The notes below the pieces were generated by a model. The model searched no databases, was not told the DNA's origin, and saw only the letters and a list, made by a program, of their open reading frames with translations. Below are positions 1 through 64,000 of a stretch of DNA of 64,000 nt, in pieces. Source of the stretch: Albula goreensis (taxonomy: Eukaryota > Chordata > Actinopteri > Albuliformes > Albulidae); NCBI GenBank assembly GCA_022829145.1, contig CM040742.1, positions 46,392,682 to 46,456,681 on the forward strand. The letters are read 5' to 3'. Both the position numbers and the translations under genes were made by a program. Position 1 is the stretch's first letter. Every line of letters begins with the position of its first letter.

Positions 1-2656
1 TCACGCACTGGTAATGTTTTTAGTTTTTATTTCCTTGACTTTATCATGATATTGTTTCTGTATAAGTAATGCCCTTGGTCAGGATTTAGTGTAACTTTTC
101 CCAAGCTTTTATGATTATTAACATTGTAATTGCTTGTGACATTTGCTTTTATCGTTTGCAGAGGTTAATTTTGCATCCAAATGAACTGCATTAGAGCATG
201 ATAACTAATCACCAATGAGCCCCAAAAAGGCCCGAGATCCTCTAGGCATTGTTGCTCTTCACAAGCGTAGGCAGATTTTATAAGCAGTTATTTCAGATTA
301 AATAAGATGGACACAGTGGACAAAATCGTTGCTGATTCCCGTCCGTTTCAAATAGCACTTCTGACTTTTGTGAAAGGCATGTACTTTTATTGTACGCAAA
401 CCAAGTATGTGCATTGAGTAAGATCAAGGGAAACAACCAGTCTATTCGAAAAGCTAAACGTCATATTTAGAATAGCGCATGATAAGAATCGATAAAGAGG
501 AAAGGGGACAATATTGCACGCTACACACTCGAGTTGAGATCCATTTAAAACACCCTCCCGGACAGACTTTAGGTAAAGGCAGGTATTTCATTATTAAACT
601 TATCCGAGTGTGCCGACTGACGTGAACAGACAGCCCTCAAACAAACAGAGGAACAAACAAACGAAGGAAGCGACACATGAGAAAAAACGCGTCAGAGCGA
701 AGGTGGAAGGCGTCCTCGTAAGGGGGTGTGGGTGATTCGTCAGTAGCCCGGGTAATTAATGAACTCCTCATGGCTGCGAGATTAACGATGTCAGCCACCC
801 CACCGCTCAGTTGATTAATTACTACTGAGCCTGGGTCACTGCCCCCCCCACCCTCCCTTATTTGGGCACGGTGCTCAAAGCAAACAAGGATGTTTACATT
901 TAAAGACACAGGGAGATGCTCCTGGCTGGCTCTCAGTTAAAAGTGACACAGAGCCACCCCCCATTCCCCCACCTCCAGAAAACTGGCCAAACATTTTGTA
1001 GGAAGCTGTTTTACAACGGTGATAACTGCCTCCAATTTACCCCCCCTCCCCACCCAAACCAAACCCCCCTTTGGCACTCTATCTAAATCCAAATTCATCC
1101 CCTACAAGGGCTTTGGATAGACAGCCGGGCGTTCGGATGCGGCGGCATAGGTACTGGTGACCATTGATAAAGCTTATTTGTATTAGGCCTTCGAGACCCG
1201 CTAATACCGGTTTACTCTCGACCCATATCAGACGGCACTGATTATAGACTGCTGATATCTCGCCAAATCCAATCTGTTCACTGGAATAGAAACATAAACT
1301 CTTATCCTATTGAGGAGATAAGGCTTGGTCATCAACCCCGATGTCTGTGCATTTAAATGCTTCTCAGCACTTTCACGGGTGTCATTTGTTTGTTTCTGCG
1401 CCATAGCTTAGTTAAGTTCTAAACTCTCGTTGGTGAAGAGGTCGTTGATTATTTTCTGCACTTGCTAGGAGAAACCGTTTAATGAACAGCCTAATGAAGT
1501 AGTCCCAGCAAAAGTGGTCGACTTACCCTCCCAGATTAATAGGGAAGTCAGTTCAAATGTCAAATAAACGTTCTATTTACAACCAAACATTTCAGCACAA
1601 TGTAACAAGTTAAGAACAACAACATAAAAATGCATCTGCTTTTATCAGAGAGTTGATTTCTTTTTCTGTTCCGAGTTGCCATCCTGTCCATGGAATAAAC
1701 AACTCTATAATAAAAAATAATAAATCACTTGAGGGAAGTTAAAGGCTCTTTGACTTTCTTAAGATCGTGTTACACCACTGTGTTTCAATCCCACAGCACT
1801 GCCAAGCCCTTCATGGTGCTTTAATAACTTATTTCTGTTTTAACCTCCACAGGATCAAGACTAAGTATGCACCCAAATCCAACAGATTTCTTTGTGTCAT
1901 CTGCATGCCGCAAGGATCAGAATAAAACATTCCTATGAAAATAACAAATAATTAATGTTTGTTCTGTCATCCCATTCAGCATGGAAGTGTAAAAGTGAAA
2001 AATAGGTGAAAATGAATCATTATTTTATGTGTTCAATTTTTTCAGAAGTACAAAAAAACATGCTAAAGCCTTTTTTTCATATGCTGTTTTCATTGGGCTG
2101 ACAAATATTCCCTGAGAGCATTGTGTTACACCAGCTTTAAGAGCCTTTTTTATTCCAGTTTGAGGCTGCTGAATAGATGAGGAACAAGAATTATTTATAC
2201 AGATCAGTGCTACAGTGAGAGCGTTTCACTTAACTTCTCCTTCATATCAAAGCCAGCTGGGGATGAGAAAACGACAAATACATCCTTGTACTGGTGTTCC
2301 CACATCCCTTCTGTACTTTGAAGGTGGTCTGATGTTGGTTTTTGAAATTACCAATCAAAGTCTGATCCATGGAAAGAGTATTTAAAAAAAAAAAAAAACA
2401 AAACAAAACTGTGGCAGCCATTGTCTAAGTGCTGCGTGTTTGTCATTTTACCCCCGTTGAAGGGGGAAGCTTCATACGTCAGCAAACCTCTATCTGAGAT
2501 CGTCAGCTGTACTGCCGTAAAGTCCTGCTCCAGAGCTGTCAAGCAGGGGCTTTTTAGGGAGGGATCCAGGCTGCAGAATGTCAGCGCCATCACATGGCAA
2601 ACAAGTGTAACTGCAATGCAGAACAAGCTTTTATGAGGCAAGCACCATCAAGGCCC
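1..2656. other. Gene-free flank, left edge
   Basis: No open frame here looks like a protein and I see no exon with convincing splice sites. The stretch is mostly AT-rich, with GC-rich patches around 640-1180. The patch near 738-832 contains two TAATTAAT boxes in an imperfect inverted arrangement and could be a conserved noncoding element. The 90-codon open frame on the minus strand at 637-909 has no domain or repeat and is probably chance. Confidence 0.6.
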
Positions 2657-2765
2657 TTGTTCATAAAGCGTCTAAGGTGGGAGGGCTGATCTGGGATCAG
2701 TTTTTCGATTACGCATCCTAACCTCATCCATTATGAGCCATAAGGCCATAACTGATCCTAAATAA
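2657..2765. mobile_element. Small palindromic MITE-like repeat
   Basis: A short element begins with a 'ttcataaagcgtct' end followed by 'ctgatctgggatcag', and finishes with 'aactgatcct'. A second copy with the same end motifs lies at 41181-41298. Repeats with this end motif are familiar to me from many teleost genomes, but I cannot assign a transposon superfamily from sequence alone. Confidence 0.5.
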
Positions 2766-4293
2766 GCAATTTGACTCTGATAGTCTTTGTGGAATCTGGA
2801 CGCTAAGCAGGATAGGTTACAATGGACAGTCACAGCTTACTTCCGTGGAGGAATTTAAAATATCAGTTACAATATGCTGACCAAAACAGAGCCATGAGTG
2901 AATGGAGACCCCATGTAAGGACATCAGACATGTGTGCCCAAACCTGCATTTGGCTCATTTACATAAGCTGTGGAGGAGTAAGTGGAATTTAAACATTTAA
3001 ATGCTGAAGAAAAGAATTTAATGTGAGTATAGACTTTCAACCAGTTCAGAATTAGTTTGCACGTGTGTATGTGAAAGACTGCATGTGCAACAGTGTGTGC
3101 ATTCATGCATTCTTGTGCACGTGTGTGAGTATGCATGCACGGGTGTGTCCGCGCGCGTGTGTCTCTGCGCGCATGTGCATGCGTACCGTGTTTGTGTGTG
3201 TGCACGCGCATGTGCGAGTGTTAGTGCGTCTGAGTGCGCTTTATGAAGGTGCACATAGATATTCATGGACAGCAGTCTAATTTTACGGAGCGGCAACGAT
3301 GCAACACTGATCTGCGCTTCTCCAATCTTCGGCTGCGCAGACACGAGTCACACTCTCCAATCACAGCAGCTCCCCGCAGACCGAATGACAAAGATAATCT
3401 GCAGCCTTCGCGTTCGCCGATTACATCTCCCGCGTCTCACCGGGGAACTTTACATTTTTCCAAATGAGATATCCCGCCTGCACAAATGCTGCGGCCGCAT
3501 GTCAGCAGCTGTTAAATAAGCCGTGCGCCCCAGCCATTCATCCTACTTTACGCCCTTAATACTACGCCTGCTCCACCATAAAAATCTCATTTTCCACTCT
3601 GTGGAGGTAAATGATCTCTCTGGATGATCTCTTTGCGCACTTAACAAACCTTCTACTAATAATAAAAAAAAAACTTCTAAAGAAATGCTGAAACACTTTT
3701 TCCTGTATTTTCTATGGGAACATTTTTTCCCCCAAGAGGAAAAAAAAGTCTAGGTTTTATTTGGGTAACTTTTGTTCAACTATTGATTTTCTGCATGAAA
3801 TCTATACTTGCTTGTGAGTTTATTTTATCTGAAATGCATTAGATGGAAAAAGCAAAAAAAAAAAAAAAAAAACAGATGTCAGACTACTGAACTGTGCTTA
3901 GTGCAATATTAGAAGGTTTATCTCTATATGTTGCTGAGGACAGCTGGGAATTCAGTCTGGAAAAAAACAATGGTCTTTTATGTATTTCAAATCCGGAAAT
4001 GTTATTTTAAAAAAAAAAAAAAACAACCAAGAAACTTTGCCTCTTGGTTCTCTGCTGTGCCATCCATAACCGGAGCAAGGAGCACAGCTTCAATGCAGGG
4101 CTAGCATTGCCCATAGGAAGGGCACTTCACCAAATGACACACTCTCCATCCTGTTAGCACCCGTTGCACTGCTGGAGTTAGCGTAGCAGTTAACCTGAAT
4201 ACCCTCACTTCTTCGGCTCCTAACTATCATCACGTTCATTACTATTAAAGTAATGGCCCATTACTGCCTGTGAATAATAAGGCTAAGGGTGGT
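2766..4293. other. Gene-free; GT-rich alternating tract
   Basis: No gene seen. Positions 3060-3245 are a degenerate GT/GC-alternating tract with short CG-alternating cores, the kind of sequence that can form Z-DNA. Open frames read through it on both strands give His/Thr- or Cys/Val-rich low-complexity peptides and are artefacts. A moderately GC-rich patch without exon signals follows at 3280-3560. Confidence 0.55.
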
Positions 4294-4344
4294 GCATAGC
4301 ATAGCATAGCATAGCATAGTATAGTATAGTATAGTATAGCATAG
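4294..4344 (+). repeat. Pentanucleotide microsatellite (ATAGC/ATAGT)n
   Basis: About ten tandem 5-bp units: first an ATAGC block, then an ATAGT block, then a return to ATAGC. It lies directly upstream of the 47-bp minisatellite. Confidence 0.9.
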
Positions 4345-4370
4345 AGCAAAGTACAGAATTGTATAATGGT

Positions 4371-5237
4371 TAGGGAGCTGGGCTTGTAGCTCAGAGGTTA
4401 CAGTGTAGTATAATGGTTAGGGAGCTGGGCTTGTAGCTCAGAGGTTACAGTGTAGTATAATGGTTAGGGAGCTGGGCTTGTAGCTCAGAGGTTACAGTGT
4501 AGTGTAATGGTTTGTAGGGGTTAGCTGGGCTTGTAGCTCAGAGGTTACAGTGTAGTATAATGGTTAGGGAGCTGGGCTTGTAGCTCAGAGGTTACAGTGT
4601 AGTGTAATGGTTAGGGAGCTGGGCTTGTATCTCAGAGGTTACAGTGTACTATAATAGTTAGGGAGCTGGGCTTGTAGCTCAGAGGTTACAGTGTAGTATA
4701 ATGGTCAGGGAGCTGGGCTTGTAGCTCAGAGGTTACAGTGTAGTATAATGGTTAGGGAGCTGGGCTTGTAGCTCAGAGGTTACAGTGTACTATAATAGTT
4801 AGGGAGCTGGGCTTGTAGCTCAGAGGTTACAGTGTCGTATAATGGTTAGGGAGCTGGACTTGTAGCTCAGAGGTTACAGTGTAGTATAATGGTTAGGGAG
4901 CTGGGCTTGTAGCTCCGACGTTACAGTGTAGTATAATGGTTAGGGAGCTGGGCTTGTAGCTCAGAGGTTACAGTGTAGTGTAATGGTTAGGGAGCTGGGC
5001 TTGTAGCTCAGAGGTTACAGTGTAGTGTAATGGTTAGGGCTGGGCTGGGCTTGTGTAATGCTCAGAGGTTACAGTGTAGTGTAATGGTTAGGGAGCTGGG
5101 CTTGTAGCTCAGAGGTTACAGTGTAGTGTAATGGTTAGGGAGCTGGGCTTGTAGCTCAGAGGTTACAGTGTAGTGTAATGGTTAGGGAGCTGGGCTTGTA
5201 GCTCCGACGTTACAGTGTAGTATAATGGTTAGGGAGC
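4371..5237 (+). repeat. 47-bp minisatellite derived from a SINE head
   Basis: About 18 head-to-tail units of 47 bp. Each unit contains 'ggttagggagctgggcttg' followed by 'tagctcagaggtta'. The latter matches the RNA polymerase III A-box pattern of tRNA genes and of tRNA-derived SINEs. Units differ at a few positions, for example gtagtataatgg against gtagtgtaatgg. The same unit in opposite orientation makes up the arrays at 21.6-24.3 kb, where it is joined to a recognisable SINE, so the minisatellite is best read as a tandemly amplified SINE head. No B-box is present in the unit, so functional tRNA genes are not expected. Confidence 0.9.
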
Positions 5238-6654
5238 AAACTAGTCTGTACAGACTATAATCTAAGGGACTCTGGCTAACATAAAGCATACTATTTCCCT
5301 GCCCAGCTGTATTTCCTTTTCCCAATCATTGTCTAATTGCACAGACAAGGTTCAAATCTGTGACGATAGCACCCCCCCCTTTTTTTGGATGGGGAGGGTT
5401 TTTCAGTATCTTTACTGTGTGAACGTCTCTGATGCTGAATATTCCAAGCATGTAAAAGTCAAGTGAGATTGACAAAGTGAGAAAAGTTAGCTTTGCAAAC
5501 GATCCAGTGTGAGTGCCTATGTCAGGGCTGATCGGCTAAATACCGCGTGCGGCAACCCGAAAAGTTTCCCTGGGTCATAGTCTCCCTCCGCTCCTCTGCT
5601 GGGCATTTCCACTCCGACAGCCCTGCTGACGACGGGCGGTTAAAGATTCATGCGTCTGTCTCACACTGACAATGCAGGAGGAAGCTGCGCTGAGGCCGTA
5701 CTCTGCAGTGATGAAAATAACCAGACATGAATAATCCATACCTAATAACGCTTCCATTATCATAGATTGCTGCAACTTCCAAAAGTTGTTTTTCCAAAAT
5801 TTTTTTTTTATTTTTTGTTGCAAAGTGCCTTCAGGAAAAAATAATTGGTCTAAATGCAAATGTAAACACATCGAAATAGAAAAAAATCTGTGGAAAAATT
5901 ACACAGCATTGTAGCTGCATTAATTAATCAGATCCCCTTGAGAACAGGACATTTCGCTTAAATCCATAGTGACAGCATCCTGAGAGGATTGATAAAATCA
6001 TCCAGTTCCTCTTTTATAAAGAAAGCACATTTGGAAATGCCATCCCTGACCAGTGTTTTTGTATAGTTTTTACAATTTAAAGGGAGGTTTGTTTACCTTA
6101 TTATTATTTTAGTATTTGTATTCTATTTCAGTTATTTATTACATCTTTTTAATTGAGATTATTATTCTCGTATTGATTTTTACATCTTGGCACCCATCTT
6201 CTGAAATGTACTTGAGTGCAGCGGTTGTTTGAGCCCTTGGTTGGAGTCCAGGATTTTCTGGCTTCTTTATGGGAGCCAGACAGTGAGAGAAAGCTCAGTA
6301 ATTCTGAGAGTTTGAGTGTAACTGGTATAAAGATGAAGCCCGGGGGAAACTGCATTATGTAAGGCTATTTTGAGGGTAACAGAATGTTGCTGCGTTCGAA
6401 ACATTAAAAATACAACAACGTCTGACTTTGCTTTGTGTGGGTAGAGTGACAAACCCCATTTGCTTCTGCTCTGTGGAGCACCACAGCTAATGTCAGTGTA
6501 AGCAGGGACATCGTTTTTAACACAACATATTTTAAGGTTTGGGTTTTTTTGTTCTGCACAATTATCGGGTCAAATCCTTCATTGTGCAGAGCAGGTGAAC
6601 CGGTGAGGAGGAAACCATTCAAGTTATTGATTTCATAATCAGGCATTAAGGTTC

Positions 6655-6658
<4 letters not shown>
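5238..6658. other. Gene-free stretch
   Basis: No exon, RNA gene or transposon recognised. Short open frames on the minus strand (98, 68, 61 and 80 codons) lack domains and overlap one another in different frames. Confidence 0.55.
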
Positions 6659-6691
<33 letters not shown>

Positions 6692-6701
6692 GGGGGGGGG
6701 G
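6659..6701. repeat. Homopolymer T then G tract
   Basis: About 32 T residues are followed directly by about 11 G residues. The exact length is likely to be unreliable in any assembly. Confidence 0.9.
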
Positions 6702-9239
6702 ATTACATTAATAGTGTTTATCCTCTCTGAAAGTTAATGGTTTTTAAATCTAAAAGTAAATGGCCGGGAGTGTAGCCAAAACAAATATGTCTACTCATTT
6801 TAGGTGTATGCATGCATGGTCTTGAATGCATGTACAGATATACACACAAGTGCATACACACAGCCAAGTGCTCTATTAGTCTGTGACTGCTGACCAGCTC
6901 AATGTGCAGACAGGAAACAGGCTAGTCAGATATTAACTAAGCCTATAATTTGTCCTCTGGCAGTACAAGTCAGAAATATAAAACAGCAGCTTTCTCCCAT
7001 GAATAAATATTGCCCAAAGGTTTTGTTTTTATTTTACAGAGAAAACTAAAACCAAAGCTAACAGTATTTGTTTATAATTCGTGTTCCAGCCAGACCTCCT
7101 TGCAGTCCTTTGCAATGAAAACAAAAGAAAAGTTTGGTCTGAAGTGGCCAGGCCGGTAAAGTTTCACCACCGTTCTTCATCAATACACTGCAGCTATACA
7201 ATGGTAACCATGTCAACCATGCCAACCATAGCCTTGTCATTAATGATCAACTGTTTCATTCACTCATTAACATTTTAAGTATTTTTTTAGCTAACATTAA
7301 AACATATATGTATAAAAACCACAATGGAATATTTTCACATACATTTTAATTCATTTGGTGAGGACAAAACATTTGAAGATATCACCTACAGTGATAGGAT
7401 ATGTCTTAAAATAATCATATTTAGGGCCATTAAAAAGTGACCATATATTGAAACGACCACACCTGGCAAGTAACCGTGATATAGGCAACATAACACCCAA
7501 GGTGTCTGTTGTACGAATGTAAGAGACTTTTGGCGGAGGCAACTGCACTCCACTTCACATCGTGCAATTCTTCGCCTCAGCGTGACACTCGCCCCTTACA
7601 TTTGTTCAACAAACACCTCATCGGGTGCTATGCCTTACACATTAGCAAGGTTGACTATTAAATACATGTGCCTGAATTCAGCCAGATTAACCGGCTAATG
7701 TTATCAGACGTAGCCTTCTTAGAGCGGTTTGGCCTGTAATGCAGTAAATGGAGCACTTTATTTCCATAACTTATTCTCACTGGGAATGTCTCACAAAGTG
7801 TTTTACTTCAACTTTCTTTAATTTACTTTTCATTCAAAACTTTTTCAGTGCTTTTTTTTTGTTCTACCTCGGCCCGAAATAAACTGTTTTACTGGAGAAA
7901 TTAGACGAGTAACACTGATTTCGTTTGGCACGGAAAGCAGAGGCTCTCTGCATCGCGCTTTGATCCAGTCACCCTCGGGGTTGTCACAGAGACTCATCGG
8001 GGCGTTATGGTAATTCTGTGATTATGGAGCACTCTGGGTAATGAGGGCGTGGGCACACCTGGCTGCCACGGCGACGCCTAACGATGTCAACCCGGCTGGG
8101 GACTCGGAGCGGAGACTGATGGCAACTCATTAACCTTCCGCTGTGCTCTTCTCCTCTACATTCTGCACCTCGCACCCTGCACGTTTCGCCTGGCGGCCCT
8201 TCCCCATGCGCGGCCTCACCTGCCTGCCTCCTCTCGTTCGCTGCAGTATCTGAGAGGCCGTTACCCTCTGACTGGAGATGGCGGGATGGAAAGAGGAACC
8301 CACGAGTGATGAAGATGCTGTGCTTTTCTTGTTTAATGGCTGTTCTAAATTATTGATGAGCTTGGTGCCACACTATCTAATGTTGTTTTCTTTTCCTGGT
8401 GTTCAAAAGCTACACTTGGATGGTGTATCTGGCTAACGTGCTAACATTAGCTGCCAGTGCAGACACTCTCCCTGGTATCTTACCTCGTAACTATGAGCCT
8501 GACACACTGTGGAGTACATTGCGGCAAAACATCACCAAACTTTGTGGAAGTTATTCACTAATTAACTAGTGGTTAGTTACTTGTTCTGACTAAGCACGGT
8601 CTTGGCTTATTCACTATTCAGATCTTGAAAACACTCAAGCAATTCTCATGGAATATATGAACAGTCACAGACAAACTGGTCTGGGCCATTCTACTGCATT
8701 CTCAGATATATGAGACCACCAACATGCTTGCAGTCAACTAATGCCCAAAAAAATCAGTCCAGATTTATTTTATGTATACTTATTTTTCTATGATTGTATC
8801 TTTTGCTGAGTAACACATTTTAATAATAATTTTAGGGGTTTTCAGGTTTTACCATCATCTACAGGGGTAGGTACTTCAGATACGTATTGGGCCTGTGTGT
8901 GACAAGATTGACCATTCCAAATTATCAGAAAATGAAAAATGGGAATAAAAATTAAATTTTTACATAACGTAAACCACCTGGAGGGGGACTTTCCTATCTA
9001 TCCTCTGTCATATTTCACAGCATTTTCCTTTCTTTTTTTAAAAAAATGTCAAAATAGAATTTGTGAGTTCACCCAAGCATGGCCTGAGACAGGCAAACAA
9101 GAAAAAGTAATTCCAACCTCTGATCAAAATCAGAATAGAGGTGTGACCCTATTGACATACTACAAATAAGCAGAAATGCTGCAGAGGAGAGAAAACAGAC
9201 AAACAATCTTGCCCTGGACACCAACAGCTGCCTTCAAAC
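6702..9239. other. Gene-free stretch with GC-rich island
   Basis: No gene recognised. Positions 7900-8300 are GC-rich with several CpGs against an AT-rich background and could be a regulatory or conserved noncoding element. No start codon with a usable open frame and donor site was found there. Confidence 0.5.
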
Positions 9240-9452
9240 ATTATCTATAAGAATATTACAAACACTGGTACTAGTATTTTTATGCAAGTTACAAATATTA
9301 CTGCAAGTATTTCTAAGTATATTACAAACACTGGTACTAGTATCTCTAATTTGCTAGTATTTATAAAAATGTTACTAACACTTGTGGCATGTATAAGGAT
9401 CTAACAAACACTAGTACCAGTATTTAGTGCAATATTTTAAACTATGGTACTA
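9240..9452 (+). repeat. Degenerate short tandem repeat around ACTGGTACTAGTAT
   Basis: Three to four diverged units sharing 'acaaacactggtactagtat' or close variants, spaced about 60-80 bp. No coding potential. Confidence 0.6.
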
Positions 9453-10008
9453 GTAAGTAAAAAGGCTTGAAGGTGTAGCAAACTGAACGCAGTAATGATT
9501 CAACAGACTGCATGCACTTAAAAGTATGAGCATCAGTTTCTCATAAAATGCTCCTAATTTCAGAGCCATGATCTCGAATACAGCATCTGTATAACTTTAT
9601 TAACTTTATTAGGCATAGGGTTCCTAAAATCGGATTGGGACCAGCACGTTTCTGTTAATGGATTTGGTGCTGTTATCCACCCACTCTGTTGTGATACTCT
9701 GTTTTACATGTGACGACGTCCCATTGGTTTTAATGGCACAGCATACTCCTGGAAGTTGGGCAGAGTGAGAAACTGGCGAGGCTCAGAATGATTAGGCTAG
9801 CCCTGGGATATGTACCCTATACTGATGCGTACACTGTTTTTAATTGATCCAGTGCAGTCAAAGTTTGGGGAGGAGAGGGTAGGGGATGGCTAAGGAGAGA
9901 AAAAGCCAGAGAGAGAGGGTATCCTATTCCAAGTCTCACTGCATGCGCATTGAAGTAACTCAGGCCTCAAGGTGAAAGTGCTGTCTGAAGGTCGCGGTTT
10001 TGTTGTCA

Positions 10009-10119
10009 TGGAGGACACTCAGACCTGTATGGGCACGCCATCTGATACCGGAGAGGAAGACAGGCTCACCCGGCCAGCCGGCAGAGGTGCCGCATCTCCC
10101 GGCGGAGGACGGAGATCGG
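10009..10119 (+). other. Candidate orphan first coding exon
   Basis: An ATG with a good initiation context (G at -3, G at +4) opens a frame of about 37 codons that runs into a strong-looking donor, CGG|GTGAGACC. The stretch is GC-rich and CpG-containing compared with its surroundings. The peptide (begins MEDTQTCMGTPSDTGEEDR) is acidic and then Gly/Arg-rich, and I do not recognise it. No partner exon was found downstream, so this is either the first exon of a gene with a very long intron, an alternative promoter, or chance. Confidence 0.3.
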
Positions 10120-12863
10120 GTGAGACCTGTTCAGCTTGCTAAGCAGGCCATGTAGCCCTGAGGCTACTCCCACACGTTCTTGGGGGAATATGTTTTACCT
10201 TCCCCTCCCTCCAATACCCTTATCCCCCAGTTATTTCTGCATTGAATCCTGCCTGAGATGAATACATATGGTATGTTGGCATATCTCCATACATTACTGG
10301 CATCTGGGCTTGATAAATCTTTTCTGTCTTCTTCCTAAGGCATGCTGGAAGGTTCTGGTCATTTTCTCTGTGTCACACTGAATCGCAAGGAAGCACAGGA
10401 AGAGTTATGAGAAAAAATATGTCTAAAAAATGAAAATATAATATGACCAGGACACACTAACTCATTACTCACATGCTGTGCTTATGCCGATTGCTTCACA
10501 CATCTTGATCAGGCAAAAGGGGAAAACATTAGCAGCTTGGGAATAGGAGGGAAAAACCTTGCTTTCAAAACGTAAGCTCAGGTTGTGCTTTATTAATGTG
10601 GCCTGAGAGCAACGCGCATTATTCCGACTGTGATTTAATACATAGAAATAATATTCCTAGGGACATTATGCAAGGATATTTCAAACTCAATTGCCTCACA
10701 AAAGTGCAAAGACTATTTCAGCATTAATACTTATAAAACATATTTTTTTAAAAGGCAGAAAGTTGCTAAAGATTTATATTGGGATGAGAGTGTGGTATAA
10801 AGGGGTCGAGTAAAAAGCAATTACAAGCTAGGAAACAATTCACTAGTGGCGCAAGAGAAACTAAAATTCACAAGAAACTAAAAACAATATTGTTCATTGC
10901 TACTGCATGGATGTTAGCGTATAGCCATTTGAATCAACCAAACCCAGCTGTATGAGTTGATTGGAGCTTTGGGAGGCTGCCTTTTCGGATCTGACTATCA
11001 TAGAGTAATGTAGTTCTGTTAGAATCACATCCTAGAATCATGTTAATTCACCTTGTAGTATGTCGGTGTCAGTTACAGGCATGTTCACAAGCTTGTATTG
11101 TGAGACAGTGATGCAAACTTGGGAGGTGCCAACGAGACTCTACCGGCCACACAACATCTCTCTTACGCTGATATTATTTTCCCGGGAAAAATATGGCTGC
11201 CGACATTGACCTTGACCGTTTACCAAAACCAACCAGGGATTGGGGTTCTAAAAACACAGCCTGGAGGCATGAACAGGGCGCAACCAAAGCACTTCCTTAG
11301 CCTGGAAAATAGCGGTGGAAATGCGTAATTCACCTGCGTGCTCTAGCTCACCTAGCGTTAGCATCGTTAGCGCGGCGGAAGATGTTGACTGATTAGGAAA
11401 AAGCTGAGTAAAAGGCAGGGTGTACAGAGGACGGGCTCCCAGAAACAACTGATTTAATTCACAAGGATGTCATTATATCTGGATTAGCAGGATTTCAGTC
11501 GTCGTGTGAGGGACTGTGTGAAAAGTTTGATCCAAGTCCAACATGGCGGTGGGTTCCATATCCAGACCACACCTGTGATGCAGGAATTCTGACAGGCGTA
11601 CAATCTCCCTCTGGTAATGCAACAATAAAACCACAACTGCAGCCAAATTCATTTATTTATTTCATTTAGTTGACAGTAACAGGCAACAGTCAACACACAG
11701 TCACGTCACTGCAAGTAGAGCCAGATGTAATTCAAGAGCTGACTGGAATAATGGAAAATGTTGCAAAAATACTTTAAACAAAAAAAAAAATACAAAGGTA
11801 ACAGATCTTGTTTCTACGGTCAATGATTTCAAAATGTGGTGTCCAAAAAAGCAATATATTTTCAATGTGCACTGCAAGTATAGCTGTTTGAGCCTTCTCT
11901 GGCCGTGATTTGATCAGATTTGTGCTTTAACGTACAGCTGCATAGAAACTACAATAAAATTTGAACAACGGTTTTAGCCTGAACTGTGTCACTAGTTATC
12001 AAGCCTTAGCAGTGCTAAAGGAGATGTTTTCTGCTTTCTACAGTCTTTCTACATGCACAGTGACATGAAACTAATTATATTTTATATATATTCAAAATGT
12101 ATATTTGATGCTCTTAAGGAATTTTTGCACATACTGTATATCCTAATAAAATAAAATGTAGTTTTGCTGTTTCAGCTGCAAGTTTTCTTCTTCGATGAAT
12201 TTAGATGTTGAAAACAACAGAACCCAGCGGTCTTTTTAAAACATCGATAACGCAAGCCTCAGCATCTTCTGTCCTCAATAATTCTGGTGTTTCAGCACAA
12301 AGTAAAAGAAATAACATTTCTTGTAACAGTCTTGAGACTTCATAATGAAATGCGCTAAGGTCGGGAGAAAAAAGACACAGGGGGAAGGAATATTCGATTG
12401 TTCCGAGCTGCTGTACAAAGTTTTTTGTAGCTCTATTCTCAGCCCTGTCCTTTGGAAAAAGCACAGTGCGCTTGAGAGAGTTACAGTACAGTATAACTGG
12501 TCTGATTACATCAAGAAACGGTTAATACCTCAGTGATTTAGTAAACGCATATTGAAGATTGAACAACGTTACTTTTCTGGAACACGGAGAGTCTTCCAAG
12601 CAAACAGAAATCAGCGTGGGATCCCTCTAATGCTTTTCAGGGAGTTTTTGATCCTTTTGTTTTCCTAAACCCTCTGCAGTTCATACCCTCCCATGGCTAT
12701 CTGTAAAAAGCAGAGCTCAGGATGAGTGAAAAGACCATGCTGGGATTTAATGGGAGCATACTGGTATCTTTGGAGGCAGATATGAAATAAAATTACTTCT
12801 GCCTCAACTTTTCTGTTTCTTTAAACATGTCTTCGGAGTCTTAATTCCTGCATACTCAGAATA
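10120..12863. other. Gene-free stretch
   Basis: No gene recognised. Short overlapping open frames at 11119-11448 and 12201-12536 on both strands carry no domain, repeat or signal peptide that I can see. Confidence 0.55.
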
Positions 12864-13085
12864 TACAGACGGTTCCCGAGTTTCAAAGGTCTGACTTCCG
12901 ATTTTTGACTTTACGATGGCGCGATAGCGCCACTTTCAGTACAGTACTCAATAAATTACAGGATATATTTAAAACTTTGTTTTGAAATAGGCTTTGTGTT
13001 AATGATTTTGCCTAACTGTAGACTAATGTAAATGCTCTAAGCACATTTAAGTTTGGCTAGGATAGGCTATGATGTACAGCAACAC
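12864..13085 (+). mobile_element. Tigger/pogo-like nonautonomous element, end fragment
   Basis: It starts with 'cagacggttcccgag' and continues with 'ttttgactttacgatgg', then an AT-rich body ending near 'ggctatgatgtacag'. A second, clearly related copy lies at 14062-14288, and a longer relative with both ends at 18552-18885. The end sequences resemble terminal repeats of pogo/Tigger-type elements. The class assignment is from memory of such ends and is tentative. Confidence 0.55.
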
Positions 13086-13640
13086 TGTTTGAAAAAGTAT
13101 AATTTTACAATGGAGTCTCATCCAAGTGTCAAACTGCATTTTTAATGAAAGTGTTTTCAAAATGAATCATAACTGATTCAGCCATCTCCATTTCCATTTG
13201 TTGTGTGGCTATTGTCACACTTGGTCCCCTGGTCTATGTATTCTCAACACACAAAAGATATGCAAGAATTTTTTTTTCATATTCCATATCTTTTGTACTG
13301 AAATACTGTATATGTTTGCCTTTTTAAATTGATATTTTGAATGAGAAGCTTACATCACCAGTTCTCTGCTGTGTTTCATCACTCTGTGATCAATAATTAC
13401 CTTCAACTATACATAAAATGACTAAAACATGCTTATTTAATGTTGTAATAATGTAACATCCTGGTGTGGCATTTTTTCATCGGTTAAACAAACTGGAGGA
13501 ACTTTCAAAAGTCAACCAGGATAAGAACATACTTAAATGTAACAACATCATGTAGTAACTATCCAGATCAGCAGTAGAAGAAAAAAGTTTTTTTAAAAAA
13601 AAGGAGAATTGTGCATGGCCTTTTTTCAGCAGCGGCTCCA
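13086..13640. other. Gene-free AT-rich stretch
   Basis: AT-rich sequence with no exon or repeat recognised. The 70-codon minus-strand frame at 13477-13689 has no domain. Confidence 0.5.
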
Positions 13641-13960
13641 GACAGACGTTGGGTAGGAGGGCACAGGCTGGGTTAAAAGGGTGGCACATGTGCCAATCTC
13701 ACAGCCGAAAGGGCACCCAGCGCCCGCCAGCCGGGGCAGAGGTCACAGAAGGACGGTCCCCCTTGGCTGCTCATAAATTATGCATAGCTGTGACAGGGGG
13801 ACCTGCAGGTCACACTTGGAGAGCTGCCTGTCGAAGCGCCAGCCGTCAGATAAGGCTCATAGCCAGGGCACACTGGAGCCATGTCAGGCTGGCTGGGCCA
13901 TCCAGGTGCTCTCACCTGCCGGTCTCACTCCCGTCTCCATGCCAGTCCTGAGCACTGCAA
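13640..13960. other. GC-rich island, candidate conserved noncoding element
   Basis: A GC-rich block in an AT-rich region contains an octamer-like 'ataaattatgcatagctg'. Plus-strand open frames of 100 and 74 codons cross it in two different frames, which argues against coding. The contrast with its surroundings suggests a regulatory element. Confidence 0.3.
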
Positions 13961-14061
13961 GTACATCTCTGGATGAAAGCTGGACATATCCAGGATTATC
14001 TTAATTGTATCTTCACATTATTTTTTTTTTGATGCTTTAAAAAATGGTTTCAGAAGCATGC

Positions 14062-14288
14062 AGACGGTCCCAGAGTTACGGTGGTCAGACTTACGATTTT
14101 TCGACTTTGCGATGGTGCGATAAAACCATTCTGTTTTTCATTTTCAGTACAGTGTTCAATAAATGACATGAGATATTCAACACTTTTTTATGAAATAGGC
14201 TCTGTGTTAATGATTTTGCTCAACTGTAAGCTAATGTAAGTGTTCTAAGCATGTTTAAGGTAGGCTACGATGTTCAGTAGATTAGCTG
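14062..14288 (+). mobile_element. Tigger/pogo-like nonautonomous element, end fragment
   Basis: Same family as 12864-13085. The shared segments are 'gatttttcgactttgcgatgg', followed by 'ataggctctgtgttaatga' and 'ggctacgatgttcag'. The two copies lie about 1.2 kb apart in the same orientation. Confidence 0.55.
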
Positions 14289-15840
14289 TATATCTCTCAG
14301 GCATGTTCAGAGCTAGTGTGTTGTGTTCCTCCCATTTTTAGTCCAATGAAAGCTCACTTCCTGGGTTAGATCATGTACACCATCCCACTATGTGAGGGGA
14401 ATACATAACAAATTATTGTTTTCATATCTGGTTAACTATACAAGAGATATTCCCACATTCCAAGACAATAATGTCTTCATACATGTCACTAACTGGATTC
14501 AGAAGGCATTTCATGATTTCCAGAATGAATTTTAATAACTTCCATGGCCTCCCCAATCACCAGATCTAAACATCAATGAACCTTTATGAGGAGTGTTGGA
14601 TTGTAGATTATGGGGTTGATTTCCACTTCCATCTATTAAAAGCTGGAGGTTTTTCCTTCTTATGAAATGGTCCAATATACACTAGAAAAGTAAAAAAAAA
14701 GAGTAAAACTTTATTTCAAGAAAGACCGTCTTTAAGCTGAGGCCATTATTAATTATTATTAGTTCATACAAACTCATATTATTTGGTGTTTCTATTATTT
14801 TGTCCATGCTGTCCTCCAACACACACACACACACACACATACCCACACACACACACACAAATGAAGTGGTCATGTCCAGGTAGAGGAAGAGAATATAATT
14901 TCCTGGCTCTCTGCGGTCAGACAACTCTCCATGGTCTTCAGATTACCCAGCATGCAATTTGCTCATGTTTTTATCCCTAAAGGTGAGACTTCCCAGTGAC
15001 CGGGGCTGATGGGAAGGCTCCCAAGCAAAGAGCTCTGCTGGAACACCTCCGCGTTTCCCAAAGTGAACCATAAATCACACCGGGCTAGTAATGACACTTC
15101 CCTCAACACACCATCAGGTTATGTACACTACTGCGTCCCAACAGATTGCTTTATATATTTATTTATTTACTTTCTGAAACCATTTTTTTCCCACTTCCTT
15201 ATTCCTCATTTTATGTTTCATAGAAAACCATCTTATACTAAATAAAAATACAGGCCTAAAAAGTTATCAGCATCTTGCAGTTGGTGATACCTTGTGATAC
15301 TTCTGTGACACCTCGCAATTAAGCTTCAATGTTTAATGTGTGAAAGTACTGCCGAAATCCTGAGAGACAGCCATGTGCGTCACTTGCCACAGAGAGAGGA
15401 GCCAAAGCTGCACCATTCCAATCACTTTATGTGTGTGTGTGTGTTTGTGTGTGTGTCTCTGTGTCTGCGCATGTGTATATTATCAGAAAAATACACATAC
15501 AGTATATACCATCACATGCCATACATACAGAGAGATTCATTGCACATGAGATAACATACCTTCTTTTGTGCCTTCTGTAGGGGGTTATATATTTTATATG
15601 GTTACAATATAAAATAATTGCAGCATTTTAAATAAATCATTACTTTAAATGACCATTCATCAAGGAAGTAATAAAATTTGATTGTGCTCCTCAGCCACAC
15701 TGACATCTTGTGGGAGCGACACAGTTAGCCGACACTAGACATGCACGTCTAGTTAATGATCTTCTGCAGAAAGCGAGAAAGGGGTTCAGACATGTTTATT
15801 AAACCGGAGGAAAGGTTCTCTGCATTCCCAGTCAACGGGT
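14289..15840. other. Gene-free stretch with CA and GT microsatellites
   Basis: Contains a (CA)n tract at 14820-14860 and a (GT)n tract at 15427-15462. No exon recognised. Open frames here are short and partly made of the microsatellites. Confidence 0.6.
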
Positions 15841-16275
15841 CACATGATGTCATGAGCTCACGGCGGACTCGCTGCGCGCTGTGACACTGATCCAGGACTG
15901 CGGGGGCGCGTAGCCGCCATATAAACGCCACACGTTGTTTATCCGCTCCGGCACCGGCACCTCAGAGGGGTTTGGTGTCTCCTTCTTCAGCAGATTACTT
16001 TGTTCTAATCCCACTGTCACTCCGGCCCCCGGCGGCCCCGCCCGCATGGAGGGCGAAGGTACCGACTCGCCGCCCCTGCCTTACCTCCAGAGGACGGGGG
16101 GATTATGGAGCTCGGCTTTGATGTACTGCTCCCCGGGACGGCAGGAGCAAAGCCGAGGCCTTGCTGGATTAATACAACATCCAGGGTCTTATTGTAACAC
16201 CCCAGCCACCTCCCAAACCTCACTTATCCCAGCCATAACGAGAGGGCCGCGGTATGAAAGCAGAATGAATGAATG
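15841..16275 (+). promoter_or_regulatory. CpG-rich island, possible promoter or first exon
   Basis: Many CpGs in an AT-rich neighbourhood, with a TATA-like 'ccatataaacgccac' at about 15917-15931. An ATG at 16046 (MEGEGTDSPPLPYLQ...) opens a 77-codon frame to the end of the island, with a possible donor GAAG|GTACC near its start. I recognise neither the peptide nor a downstream exon. It may be a promoter of an unannotated transcript or a conserved CpG island. Confidence 0.3.
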
Positions 16276-18551
16276 AGACGAGGAACACAGTCTGGAGCAG
16301 TGAAGATGTAAAAAAAAATAGAGGCGAGACAATTTTTTCATTGCTTTTATATATTTTTTTTCTACCTGATTAATCAAACTGGGGAATGGAAGTGCCCAAA
16401 CTATGAGCGTCTCAGAGAAATTCAGTATCTCCCCAGCCTGTATGTAAAAGAGCACACAGCATATAGAGCTGATTCATGTTTATTATGCCTAAACACCACA
16501 GCTGAGTGACTTTCATGAAATAAGGACACATAGTGATGCTATACACAGAGCTGACCTTTGGGATGGTAGTGAGGAGAAATTCAGCCAATCCTGTCTTCTG
16601 TACCTTTCATTGTAATGAAATAGAGGAACAAGAAATATGTGTTTTCCCAGTTTCTCTGTCACTTGGTACTAGCAGGTGGAACTGATTTTGAGGTGGGAAA
16701 AAAACCCATCATCACAATTCAAGTTTTGGGCTGGTCACTAGGGACAATTACGGCAAAACTGAATAGGCAAAGAGAGAGGCTGGCGGAGGCTTACATTGAT
16801 TTCATGTAGTAAGGGCGCCATCGTGTGCTGAGGAGTGGAACTTCAATGAATTCATTTCCTCAAAGGATTAAACAGTGAGGTTAATATAAGCTGAAGGTAA
16901 GTGACTTATTTCTGTTAGCTTAATTAATCATACCTGTGGCACTACAGGTATGGGGAGCTACTGTCACGCACTGGGATCATTCTTTTTATCAGAGTGTTGA
17001 GTAACACATTCACTACTTATCTTTATAAAAAAATAGTGTAGTGGTTAAGTCAAACCAACAGAAGTAATCGTGGGTCAAACCCAAACTTGAGAAGTTCTTA
17101 TTTTAAGACTTAACACCTTTAAAATAGCCTTTATTGCATGGGAGTCAGAATGATTGCCATGAATGTGAGAGAACTTCGGTATCAAACTGAAACCCTTCGT
17201 GCGGTTCATTGTGCTCTTCCGTCTTCGTCTTTCATGTGATGTTTTCCATGAAAATGCCGCCCATCCAATCCACATGGATGACACATGGCATAACTCCAGA
17301 TGTCTGATGCATATGAGTCACCAGCTCTTTCAGGCAGATGAGATCAAAACTAGATAGTAAGCTGCTCATTACAAATTTATTGTAAGCACTTTCATTTGAT
17401 ACGCTTTTCATAAGTGCTCTCCTATCAGTATGGTCTCCCTAAACACAGTGGTCAAACTGCTATGCAAGCCATCTCCTGTTTGCTGGATCTCCATGGCCAA
17501 ACACTCTCTGGTTTGACTATTAAGATATATGATTCAGAGCTTTCACACCTGGCAAAGTCAGATAATGGTTAGGAGATCAAATGTGTTTGTTTTTCATGAA
17601 AACAGTCCTTTTGGTAATATCTAAAAACTGCTTTGTTACAGGGTGCCATGAAAAACACAGATGAGAGAATCCACCTTCCTGTGATGAACATTCTAATATT
17701 CTAGAATGTTCGTTCATAATTGACATCTTATTTTTTACATAATTAATATAATTACTTGAAAACAGCTATGGTGTCTGGTTTGGTTGGTTTTCTTTTTAAT
17801 TTTAATTAATCTTTGTTTTAATTGAGCTTTATTTGTGTTTCATTTCATAGTGATTTTATTCACAGCAGCCTTGCCTTTCTGCGAATATTGTCTGTCATGT
17901 AAAAACAACTGCAGAGGAAGTTATTAAACCCTCTGATTTGGGCTCACGGGTCAAGAATCTGCTGAAGCAGATGTCTCTCGGAAGCAGGAAAATTGCAAAT
18001 TCATAATATTCAAGGAGCCGAAATGAAACAGAAATCACTTGTTTTGTTTCCATTTGGCTCTAAAGAAATGGGCTGGGACAGGCTTGTTTCTCTGTCTGAG
18101 GAAGAACAATGCCGCTGCGTCCTATTTGGTGACATTTCACTGCTTAGATACTGAGATTACTTGCTAAAATAAGATTGCCTTGAGCATCACACATTGAGTT
18201 ACTGGAGCAAAAACCTGTCCAGATGGGTTTTGCCAGACCACCACGGCTTTTTTTTTTGTTTTGTTTTGTTTTGTTTTACCTCCGGCTGGAGAAGACAAAG
18301 GTGTATGAATAAAATTATCTGGGGATGCTAAACCTTGCAGAAACGCATATTCTCCTGCTTAGTGATTCATGAAAGTGTAAATAACAGGCCTTCGTCAGGC
18401 CACTTTCATATCTGCCATCAAAAACATGAGTTTGCCATCACCATGTTGTTACATTACAGGCCCTGTCCAAGTAAATGGACTGATTATACTCAAATAAATA
18501 CTCATAAAACGACAGAACACACTCTCATTTCCTCGTTGCCATAACAAACAG
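16276..18551. other. Gene-free stretch
   Basis: No gene or identifiable transposon. A TTTTG/TTTTGT low-complexity run lies at about 18248-18278. Confidence 0.55.
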
Positions 18552-18885
18552 AGTACAGACGGTTCCGGACTTATGATGGGGTTTCGCTCCGATAAAACCC
18601 ATCATCAGTGGAAAATATAAAAAATATAATCAAAAATGCATTTAATATGCCTAACCTACCGAACATCATAGCATAGATGACTGCGTGGCAGACTAGGAGA
18701 TGCAGATTACTGCCACTACCCAGCTACCCAGCATCATGAGTGAGTATCGTACCGCATATCACTAGCCTGGGAAAAAATATAACTTCAAAGTATGGTTTCT
18801 ACTGAATGTGTACAGCTATCACACTATCGTAAAGTCGAAAAATCATATGTCGGACCATCGTAACTCAGGGACCGAAGTTAGGGCA
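18552..18885 (+). mobile_element. Tigger/pogo-like MITE with both ends
   Basis: The left end 'cagacggttccggacttatg' is mirrored by 'ccatcgtaactcaggg' on the right. The inner stretch 'cgtaaagtcgaaaaatc' near 18830 is the inverse of the 'gatttttcgactttgcg' end seen at 14096. The body is about 330 bp with no transposase frame, so this is a nonautonomous copy. TA precedes the left end, as expected for TA-target elements. Confidence 0.55.
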
Positions 18886-20247
18886 CATTGTATGATATAT
18901 TCGTGATTGTACATCGGGACATGTAGGAAATAGTTTTAATTTATAAAGTAAAAGTGGCCCGAAATTGTCTTCAGTTTTCGGACTGTGATACTTGAGCATT
19001 TTCAAACTGCTGGATGTGGTGGCCATACCAGGCAGTTTAAAGTGTGCTCTGAAGTTTTTCCATCAGAAAATGGTTTATATTGGCAGACTCATTTTTAGAA
19101 ATTTTAGAGCTTTGATGGTTTCCTCAAAACTGTTCTGATGACCAGGCTGGATTATTATAAAATCAGCATACAGAGAAGGTACATATTGGATAATATACTC
19201 CTGTTTCAAAGAACATTGTTGGGAATTGAAGCTAATGCAATGATTATTCAGTAGATTATAAAGTTTATCAGTGCAATATAATTATCCATTATTTTCCAAC
19301 ACAAAATCTGAAATTGAGCAGAGAAAAAATGAATAATTCTAAATTAAGTGAGCAGATTATTTAAATAATGTCATGGGTAAAGATCCGTTTGTCTTCTAAA
19401 TATCCAACTCCAGTGAAGTTAAATAATGGAAAAATAAATACTACAGAGTGACACATGAATGGTAGGACTGTCCCCCTCATTTGCCAGATTTTTTGTGTAC
19501 AGATATTACTATGTGTATGATGAAACAATCCTAATTTTAATGTGGTTTATTTGCAATGGAAATATGTGTATACATATGTATATATATTCCCACATTGATG
19601 TATTAGTGAAAACCCTAAATAATTTAATGCGGTTTTATGTAATATATTAGGTAAAACACAAAGAACAGCGAGACACATTTGACTGATGCAAAACATCCTG
19701 CTGGTCTAATTATTTCCCTCACTGCTGTCTGAGTCATCTATGGGTTTTACAGGAGAAGTGGTTGGCTTCTCTTTTAACCTATTAATGATTATACTGCGCA
19801 ATTTATTCCACCTCCTGCCGTTGAAAACAATACATCAAGCAGCACAGCCCTACTGTGCAATTGCTACAAAATGTACTGGGTGAAAGAAATGGTGGGAAAA
19901 TGTTTGCTTTCCTTCCAGACGCAGCTGGAAGCCTCTGATATCACGCTAATGCACAGCTCAACTTGCCACGATCAGTACAGGCTGCTGCCGAGAGGAAACT
20001 TTGCACGTGGCGCCATCTGGTGGTCAAAACAGGTAACACAGCAAACAAAACCCGGAAAAAGGAACTCAAACCTGTTTTACCTGTACTTCTCATCACAGTT
20101 TGGTAAATAATTAATATCATACGTAGACTCACATCATTGATTTGATATTTAATATAAACAAAAGTTCATATTATTGTATCATTCAGTTGAAGTGTTAAGT
20201 CTGTATGTGCCTGTTGTAAGTGATGATTAATGTGTGACTGTTGCCTC
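18886..20247. other. Gene-free AT-rich stretch
   Basis: AT-rich. The short open frames at 19459-19650 and 19871-20132 show no domains. Confidence 0.55.
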
Positions 20248-20586
20248 TTAAACAGGTCTCTCTTGTGCGAGAGATACCTGCACAAAAGAGAGATCAAACG
20301 AGCTTTCCTGTCCAATAAAGTCAACTCGGATTTGAGGGTCATATCTGCATATGATATTAGTCTGGAAACATGAGCCAGCGTTGCTCAGACTATCCAGCGT
20401 GTTAGTGCAGGTGCAGAGAAGAGGCAGGAACTTGGCACCAGTGATAAAACCAAGAGCATTATGGTATACTGTATCCAAGGGCTTCAGAGCTGGGGCTGAC
20501 AAATGGATATAAATTATGGCACCATCATGAAGCTGTGGCAGGAAAGTGGCCTGAGCAATCCTCCTCCTCGCAGATATCACGGACAT
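20248..20586 (-). mobile_element. LINE reverse-transcriptase C-terminal remnant
   Basis: A minus-strand open frame of 112 codons contains 'LHDGAIIYIHLSAPALKPLD' followed by 'TVYHNALGFITGAKF'. This resembles the thumb/C-terminal region of fish LINE-type reverse transcriptases, which have blocks of the form YGDIIYMHAS..LKPLD..YH.ALRFITG. It lacks the catalytic palm motif because only the 3' part remains. It is a truncated insertion, not a host gene. Confidence 0.65.
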
Positions 20587-20740
20587 GAATTAGGCCAGGC
20601 GCAGATGGCGGGGGGGCACTAAGAATGGGCGGAGATGCAAGATATTTCCAGAAATAGATCCCCTAGCAAAGCAGTAATGAGATTTCATGAACACTAAAAT
20701 GAGTGGTGCCGAACTAAAACAGAGCTTGGAGAGAGGGTTC

Positions 20741-21072
20741 GGAACAGAACAGCAGAGACACTGGCCACCTTCAAGCGCAGACTGAAGACTCACCTCTTCA
20801 GGCTGCACCTCTCCCCTCCCCTCCCTTGTTCTTTGCAATATGTCTATTTCTATTATTTGCTCTTAATCAGTGATTATTTATTATTATTTGTTTTAAAACT
20901 AGGCTGTTTACTAGTCTGTAGGGGAGTCCTGATCTATTCGATCACCTGTGGCACTTGGGACTTTACCCCTCTCTAGAGTTATCATCGCACTTTTTGTATC
21001 GTTCTTATGCACTTTGCCTTGTAAGTCGCTCTGGATAAGAGCGTCTAACAAATGCCCCTAATGTAATGTAAT
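20741..21072 (+). mobile_element. LINE (L2/CR1-like) 3' end with ATG-AAT tail
   Basis: The stretch encodes 'ATFKRRLKTHLFRLHLS', the characteristic C-terminus of L2/CR1-type LINE ORF2. After about 230 bp of 3' sequence comes 'agtcgctctggataagagcg' and the short tail repeat 'aatgtaatgtaatg'. This 3' terminus is the one borrowed by many teleost SINEs, including those in this window. It is a 5'-truncated copy. Confidence 0.75.
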
Positions 21073-21394
21073 GTTCAACGAACCAAAATGGAGCCAACCT
21101 ACAATTAACTGCCAATCCATTTACCTGTATTGGCAAATTGGAAGGTTTTGTCTCTCAATAATACACACAGACTGGTTTCAAAAACTCTGTCAACTGACAG
21201 GCAGTTGTAGCTGTGCCCCTTTTTAGATTTCACAAACCCTCACTTTCCCACCTATGTGTGAATGTTCTGGAAAGAAATCAGTTCTACAGCAGGTAAAAGC
21301 ACAATGCCAGCTGATGGCGTTTTGGATGTGCGCCCAGGCAGTTAAGTGGGGTGAGTCAGAATGGTCTGGCCTGCTTCATACTCTGTCATCCTCC

Positions 21395-21600
21395 ATTTGC
21401 ATTTTGGCATTTAGCAGATCCGCTGATCTAGAGGGACTGACACAGCTTACAATCGCAATCCTTTTAGACAGCTGGATATGTACCAAAGAACACTCAGACG
21501 ATACACAACAGGTCAGGGTTACAGTAGAGGTAGGAATCTGGCCCAGGAATCTGGGTTACAAGCCCAGAAGCTCCCCAACCATTATACTACACTGTAACCT
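21395..21600 (-). mobile_element. tRNA-derived SINE, reverse orientation
   Basis: Read on the minus strand it starts with a tRNA-like head (agtataatggttggggagc, then gggcttgtaaccc). It continues with a unique body and ends with a LINE-like tail near 'gcatttagcagatcc' (plus strand 21409-21423). Its head is the 47-bp unit of the adjoining minisatellite, which makes it the likely founder of that array. Confidence 0.7.
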
Positions 21601-22268
21601 CTGAGCTACAAGCCCAGCTCCTTAACCATTACACTACACTGTAACCTCTGAGCTACAAGCCCAGCTCCCTAACCATTACACTACACTGTAACCTCTGAGC
21701 TACAAGCCCATCTCCCTAACCATTATACTACACTGTAACCTCTGAGCTACAAGCCCAGCTCCCTAACCATCATACTACACTGTAGCCTCTGAGCTACAAG
21801 CCCAGCTCCCTAACCATTATACTACACTGTAACCTCTGAGCTACAAGCCCAGCTCCCTAACCATTACACTACACTGTAACCTCTGAGCTACAAGTCCAGC
21901 TCCCTAACCATTACACTACACTGTAACCTCTGAGCTACAAGCCCTAACCATTACACTACACTGTAACCTCTGAGCTACAAGCCCAGCTCCTAACCATTAT
22001 ACTACACTGTAACCTCTGAGCTACAAGCCCAGCTCCTAACCATTATACTACACTGTAACCTCTGAGCTACAAGCCCAGCTCCTAACCAGTATACTACACT
22101 GTAACCTCTGAGCTACAAGCCCAGCTTCCTAATCACTATACTACACTGTAACCTCTTAGCTGCAAGCCCAGCTCCCTAACCATTACACTACACTGTAACC
22201 TCTTAGCTACAAGCCCAGCTCCCTAACCATTATACTACACTGTAACCTCTGAGCTACAAGCCCAGTAA
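21565..22268 (-). repeat. 47-bp SINE-head minisatellite, first block
   Basis: About 15 units of 46-47 bp, the reverse complement of the array at 4371-5237 (ctgagctacaagcccagctc...). Marker variants such as 'catcatactacactgtagcc' at 21769 and 'aagtccagctcc' at 21892 recur 976 bp further on in the second block. This shows the block was itself duplicated. Confidence 0.9.
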
Positions 22269-22564
22269 GCCCAGTAGCTCCTTAACCATTATACTAAACT
22301 GCCACAATTAGCAGTCAGTTACTGGATTCAACCAATCAAATAATTTTGTTCTTTACATACTGGCGAGAATGTATGACAGGAGTTAAAAACTGTTGTTCAT
22401 TCAGTCATATATGGCTGTTGTATGAATATTACTAGGATATGCAGGCGTGTGCTGAATAAGTACATTACTGAATAGGTATTCTTGGCGTTATTCAAACAGT
22501 GTAGTACTTGTGTCTCCCCTCACAACCCATAAATACATAGACAGCAGTGCCTCTTATACCTGAT
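22269..22564 (+). repeat. 296-bp direct duplicate, copy 1
   Basis: Unique-looking sequence from 'gcccagtagctccttaac' to 'ttatacctgat'. It is repeated at 24301-24596 at an offset of 2032 bp with no difference that I can see. It separates two blocks of the same minisatellite. Confidence 0.85.
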
Positions 22565-24300
22565 ATACCTGTAATGCTGAGCTACAAGCCCAGCTCCCTA
22601 ACCATTATACTACACTGTAACCTCTGAGCTACAAGCCCAGCTCCCTAACCATTACACTACACTGTAACCTCTGAGCTACAAGCCCAGCTCCCTAACCATT
22701 ACACTACACTGTAACCTCTGAGCTACAAGCCCAGCTCCCTAACCATCATACTACACTGTAGCCTCTGAGCTACAAGCCCAGCTCCCTAACCATTATACTA
22801 CACTGTAACCTCTGAGCTACAAGCCCAGCTCCCTAACCATTACACTACACTGTAACCTCTGAGCTACAAGTCCAGCTCCCTAACCATTACACTACACTGT
22901 AACCTCTGAGCTACAAGCCCAGCTCCCTAACCATTATACTACACTGTAACCTCTGAGCTACAAGCCCAGCTCCCTAACCATTATACTACACTGTAACCTC
23001 TGAGCTACAAGCCCAGCTCCCTAACCAGTATACTACACTGTAACCTCTGAGCTACAAGCCCAGCTTCCTAATCACTATACTACACTGTAACCTCTTAGCT
23101 GCAAGCCCAGCTCCCTAACCATTACACTACACTGTAACTCTTAGTAAAGCCCAGCTCCTAACCATTATACTACACTGTAACCTCTGAGCTAGCCCAGCTC
23201 CCTAACCATTACACTACACTGTAACCTCTGAGCTACAAGCCCAGCTCCTAACCATTATACTACACTGTAATGCTGAGCTCTGAGCTGACAAGCCCAGCTC
23301 CCTAACCATTATACTACACTGTAATGCTGAGCTACAAGCCCAGCTCCCTAACCATTATACTACACTGTAACCTCTGAGCTACAAGCCCAGCTCCCTAACC
23401 ATTACACTACACTGTAACCTCTGAGCTACAAGCCCAGCTCCTAACCATTACACTACACTGTAACCTCTGAGCTACAAGCCCAGCTCCCTAACCATTACAC
23501 TACACTGTAACCTCTGAGCTACAAGCCCAGCTCCCTAACCATTACACTACACTGTAACCTCTGAGCTACAAGCCCAGCTCCCTAACCATTACACTACACT
23601 GTAACCTCTGAGCTACAAGCCCAGCTCCTAACCATTACACTACACTGTAACCTCTGAGCTACAAGCCCAGCTCCTAACCATTATACTACACTGTAACCTC
23701 TGAGCTACAAGCCCAGCTCCTAACCATTATACTACACTGTAACCTCTGAGCTACAAGCCCAGCTCCACTAACCTCTGACCATTACACTACACTGTAACCT
23801 CTGAGCTACAAGCCCAGCTCCCTAACACTACATTACACTACAAGCTCCCTAACCATTACACTACACTGTAACCTCTGAGCTACAAGCCCAGCTCCTAACC
23901 ATTACACCACACTGTAACCTCTGAGCTACAAGCCCAGCTCCTAACCATTATACTACACTGTAACCTCTGAGCTACAAGCCCAGCTCCCTAACCATTACAC
24001 TACACTGTAACCTCTGAGCTACAAGCCCAGCTCCCTAACCATTACACTACACTGTAACCTCTGAGCTACAAGCTCCAGCTCTGAGCTACAAGCCCAGCTC
24101 CCCAGCTCCCTAACCATTACACTACACTGTAACCTCTGAGCTACAAGCCCAGCTCCCCTAACCATTATACTACACTGTAACCTCTGAGCTACAAGCCCAG
24201 CTCCCTAACCATTATACTACACTGTAACCTCTGAGCTACAAGCCCAGCTCCCTAACCATTACACTACACTGTAACCTCTGAGCTACAAGCCTACTGGTAA
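22565..24300 (-). repeat. 47-bp SINE-head minisatellite, second block
   Basis: About 36 units, less regular than the first block, with partial and shuffled units around 23140-23300 and 23760-23860. Its left third repeats the variant order of 21565-22268; the rest is a later expansion. Confidence 0.9.
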
Positions 24301-24596
24301 GCCCAGTAGCTCCTTAACCATTATACTAAACTGCCACAATTAGCAGTCAGTTACTGGATTCAACCAATCAAATAATTTTGTTCTTTACATACTGGCGAGA
24401 ATGTATGACAGGAGTTAAAAACTGTTGTTCATTCAGTCATATATGGCTGTTGTATGAATATTACTAGGATATGCAGGCGTGTGCTGAATAAGTACATTAC
24501 TGAATAGGTATTCTTGGCGTTATTCAAACAGTGTAGTACTTGTGTCTCCCCTCACAACCCATAAATACATAGACAGCAGTGCCTCTTATACCTGAT
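24301..24596 (+). repeat. 296-bp direct duplicate, copy 2
   Basis: Second copy of 22269-22564. The match ends exactly at 24596, where new unique sequence begins. Confidence 0.85.
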
Positions 24597-26340
24597 GAAG
24601 ATCCCCACGATGTGGAAATATTGTCTTTTGTCATATCATGTATTTAAAAATACATGTTTGGGGGGAACACCACACAGTGTGTGAGCAGCAGCTTATTTCA
24701 TACTTTCACTCATTGCCCCCATCCAATCTGAAAAGGTTTAGCGATTTCACAAAGAAGAACGGACAAACCCCACACAGTCCAGATCTGCAAAGCTGACAGA
24801 GACTTATATAAATAGACTCAAGATGGTAATTGCTCCCAAAGAAACCTCTACTGAATATTGACTTAAAGGGATGAATGCTTAACTTAGAGCAATTTGTAGA
24901 CCTGTTTTCCCAGTTTGAAATGATTTTTTTTGTTTGTTTGGGGGGGTCAAATAAGCCTGATTAAATCCATTTTCATTCCATGATGCAAAGCAATAAAATA
25001 CTAATAAGTTCAATGATGAATAATAATGTAGCCACTCTAAGTTATATGTATGTTATTACTGACTAATTAAAATCCCTGTGAATATGTTAACATGGTCCCT
25101 TTGTTCTTTACCATATTTATTCTGACATAATATCAGGATTGCATATATTCCTTCAATCCTTCAAACACACTGAAAGGGCATAATTAAGAACCATGAATGC
25201 CTTCTTAAAGCTGTGTCGGTATCCCTATGTCGGTATCCCTGTGTCTCCGACTCATTCCCTCCCCTGACTTTATACCACTTTAAATTATGTTCTAGACATT
25301 CAGCACATGTTCTCATTCAGAGCGATTTACAGGGTTTACGTCTGTAGACGTTATCTGATTATACGGCCGGATATTTTACTGAGACTGTTAATGTGAATTA
25401 CCTTGGTCAAGGGTAAAGTGCCAGCATCATACGTACTGAACCGAAAGAGGACGATGTACTGCAAGGGTCAGGGATGAATAAAAAAACTACAGAGGTGAGG
25501 TCACCTCACTAGTTGTTACTAAGACTGCTGATTATTGGTGGATACTGCCCACTGGTTAATCCACACTGGGAACCAGGAAGTATAAGCAGAAGGTATCTGC
25601 CAATTACTATCAGTGTTCTACCATGCCATTGTTAGCAATGTATTCTGTGATTGGTGGAGTTTCTCTCAATGCTATCCAATCCATGCTGGAGAAGATGGGA
25701 GGCCGGGGGGTTCTGAATGGTGTATTTGCTGAGTATCAGCAGCAACTGAATTTAGTGTTTGTACAGTAATGGCATACATAACTAAATACAACACACAATA
25801 TGTATCTATTTTCCACTATTTCGGTAACATTTTGTTAATATTTACAGTTACTGATGTCTTGATATGAAATTGACAACTCAATTATATGTATAACTTAAAT
25901 AAAGGTTATGCTAAAAAAGTAATAGGCAGTTTTTGAAAATAACATAAACACACCTAACACATTTTAAATTTTAAAAACAATTATTAAAGTTTAAAAACCT
26001 TTTTTTTATTATTTTGGAATGATACATTTGACTTGCGTCACAGGATCGACTTGTACCACAGCACTTTCCAAAGACAAAACCTGGAGACAGTATTGAGGGT
26101 AAAAGGACAGGACACAGAACATTTATTGCAGAAGTGGTCAGAAAGCCGGTGTGAAGACCGGAGAGAGCAGAAGAAATATTCCATTGAGAGATATGCTGAA
26201 CCAGCTGGAAAGAGTGCATTATGAATCAGAGGAAACTGCACTAGGGCTATGCAGGGCTTTAAATCACATACACAGATTGATCTTTAAATGAGACTTCCTC
26301 ATGTTCTTGTTATTTATTTATGCCCTCATATTCTGCAACT
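24597..26340. other. Gene-free stretch
   Basis: No exon, RNA gene or transposon recognised. Three overlapping frames of 63-82 codons at 25971-26241 on both strands look like chance. Confidence 0.55.
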
Positions 26341-29300
26341 GCCTTGTTATCAATCTGAACTGCACCGCTTTCACCAGGCTTACAGCAGAGAGGTATAAAC
26401 CTGGCACTATCACTCTGAACTGCACTGCTTTCACCAGGCTTACAGCAGAGAGGTATAAACCTGGCACTATCACTCTGAACTGCACTGCTTTCACCAGGCT
26501 TACAGCAGAGAGGTATAAACCTGGCACTATCACTCTGAACTGCACTGCTTTCACCAGGCTTACAGCAGAGAGGTATAAACCTGGCACTATCACTCTGAAC
26601 TGCACTGCTTTCAACAGGCTTACAGCAGAGAGGTATAAACCTGGCACTATCACTCTGAACTGCACTGCTTTCACCAGGCTTACAGCAGAGAGGTATAAAC
26701 CTGGCACTATCACTCTGAACTGCACTGCTTTCAACAGGCTTACAGCAGAGAGGTATAAACCTGGCACTATCACTCTGAACTGCACTGCTTTCACCAGGCT
26801 TACAGCAGAGAGGTATAAACCTGGCACTATCACTCTGAACTGCACTGCTTTCACCAGGCTTACAGCAGAGAGGTATAAACCTGGCACTATCACTCTGAAC
26901 TGCACTGCTTTCACCAGGCTTACAGCAGAGAGATATAAACCTGGCACTATCACTCTGAACTGCACTGCTTTCACCAGGCTTACAGCAGAGAGGTATAAAC
27001 TTGGCACTATCACTCTGAACTGCACTGCTTTCACCAGGCTTACAGCAGAGAGGTATAAACCTGGCACTATCACTCTGAACTGCACTGCTTTCACCAGGCT
27101 TACAGCAGAGAGGTATAAACCTGGCACTATCACTCTGAACTGCACTGCTTTCACCAGGCTTACAGCAGAGAGGTATAAACCTGGCTCTATCACTCTGAAC
27201 TGCACTGCTTTCACCAGGCTTATCGCAGAGAGGTATAAACCTGGCACTATCACTCTGAACTGCACTGCATTCATCAGGCTCATAGCAGAGAGGTATAAAC
27301 CTGGCACTATCACTCTGAACTGCACTGCATTCATCAGGCTCATAGCAGAGAGGTATAAACCTGGCACTATCACTCTGAACTGCACTGCATTCATCAGGCT
27401 CATAGCAGAGAGGTATAAACCTGGCACTATCACTCTGAACTGCACTGCATTCATCAGGCTCATAGCAGAGAGGTATAAACCTGGCACTATCACTCTGAAC
27501 TGCACTGCATTCATCAGGCTCATAGCAGAGAGGTATAAACCTGGCACTATCACTCTGAACTGCACTGCATTCATCAGGCTCATAGCAGAGAGGTATAAAC
27601 CTGGCACTATCACTCTGAACTGCACTGCATTCATCAGGCTCATAGCAGAGAGGTATAAACCTGGCACTATGACTCTGAACTGCACTGCTTTCACCAGGCT
27701 TACAGCAGAGAGGTATAAACCTGGCACTATCACTCTGAACTGCACTGCTTTCACCAGGCTTATAGCAGAGAGGGTATAAACCTGGCACTATGACTCTGAA
27801 CTGCACTGCTTTCACCAGGCTTATAGCAGAGAGGTATAAACCTGGCACTATCACTCTGAACTGCACTGCTTTCACCAGGCTTACAGCAGAGAGTATAAAC
27901 CTGGCACTATCACTCTGAACTGCACTGCTTTCACCGCTTACAGCAGAGAGGTATAAACCTGGCACTATGACTCTGAACTGCACTGCTTTCACCAGGCTTA
28001 CAGCAGAGGTATAAACCTGGCACTATCACTCTGAACTGCACTGCTTTCACCAGGCTTACAGCAGAGAGGTATAAACCTGGCACTATCACTCTGAACTGCA
28101 CTGCTTTCACCAGGCTTACAGCAGAGAGGTATAAACCTGGCACTATCACTCTGAACTGCACTGCTTTCACCAGGCTTACAGCAGAGAGGTATAAACCTGG
28201 CACTATCACTCTGAACTGCACTGCTTTCACCAGGCTTACAGCAGAGAGGATAAACCTGGCACTATCACTCTGAACTGCACTGCTTTCACCAGGCTTATAG
28301 CAGAGAGGTATAAACCTGGCACTATCACTCTGAACTGCACTGCTTTCACCAGGCTTACAGCAGAGAGGTATAAACCTGGCACTATCACTCTGAACTGCAC
28401 TGCTTTCACCAGGCTTACAGCAGAGAGTATAAACCTGGCACTATCACTCTGAACTGCACTGCTTTCACCAGGCTTACAGCAGAGAGGTATAAACCTGGCA
28501 CTATCACTCTGAACTGCACTGCTTTCACCAGGCTTACAGCAGAGAGGTATAAACCTGGCACTATCACTCTGAACTGCACTGCTTTCACCAGGCTTATAGC
28601 AGAGAGAGGTATAAACCTGGCACTACACTCTGAACTGCACTGCTTTCACCAGGCTTACAGCAGAGAGGTATAAACCTGGCACTATCACTCTGAACTGCAC
28701 TGCTTTCACCAGGCTTATAGCAGAGAGGTATAAACCTGGCACTATCACTCTGAACTGCTGCTTTCACCAGGCTTACAGCAGAGGTATAAACCTGGCACCA
28801 CTCTGAACTGCTGCTTTCACCAGGCTTATAGCAGAGAGGTATAAACCTGGCACTATCACTCTGAACTGCACTGCTTTCACCAGGCTTACAGCAGAGAGGT
28901 ATAAACCTGGCACTATCACTCTGAACTGCACTGCTTTCACCAGGCTTACAGCAGAGAGGTATAAACCTGGCACTATCACTCTGAACTGCACTGCTTTCAC
29001 CAGGCTTAACTATAAACCTGGCACTATCACTCCTGAACTGCACTGCTTTCACCAGGCTTACAGCAGAGAGGTATAAACCTGGCACTATCACTCTGAACTG
29101 CACTGCTTTCACCAGGCTTACAGCAGAGAGGTATAAACCTGGCACTATCACTCTGAACTGCACTGCTTTCACCAGGCTTACAGCAGAGAGGTATAAACCT
29201 GGCAGTATCACTCTGAACTGCACTGCTTTCACCAGGCTTATAGCAGAGAGGTATAAACCTGGCACTATCACTCTGAACTGCACTGCTTTCACCAGGCTTA

Positions 29301-29536
29301 CAGCAGAGAGGTATAAACCTGGCACTATCACTCTGAACTGCACTGCTTTCACCAGGCTTACAGCAGAGAGGTATAAACCTGGCACTATCACTCTGAACTG
29401 CACTGCTTTCACCAGGCATACAGCAGAGAGGTCTAAACCTGGCACTATCGCTCTGAACTGCACTGCTTTCACCAGGCTTACAGCAGAGAGGTATAAACCT
29501 GGCACTATCGCTCTGAACTGCACTGCTTTCACCAGG
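26341..29536. repeat. 60-bp tandem repeat (about 53 units)
   Basis: Head-to-tail 60-bp units containing 'aggcttacagcagagaggta', 'taaacctggcactatcac' and 'tctgaactgcactgctttc'. Most units differ at 0-3 positions. Seven consecutive units (27241-27660) share the variant 'gcattcatcaggctcatagc', showing local homogenisation. The right half (after 27770) has many small indels. Because 60 is a multiple of 3 and the unit lacks stops in several frames, long open frames of 492 plus-strand and 560/478/321 minus-strand codons appear. They are repeat artefacts. Each unit contains a TATAAA. Confidence 0.95.
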
Positions 29537-30115
29537 CAATATGTTGCTGCCAGACCCATAGCTTATACAAGACCTAGCAATAGGATACCAAGTTGGGACT
29601 GAACCTTCCACTGAATTACACCTACTACTACTTAGCCAACTTCCCAAGGCCAATAACGGTCACCAAAAGTAATGAGGACCTCAGATGGACTAAGAGGGGA
29701 TGTCATAACCAATCAGAACTTCTTGATTGAGAATTCAATGTCATTTAAGAGAAAAAAAATGTTCTGTTTTTCAATGCTCAACACAAAAACGTTTGCTAGC
29801 TTTTGCTATTCTGCCCCCTGTTGTTGTGTCATGGCTCATTCTGCGGACACACACACACACACACATACATACACACTTACCTACATACGCACACACACAC
29901 ACAAATTCAATCTTGTGTATTTTATTAATAAAGTAGTTTTACAGAATTACATATATGAATTTGGAACCTGGGATTCATAATTGCCATCTTGAGATGGGGT
30001 TTAGTCAAATCTACCACTGGTTGTTGTTGTTGGGGTTTCTGGGAAAAACAGGTTCCCTCCCCCTTTAGAGTTCCTGCATGGCTTTCCTCACCACACACCC
30101 AGTGTACACCTTGCC
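29537..30115. other. Gene-free; CA microsatellite
   Basis: A (CA)n-rich tract lies at about 29849-29904. No gene recognised. Confidence 0.6.
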
Positions 30116-30366
30116 TAGGGTTGCCACCTTTCAGAAATGAAAACAAGGGACACCCAACACAGCAATGTCAATGTTAATTGTCAATTACAGAACAATTCCA
30201 TATTTTACGGGCCAGGCGGTAACCCTAAGCGGGGGGGCAGGTTGTAGTGAAGATTTCATTAGCGGGGGGGTTGGGGGTGTGTGGTTTGTACTGCGTAGAT
30301 ACTGCGCAATATTTTATTGTCAATTAAAGGATGATTCCGTATTTTATGGGACGGGTGGCAACCCTA
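30116..30366. mobile_element. MITE with 13-bp perfect terminal inverted repeats
   Basis: The left terminus 'tagggttgccacc' is the exact reverse complement of the right terminus 'ggtggcaacccta'. The interior has two diverged copies of 'attccatattttacggg' (30194 and 30335) and no transposase frame. Superfamily not assigned. Confidence 0.75.
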
Positions 30367-32470
30367 ACCTTGCCAGTCATTTATTTTTACTCTCAGTGAA
30401 AGGGGAGGGTGAAGGTTAAGCAGCATCGTGCCAAATTCCCACTGAACTCTGACACTGCAGGGAAATGATGAGGACAGACTGCACCTTTCACTGACAGTAG
30501 AGGGCCCCTCTATATGTCCAGTCAATCTCTTTAGACACTTCAGCAGGAGCTGAAGTACACAAACCAAATCACTGCGTGAAAAGGAAAGCCAACTGCATTT
30601 AGCACATGTCAATCCAGTACAGACCTTGAGTGCCTGTGGTCTTACATCCTCTCTCAGGATTTATTACTAAGGTAAGAAGGTCAAAGTTAGACCTCCACCT
30701 GTAGACTTTACCTGTGACCTGGGTAGAATACCATGAAGTGGGTTCACCAATTGTCTGGCAAACTATGGTGAATATTACAAGGAAAATCAGTATTCTTTCT
30801 GTTAATGGAGCTAGCTCTAAATGTATTTAATGTGTTTAAAATACCGTCAGCCAGCTATAATTTAGTATGCCAACTCCATGATAGCACCCCAGTAATGGAC
30901 ACCAACATTAATGGACCGTTGTAATGTAGGGCCTTTCACTATCTCATAGTCTGTGTTCTTTGCCAGATCCTGCCAGATCTCATTCCCACCTGTTTATCCT
31001 GTTTGCCTGCCTGTTTTTAATTGCTACCTATTTTTTGACTTCACATTTTGCCTACTGTTTAGATTGTTTACCTGCCTGTTATTGATCGTCTGCCTGTTTT
31101 TCGACCTCGTTTTTGCCTACTGTTCTGGACTGCTAGTGCCTTTTGGTTTTGACCCTGCATGCTCCCTGGCTACGATTCTGGTTTGGCTATTTGGTGCTTT
31201 TGCAATAAACACCTTTTCGAACCTGACCGTTTTTTTTTTAATGTGTTTGAGTCCTTGCCTGAATGGTGAAACATACATACCGATGTGATGTGTCCCGTGC
31301 ATAATATCGCTGAGATGATCAGGCACTGTTACTCTCTCAATTAGGACTGTGATCCCCTACATCACCGATCTTTGCCTCTGTTTGATTAAAATCAAATGAG
31401 TTTGGCTGGACTGAGCCTTTCAGCCAATTATACTGGGGGATGATGAGGTTCGCCAGACGCACATCCTGCCAAAGAAACACAGACGGCACATCCTCCTTGG
31501 GTGCCTTCTACCGTCAACAGCAGCCGCTTCTGTCGGAGTCCGAAGTCTCGTATCGATGCACTCGGGCCACGCCAAGTGGAAGTCTCCAATTGGCAAAAAG
31601 CACTCAGTGGACGCTAAAATGTCGACGCACCATTTTGATGACTGTATCATGCATCCCATAATACCGATGCATTAGTATTTATGGGATCATGTGTATGCAT
31701 CGTCTCCCACCCTTTAATGAAACCAGGAAGTAGGATAATTATTTAAAAAATGAAACAATGTGGACAAATATGAAATCTGGCTGAGGCACAAAAAACTATT
31801 CTGTTGCACAGGTATCATTTATAAGCACCTAATAATGGTTTGGGGGAAGCACTGGAATCTGTGGACATTATATTACATTATATTACAGGTGATAGTCATA
31901 GGTGGGATAAGAGTCTGATCAGTTTAGATCAGTTTAAACAATACATAGTCCTCTATTAGAACAGCTGCATCTTCTCTGATCGCTATTGCACACATTACAG
32001 TTGATTACAACTCCCAAGCTAGATGGACATCAAACCAAAACAAAGAAAAGCTTTCTGTTGCTGCAGCCAGACTCTTTTGTGTCACACCTTAAGAACATCT
32101 GTTAAAAAAAAAAAATTGGCCAAAGATGGCCGCCCACGGCACATGACCTTTGGGTTTCTTTAATCTGAAACCTCGGCATTCCATTCACATTAAAGATTAG
32201 TCCCAGGGAATTTAAAGGAGGCAATCAGTTTGTGAGAACCAGTAAATATTTATTAGCTTTGGAACGGGGATGTTTGGATTAAACCACAGCAAACTGGTAG
32301 GGGTGGGAGGTGAGGGGGTGTCAAAGTGTTGTGATGGTGTGTAGAATATTTACAAGAAATATTAATAAATAATAATAATAATATATAAGCAATGTATGCT
32401 TTTCCTGTGATTGTGCTTTGGCTTTAGAGTAGAATGGAGGCTCAGAGATTCAGTCTGGTCTCGCCACTCT
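30367..32470. other. Gene-free; possible LTR-type remnant
   Basis: Positions 30990-31215 are a CTGCCTGTTTTTGAC-type pyrimidine-rich stretch ending in 'gcaataaacaccttttcg', which resembles the end of a fish LTR retrotransposon. This is weak and rests on composition plus the AATAAA. The 111-codon frame across it is hydrophobic low complexity. Nothing else recognised. Confidence 0.35.
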
Positions 32471-32479
32471 CACCCCCTC

Positions 32480-33430
32480 CCTGCTCTGTCACCCCCTCAT
32501 GGTGTTTAATTTTGGGTGATGCCGTACCGCGAGGAGTTTCCGCAGAGATAAAACAGCCGGAGTGAGCCTGTCCTGTACCAGAGGCTGGGGAAACTGAAGC
32601 ATCGAAGTATCCTCTGGATCTCTCTCTCTCTCTCTCTCACACACACACGACTGCAGGCACGCAGGCTCTGAGGTAAGCAAGCTCCTTTCAGCCAGCCACA
32701 GAGCTTCCCACAGCGCAGCCTCTCGTCTCTGAGTCATACTCTGAGAGGAACGACACATTTATCTCCCAGGTAAATGTGTAGAGGCGCTGCTGTGGAGGAC
32801 AGGGGTATGAGCCTACTTATAGCTATGGCGCAGATCACTAACTGCTGTTTAAACTCAGCCTAATTGGAATGTTGCTTTTATGTAATGCTGTTTTTGTATA
32901 GTATTAATTTGTTTCCTTGTTTTCCCTTCCTTTTTTTGTTTTGTTTTGCGCTGACTGATAGTTATTATCTGCTGTTTTCACCTCACCTGGGCTTTTAAAT
33001 GCTGTGTCACTGCACTGTACGGACATATTCACACTTGGCGTGTGGGGTGGGGTGGGGGTGGGGGTGGGGGGTGTTGGGGTAGGTGGAAGAGGGCGCTTCA
33101 TCCTGTGGAAAAGTGCTGACCCATCATCTTGGGAACAGCTGGCGGGGACGTGAACGATAGAGACGTTACGTTACCTGGGATGTCTGACTGCGGAACAAGC
33201 GGAGCAGAGCGCTCAGCGCTGCTGGGAGGGGCTGCTGCGGGAGACACGCGCGGCACACTGCTGCATAATCCAGACACTGCAAGGGCATGTGCTTTTTACC
33301 GGCATCTTCTGCTGCAGCAATAGGAGGAGGAGGGGAGGGGGACTGGGCTGGCACTGGGGGGTTTTTAATGACGGGACAGAGTTCCACCTAAAGGGCATGT
33401 AAGTCTGCATTCTGGGGACATGGGGGGGGG
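32480..33430 (+). promoter_or_regulatory. thy1: GC-rich region, putative thy1 promoter and noncoding first exon
   Basis: A GC-rich, CpG-containing region upstream of the thy1 start exon. Two good donor sites lie in it, CTCTGAG|GTAAGC at about 32671 and GGGCAT|GTAAGT at about 33400. The thy1 ATG exon begins with an acceptor (tttattttag at 35490), so at least one untranslated exon must lie upstream, as is usual for Thy-1 genes. Which donor is used cannot be decided from sequence. Confidence 0.45.
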
Positions 33431-35490
33431 GGGGCGTGTGGGAGGGATTTCAGGGACATGGCCAGTGTTCCTTGACGCAGTCAATACAGTCAATAAATAA
33501 TGTTTTTGTATGTGTGTGTGCTCAGGGGTAGTGTGAAAAGTTCCGAATGCCAGGCCACGCTTTAGAAAACTGGGGCTGGATTAGACAGGAAATCGAATGT
33601 TGGCGTTGTGCTTTGTTTTGGCTGGAAGTGCAGATGTCTGTTACCAGCCGGGTGGCGTATTTCAGAAGCATCGCAGCGATGGTAACCCTGATGACTGTGC
33701 TCACAGGAGCCGGTGTTTTGGTGGTTGGCCGGAAAAGGGTTGTGGGGGTGAGGCTGAATGACATTGCTAAGAAACTCATCGTCTGGAAAAGCTAACGTGT
33801 TAAATTGTTTGTTTGTGTTACGCACAGCATAGTCTGCAGCAGTGTGACAGAAATCCTATTCAATATTAAAGTGAAATATGAATGGCGCTCTGAAGGACAA
33901 ACCGACAGCCAAGACGCCTTTTCATTCAGATGCTCTGAAAGCTACCACTGCTCATATCTATAATCGCCAGTAATGTTTCATGTAGTCACTATTGAAAATT
34001 ACTTACAAATTCATGGAAATACAGCAGTAATTACAAAATCAACACATGCAAGTAGCTTCGTATTAGTATTATTATCATTATTATTAACCTTTTGTATCGG
34101 GGGTCCCTTGGGAAGTAAAATTATTTCTGAAGGAGACATGTCAAAGATAGCAGCAACAAAATACAATACATAGAAGTCCTAAGGTACAAACTTGATGGGC
34201 TACCAGAAAATACCTGTACAAACGTAATTACTCAAACCTACAGAACATTGCGAAACTATTACTGCGTAAGAACTGCGTAAATTGTCAAGGTTAGACATAC
34301 ATATTTTTTAAGTAACCTTGATTGAAACCGGAAGTTCCAACTGAGACAAATGCAAAATCGATAATTATTGCTGAAGACCAGCTAAATTTGAACAATCTGA
34401 TTCTACTCTCCTTACTGCAACACATTTAGCTGACAAGCTGCAATTTCATCAGGGCAAAAAAAATCTAATTTTATAGGCTAGAAACAAATACCATGGACGG
34501 GAATCAGATATGAACCAAATACGAAACTGGTTTAAATCGGAAATGAAAAAAACTGGTTTCATATATTGACTTTAGACGACTTTAGTTTCAATCTGAAGAA
34601 GATCTAACTAAATCTGGATATATAAAAATTAATGCACCTGATCAAAATCACCACAAAATGAGTGAAATGCTACCACTGTATATTATTAGTGACAGCTGCT
34701 TGGACCAATGACTGTATTGGCTGAGGAGAAAAAAACATTTTTGATTGGTTCAGTCAGTTAGGTCAATGATTGGCTGCATGAGTGTAGCTCCACCCAAACA
34801 GTTTCATTGACCTTCATTTCCTGGCCAACCAGCCAGGAAATTGGGTCATTCCGTTTGTTGACCAGGCAGTTTTAGTAGATTTAAGTATATCTTATCTAAA
34901 TGAACTTAAATGCAATTGAGTCAGTTTAACTCCTTTCATGTCAGTTTTATTCACTGTAATATATAATTAATGATGCAAAAGGAGTTGCTGTCCAAAATCT
35001 CTTTTTTTAAAACAGAATATTTCAGTGGAATAGCACCCCTTTTTCTTCACTTCTTGCAAAATAACATCTTTGGACTTCTTTTGGAATGCTTTTAAATGCT
35101 TTAATGTTGTCAGTTCTCCTATTCAGACCTGCATTTTTGGCAGTACTTATGTGACACAATCCACCCCTATGTTAACACTTTGCAAGCACTTTGACCACAA
35201 ATACAGCCCTGCTGAATACAGATTCAGTTACAGCTGCGTATAGTATCAATATTCATTTGGATCGGGTACCAAAAAGTCCCACAAACTTCTCAAACGTTTA
35301 AGAATTTCAAGTGGGCGGGAAAGGAAAGGATCTCAGCATGTATTCCACCCACTAGCACTGCCTGCCACCGTAGTATGAGCAACATGTGAGCAGGGTTATT
35401 TTGTGATATTTTCAAGGAAAACATGCTGCTTAGTATGATTTTAATACAAGAACTATATGATATATAACAGACTCTTCTCATTTATTTTAG
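33431..35490. other. Presumed first intron of thy1
   Basis: AT-rich; no other exon recognised. The short frames at 33522-33825 on both strands overlap one another and carry no domain. Confidence 0.45.
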
Positions 35491-35514
35491 AGTGAAGACA
35501 GGAAGCCAATCAGG

Positions 35515-36840
35515 ATGATCACCAGCTTGTTCATAAGTAGTGTTGTTCTTGCTGGTAAGGATGAGCAGGAATTCAATACTTTCAACATCAGTGACATTGA
35601 ATAATTTGCAGCCACAATATTGAGAGAACTTTTTTTTTTAGAAATTTACTAAATTACTGGCCATTTTAAAATGAGACTCTACTTTTAATAATAATAATAT
35701 TAAAATGATGTTTACTGCTAATTTTAATTTTAATTTGAAATTCTTGTATACTATTGTAATGCTAAAGCTCTTTAGAAAAGTTGTAAAATGTGAAGTGGCT
35801 CTGTAGATCTCTGAGGTGTTTCAGCTTAAGCGCCTGTCCCAGGTTTTTGGGCACTCACAGAGTTAACACTTCTTATTCCCAGCTTTCCTGGCACCTGGAC
35901 TTTGTCAGAAAATCAAAGTGTGCAGGGAAGAGGATGGAGAAGTTAGGGTGGACTGCCTCATCCAGCCCAAACCAAACACCATCAACACTTTTGAGTTTTC
36001 CATGTTCAAGGGTGGCAAAGAAACTGTCATCATCACAAACGTCACCGGGATCACCGCCGATCAGAGCTACAAAGGAAAAACTCGTGTGGAGCAGCTGGAG
36101 CCGCACGGATACCGGCTGACCCTGGTCGATGTCCCGTGAACGAGAACACGACTTTCACCTGCAAATCCTCAGGCATGACCGATAGCGTCCCTCTAAAAGG
36201 TGAGGTCAGGCGCCACCTTTTGTCACAGTGCCAGGTTTTAATTATGCGTATTCTCAAAAACACACACCCCAACAACAGACTTTTTTTGGCGTTATACTTA
36301 AGGGCTTGGATCAAGAGGATTCCTGGAAACATGGTTGCACTCTTTAAAGGCTTTAAAACAAAAATTATATTTTAAAATTCATTCATATAGACCCTACATA
36401 ATAAGCTGGAACAGAATGTTTCCATTACTCATGTGATGATGATGACGACTTATTGGATGATCTAAAAAAATACAAATAATCCTGCTCTAGAGCAGCCATT
36501 TTATACATTTAAAATCATGGAGGATTTAAACACAATAAAGCCTATAAGGCTTATCTCCATTGTGGTCCTCACAAAAAAAAAAGTCAACAAAACCACACGA
36601 CAATTTTAAAAAGAGAACCAAAGACAAAACACTAAAAACAAACTTAACAGGGTTCTTTCTGATCATTCAGGCTTCATACTTTGCACCAGCCGTGTTTAAA
36701 GAGTGTGACTCCTTCCTTCTCTCACCTTTGCAGGTCAAATGGAGACGTGCTCAGCCATTAGCTTGTTCTTGCAGAGCTGCCCCTGGCTCCTGTCCTTACT
36801 GACGCTCCTCCCCCTCATGCAGAGCTGGTCGCTGTCCTAA
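35515..36840 (+). CDS. thy1: Thy-1-like GPI-anchored Ig domain protein (frame broken in exon 2)
   Basis: Coding exons are 35515-35554, 35883-36199 and 36734-36840, with consensus GT-AG junctions in matching phase (phase 1 at both introns). Exon 1 gives a signal peptide (MITSLFISSVVLA...). The mature part starts near QKIKVCREED and keeps four cysteines in Thy-1 positions: KVC, RVDC, FTC and METC. The NVT and NTT sequons fit a glycoprotein. The last exon is a hydrophobic GPI-signal tail (SLFLQSCPWLLSLLTLLPL...) like the Thy-1 C-terminus. Length would be about 154 residues; Thy-1 is about 160. In this copy an in-frame TGA at 36137 follows ...LVDVP, and the correct frame resumes one base over (VNENTTFTCKSS). 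One base is therefore missing: either a sequence error or a genuine null allele. Thy-1 is a surface protein of neurons and lymphoid cells. Confidence 0.85.
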
Positions 36841-37010
36841 CTCTGGAGGACGCCGCGCACCCCACAACAAGAACTGAATCCATGGAAGTTTTAGAGGAAA
36901 AAAAATACATAGAGTTATAGAGGAACAACTAGGAAAATCTGCAGGAGCATTTAAAAAAAAAAAAACAACTCTCAAATGATCACAAAAAAGAATAAACCAA
37001 TTAAGGTTGG
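36841..37010 (+). terminator. thy1: thy1 3' UTR with poly(A) signal
   Basis: An AATAAA hexamer at 36991-36996 lies about 150 bp after the thy1 stop and is the first candidate poly(A) signal. A longer 3' UTR using a later hexamer cannot be excluded. Confidence 0.4.
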
Positions 37011-39400
37011 ATGCTTGCTTGCAACACCACTGCAGCCCCCTTGATTCCAGACTGCCATTGCTTTGGTTCTGCTCTCATGTATTATAGAAGCCTGCAGTTA
37101 GGGCCTCTATAACAGAAATGAACCAAGAGTTTGACTTCCCCTCACTTTCCCCTATAGCTTTTGTGATAAAAATCACAAAGTATTGCAACATTCCATTTAT
37201 GTGCATTCCTGAAAAAAAAACAAGCATAAGATTACGACAAATCTCTACACAGTTCCAAGATAAATACCCATAAACGATTCCTTAAGAGGGTAACAGAGCA
37301 GTCTTTCTCAATTTTATGAAATGGAGGTTGATCCATGAGGAAGGCCAACAATTTTAACTTTTTTAATGTTGAGTGGAAATGACCTTTCGTAAGAAAACTG
37401 TTGAGACAAATTCATAGATACGGTGGAGATAAATGTGTCATGCGAATGCAGTAAGAATGACACGTTTGTGTAATTTGTCCAGTTTAAAGACACTTTTCTC
37501 TAGCAAGACACAGCAATATAAAAAACAACCACACTGCGCTGATTATTTCCCCAACAACATCACAAAATGGCTTCCAAAAAGGGTTCTGTCTGTTTGTTCT
37601 TTTTTTTAAGATTCAAGATTTGTGATTTCATCACATCCACTCATCTAACACACGATAACAGGGAAGCAGTAGCCAGTTTCCAACAGCGAGGCAAGTGTGT
37701 GCCAGGGCTAGCCTGTGGTTGTGTGGTGCCTGTAGCCCCAACCCTTTGGCCTTGTGAGCAAGAATGTTTGCGTTTCCACAGTCAGACCTCACATTCTTCA
37801 CAGAACACAACCCTCTGTCTCTAAACTCACCCACTGAAATGGAGAAGTTCCACTGGCAAACAATAATAAACAAGTCTGAGGTACCAGCGTTTGAAACAAA
37901 CGCTTCTCTTGCTTGCCTTGGCTGATGATATTGCATGGATTCATCCATGCTCGTTGATTAACATAATCACACAACCCTATCCATGATCTAAACCACATCC
38001 ATTGCCCTATTACCCTTGATGTGATGATGAAGAGGCCAGAGACCCAAGGTTCAAACACTAAGAGAGCCTGGAGAAAATCCTGCTCCAATATGTGAGTGAC
38101 TGTGGAAACTCGCTAAGCACCAGCATGCGCTGCTTTCGCCTGACTGTGGAAACAAGGCTACAGATGAATGTTATTCACCCCAGCTAAAAGTTATTCCAGG
38201 TCCTCTGCTCCGTTACTGTGCTCCTGGAGATAATGCAGAATATCCCACAGTTTCCGTGCAATCTGACTGCTTAATGTGTAGGTTCCACGTGTACGCTTTC
38301 TGAACTTACGCCATTCCTAGCGATAGCAAGTTTGCATTGTCCCGATCTTAAATTTTGACAAGAAAAAAAAAAACATAACCCATTTACCGAAAGCATACGA
38401 TGCATAGACGCTTCTAGGATACGCAAGTTTCATTGCCTTTTGAATCTTAGGCTTCGTGCCCCTCTGAGTCAGGCTGGTCACATTGTGTTGACTGATAAAG
38501 GAAGAGGTGAGATAGCAGTGCGGTAGTGTTCGTAACCCATTCGCATAGGTCTGGTACACTGTGATACACTGTTCCCTGTGTTTATAGTAGTACGGTGTGT
38601 TGATTTTTCCTTCCGAAAGCATGCACCGCAGGTTAGTGTCGTCCGCAGCCCACAGTCTTCCTGAACGGCGTAACGTTTGCTTAAGCTGCACTAAATGTGG
38701 ATGCTTTAATTATCAATTATGCTCAGGTATACGTCTCATTTAATAAACTACGCATATATATATAAAAAAAAAAACTCTTCGTCTTAACTACCCAGTGCTA
38801 TCTTACAGTAAAGCTTGCAGTAAATAAATCATTGACTGAAACTGCTTCATGATTTTCCATATATGCCCGACTGACTATTCCATAGATTTGTGAATAAAAT
38901 GTATTAATTGTAATATTGTGTGATTGTTGGCAAAAAGCTTAAATAAATATTATTTGAAATGTCTTTAATAAAGTGGTTGTCACTGACAGTTGTCATATAT
39001 TCTTTACCTGTCTTTCTCAAAGGGTGTTTGCTATACTGTAAATCCCAACATACGCGTTTAACCTGGACACAGAAAAGCGCCAACAAATTACTTTACACGA
39101 AACTAACGCGAGGAGACGGCACTGACGAAAACTAATAGGGGGAAATATATATTTGCGTCAGCGACACAAACCCTGAGAAGATTTATTTTTAATTTGAAAC
39201 TACCCAACAAAACAATAGTGGATATTAAAGACCCTACGAGGAAAAGGTGAGCATATGGTATTTTTACCTGCTATGATGTCAGTATGTTGTCATGCGAAAT
39301 GTTGCAGCGAACGGCATTGTGGATAAGCAACAAAGCGCTAGTGGGTTAACCGCTCGTTAACACAGTCAAAATATTTGGTCTGCAGCAAAAAGTGAGACTT
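37011..39400. other. Intergenic stretch between thy1 and the Gig2 cluster
   Basis: No exon or transposon recognised. The 124-codon minus-strand frame at 38317-38691 and the overlapping 105- and 96-codon frames at 37631-38088 have no domain or splice context. I regard them as chance. Confidence 0.5.
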
Positions 39401-39414
39401 GTCACTGATGAAAT

Positions 39415-39425
39415 GAAAGTGAAAC
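39415..39425 (+). promoter_or_regulatory. ISRE (interferon-stimulated response element)
   Basis: The sequence GAAAGTGAAAC matches the ISRE core GAAANNGAAAC exactly and is preceded by another GAAAT, giving three GAAA steps. It sits about 1.05 kb upstream of the Gig2 start codon. Downstream donors CTT|GTAAGTAC (39490) and AAAC|GTAAGTAC (39550) could end an untranslated first exon. Gig2 genes are known interferon-induced genes, so this is the likely inducible promoter of the next gene. Confidence 0.6.
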
Positions 39426-40463
39426 CTCAGCAGTTCCCGTGACAAGGAAAACACTGAAGACTGATCTATACTACACGAAAATATACTTGTAAGTACTACA
39501 CCATATATTGTGTCGACCGATGAACCAAAATGTTCTGTCTTAAAGTAAACGTAAGTACAGTACGTTTGAATACGAAATCAGCATGTCATCTTTCAAAAGA
39601 TTGTTAGTTGGCGAATCGCTCTTAAGCAGGGTAGCTCAAAGGTGTTGGCTGTATCTTGCGTCTTTACAGAAAGTAAAGAGATACAATTGAATGAGTTTAT
39701 GTTGGGAAGGCAGTCAAATAAAAACATTATTGTAATCATTCTTATAAATTGTTCGAAGATCAATGTCGAAATTGCCCGTGCAAACCAGGCTTTTGCGAAT
39801 TGTCTGAAAAAAGTTTTTCAAGCTCTCAGGGGACAGTATATAATAACAACCTCTGAATTCTAACGAGAAGTTATTTGTTTCTTAATTTGACTCTTTTAAA
39901 GGCTTCACAGGGGTGATGTACCTTCTGGGGTGAACATTATGTCAGAAATAATCACTAATGCCATGAGAGACAGGCTTCTCATAGTCGTATCATTCAGTGA
40001 GATCAACTTCCGTCGAAACGCAATCATGTGCTTTCGTTTCGTATGGTTCATTTGCTGTATTGTAAATAATTCAAACAACTATTGAAAGAGATTCGATTTT
40101 GTTTAACTGAACCAATTATAAGAGTGCAATTGAATTTCAGATAGCAACAAGATAAATCTGTATTGAGTTAAATATGTTTAAGAACTTAAACACGTTTTCA
40201 ACATACTGAATTGAATGTGAGATTGATTTTAACAAAAAACAAAAATATACTTTGGTTGAATTTACACAGTCAAGTTGAATTGACTCAGTTTTTTTCTCAT
40301 TTCAACTGGAAAAATCCAGATTCCATGTGACTATACAACTCAGATTTGCGGAAAAAACGGGTTTGAATCCCCAAAATCTGGCCGTATCAACAAAGCCCTT
40401 CAGTCCCCAGGGCCGATATTGACTATTACTGATCTAATCTATGTCTCTCCTGAATCAGGAAGC

Positions 40464-41105
40464 ATGCCGATAATCTTCAGCGGCTGGGAAACATACTGTG
40501 AGAAAGAGCGGCACCTGAAACCAGGGCAAGCACCCAAGGGTGGGCGTGGGTACACCATGTACCACGGCACACATAAGAGCAATGCTAAGGCGATAATTAC
40601 TTCAGGCTTCAGGCCCTCTGCTGGAGGAACCCTGGGGCCTGGAGTCTACTGCAGCAGGGACATCAACAAGGCCATGGGGTATCCGGCATTCTGCTCAAAT
40701 AATGACAGGATCGTGTTCCGGCTCAAGGTCCGTGTGGGTAAGGTGAAAAGGATCGACTCCCAAAGCTTTGGCCTGCAGCACTCATGGCATCAGAGCGGCT
40801 ACGACACGGCCTGGCTTCCGGGCTCCATGGGCGGGTATGAGGAGGACTGCGTTTGGGACCCGAAGAGAGTGACCGTGGTGGGGATCGAGCACTGTGCAGA
40901 CCCTGCCACCAAGAGGGAACTGGAGAGACTCATCCAGAAAGAGCAGGATGGGCGAGCAGGGCAGGCTAGTGACACCCAGCCCCAGTGTCAGACATGCAGG
41001 AAGCAAATGCAGCCTCACAGTGCTCACACGCTGCAGAAGTGCTGGGCCTGCATGGCGACCATTTGCCCTTTCATGGATAAGCACGTGTGCCGCAGTAAGA
41101 GCTGA
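40464..41105 (+). CDS. gig2: Gig2 family PARP-like protein with Cys/His-rich C-terminal tail
   Basis: 213 residues from the ATG at 40464, which directly follows a plausible acceptor (tctcctgaatcag|GAAGC), so an untranslated exon lies upstream. The longer frame from 40419 has no ATG. The Gig2 core is clear: YTMYHGTHKSNAKAI, GTLGPGVYCSRDINKAMGYP, VRVGKVKRID, GYDTAWLPGSMGG and EEDCVWDPKRV. The HGT and GVY motifs correspond to the NAD-site His and Tyr of PARP-type enzymes. Unlike the other copies here, it carries about 55 extra residues: an acidic/basic helix, then CQTC, KCWACMATIC and HVC, arranged like a treble-clef zinc site. Gig2 is interferon- and virus-induced in fish; enzymatic activity is not established by sequence. 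Strand and distance suggest it diverged early from the other three copies. Confidence 0.9.
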   Translation: MPIIFSGWETYCEKERHLKPGQAPKGGRGYTMYHGTHKSNAKAIITSGFRPSAGGTLGPGVYCSRDINKAMGYPAFCSNNDRIVFRLKVRVGKVKRIDSQSFGLQHSWHQSGYDTAWLPGSMGGYEEDCVWDPKRVTVVGIEHCADPATKRELERLIQKEQDGRAGQASDTQPQCQTCRKQMQPHSAHTLQKCWACMATICPFMDKHVCRSKS

Positions 41106-41116
41106 GAAACACTAGG

Positions 41117-41298
41117 GGGCAGTGTAGTGTAATGGTGAAGGAAACTAGCAGAGTAGAAGAGAGGCCCACACAAAGTATCTCAAAGTGCTGATCTCTGATC
41201 AGTTACGTCTTTTTATCTCATGATGCCCAAGATGATGATATGGAAAGGGGAAACTGATCCTAGACCAGCTGTGCTATTCTGAGATGCTTTCTGAAGTT
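41117..41298. mobile_element. SINE-head scrap plus palindromic MITE-like repeat
   Basis: 'gcagtgtagtgtaatggt' (41120-41137) is a short relic of the SINE head. At 41181-41298 lies the same MITE-like element as at 2657-2765, with 'tgctgatctctgatcag' and 'aaactgatcctagaccag' and an 'ctgagatgctttctgaa' right end. Both lie just past the Gig2 stop codon, probably in its 3' UTR. Confidence 0.5.
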
Positions 41299-42671
41299 GA
41301 GCACCAGAATTGAGGGTGTACAAGTACAGTAGGGATCACATGCTGCAGATTTAAAACAGCATATTGCTGTGTGTGTGTAACTCGAAGTAGCAAGACCCAC
41401 CACCCACACAGAGCAGTGACATTATAGTCTTCAGTAAACACCCAGCTGGGTAACAGGGATGTATATGAAAAAAAAATTGAAATTGTGTACAGTTCACTGA
41501 TAAGTACAGCTGCTTCCTGTGAATGTGAAAGAAGCCTATTCAATCATCTTCAGATTTTTTTTCTTCCATTGGTTACATACCTGATGGCTTATAGTCTAAG
41601 CTTTTTTTCTAAGATTGCATGACTCTGCGCAACAGTGTATGATATAAACCCAGAAATGAAGGGTTACGATGATTAGTATTCCTAACCACATTGACAGCAA
41701 ACTGTGCAAACTGCAAATCATTTTCACTCGGAACACTTATTTCACTTTGAAATATCACTAAATAATTTATCCCAATTGCACGCTAGCTGTGTAAGCGAAG
41801 CTGGTTCACCTCTATACTGCATCTTTCTTGCACATTTTGGTAATGGGCTCAAGCAATGTCAAACATTTATGGATGTATTATGTTGAAGTTTTATTTGCTA
41901 TGGGAATGTTTGGGTGTACCTTTTATTGTTACATGTTGTTCAGTGAAAATTAAATGATGATAAACATAAGGATGTTCTTGGTTATTCTTCCTCCTATGAA
42001 CCATCACCCAAGTTATTTGGATTCCAGTCCTACAACACCGCTGCAGTAAGTGTGTCTCACAGTTATACACACAACTATAAAGGTGCAATTGCAGGAATGA
42101 CCTTCCTCACGTGTGTGAAAATGGTTAACTGTCTAGAAAATAACTCAAGCAACATTTTAAATGCTTCTCGAACTGCATTTATTTTGTATTAAAATATATT
42201 TTTTTATTAACTGGTTGTACAAAAATCTCTTCAGGTCAAACATACTGACAAGAAAATATGTGGAACATACTAGAAACATTGTTACATCCCTAAGAGCCAG
42301 GCTGGTACATCTTCATTTGACAACTTCTAAAACACAAGCTTTATCAATAGGCCTCTACGGAGGACACTTCCCACTGTATTTTTCTAGAACAGTGATCTCA
42401 AGCGTGATACAGAGGGGCGATTACAAAATAGGTCCCTTACTTGCAAATATTTTTCTTTCAGCCAATTTGCACAGAATGCATTGCGTACACATTTTACTAG
42501 TAATTGGGGGGAAAACCCACCCCAACAACCAGTTTGAGACCACTGTTCGGCCTCCCATGAGCCAAAGCGAACCATTTTCTAAACACGAACCAGTTCCTGA
42601 ACATGTGCTTCCAAAGGGGATTTATCTTGCAAAAGAACAGAACTTTTTTTTCTTGAACAACCTTTCTGAGT
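41299..42671. other. Gene-free stretch between convergent Gig2 genes
   Basis: No exon recognised. The plus-strand frame at 42161-42724 runs antisense into the last Gig2 exon of the next gene and is a shadow. Confidence 0.55.
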
Positions 42672-44246
42672 CTATTCATCATCGTATTCATAGCAATCGG
42701 TGGACGGCAGGGACTTCGGTTTGATGACCTTGGTGACTTTGATCCTGCTGGGATCCCACACGCAGTCTTCCTCCAAGCCACTGGGCACCATGCCACACTT
42801 TGGGGGCACCCAGGCGGTGTCGTACCCCTTGGAGTGCCAGGACTTCTGAAGTGGGTGCCCCTGATGGTCGATCTTCTTCACCTTCCCAACGTCCACCTGC
42901 AGGGGGCAGTGTCAACCTACGTTCTCATTCATTTTCAAAAAGGATAACTCCAGCTTCACATAACTTGATGCAGCCACACTAAGGCTGGGCGATATGGTTC
43001 AAAAACAATATATATATTTTTTAAATGGTGATAATCGATCTTATATGTACATATACAAAATATATCTCAGTATTTCAATATTTTACGCAAACTCTGAGTT
43101 GAAGTGAAAATGAAGTATAACGTTAAACAAGAGCCTTTATCTGCTTAAAAACCACAACTGCACACAGCATATGTTTTAATAGTTGATGCGAATTTCAAAT
43201 AAATTGGTCAAACAAGATAATTGCACACACAGCATATCTCTTAAAACTTCAATGGTAACGGTTAAGCAGAACTAGCCTTACAGTGTTTGATGGATTCATC
43301 GTTCTGCACTGGGTGGGGTGGTTTGAGGTGTTGCCATTAATTTGTGGTACTGCTACCTTTTGTTGCAATATTTTTTGGCATAATTTACAGAAAAATAAAC
43401 TCTGTTGCAGGCGTTTCCTCCTGAATCCAAACCACTTCCATACAACAGACCTATGACTGTTTTTTTTTTTCGGAATTAGGTCTTCTTCAGCTCTAGCAAG
43501 CTGCTCTTTGTGGTTACCTCCCATTTTGAACTATCAGGACACATGACACAACAACAATTGTTGGCATGGAAACAACAGTGTGTGTGACAGAGTTTCTGAG
43601 AGATCATGCGCAAATGAGAGAGCTTGTGTCTGTTAAATGCTGTAGATTTTATATATACAAACATGTAAATGATTACACTGTGAATTAACATAGTGATCTG
43701 ATATTAGTATATGGCAATTTCTTGTATCTTGTGTACAAAAACCTATTGAGTATATCGAACATATCCGACATATCGCCCAGCCCTAAGCCGCACACAATGT
43801 TTTATCTGTGATTCACAGAGTATCAGGCAAAACCCTATGCAGAAATTTCAACAATAGCTCCTCCTTTTTTTTGTTGTGAAGTTGAAGACAGCTGTTGACA
43901 GAGCCCATGGCCTACAGTATGACAGCAGGGTGAGTGTTAGCGGCAGGATCTGAAGGGCTCTTGCCACCCATACCTTCAGCTCCAGGATGCGGCGGTCACG
44001 GCTGTCCACATCCAGGGGATAGCGGCTGGCCTTCTCGGGGTCCCTGCTGACATACACCCCAGGCCCCAGCATGCCGTCCGCCGAGGGGGCGAAGCCGTTC
44101 CTCTTGATGTTTTCGGCGGCCTCCTTGGTGGTGCCGTGGTACATTCTGTAGGACGAGTTGTTGACAGGCTTGGAGTTGCTCGGCAGGCTTGAGGCCCGAG
44201 AGCCCATGGCCCCATCTTCAGCCCGATGTGCTCTGCTCCTCCTCAT
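42672..44246 (-). CDS. gig2: Gig2 family PARP-like protein, two coding exons
   Basis: Exons 43974-44246 and 42672-42896 join in phase 0 (ELK|VDVGKVKKID) with donor AAG|GTATGG and acceptor ccctgcag. The product is 165 residues. The first exon gives a basic, Ser-rich lead (MRRSRAHRAEDGAMGSRASS), then YRMYHGTTKEAAENIKRNGF and LGPGVYVSRDPEKASRYP. The second gives GHPLQKSWHSKGYDTAWVPP, LEEDCVWDPSRIKV and an acidic tail. The PARP-like His (HGT) and Tyr (GVY) are present. An acceptor (ggtcttgcag) directly precedes the ATG, so an untranslated exon lies upstream. The coding intron, absent from the other copies seen here, holds an 806-bp hAT element. The frame is intact, so it is probably functional. 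A second ATG (MGSRASS) is 13 codons in. Confidence 0.88.
42980..43785 (-). mobile_element. hAT transposon remnant with BED-finger relic
   Basis: Terminal inverted repeats are 'taaggctgggcgatat' and 'atatcgcccagcccta' (15 of 16 match). They are flanked by an 8-bp duplication, agccacac/agccgcac (7 of 8). Eight-base duplications are the hallmark of hAT elements. A minus-strand frame at 43249-43524 contains 'SVVWKWFGFRRKRL' and 'FFCKLCQKIL' with GNTSNHPTQC, a degenerate BED zinc finger from a hAT transposase N-terminus. No catalytic domain is left, so the copy is dead or nonautonomous. It sits in the intron of the Gig2 gene. Confidence 0.85.
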
Positions 44247-45155
44247 TTCAACTGCAAGACCAACTCAAGTAAGTTGGATTTTATCATTATTATTAGTCTT
44301 TGTATATTATACCCCAGAAGGCTTTACTTTTACATATAAAATGATGATTGTACCCTAAAATTTCACGAAGCACACTTAAAAAATGCACAATCTGCATATG
44401 GAGCATTCCTGTGTGATGAGCAGATACCCAGGCCAATCTTCAGGCAGACTGAAAAAATGTATTCACGCCGGTGCTTCTTTTGTGTTTTCATACGTTGTGT
44501 CAAGCATATTGTCACATTGAAGGCCGAACCGCAATTCAAATATTCACTGCAAGCGAAAACATGAGGAAGAGTCAATCGTGTCCATACACCGAATTATATT
44601 ACATTAAACTCAAGGAGCTCATCACTTTAAACGATGAGCTCCTTTAACTAAGGCTATAGTTAAAGGTCTGGAATGTATCAAAATTGGGGACTGTCATTGT
44701 GCCTTTTGATTGTTGTATGACTTATTATTTGCGGCTTTCCATTAAACTCCTAAGTTTCAATGCATATTGGTGTGTTTTTTTCTAAACATTTCTATATGTC
44801 AGTTATATGTTTTATGTGAGCCATTGTTACGGATATTTTAGCTGCTTTCTTGTCCAGGTCACTCTTGCAAAAGAGATTTTAAATTTAAAGGTTACATAAA
44901 AAAATTAATAAAATCGTTGAGTTAACTATATTATGAACATTTAATATCATGTTGAATAACCATTTTTGGGTGATTGCAGTAATGACGTAACAATGATTTT
45001 GAGGAATGGTAGCTTTGGAGGCCTGAAGCTATTGGGTTACCCTGACAGCTAGTTTCCCCGATGTGAATTAAATCTTGTTGAAGACTAAAACATTTTTTGA
45101 AATACACTGATTTCTTCTTTTAGGCTACGACTACTCTTAGTCCATATCTGGGACA
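44247..45155. other. Upstream region of the two-exon Gig2 gene
   Basis: No coding exon recognised. The untranslated first exon of the Gig2 gene at 42672-44246 should lie to the right of 44256. No ISRE matching GAAANNGAAAC was seen in this stretch. Confidence 0.4.
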
Positions 45156-45520
45156 CCAGCCCTGATTAGTTGATCGACTAGTCTATCAAATCGATTAGTC
45201 GATCAAGAGAAAATTAATCTCCGACTATTTCGATAATCAATGAATCGTTTCAAAAAAATTGAAGGTTCTATGTTCTCAAATGTGAGAATTTACTGCTTTC
45301 CTTGGTTTTACATTATAGTAAATGTAATATTTTGGGGTTTTGGACGGTTGGGCAGACAAAACAAGACATTTAATGGCGTCACCTTGTGCTCTTGGAAATT
45401 GTAATTGCCATTTTTCACTGTTTTCTGATGCTCTACACACAACACAATTAATCAATTAATTGTGAAAATAATCGGTAGATTAATCGATAATTAACTAACA
45501 ACATAGTTGTTAGTTGTGGC
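45156..45520. mobile_element. AATCGAT-rich DNA-transposon-like repeat
   Basis: Contains 'tcgattagtcgatcaag' near the left and 'gtagattaatcgataatt' near the right, with 'ttggacggttgggcagac' between. Repeats of this type (ends rich in GATTAATCGAT) are common teleost hAT-derived MITEs. I could not define exact termini. Confidence 0.45.
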
Positions 45521-48015
45521 CCTGCTACCTTGTGGATAGATGGCACCTTTGAACATTGTGCCGATAAGAACTCCAAAAAAGAAGGCAAATAAGCGCATTC
45601 AAACTTGAAAACAAAGGCATTGTGCCTTTTTTCGCCTTGCTCGGTTTTAAAAGATGTTCTGACTGTAAGATCCTGTGGTAGGATTTCCCCCTCCTCAGAG
45701 CTACGGTATTCAGGGTACTTTCCAATCCATATTTTGGTGGCACAACATCTTTGCCTTTGAAAACGATTCCTTAAAAATGGAGCTCGAAGATGACAGGGAA
45801 GGACTACAATTTAGCCTCCAAACCATGTAACACCACAGCCACACAGCACAATAACGTTCCTTTTATTTACTCCTAACTAACGCGATGTTGTTTGTTTTAC
45901 TCATGCAACAACATTTGCAAGGATTATTTTTTTCTTTTATTCTGCGTCACAAACATTTTCCTCAACTCAACAAACGGGCAATAACTGTACTTTTAATAAA
46001 AAGCATATGTGTTCTTTCATGCAAGGTGAGAGGAAAAAAGCTAAGTGAAGCCAATTTATTATGCAGCCAAGTATTACAATTCAGACAACATGAGAGGTGA
46101 ACAAGTCTGTGTAGGCTCTATTCTTTTCAAAACTTTGTGAGGGTAGTCCAACTTTCATCTTCCCAGAGGAAGTGCTCAAAGTTATATGCTTCTCTACCGC
46201 TCTTAAATAAAAAAATAATAAAATAAAAGAGAAGCATTTTACCGTTTCCTTCAGTGTTTTGAGAAAGAAATACTGTGCAGTTGAATGAATAATGTGGAAA
46301 TGTTACCTTAGTATCGTGAGTCTGTGCTTTGCTCCTTGGTTTGCTCGTTTTCCTTTGTTTTGGTCTCCAAAACCCCGGGAAGCCGCGTTATGAAGTGGCT
46401 CCTATTAAGATTATTAATTTCGGGGCGTTACCAGATGTGCTAAATCGAAACTTAAGGGTTCGGAGGGGGAACTTTGGCAAACTTACCAGGTAAACACTGG
46501 TAAACATGGTTATGTAAAGTATTTTAGTGGCTGTTTTGGTTCACAGAAAGACAGACTTGCGTTGTTGCTGTATTTGTTGTGTATTTTGTAACATATTAAG
46601 ATGCAGCCAGGTTCATGAGCAAAAAAAGTCTATTTTGTCGTCATTATATTTATATAGTTAACCGATAAGCAGTGAAACCACCTAGGTGTTTTAGGTTTAT
46701 ATTTTCATGACTGGTTGCTGTGGAATTGGAAATTTACATCCAAAAATAATATCTCTTTATTGAAATTTTAATTATGTTCCTAAAACTTTGTTCCAACAAT
46801 ACAGGATTTCTAAAAATCGAATCAACTTAGCATACTACTTCATTCATATTTTAATAAATTGTAGCCTATTAAATGTTATTGAATGTAATCAAAGCTGATG
46901 TAGGGATTGTTTTGCCCAGAAGTAAGTAGTTTGGTGTTACGCCACACACACGGACGCACACGCACACACACACTCATCCTTCCCCTTCTTCTTTCATGCA
47001 CTTCAAAAATTTGGTCGGCGGTCTTTTTTGGCGCTCCTGTCACAAACTCACCTCTTTATGATGCGCTTCTGTCTGTCCACCCCTAGCTCCTCTACTTAAC
47101 TAGCATCTTCGTCTTACTGGGACAAGAATTTATTCTTTTGTGTCATGCGCTCAAAGGGTTACTCTGCAGGATCCGTGTACTCTCTGACGTTGACTCTTCA
47201 GTCGTGGGATTGCGTGGGATTTCACTGCAAAAAGGCTGTAATGTAAACCGATGGGTGTCCTGTGGCGATATCCACCAATCTTTTAGCCAAAGAAATTCTC
47301 CTTTTGTTCAATGATTTCACTGGCTTTTGTTGCAGTTTTGGATGGATATGAGCTGAATGTATACTTATATTTACATTACTGTCTGTGTCTTTGGATCTTG
47401 AATTAATAGTCAGTGTCTGAAATTCTTAATGTAAAATTTGTAATAGCCGTTAATAGTCTGAACTTATTCATTCAGAGAACATGTTATTCATCGGTCTGAC
47501 ACATCCTGAAAAGGATTGTGTCAGAGATGTCTGATGATAGCAAAGAAGGCTTTGAAAATGATAATTACATAATATATCATTTTTGTAAGACAATGTACTC
47601 GGCGGACACAACTAATGCATGTAGCTCAATGGAAAGCAGCCAGGTGTGAAAGAGAGAAGGTCACTGTTCCTTTTTAAATGGGTATCTGAGATATGTATTT
47701 TGGAAGTGACATGATGACCATACTCTTCCCACCTAGACATGAATAAGATTGCGTACTGGAATTCCATAACTTGTTGTGTTTGTGCCTGTGTTGCCATTGC
47801 AGATCAGAACCTTAAAGCAGGCTTTATTTTGATACTGGTGTTGGTTGGTACCAGTATCTATTGGTTCCTCTGCTGTTTCCCCTTCGTACTGAGTGAAGAA
47901 CTCAAGCGTTACTTTTGTTTTCCCTTTTCTGATGAGACCTGTAAAACACTGAGGTGCCACCTCCCTGTGTCCGTGAAAGAAAAGTCAGCATGCAGAAACG
48001 CCCAGATTTCCTGCG
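45521..48015. other. Gene-free stretch
   Basis: No coding exon recognised. The 97-codon plus-strand frame at 47739-48032 has a hydrophobic middle but no family resemblance, and it overlaps an ISRE-like promoter motif. I do not call it. Confidence 0.45.
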
Positions 48016-48131
48016 ACTTTCAGTTTCCCTGAAGTTACAAAAGCCCCTTCTCCAGGATTATTTTCCTAGCACGCTCTAGAAGTCATTATCCCCTTAGGAC
48101 TTGGACCTGCTATCTGTAAAGATATGGCATG
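48016..48131 (+). promoter_or_regulatory. ISRE-like motif followed by a strong splice donor
   Basis: Reverse complement of 'ctttcagtttccc' (48017-48029) reads GGGAAACTGAAAG, matching GAAANNGAAA. About 100 bp downstream on the plus strand is the donor GGCATG|GTAAGTGT (48131). This is the layout of an interferon-responsive promoter with an untranslated first exon. No plus-strand coding exon follows in the window, so the transcript, if any, is unknown. The motif works in either orientation and could also serve the minus-strand Gig2 gene. Confidence 0.35.
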
Positions 48132-48825
48132 GTAAGTGTATCCTGATTAATATGTGAGCCAAATTACGTTTTATGACTAATGATTCACCCATTGTAATTA
48201 TTTAGTGAGACACAAAACTGCTCTGGAAATGAAACTAAATTATTTCTACCTAACAACGAGCTCTCACTGAAATGGTTTCCCATATGCCTTTTAAAATTAA
48301 ATTACATTTACTTTATTTCAATGATCCTTTAGTCTTTCAAAAAGACCTGAGACGCTACAGTGCATAATCGTCTGACACCCAGCTGTGTAAAAAATGATAT
48401 TAATCATATCTGATATAAAGTTGAAATACTTATTTTGGGCAAATAGCAGCTTTTATCTATATACTGCTCTTACTTCTTATGTTTGTAGTGTCTTGTGTAG
48501 TATCACAAAGTATTTTGAGTTTACGATACCACACTATCGTCACCCAAAAGACCTTCAATGAGGTCCTCAGGGGTGATAAAGTGGCTAACATTCTTTCATT
48601 TTCATTTCTTTAAAACTGAAACCCATGGCCTTCACTAACAAAGGTGTGGTTAGTTTTCATTTAAGTTTTGTGGAAAGTCTGTTTCTGTGTAACTATAATG
48701 TAAAAAAAAAAAATCCAATAACAGCCCCAGGCCTTTATTTGCTTGCTGGAGACACATGCGGAACAGTGATGTCAGAGCCAAATACTGTATGCCTTGAGCA
48801 CAAATTCATGGTACAATATTATACT

Positions 48826-49142
48826 TATGCCTCCACAGTATCCAAATCAAGGTGTACCATACCTTTACCAACAGCGATAATATCACAGGAGCCTGATACG
48901 TATGTGAGATGTTTTATATATGGCAACTGAAGCATTTGTTTTGATCAGACTTTTACTGAGACCAGGATTTATTTGCTAATCAGTGATAAAATGTTACTTG
49001 AGACCAGGTGTTTGTTTGAAGTTTCACTGTAACGTGAGCTAACATGTAAAATATAAATATCTCCATACACTAGTGATGGGGGAGTGTGAACTTCCATTTA
49101 ACCAAATCTGGGAGAGTCTACACTGCAGTTTCAGTTTCAACG
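48826..49142 (-). promoter_or_regulatory. Candidate Gig2 promoter and first exon with perfect ISRE
   Basis: Read on the minus strand, 49142-49128 is GTTGAAACTGAAACT, a perfect ISRE (GAAACTGAAACT). About 75 bp downstream comes an AT-rich TATA-like stretch (gatatttatattttac), and at 48863 a donor GTAAAG|GTATGG. The block 48826-49075 is homologous to 53385-53680, which lies at a similar distance upstream of the next Gig2 gene. This suggests a shared, duplicated upstream exon for the gene at 42672-44246. The exon is inferred; only motifs and homology are seen. Confidence 0.4.
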
Positions 49143-50024
49143 GGGCCCAGACAATAAGGAAAGTTTACATTCCTTACCTACTGTGACATCACCCAGAGGG
49201 TATTATGTAGAACAGATGTATTTATCGTGTGTGTTTACCATGAGTTTGATACGGCAGACAAATGCAATATATACCGCAAATTAATCTGGTCTTTTTAGGG
49301 TTTTAAAAGTTTAGCATGTTCTATCATACGCTATCCTGAACAGCAGTCACAGCTGTGATAAGTGACTGGGTATCAGCTTGTTAAAAAGTGATTTTCATGT
49401 ACAACTGTGCCATGAACACCTACCCCCCTTCCTCTATGCCAATACAGAATCATCATTCTAAATAAACAGCCTGTTTAATGGTGTGCAGTGTCAACACTTT
49501 AAACCAGTGATTTCTGACACTAATCTCTCCCATGAATTTTAAAGTTGCGCTGTCACACTGTTAGTCTCACAAACTTAAGACTTCACCAGTATTGTTCTTC
49601 TCACATTGATAAGCTCTGTAAAACTGTAAAAAAAATTGTAACTGAAAATAAACTCTTTGGTCTATACAAAACTTTAAATGTCCCCTGTAAATCTTTATAA
49701 TTTTACCTAAAGTCAAAGGCAAGGAGCTCATAAGATTGCTCAAAATTCATTTCAAATTTTATGGATTTGCATCAGACAAGTGAAAAATAAACCTTTTGTG
49801 CGTGTGTGTTCATGAGAGAATGCTCTAATGGTGTACTTGGTGAGACAACAGAACCCAACAACAAATGAAAAAAATTGCATTATGTTATTATTCGTGTTAA
49901 AAGTAATTTAATATACTTCACATTTCAACAACAATTTTTTTCATAAGTTTCATATAAAAAGTGTTTTCTCATAATCCATTTTAAACTGTAGAAAAGTTGA
50001 ATGTGAAAGAGAATGTTTATCATG
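49143..50024. other. Gene-free stretch; 3' side of a Gig2 gene
   Basis: No exon recognised; AT-rich. It presumably contains the 3' UTR of the Gig2 gene at 50025-50522. Confidence 0.45.
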
Positions 50025-50522
50025 CTAGTAACTACCAAAGGCATAGCTGCTACCTGATGCTGCAGCACCTGATTTACCCGGTTTTGGGTGGATTGCTTTA
50101 ATGACTGTGATACGTCGGGGATCCCAGACACAGTCTTCTTCCAGGCCACTCTTCACCATCCCACAGTTAGGGGGGCACCAGGCCGTGTCATACCCATGCT
50201 CCGTGTGCCAAGTGAACTGCATGGGGTGGCCTTGGTAGTCGATCTTCTTCACTCTGCCTACATTAACCCTAAGCTTCAGCACAACTCTCTCACGCTCAGG
50301 TAGCTCCAGGGGGTACCTGCTGGCCTTCTGAAGGTCACGGCTGACATAAACACCACGGCCAAACATGCCACCGCCGGACTGACGGAACCCATTGGCCATA
50401 ATTTGTTCAGCAGCTGCTCTGGAAGTTCCATGGTACATGATGTACCATTTGCCATCTCTAGGTTCCATGTAGCTCTTCAGACATGGGTCTGAGGATGGCT
50501 CAAAATCGTCTTCTGCCCACAT
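50025..50522 (-). CDS. gig2: Gig2 family PARP-like protein
   Basis: A single coding exon of 165 residues. An acceptor (tcctgcag) ends 16 bp before the ATG, so an untranslated exon lies upstream. The candidate donor is ATTAAG|GTAAGATTG, read leftward at about 51263. The Gig2 motifs are complete: YIMYHGTSRAAAEQIMANGF, MFGRGVYVSRDLQKASRYP, RVNVGRVKKIDYQGHP, HGYDTAWCPPNCGM and LEEDCVWDPRRITV, with PARP-like His (HGT) and Tyr (GVY). The tail is Gly/Ser/Ala-rich and ends in Tyr. It is a close paralogue of the gene at 62758-63237 over about the first 149 residues, but the last 15-20 residues are unrelated between the two. It sits 4.2 kb downstream of the CARD-kinase-KEN gene stop, on the same strand. 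Confidence 0.92.
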   Translation of the reverse strand: MWAEDDFEPSSDPCLKSYMEPRDGKWYIMYHGTSRAAAEQIMANGFRQSGGGMFGRGVYVSRDLQKASRYPLELPERERVVLKLRVNVGRVKKIDYQGHPMQFTWHTEHGYDTAWCPPNCGMVKSGLEEDCVWDPRRITVIKAIHPKPGKSGAAASGSSYAFGSY

Positions 50523-51275
50523 GTTTCACTTGGATTTCTGCAGGAAGGATCAGGCAACGGTGTGAACAAAATAAAACATAGAAACGTTTGCCTGCCGGAA
50601 TAAAAAAGGAGTCTATATGCTCTAGTACCACATTCATTATAAAGTAAAACTTTTGCCCAGTTCCTGTAGAACTACATTAAATGAGTTCACAATATGCAGT
50701 CTTAATGCCCCTAAAAATCAAAATAAAAGTTTGATCTTTCCATTTGATCTATAATATTTTTCAAGAATAATTTATTAATTTCTACAAATATTCCTATGTA
50801 TTTAATACTTGCATTTAAGTGGCTTTGTTAGAGTGCAGCTCTAACAAACTAAAAGTACATTTATACTTACATTTCTGCTTTAATACTTTATACATTAATA
50901 CTTTAAAAAAGTGAATTGCCTACCACACGAAGCAAATGAAAACAGCTGTTTCTGATGTCAACCATAGAGCCATTATAAGTACACATTTACTTTTATGTGC
51001 TGTTATCTGGTCTTAGAATCTCAATTCAATTATTTACTCTTAGCCAAGTAGAACACTCTCCTTCTCAAAGTCGGACAAATATTTTGAAAATAAAGCTTCA
51101 TTTAAATATAGATCTGCAATTACATCTACACAGTGAAGAGCCCATTTCACTCAAATTATCTTTAATACTAAAAATATATTACATATTATTTTGAAATTAT
51201 TTATATCCAAACAATCATAAGGTGGAACTCACCAAGTACAAGTTAACTTTTGTCAATCTTACCTTAATCAGATTT
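50523..51275 (-). repeat. 5' flank of Gig2, duplicated at 63238-63990
   Basis: The intron and untranslated-exon region upstream of the Gig2 gene aligns along its whole length with 63238-63990. Differences are scattered substitutions of roughly one in twenty, one 16-bp insertion in the right copy (about 63385), and a more diverged patch near 50855. It is a tandem segmental duplication that includes most of the coding exon. Confidence 0.85.
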
Positions 51276-51857
51276 CTGAAACTTTAACAGGCTTGCTGTG
51301 TCAGATTGAAAGAGGACAAACTTCCTGTGGGTGCTTAAATTTGAATCTGTGAGACCACACCCAATTCAGGAAAAGAGGACTGTCTTACATCTTATAAGTC
51401 ATTGTTTAACCCTTAATGTAATGCTTAGTTTTCAGCTACTTGCTTTTTTTTTGAGGATTTTCCAGCACTATGAACAAGTATGAACCTGTCACAGAGACAT
51501 ATATACTGTTTCTCAGCTGAACTTTGTCATCCTATAATTGATGAGTGAACACATCCGTTTTTAGGCCACAGATCTATCACACCATTCTAGAGCACAACTC
51601 GCCGTATGTTTGAAATGCAGGAACCAATGACAGCGATACCAGGGCTGACGTGTGCCCCCTCTTCCTGTTTCCTGTTGCTGTGTCCTGCTGTGTGATTCTG
51701 TGTCATTGTCTCAAAATGCTGAATTGTTCGCTGCCACATCTGTTTGCAAATTGGCAAGCCTTGAAGGACTCGGGCCTGTCTTTGAGGCTCCTTATATAAA
51801 ACAACACAACTGCCTCACTGATTGTTTCACATCACATCATTATTAGCCCTTAATTGC
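51276..51857. other. Gene-free; proximal upstream of Gig2
   Basis: It lies just upstream of the putative first-exon donor of the Gig2 gene at 50025-50522. No perfect ISRE here; the closest IRF-type element is at 52222. No coding exon recognised. Confidence 0.4.
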
Positions 51858-52075
51858 CCCTGTCCCAGCTTTTTTGGAACGTGTTGCAGGCATCAGTTTT
51901 CTGAATAAATGTATATCTTTAAAACAAACAATGAAGTTGACTAGGTAAAACATGAAAAATCTTGTCTTTATACTGTTTTGTCTGAATACAAGGCAAACTG
52001 AATTTACAAGAAAGTGAATTACAAGTTTATTTACATTTTATTGACTGCCCCAACTTTTTGGAGATGGGGTTGTAG
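51858..52075. mobile_element. Transposon remnant, CCCAACTTTTTGG family, copy 1
   Basis: Begins 'tgtcccagcttttttggaac' and ends 'ccccaactttttggagatgg' followed by ggttgta. The same framework recurs at 53157-53377. It is a widespread teleost interspersed repeat; class not assigned. Confidence 0.5.
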
Positions 52076-52221
52076 AATATTATACTCTAAATTTAGTATT
52101 CAGCTCTGATGTATTTTATTCTGATTTGCCTTTAACAACAATGGCCCCCAGAGAATTGTCTGACTCCATTCAAATGAGAAGTATCCCAGTACCATGAAGG
52201 CCATATGTTTTTCATTTTAAA

Positions 52222-52237
52222 GAAATGAAAGTGAAAG
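52222..52237 (+). promoter_or_regulatory. IRF-type GAAA repeat element
   Basis: GAAATGAAAGTGAAAG has three GAAA steps at 6-bp spacing, the pattern bound by IRF factors. It lies about 1.7 kb upstream of the Gig2 start at 50522 and may drive it. Distance and orientation make this tentative. Confidence 0.35.
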
Positions 52238-52846
52238 AATTGTAGGTGCTTTACTACCCTGAGCTCCACATCCAGGACTTGTATCCTTGTGTGACGGTTG
52301 CAAGATATCTGACACAACAAAGGGGTTTCCTCTTAGATAGTAAAATAAAACACCTCTCATCTATGTTTAAGGGAAGAAGGAGCACAGCCTTAAGTCTGAT
52401 GATGTGCTGGAGCATAATCTACGTGTACAAGGAAAAATAAAACTTGAAATAGTTTTGTGAAAGGTTTTCACAGAATCAGGGAATCAGCTATGGTGGCCTC
52501 AGCATGTATGTTCCCCAAAGACAAAGCGCATTTCACCGTCTACATCTATGTATGTGTCAGTGAGTCAATTGATCTACTGACTAATCAAGTAATCAATTTT
52601 GCAAGCCTTTGTGTGTGCTTTGGACTGTGAAAAATACTTTATGATATCAGACCACAATTTACCTCTCACTAATTTCCAACTATTCCATATTGTTCTGCAA
52701 ACTATCATGAAAAAAAAATCTTTTTGTGGTTCACATTGTTAATCCCTATGAATTTAGAAACCACAATCAAATCCCTTTTAGTCTCCTTCAGTTAAGCGTC
52801 ACATCGGTTGTTTGACTGATTGATATGTTGGTATGATATTACATTA

Positions 52847-53035
52847 CAGTCATTTAGCTGACGCTTTTATCCAAAGCGACTTACAGTTGATTAGACTAAC
52901 CAAGGGCCAATCTCCCCTGGGAGCAATGTGGGGTTAAGGGCCTTGGCTGCCCCAGTACACAATATAGTTATAAGACTCTAGGAATCCGGTCAAACCTCCG
53001 ATCCCTCAGGCGTCACTGTCTTAAACACCACCATG
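52847..53035 (-). mobile_element. tRNA-derived SINE, reverse orientation
   Basis: Reads tail-first: 'attacattacagtcattta' and 'gcttttatccaaagcgactt', then 'gggagcaatgtggggttaag'. A B-box-like 'aggtttgaccggattcc' appears on the minus strand. Same family as the SINE at 60725-60995. Confidence 0.65.
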
Positions 53036-53156
53036 CATCTGTAATGGATATCATGTTGTGGGCTCGGGAATACTTCAGTAAGCCTTTGTCAGACATATGT
53101 ACAAAGTTTGGAGCAACATGTGCTGCCATCCAGACATCGTCTTCTCCAGGGATATC

Positions 53157-53377
53157 CCCATGTCTTCAGCTTTTTTCGAGTGTGTTACTGTCATCAGATT
53201 TGATATTTGTGTATATTTTCAATAAACTATTAAATTCACAAAAGTAAAATATGAAATTGTGTATGTTGTTGTGTTTTCAATACAGCACTGTGTGCATAGA
53301 ATTTACAAATCCCTCCTTTTTGTTTTTATTAGCATTTTCCATACTGTCCCAACTTTTTGGGAACTGGGGTTGTACCT
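53157..53377. mobile_element. Transposon remnant, CCCAACTTTTTGG family, copy 2
   Basis: Diverged copy of 51858-52075; it ends 'tgtcccaactttttgggaac' and then tggggttgta. Confidence 0.5.
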
Positions 53378-53384
53378 CCATTTC

Positions 53385-53680
53385 AACAAAATGTCCAATA
53401 TCCAAATTAAGTTAGACCATACCTTTGGCAACAGCGAACAGTGATAATATTATGGGCACCTGTGATATTCAGTGTCCCAGTGAGCGGTTTTATCTGCGGC
53501 AGATGAAGAATTTATGTCTTTATTGAGCCCGGCATTAATTTGCAGAATTCTGTGTTCTAAAGTGTTCTACTGCGATAGGCTATCATCAGAGACCAGTTAG
53601 TATTTGAGACTAGGCATTTATTTGAAATTTTGAGGTAACTTGAGTTCACAATTGGAAATATAGATAGATAGACAGATACA
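53385..53680 (-). repeat. Duplicated upstream block, paralogous to 48826-49075
   Basis: Shares 'agaccatacctttggcaaca' and 'gcgaacagtgataatatta' with the block at 48850, and later 'gtatttgagactaggcattt' and 'gaggtaacttgagtt'. On the minus strand it keeps the donor CCAAAG|GTATGG. It lies 2.9-3.2 kb upstream of the Gig2 gene at 50025-50522. It lacks the perfect ISRE of its partner; a short GATA repeat follows instead. Confidence 0.5.
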
Positions 53681-54043
53681 TAGATTCATTCATTGCCATT
53701 GCACAGAGTAAAACAATACTGAGTAGCAATCCTGTTGGTACATTCAAACAATTCATTTAATTTGATCTCTATTTTTAACAATTAAAAATAGAGAAGAGTT
53801 CAAGTTAAACTAATTAAAACATTTTCAACTGCTAATGCACTGCACTGTTTTCAAAACTGTAAAAAAACACATTCAAAACAGAATGATGGCAAATGTTGAG
53901 CATTTCTGCCGTAACCATATAGGAATATATTGAAAATCTTTATCCTGGTTTGCTGCACATCCCAGGACGTGCATGTTAGCAATTGAAAAAACTGTAATAG
54001 GGTCAAATGGTCTCATCATAATATGTTCATATAAAAATTTCAG
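53681..54043. other. Gene-free AT-rich stretch
   Basis: Starts with a short (GATA) run at about 53660-53690; nothing else recognised. Confidence 0.5.
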
Positions 54044-54614
54044 ATGGTGAGTGAGTGAGTGAGTGAGTGAGTGAGTGAGTGAGTGACAGAGAGTGAGAGA
54101 GAGTGAGTGAGTGAGTGCATGACTGAGTGAGTGAGTGAGTGAGTGAGTGAGTGAGTGAGAGACAGAGAGAGTGAGTGAGTGAGTGAGTGAGTGAGTGAGT
54201 GAGAGACAGAGAGAGAGAGTGAGAGTGAGTGAGTGAGTGAGTGAGTGAGTGAGTGAGACAGAGAGTGAGACAGAGAGTGAGTGAGAGACAGAGAGTAAGA
54301 GAGAGTGAGTGAGTGCGTGACTGAGTGAGTGAGAGACAGCGAGAGAGTGAGAGAGAGAGTGAGTGAGTGAGAGAGAGAGACAGAGAGTGAGTGAGTGAGA
54401 GACAGAGAGTGAGTGAGTGAGTGAGTGAGTGAGTGAGAGAGACTGAGAGAGAGTGAGTGAGTGAGAGACAGAGAGTGAGAGAGAGAGAGTGAGTGAGTGA
54501 GAGAGAGAGAGAGAGAGAGTGAGTGAGAGACAGAGAGAGAGAGAGAGAGAGTGAGTGAGAGAGACCGAGAGAGAGTGAGTGAGTGAGTGAGTGAGTGAGT
54601 GAGTGAGTGAGTGA
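54044..54614. repeat. GAGT/GAGA purine-rich microsatellite
   Basis: About 570 bp of tandem GAGT mixed with GAGA and GACAGA, with the purine strand being plus. It yields false Ser/Leu/Thr/His-rich open frames of 212-213 codons on the minus strand. It lies about 100 bp downstream of the stop codon of the kinase-KEN gene. Confidence 0.95.
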
Positions 54615-54712
54615 ATCTTTCCCCTCCTGTTCTGTGTGTTGAATGATGCATATGTGACAGTACAACCGAAATAAATGCCACAGTGAATGTAACGTCTTCC
54701 GGGCTGCTGTAC

Positions 54713-54963
54713 TTAGACGATCAGTCTCCGGGGCCTGGTCCTCGGCTCTTGCTCAATAAATTTTGGGCGGATGCCACACTCACACAGGACGCTGTAGGTG
54801 TGCAGCAGCAGGTTTGGGAAGCGGGAGGTGAAGTACGACATGAAGCCATCAGGGACTGGACCCAGTTCCTGCAGTAACTCTGCAGTATGGTGGTGTTTCT
54901 GCAGGCATGAGGAACAATGCAAATTACAGTTCCAGTGCCCTGCAGGGAACATGGAACTCATAC

Positions 54964-55050
<87 letters not shown>

Positions 55051-58000
55051 TTGTGAGCATGTATGTGCGTGAGTGTGTGCGAGCATGTGTGAGTGTATGT
55101 GTGTGTGTATGAGTGTGTGTGTTTGTAGGTGTGTGTGAGTGTGTGGGTATTGCGTGTGTGTGTATATGTGTGAGTATGTGTGCTAGTGTGTATGTGTGTG
55201 TGAATTTGTAGGTGCATGTGAGTGTGTGTGAGTATAGCGTGTGTATGTGTGTGAGTATGTGTGCTAGTGTGTATGTTTGAGAGTGTGTGTGTGAGCGAGT
55301 GTGAGTCTGTATGTGCGTGTGTCTGTGTGTGTGCATATAAAGCTCTTACTTTGTTTCTGATGGCACGTAGGAGGTGTTGTACTTTTGTTCCATCGTACTT
55401 GGACTTCCCTACGGTAAGATCTGTTTCAGATGAGACAAACAGACAGTGTCCAGTGCAGTTTTAGGGTAAACGTGTCTCTTGCTCAGACATTATTTTTTAA
55501 GATTAAACTAAAATGTTAGGTACCTTTCTTCAGCACTTCACTAATGACGTTCATCCAGTCATCCTGGAACACCGCTGAGCTGTTAGCCTCCAGCTTTGTC
55601 AGAATGCCACTGGGTGCTTTCTCACTGATTAGCATGTCACTGGCATCCTATAGCGGTGAAAAGAGCACAGCAGTGAGGCAGAGAGACACAGCTGCTGTGA
55701 GATTACAGACAGCTTTATGTTCTTCATTATGTGCAGGGAATACACATTTAATTCCAATTTAAACAGTAAGAAAATGTGTTCTGAAAGCATTCAGTGAATC
55801 TGTGACAGTGGGTTAGATTTTGTTGGAAGAAGTGCTATACCTGGATGTAGTCCAGCTGGTCCCAGGCATCCCAGAACAGGGGGTTGTCTAAGGCCTCCTG
55901 GGCAGAGGGCCTGGCCTTCGGATCCCTGCTTAGCATCCTTTCTATCAGGGGTCTGGCCAAGACGTGGGCTGCAGGGGCCGGAACAACATCAACACAACAT
56001 CTACACAACTGAGTCACTCTAACTCAGCACTTCAAAACAACATCTACACTGAATTACGAACGCAACAGAGCAACACAACATCTACACTGACTCACTAACA
56101 CAACACTGCAACACAGCATCTATACAACTGATTCACTGTAACTCAACACTACAACTCAACAGCTACATTGACTCACTCTAATGCAATACCACAACACAAC
56201 ATTTACACTAACCCACTCTAATGCAACACTACAACACAACATCTACACTGACCCACTCTTACGCAACACTACAACACAACATCTACACTGACTCGCTCTA
56301 ACGCAACACTACAACACAACATCTACACTGACTCGCTCTAACTCAACAGTACAACACAACATTTACACTAACCCACTCTAATGCAACACTACAACACAAC
56401 ATCTACACTGACCTGCTCCAACTCAACAATACAACACAACATCTACACTGACCTGCTCTAACGCAACACTACAACACAACATCTACACTGACTCGCTCTA
56501 ACTCAACAGTACAACACAACATTTACACTGACTCGCTCTAACTCAACAGTACAACACAACATCTACACTGACTCGCTCTAACTCAACAGTACAACACAGA
56601 CTCACCGTGCGTGTGTGGATTTAGCTTGTCCAGTGTGAACTGGAAGTGGGAAATGTTTTTGATGATATCTAAAGTCGAGGTCCCAAAGGGATGGCCGCCC
56701 TCAGACAGCACAAAATAAATCACAGAGCCTGCAGAGAAGATGTCAACACTGCAGCCCTGCAGGAGAATATACAAACAGGACAGTGTCATTGCGCCCCCTG
56801 CAGGAGAATATACAAACAGGACAGTGTCATTGCGCCCCCTGCAGGAGAATATACAAACAGGACAGAGTCTTTACCCCCCCCTACATGAGAATACACACAC
56901 TGGACAGAGTCTTTACCCCCCCCCTACATGAGAATACACACACTGGACAGTGTCATTACGCCCCCTGCAGGAGAATACAAACTCAGGAAAACGACACTGA
57001 ACCCCTTAGAGGAGAATAAAAACACTGGACAGCATTATGTTTCCACTCCTGTACACAATGAGAACAAAATACTGTTCCAGACTGTGCCAAAACCGGCAAC
57101 CAAGACTTGATAGGAAAAGTTGTGTGTGATTTTGCCTACATTACATAGTTAGAGATTACATAAATGAATCATGCAAGATGGTATTACAATTGCATAAACT
57201 GTCCAAAAATTAATTTAAAAAAACCATTAAAAAAGCAAACATATAAAAATATCTACTGCTCCATAGCCTTACTGCCATATACTGCTCCATGCCCTGCCAT
57301 ATAGTGCTCCATGGTCTGTCAGATACTCCACGAATATACTGTATAATTTTTATAAAATTCTTATTTGACGGCCCATTGCATCTGCACATGTCAGAGTGTA
57401 CGCATTTGCGCACTCACAAGCCTGTCTGATTTTCGGTTTATAACTTCAGGGGCCATCCAGCACAGGGAGCCGACTTCCCCAGAGGTGTTGCTGTAGCTAT
57501 TTCTGTCCATATCCATCTGCTTCCCAAGACCAAAGTCTGAGATCTTGGCCTTCACATCACCACTAAAGTCAATCACAGACAGCAGGATGTTTGAGGGCTT
57601 CAGGTCTCTGTGCACTGAACAGAAAAACACAGAAACAATGCAGGGACAAGATGAGCTGTGTGTGACTGCCAGGAGACTCATTCACACAGACTGAAATTCC
57701 ACAGCTGTCACTCTGCTGTGTGAGAGGTGTTGAATGTGTCTGAGAATATGAATAAATCATAAATCTGATCACCCATGCTGCCTGCTGCTCTATGGAGCAG
57801 GCAATACATTTCTTTTTTACTCTGTTTTGTTGGATTATTCTGCAGTACAATTAAGATGTGCATCAAAACATCACCTAACATTTACACAAACACCATGCTA
57901 CCAGATGAAAGCAGTCTTGCACAGTCATATACTTCTTGAGGGTTTAATCGATGGGCTTGACTTAAATGCTCTATGCTAGTTCTGAGTGTTGTGCTTGACT

Positions 58001-60694
58001 ACAATTCTGAAGATTCAGCAAACCCTTCATATTCATGACCCTTAGCCACATACTACAGCGGGATAAAGAGCATGACCTTACCGATTTTTAGGGAGTGTAG
58101 GTAAAAAAGTCCTGACATTGTCTGCTGAAGAAATGTCACATGATTCTTCCTGTCTTTTTTCTCTTCTATGTACTGTAAGGAAGCATATGATGTCTTTGAA
58201 AAGGGATTTCAAGGTCAGGTATAATCAAAATATCAGTGTGACTGCTGTCATTGTGATTATATTTTTTAAAAATGTACAAAAAATCTTTCAAACTTTAAAG
58301 CCTACAGTATATAGTATATATCAACAACACTTTCATTTGTGATATGAATAGAAAATTGAATAAAATTACCTCTGGTACCAGTGCGTTGTGTGCAGTAAGA
58401 ACTCTAGACTAATTTGATATGATACAGGGATCGACATGCAGACGGACAGTGTGGGGCTGGGATACCGTTTGAAGAGTAGAGGAGCAAAGCTCCAGAATGA
58501 TGTACTGGAAATCATTGTCCACCCAGTTTGCAAAGTAGCGAATGACATGTGGGTGATCGTCCAAGCGAAGCAGCAGCTCCGCTTCCGTTAAGGCGAACTT
58601 GCTGTAATCTCGTAGCATCCGTTTTACCGCCACTTTGCGCTTTTGAAATGTTCCCCTGCATTAAAAACACCGCACCAATCATGCACGGCAAACACCCCAA
58701 CAGCAGGCACACTAACTAATCTCAGCTAATTAGCTTCATTACAACTGGCGTACTTGTATTGCAATTCATTATAATTATTAGTATTCCACAGGTCAAGTGG
58801 CAAGACTGCACTAAATGATTTATTAAATATTATACTGTAATGTAGTACAGTATGATATACTATCAATGTGGAAGGGAATGTAGAATTTGTCCCAGTTGGC
58901 TGCTCCTCAAATGGAATGTGGAATGTGTCCTGATTGGCTGCTCTTTTAAAGGTAATGTGGAAGGTGTCCTGATTGGCTGCTCTTTTAAAGGTAATGTGGA
59001 AGGTGTCCTGATTGGCTGCTCTTTTTAGAGGTAATGTGGAAGGTGTCCTAAAGGTAATGTGGAAGGTGTCCTGATTGGCTGCTCTTTTAAAGGTAATGTG
59101 GAAGGTGTCCTGATTGGCTGCTCTTTTAAAGGTAATGTGGAAGGTGTCCTGATTGGCTACTCTTCTAAAGGTAATGTGGAAGGTGTCCTGATTGGCTGCT
59201 CTTTTAAAGGTAATGTGGAAGGTGTCCTGATTGGCTGCTCTTCTAAAGGTAATGTGGAAGGTGTCCTGATTGGCTGCTCTTTTAAAGGTAATGTGGAAGG
59301 TGTCCTGATTGGCTGCTCTTTTAAAGGTAATGTGGAAGGTGTCCTGATTGGCTACTCTTCTAAAGGTAATGTGGAAGGTGTCCTGATTGGCTGCTCTTTT
59401 AAAGGTAATGTGGAAGGTGTCCTGATTGGCTGCTCTTTTAAAGGTAATGTGGAAGGTGTCCTGATTGGCTGCTCGTTTAAAGGTAATGTGGAAGATGTCC
59501 TGATTGCTGCTCTTCTAAAGGTAATGTGGAAGGTGTCCTGATTGGCTGCTCTTTTAAAGGTAATGTGGAAGGTGTCCTGATTAGCTGCTGCACTTCAGCC
59601 AGAAGCCCATCCTGTGCAATGGAAGACTGAGCCATTAAATCCCAGAGCTCGTTTGGACATTCCTCTTTAACACTATTTTCCTGCTGCACTTAAATTATTA
59701 AAAATGCAATTGAACATTTCACTTACTCATACACTAAGGTTCCACTGGCTCCTCTCCCTAAAATCTTGGTGTTAGGTGTATATGGGATCTTAACATCATC
59801 TGGCACACCTTAGATACATGGAAAACAGTTAGCATAGAAAACAAGATATTAATTTATCTCTACACGATGTGTGTTTGTATGTTTCTTTGCAATGAAAGGA
59901 TGACCAGAGGTGAGACTGGAATAGAGTCATCAGAAGAGAGGCAGGCTTACTCAAGTCTTGGACAAGATGAGGTTCCTCCTCCTGTAATTTCTTGTAAAGC
60001 TCAGCTTTTGTTTCATCGTCCAGGTTTCCAGCTGTGGGCTCAGAGCTCAAGAGCTTTTTGAGTTTGTCTTTGTGCTTGTCAACAAATGTAACAGCTTACC
60101 AGAGACAGACAGGGGACAGGGGGACACACAGAATATGTGTTCAGCAAAATAATCACATCATCCCCATACAGTATCTACTATTAGCATTTGGTTGGTTAAC
60201 TAATTTCTTATTGTGTGAAGAATTTTCAGTGTTAATGTCACATTTTTTGTGACCTATACAAATGGTACAAATGAAAACATCAATAGATTGTGGGATGTAT
60301 TAATGCTGAAATTGCTCTTATACTCAAAATCTGTGTAAATCACTAACCATTGCACCATCTAGTATTTGAACCAAGATACTGTGCAGAATTTTGTAGCGCA
60401 GTTATGGTGAGGTGAATCACTGCATGTGACAGAGCACCTGTAGTATGGTCTTACCCAGATCCTCCATAAGATAAGGCTGCTGCTCTTCAAGGATGAGATA
60501 GAAAGCTTCTTGAGACTCTATAGTATTTAACGCATGGAACAGCTTCCTCATTTTATCCTGGCTGGTTCTACCACTGATAATGACATTGTACATTTCATTG
60601 TTGATGAACTTCCTTTGAAGCAGTCTGTCAGCGATGGGTTCCACCAGAGTCACACGCTGGATAAACTCTGCCCGGTGACTCTCCACAAACCTGG
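54713..60694 (-). CDS. CARD - IRE1-type kinase - KEN endoribonuclease (11 exons seen, 5' exon missing)
   Basis: Exons in order: 60455-60694, 59951-60094, 59727-59808, 58466-58655, 58082-58172, 57418-57614, 56606-56756, 55841-55968, 55524-55647, 55350-55408, 54713-54898. All junctions are GT-AG and phases match, giving about 530 codons to TAA. Residues 1-80 form a CARD (RFVESHRAEFIQRV, TSQDKMRKLF, EEQQPYLMEDL). Residues 81-128 are a short CARD-like piece (FVDKHKDKLKKLL). The kinase is complete: GRGASG, VAVKR, HRDLKPSN, SDFG, WMAPEV, VDIFSAGSVIYFVLSEGGHPF. The KEN domain has SKYDG, LLRAIRNKKHHH and YFTSRFPNLLLHTY, keeping the Tyr, Arg, Asn and His that IRE1 needs for RNA cleavage. It is nearer IRE1 than RNase L, but has no lumenal, membrane or ankyrin part. 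The inferred role is a cytosolic, CARD-triggered RNA-cleaving sensor or effector. The start exon was not found, so the N-terminus is open. Confidence 0.88.
54960..55335 (+). repeat. (GT)n microsatellite in last intron
   Basis: A pure GT run of about 75 bp at 54966-55042 is followed by degenerate GT/GA-rich repeats up to about 55335. It fills most of the intron 54899-55349 of the kinase-KEN gene and creates false Thr/His-rich frames. Confidence 0.95.
56000..56600. repeat. 40-bp minisatellite in intron
   Basis: About 15 units built on 'acaacacaacatctacactg' and 'actcgctctaacgcaacact', 40 bp apart. It fills the intron between the exons 55841-55968 and 56606-56756. Confidence 0.9.
56757..57030. 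repeat. 41-bp minisatellite in intron
   Basis: About seven diverging units of 'ctgcaggagaatatacaaac' plus 'aggacagtgtcattgcgccc'. The first unit overlaps the splice acceptor of exon 56606-56756 (ctcctgcag). Every ctgcagg unit therefore resembles that acceptor, a possible source of mis-splicing. Confidence 0.85.
58883..59595 (-). repeat. 39-bp minisatellite with tandem CCAAT boxes
   Basis: About 18 units of 39 bp ('aaggtaatgtggaaggtg', 'tcctgattggctgctctttt') in the intron between exons 58466-58655 and 59727-59808. On the gene's sense strand about 15 units read AGCCAATCAG (two read GTAGCCAATCAG), the NF-Y consensus. The 160-codon plus-strand frame 59059-59541 is a repeat artefact, since 39 is divisible by 3. 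Confidence 0.92.
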
Positions 60695-60724
60695 CTGCAA
60701 AGCAGAGGGCATCAGTGAACACAC

Positions 60725-60995
60725 AGCACCGTGGGATTCCTCTCCTAGAACATGGAGGCAGCCTATAGCCTAAGGTTGGCGGTTCAAGTCCCAGTCCAGC
60801 CCAGCAAGAACACCATTGCTGTTGGGCCCTTGAGCAAGGAAAGGAGGAGACCCAGCCGATTAACCCCACATTGCTCCCAGGGGGCCTACTGGTCCAGCCC
60901 AGCAAGAACACCATTGCTGTTGGGCCCTTGAGTCTAATCAACTGTAAGTTGCTTTGTATAAAAAGTGTCAGCTAAATGACAGTAATGTAATGTGA
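60725..60995 (+). mobile_element. tRNA-derived SINE in the 5' intron of the kinase-KEN gene
   Basis: The head carries 'gcggttcaagtcccagtcc' (B-box type GGTTCAAGTCC). An internal duplicated module, 'gcaagaacaccattgctgtt', occurs at 60803 and 60902. The LINE-like tail is 'gtcagctaaatgacagtaat' followed by gtaatg. Same family as 52847-53035. It ends about 30 bp from the CARD exon acceptor. Confidence 0.7.
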
Positions 60996-62165
60996 CATGA
61001 GGCTGAATCCGCAGCGTGCCGCACCGCTTGCCTGAGGTGGAGCACAGGATTTTGTGTCTTTCCTTCGTGTGTGGGGGGTTCAGGGAGGGGAGGACAGAAG
61101 TGGGTAGGGGGCGGGGGGCCTGTCAAGGGTGGAAGAGAGAATTGGCGTCTCATCTGCTGTTTTATGAATTCCATGCGTTTAAAATGTTTTTGCTGCGTTT
61201 ACTTGCCTTGTTCTGATGTTCTTGTGGTGGGTGGATCCCTAAGGGGGAGAGGAACCGGTCGGGTGGAGATCAGGGCTTTTGACCTGGAAAAAAAAAAAAT
61301 CAGCCATTTTACCTGGAAAAAGTGTCACCTGTAAAAATGTCGCCATCTAGCAGGCTGCGGGCAGAAACAGTGTTTTCCCATTGGAATCCATTCATTTTCA
61401 ACAGCATATTAAAAATATTTATCCTCACATAATGATATTCAAACTTAGCTCAAAATAAAGTTGATACTCCAGATATTATATTCCAGGAGATTGCCCATTT
61501 TTTACAATGCACATAAAAAGATAGACATTTTTATTTCTACAAAAATGCTGTGATGTCATATTTGTATGCCTATGCCATGTGCAAAGCTGGGTGTGAGGAA
61601 CTTGGAAATAGTTTACCTCGCTGGCCTCAGCTCCGGGCTTGACAGGCGGGAAAGCTGATTACTGGGATGCAGAATCTTCGTGCCTATCTCGTGGAAAGTA
61701 TACCAAAACAGGAACAATTACTGTTATGATTGCATTATTAAAGACTGTTTGTTTATGTATGCTTGTTTAAGTTTTTAATGAATTTGGGTTCTCCGTTAAA
61801 ATCATTGAAACAACCTGCAAGTTGTTGGCAGCAGTCTACGTCTTATATTTTTATATTTTGGGTTGCGGAGGTTGGTGTAAAGCATGCCTAGGATGTCTGG
61901 GTGAGAATCATGTCGTAAATATACCAAAAAATGTTTTGGTATAACTTGTAAATGTGGTGCTCACTGTTCATGACCAGTCCTACACCTCCCTTTTTATGTT
62001 TAATTTAATCCTGTAGCATATGTATTTTCACTATTATTTTTGTGGCTAATTGTGAATACTAATTAAAATTTAGGAACATTTAAGTATGGTACTGTGCCAT
62101 TTATTGAAGACAATAGTGGGTGTAATTCATACTTGGCAAATTAAATGTTATGTAGCTACACAGGA

Positions 62166-62217
<52 letters not shown>

Positions 62218-62757
62218 TTTGAAATGCGTCAGTATTAGTTTTTATGATGTTAAACCGGTGAGATTCACTTTGACGACAGTGAGAATACAAAAAGGAAAAA
62301 ACTCTAACTTGGCTGGTATTAAGACGTTAAGATTTGTTGCTATAAAGCTTCAAGCTATGTAATCCTATATAGTAACTGTAGAAATGCGCAAGGAAACAAA
62401 AATGGACTGGCCTCATACAACAAAAAATGAGAAGGTGCTGGATCTAAAAAGGATAAACCATTGATGAGAAGGTTGGACAACATTAGCATTAAAATGTTTC
62501 AACTGACTCTCAAACAAACAGCATTTCAGTGATGAGGAAGGTTGTGTGCATAAACGTGTCCGTGCTGTTTGTCTGAGTCTATGACAACAATTTTTATGCA
62601 ACTGTTGTCCAACTTTAATCTGAGTCTAATCACCTTTTAACCATGGGAGCAAATTAAGCCATAGTAATGCTAGATAACACCTGAACCCCCGCAATTAATA
62701 TCGTAATAATTGGGGGGTATGCCAGTTGAAAACTGATACATTAGCTTAGTTATTATG
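60996..62757. other. Upstream region of the kinase-KEN gene; first exon not located
   Basis: The missing 5' exon(s) of the CARD-kinase-KEN gene should lie here or beyond. One donor-bearing, CpG-containing stretch on the minus strand is CAGCGAG|GTAAAC at about 61614-61620, with GC-rich sequence up to 61700. It has no ATG and could only be untranslated. A (CA)n tract occupies 62168-62214. No ISRE was found. Confidence 0.4.
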
Positions 62758-63237
62758 TCAAAATTTGTCTGTCAACCTACCTCCTGAGGAATCTGGTTCT
62801 GGGTAAATAGCTGATATAACTGTGATACGTCGGGGATCCCAGACACAGTCCTCTTCCAGGTCACTCGGCAACATCCCACAGTTAGGGGGAATCCAGGCCG
62901 TGTCGTACCCATGTTTCGTGTGCCAGGTCTTCTGCATGGGGTGGCCTTGCCTGTCAATCTTCTTCACTCTGCCCACATTAACCCTGAGCTTCAGCACAAC
63001 TCTCTCATGCTCAGGTAGCTCCAGGGGGTACCTGCTGGCCTTGTGAAGGTCACGGCTGATATAGACACCCTGCCCTAATATGCCGTCGCTAGACTGACGG
63101 AACCCATTGGCCATAATTTGTTGAGCAGCTGCTCTGGAAGTTCCATGGTACATGATGTACCTATTGGCATCTCTAGGTTCCATGTAGCTCCTCGGCCATG
63201 TGTCTGAGGATGGCTCAAAATCGTCTTCTGCCCACAT
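62758..63237 (-). CDS. gig2: Gig2 family PARP-like protein
   Basis: A single coding exon of 159 residues. The acceptor ctgcag ends 16 bp before the ATG. Its N-terminal 12 residues (MWAEDDFEPSSD) are identical to those of the copy at 50025-50522, and all Gig2 motifs are present: YIMYHGTSRAAAQQIMANGF, ILGQGVYISRDLHKASRYP, RVNVGRVKKIDRQGHP, YDTAWIPPNCGM and LEEDCVWDPRRITV. The PARP-like His and Tyr are kept. By hand count about 26 of the first 149 residues differ from the other copy, and the tail (EPDSSGGRLTDKF) is unrelated. It lies upstream of the CARD-kinase-KEN gene on the same strand, 2.1 kb from its first visible exon. Its putative first-exon donor has GTCAGA where the other copy has GTAAGA, so its splicing may differ. 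Confidence 0.92.
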   Translation of the reverse strand: MWAEDDFEPSSDTWPRSYMEPRDANRYIMYHGTSRAAAQQIMANGFRQSSDGILGQGVYISRDLHKASRYPLELPEHERVVLKLRVNVGRVKKIDRQGHPMQKTWHTKHGYDTAWIPPNCGMLPSDLEEDCVWDPRRITVISAIYPEPDSSGGRLTDKF

Positions 63238-64000
63238 GTTTCACTTGGATTTCTGCAGGCAGGATCAGGCAACGGTGTGAACAAAATAAAACGTAGAAAC
63301 GTTTGCCTGCAAGAATAAAAAAGGAGTCTATATGCTCTAGTACCAAATTCATTATAAAGTAAAACTTTTGCCCAGTTCCTGTACGTGCTTTTAGAAGAGA
63401 ACTACATTAAGTGAGTTCACATTATGCAGTCTTAATGCCCCTAAAAATCTAAATAAAAGTTTGATCTTTCAATTTGATCTATAATATATTTATTAATAAT
63501 TTATTAATTTCTATAAATATAACTATGTATGTAATATTTGCATTTAAGTGGCTTTGTTAGAGTGCAGCTCTATTAAATCTTCATTAATACTTACATTTCT
63601 GCTTTAATACTTTATACATTAATACTTTAAAAAAGTGAACTGCCTACCACACGAAGCAAATGAAAACAGCTGTTTCTGATGTCAACCATAGAGCCATTAT
63701 AAGTACACATTTACTTTTATGTGCTGTTATCTGGTCTTAGAATCTCAATTCAATTATTTACTCTTAGCCAATTAGAACACTCTCCTTCTCAATGCAGGAC
63801 ATATATTTTAAAATGAAACTTACATGAAATATAGATCTTTAATTACATCTACACAGTGAAGAGCCCATTTCACTCAAATTATCTTTAATACTAAAAATAT
63901 ATTACATATTATTTGACAAATTATTGATATCCAAATAATCATAAGGTGGACCTCACCAAGTACGAGTTATCTTTTGTCAATCTGACCTCTGATTGATTGA
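63238..64000 (-). repeat. 5' flank of Gig2, duplicate of 50523-51275
   Basis: Right copy of the segmental duplication described at 50523-51275; it continues to within about 10 bp of the window edge. It holds the untranslated-exon intron of the Gig2 gene at 62758-63237. No coding sequence. Confidence 0.85.

Follow-up and report, generated by a model that had tools for sequence, protein, structure and literature searches.

To our knowledge, the KEN ribonucleases of animals have only two known inputs: IRE1 responds to unfolded protein in the ER, and RNase L to 2-5A. An initial annotation of a 64,000-nucleotide stretch of Albula goreensis DNA (the window) placed a CARD upstream of an IRE1-like kinase and a KEN ribonuclease, and the question raised by this locus is whether these parts belong to one gene, where such a gene starts and what would switch on its product.

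As shown in Table 1, a minus-strand model of 12 exons, running from 63237 to a TAA ending at 54713, gave a single open frame of 686 residues. All 11 introns were GT-AG and the junctions were in phase at 11/11 (in/out: 0/1, 1/1, 1/1, 1/2, 2/0, 0/1, 1/0, 0/1, 1/0, 0/1, 1/0, 0/end); as a point against the model, exons 60694-60455 and 60094-59951 have donors that score only 6/9 and 5/9, respectively. These two exons and the nine kinase-KEN exons (59808 to 54713) of the initial annotation were all recovered on the minus strand at those positions, and the phase-matched splice structure that it had described from CARD to kinase was found again, with GT-AG introns, matching phases and a frame open to the TAA at 54713. 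Its extent of the gene was right for these exons and probably wrong for the start, a probable Gig2/PARP-like exon (63237-62781) further upstream, with its promoter, having been missed.

Table 1. Exons of the gene model, from the probable start to the stop codon
Feature	Position in window	Strand	Basis
Gig2 family domain (PARP-like), probably the first coding exon	62781..63237	-	ATG to phase-1 donor; Pfam PARP; Gig2 neighbour identity
CARD exon, phase 1-1	60455..60694	-	Pfam CARD; PDB sequence matches
Short exon of phase 1-1; a linker at least, perhaps a truncated second CARD	59951..60094	-	In phase
Kinase exon 1 (phase 1 in, 2 out) with Gly-rich loop	59727..59808	-	PDB IRE1 match; ERN1 alignment
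Kinase exon 2, VAVK lysine codon 58624-58622	58466..58655	-	PDB IRE1 match; residue check
Kinase exon 3	58082..58172	-	Frame; PDB IRE1 match
Kinase exon 4, HRDLKPSN, DFG and three activation-loop-position serines	57418..57614	-	PDB match; ERN1 alignment
Kinase exon 5	56606..56756	-	Frame; PDB IRE1 match
Kinase exon 6	55841..55968	-	Frame; PDB IRE1 match
KEN exon 1	55524..55647	-	Pfam Ribonuc_2-5A; PDB IRE1 match
KEN exon 2, catalytic Tyr 55397-55395, Arg-Asn 55358-55353	55350..55420	-	KEN-only PDB match; residue check
KEN exon 3, catalytic His 54892-54890, ends at stop	54713..54898	-	KEN-only PDB match; residue check

Several repeats lie in the window. The first kinase intron holds a minisatellite of 39-base units (58896-59589) that is open in several frames, and other kinase introns hold minisatellites of 40 and 41 bases (55990-56598 and 56755-56979). 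The last of these lies directly against the exon 56756-56606 acceptor, and an acceptor-like TCTCCTGCAGGG is repeated with its unit. Elsewhere in the window (26292-29659), open frames with repeated peptides in several frames pointed, by eye, to a long tandem repeat.

Along the model, Pfam recognised PARP (9.8e-8), CARD (2.1e-13), Pkinase (9.2e-45) and Ribonuc_2-5A (3.5e-28) in that order, each above its curated cut-off; the last three are the profiles that the initial annotation had proposed for checking the conceptual protein. The best PDB sequence match of the model was IRE1 (7.6e-105), and the 56 PDB rows with E of 1e-25 or lower included no RNase L. When the KEN part was searched by itself at E up to 1, 16 of the 19 PDB matches were IRE1 and three were designed proteins, an RNase L chain being absent from these 19. 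Eight residues that we take to be catalytic were checked and all were kept: the kinase Lys, HRD Asp, Asn and DFG Asp, and in KEN Tyr 610, Arg-Asn 623-624 and His 628. The kinase is thus complete and IRE1-like and is followed by a KEN domain with Tyr, Arg-Asn and His in place, as had been claimed. Neither an ER-lumenal domain nor ankyrin repeats were found in a Pfam scan of the exon model at E up to 1, and the model contained no transmembrane-like segment, the highest 19-residue Kyte-Doolittle mean being 1.59, within the kinase.

The kinase-KEN half was compared with ERN1 of the same genome (C8, 24.83 Mb), whose exons were modelled by eye into an open frame that has one GC donor and is identical to the human IRE1 chain at 332/387 residues. 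The two were identical at 186/383 residues (48.6%), and all eight introns within the kinase-KEN half matched those of ERN1 in alignment column and phase; the first kinase exon is entered in phase 1 in both genes. Because of these shared introns, the kinase-KEN half is, as read from the alignment, an IRE1 paralogue that arose as an old intron-bearing duplicate, and a retrocopy origin is ruled out. About half of its residues have changed relative to ERN1, yet there is no stop and the eight checked residues are retained. Three serines align with the activation-loop serines of human IRE1.

Other IRE1-type loci were seen in this genome. A second IRE1-type gene lies at C8:4856000-4865900; its exons, joined by eye, did not stay open, and the frame of one kinase exon seems broken; assembly error, decay or exon choice may be the cause. 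A further IRE1-like kinase gene lies at C22:6388000-6397900, where a KEN exon was not found. At C2:49508728-49508850, 3 Mb from the window gene, is a relic of one of its KEN exons (121/136 bases identical) with, by eye, an altered donor. A search of viral contigs for relatives of the kinase-KEN protein gave three pattern matches, none of them a relative.

Exon 60694-60455 by itself matched Pfam CARD at 1.2e-13. Its closest PDB sequences were the CARDs of zebrafish GBP-like protein, NLRP1 and ASC, the closest of all being from zebrafish. The best of five single-sequence structure models had a pLDDT of 70.6 (the other four, 52-55), and its top Foldseek rows were CARDs, all with E above 0.001. 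Entries of the filament-forming ASC/NLRP1 group were among the rows, and the first RIPK2 CARD stood at rank 12, with zebrafish GBP-NLRP1-like and ASC ranked higher. The exon that follows, 60094-59951, had no significant Pfam or PDB match: its sole PDB rows were an NLRP1 CARD at E 0.61-0.94, which is not significant, and by eye it resembles the two ends of a CARD. By these sequence matches exon 60694-60455 is the only demonstrable CARD of the gene, and exon 60094-59951 is at most a half-CARD remnant; the CARD that had been claimed upstream of kinase and KEN therefore stands for the former exon and is unsupported for the latter. Among 36 CARD places and three KEN loci in the genome (best candidates only in both), this CARD was the only one beside a KEN domain. 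CARD relatives on C14 adjoin open frames that we take, by eye, to be GTPase-like and FIIND-like.

A start upstream of the CARD exon is required, and the nearest recognised coding exon upstream is a Gig2 copy at 63237-62781. This exon has the PARP-like N-terminus and conserved sequence of the Gig2 family, and it shares 82% amino-acid identity with a neighbouring Gig2 at 50522-50064. Two of three sites of the PARP-like part were located (His, residue 31; Tyr, residue 59). A low-confidence structure model of this part (pLDDT 54.4) ranked PARP10 first at E 6.3e-3, which lends it weak support. Gig2 match rows in the genome numbered 27, fragments included, all on the chromosome of the window, in two clusters (C2:44918356-44962017 and 46433211-46471013) plus one row at 27.7 Mb; several rows had stops inside the matched stretch.

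The window copy was compared with the two nearest same-strand copies, with two further copies (L038 and L039) added as controls. Its 5′ flank was 90% identical to one neighbour over 836 bp and 83% identical to another over 768 bp, and its coding part was homologous to both. Past the donor, the window copy scored 18 and 14 against the two neighbours (maxima of 20 shuffles, 20 and 20), whereas the neighbours scored 162 against each other over the same downstream stretch (shuffle maximum, 26). Downstream, L039 scored 72 and 90 with the two neighbours and 16 with the window copy. L038 had no downstream similarity to the four other Gig2 copies, so the 3′ ends of Gig2 genes can be altered by other causes as well. 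The break in homology falls, to within a few bases, at a phase-1 donor, GAG/GTAGGT; the window has 0.0021 donor-like sites per base that score at least 7/9.

Just past the end of the window, at about -901 to -886 of the window Gig2 copy, is an ISRE-like tandem, TTTCGGTTTCGGTTTC, which sits just upstream of the stretch common to other Gig2 copies. Within 1.5 kb, a strict ISRE core was present for the window copy, L036 and L038 and absent for L037 and L039; this absence and the position outside the common stretch weigh against the reading favoured below. About 70 bases before the ATG of the Gig2 exon is, by eye, an acceptor-like TTCTTGCAG, like the acceptor of the 5′UTR intron in the zebrafish Gig2 gene DreI. 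For DreI, such an intron and an ISRE essential for induction are described in PMC3296712, a zebrafish study in which overexpression of DreI set up an antiviral state. The Gig2 promoter would place the window gene under interferon control.

Whether the Gig2 exon belongs to this gene at all has to be weighed. There may instead be two genes, a Gig2 gene ending at 62758 and a separate CARD-kinase-KEN gene starting from an unrecognised exon or ATG upstream of the CARD exon, which would make an RNase that works in the way proposed below but has neither a PARP-like part nor a Gig2 promoter. The Gig2 frame does stop by itself at 62758, 21-23 bases beyond the donor, giving 160 aa (zebrafish DreI, 158 aa), and the CARD frame is open upstream to 60971 with an in-frame ATG. 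Moreover, same-strand Gig2 copies flank the locus on both sides, so that one would lie next to the CARD exon in any case, and the match in phase between the two exons has by itself a chance of 1 in 3. Against two genes, the homology with Gig2 neighbours stops at a donor-like site of the right phase, and the sequence just upstream of the CARD exon looks repeat-like: a 22-base motif is present there twice and recurs near a different Gig2 copy (in all at 4/44 loci examined, two pairs of which overlap). The sole other candidate exon examined between Gig2 and CARD (61283-61207, by eye) is open only from phase 2 and runs into a stop in the Gig2 phase. Two genes are on this evidence unlikely, and the Gig2 exon is quite probably joined to the CARD exon by splicing.

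The role of the CARD can also be read otherwise. RIPK2 is a known CARD-kinase and its CARDs are among the Foldseek rows given above, so the kinase or the Gig2 part might do the signalling, for example as a RIPK2-like scaffold, with RNA cutting secondary or lost; conservation of the KEN catalytic residues across ~50% divergence speaks against this, and we hold it to be distinctly improbable. That the exon model is an artefact, or the gene a decaying duplicate with no protein product, is more remote still. The KEN-exon relic 3 Mb off shows that copies do decay, but here a 12-exon frame is open, and splice sites and active sites are intact after about half of the residues have changed.

We therefore lean, with some reserve, towards one apparently single-copy gene, born in the Gig2 tandem array by exon shuffling, whose product would be a soluble 686-aa Gig2 (PARP-like)-CARD-kinase-KEN protein acting as a CARD-triggered RNase. 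Through introns of phase 1, a Gig2 first exon and promoter would have come to stand in front of two other parts, a CARD exon of the ASC/NLRP1 type and the kinase-KEN half of a duplicated IRE1. IRE1 and RNase L are activated when their kinase-KEN units are brought together, clustering being established for IRE1. ASC/NLRP1-group CARDs, for their part, assemble into filaments. A soluble protein that combines CARD, kinase and KEN is therefore best read as an assembly-triggered RNase, and CARD-driven activation would be reasonable by analogy. Interferon would induce the gene through the Gig2 promoter; a signal of infection or damage would drive assembly of the CARD, by itself or together with ASC/NLRP1-like partners, and so bring the kinase-KEN parts together. 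The kinase parts would then trans-autophosphorylate and form an IRE1-type dimer or oligomer, whose KEN would cut RNA. The role of the Gig2 part would be to bind ADP-ribose or transfer it, or else to determine where the protein is located.

Such a fusion points to a third mode of activation for KEN-type RNA cutters in animals. More tentatively, and with somewhat more doubt than belief, the gene might stand for a third class of KEN ribonuclease in animals, a cytosolic offshoot of IRE1 that is induced by interferon, switched on by CARD assembly and tuned by a PARP-like part, possibly filling the role of RNase L without OAS-2-5A; an OAS1_C profile search of the genome gave 0 matches, a result that does not imply absence since the search had no positive control. 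A CARD input, if true, would tie inflammasome-type assembly directly to RNA decay, and a Gig2 front end would mean interferon control and give the PARP-like domain of Gig2, itself little understood, a concrete setting. No paper joining CARD with KEN or Gig2 with IRE1 was found using narrow terms in titles and the starts of abstracts, and the gene may be annotated under another name.

Among known systems, IRE1 (ERN1/ERN2) shares with the window gene the kinase and KEN, the catalytic residues, the activation-loop serines and eight intron positions and phases; the window gene differs in having no detected lumenal sensor or transmembrane segment, and Gig2 and CARD exons in front. It resembles RNase L in being a soluble kinase-like and KEN RNase tied to interferon, but has no ankyrin repeats and has complete kinase motifs. 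The Gig2 family is described in PMC3617106 as interferon-stimulated, PARP-like and present in non-amniote vertebrates. The window copy is like other Gig2 genes in its N-terminal exon, 5′ flank and tandem array, but its C-terminal end is replaced at the splice donor, with the CARD, kinase and KEN exons probably following. Fish ASC, NLRP1 and GBP CARD proteins share the sequence and fold of the CARD, which here precedes a kinase-RNase. The parts are known individually, and CARD-kinase-KEN with a probable Gig2 front appears to be a new arrangement of them.
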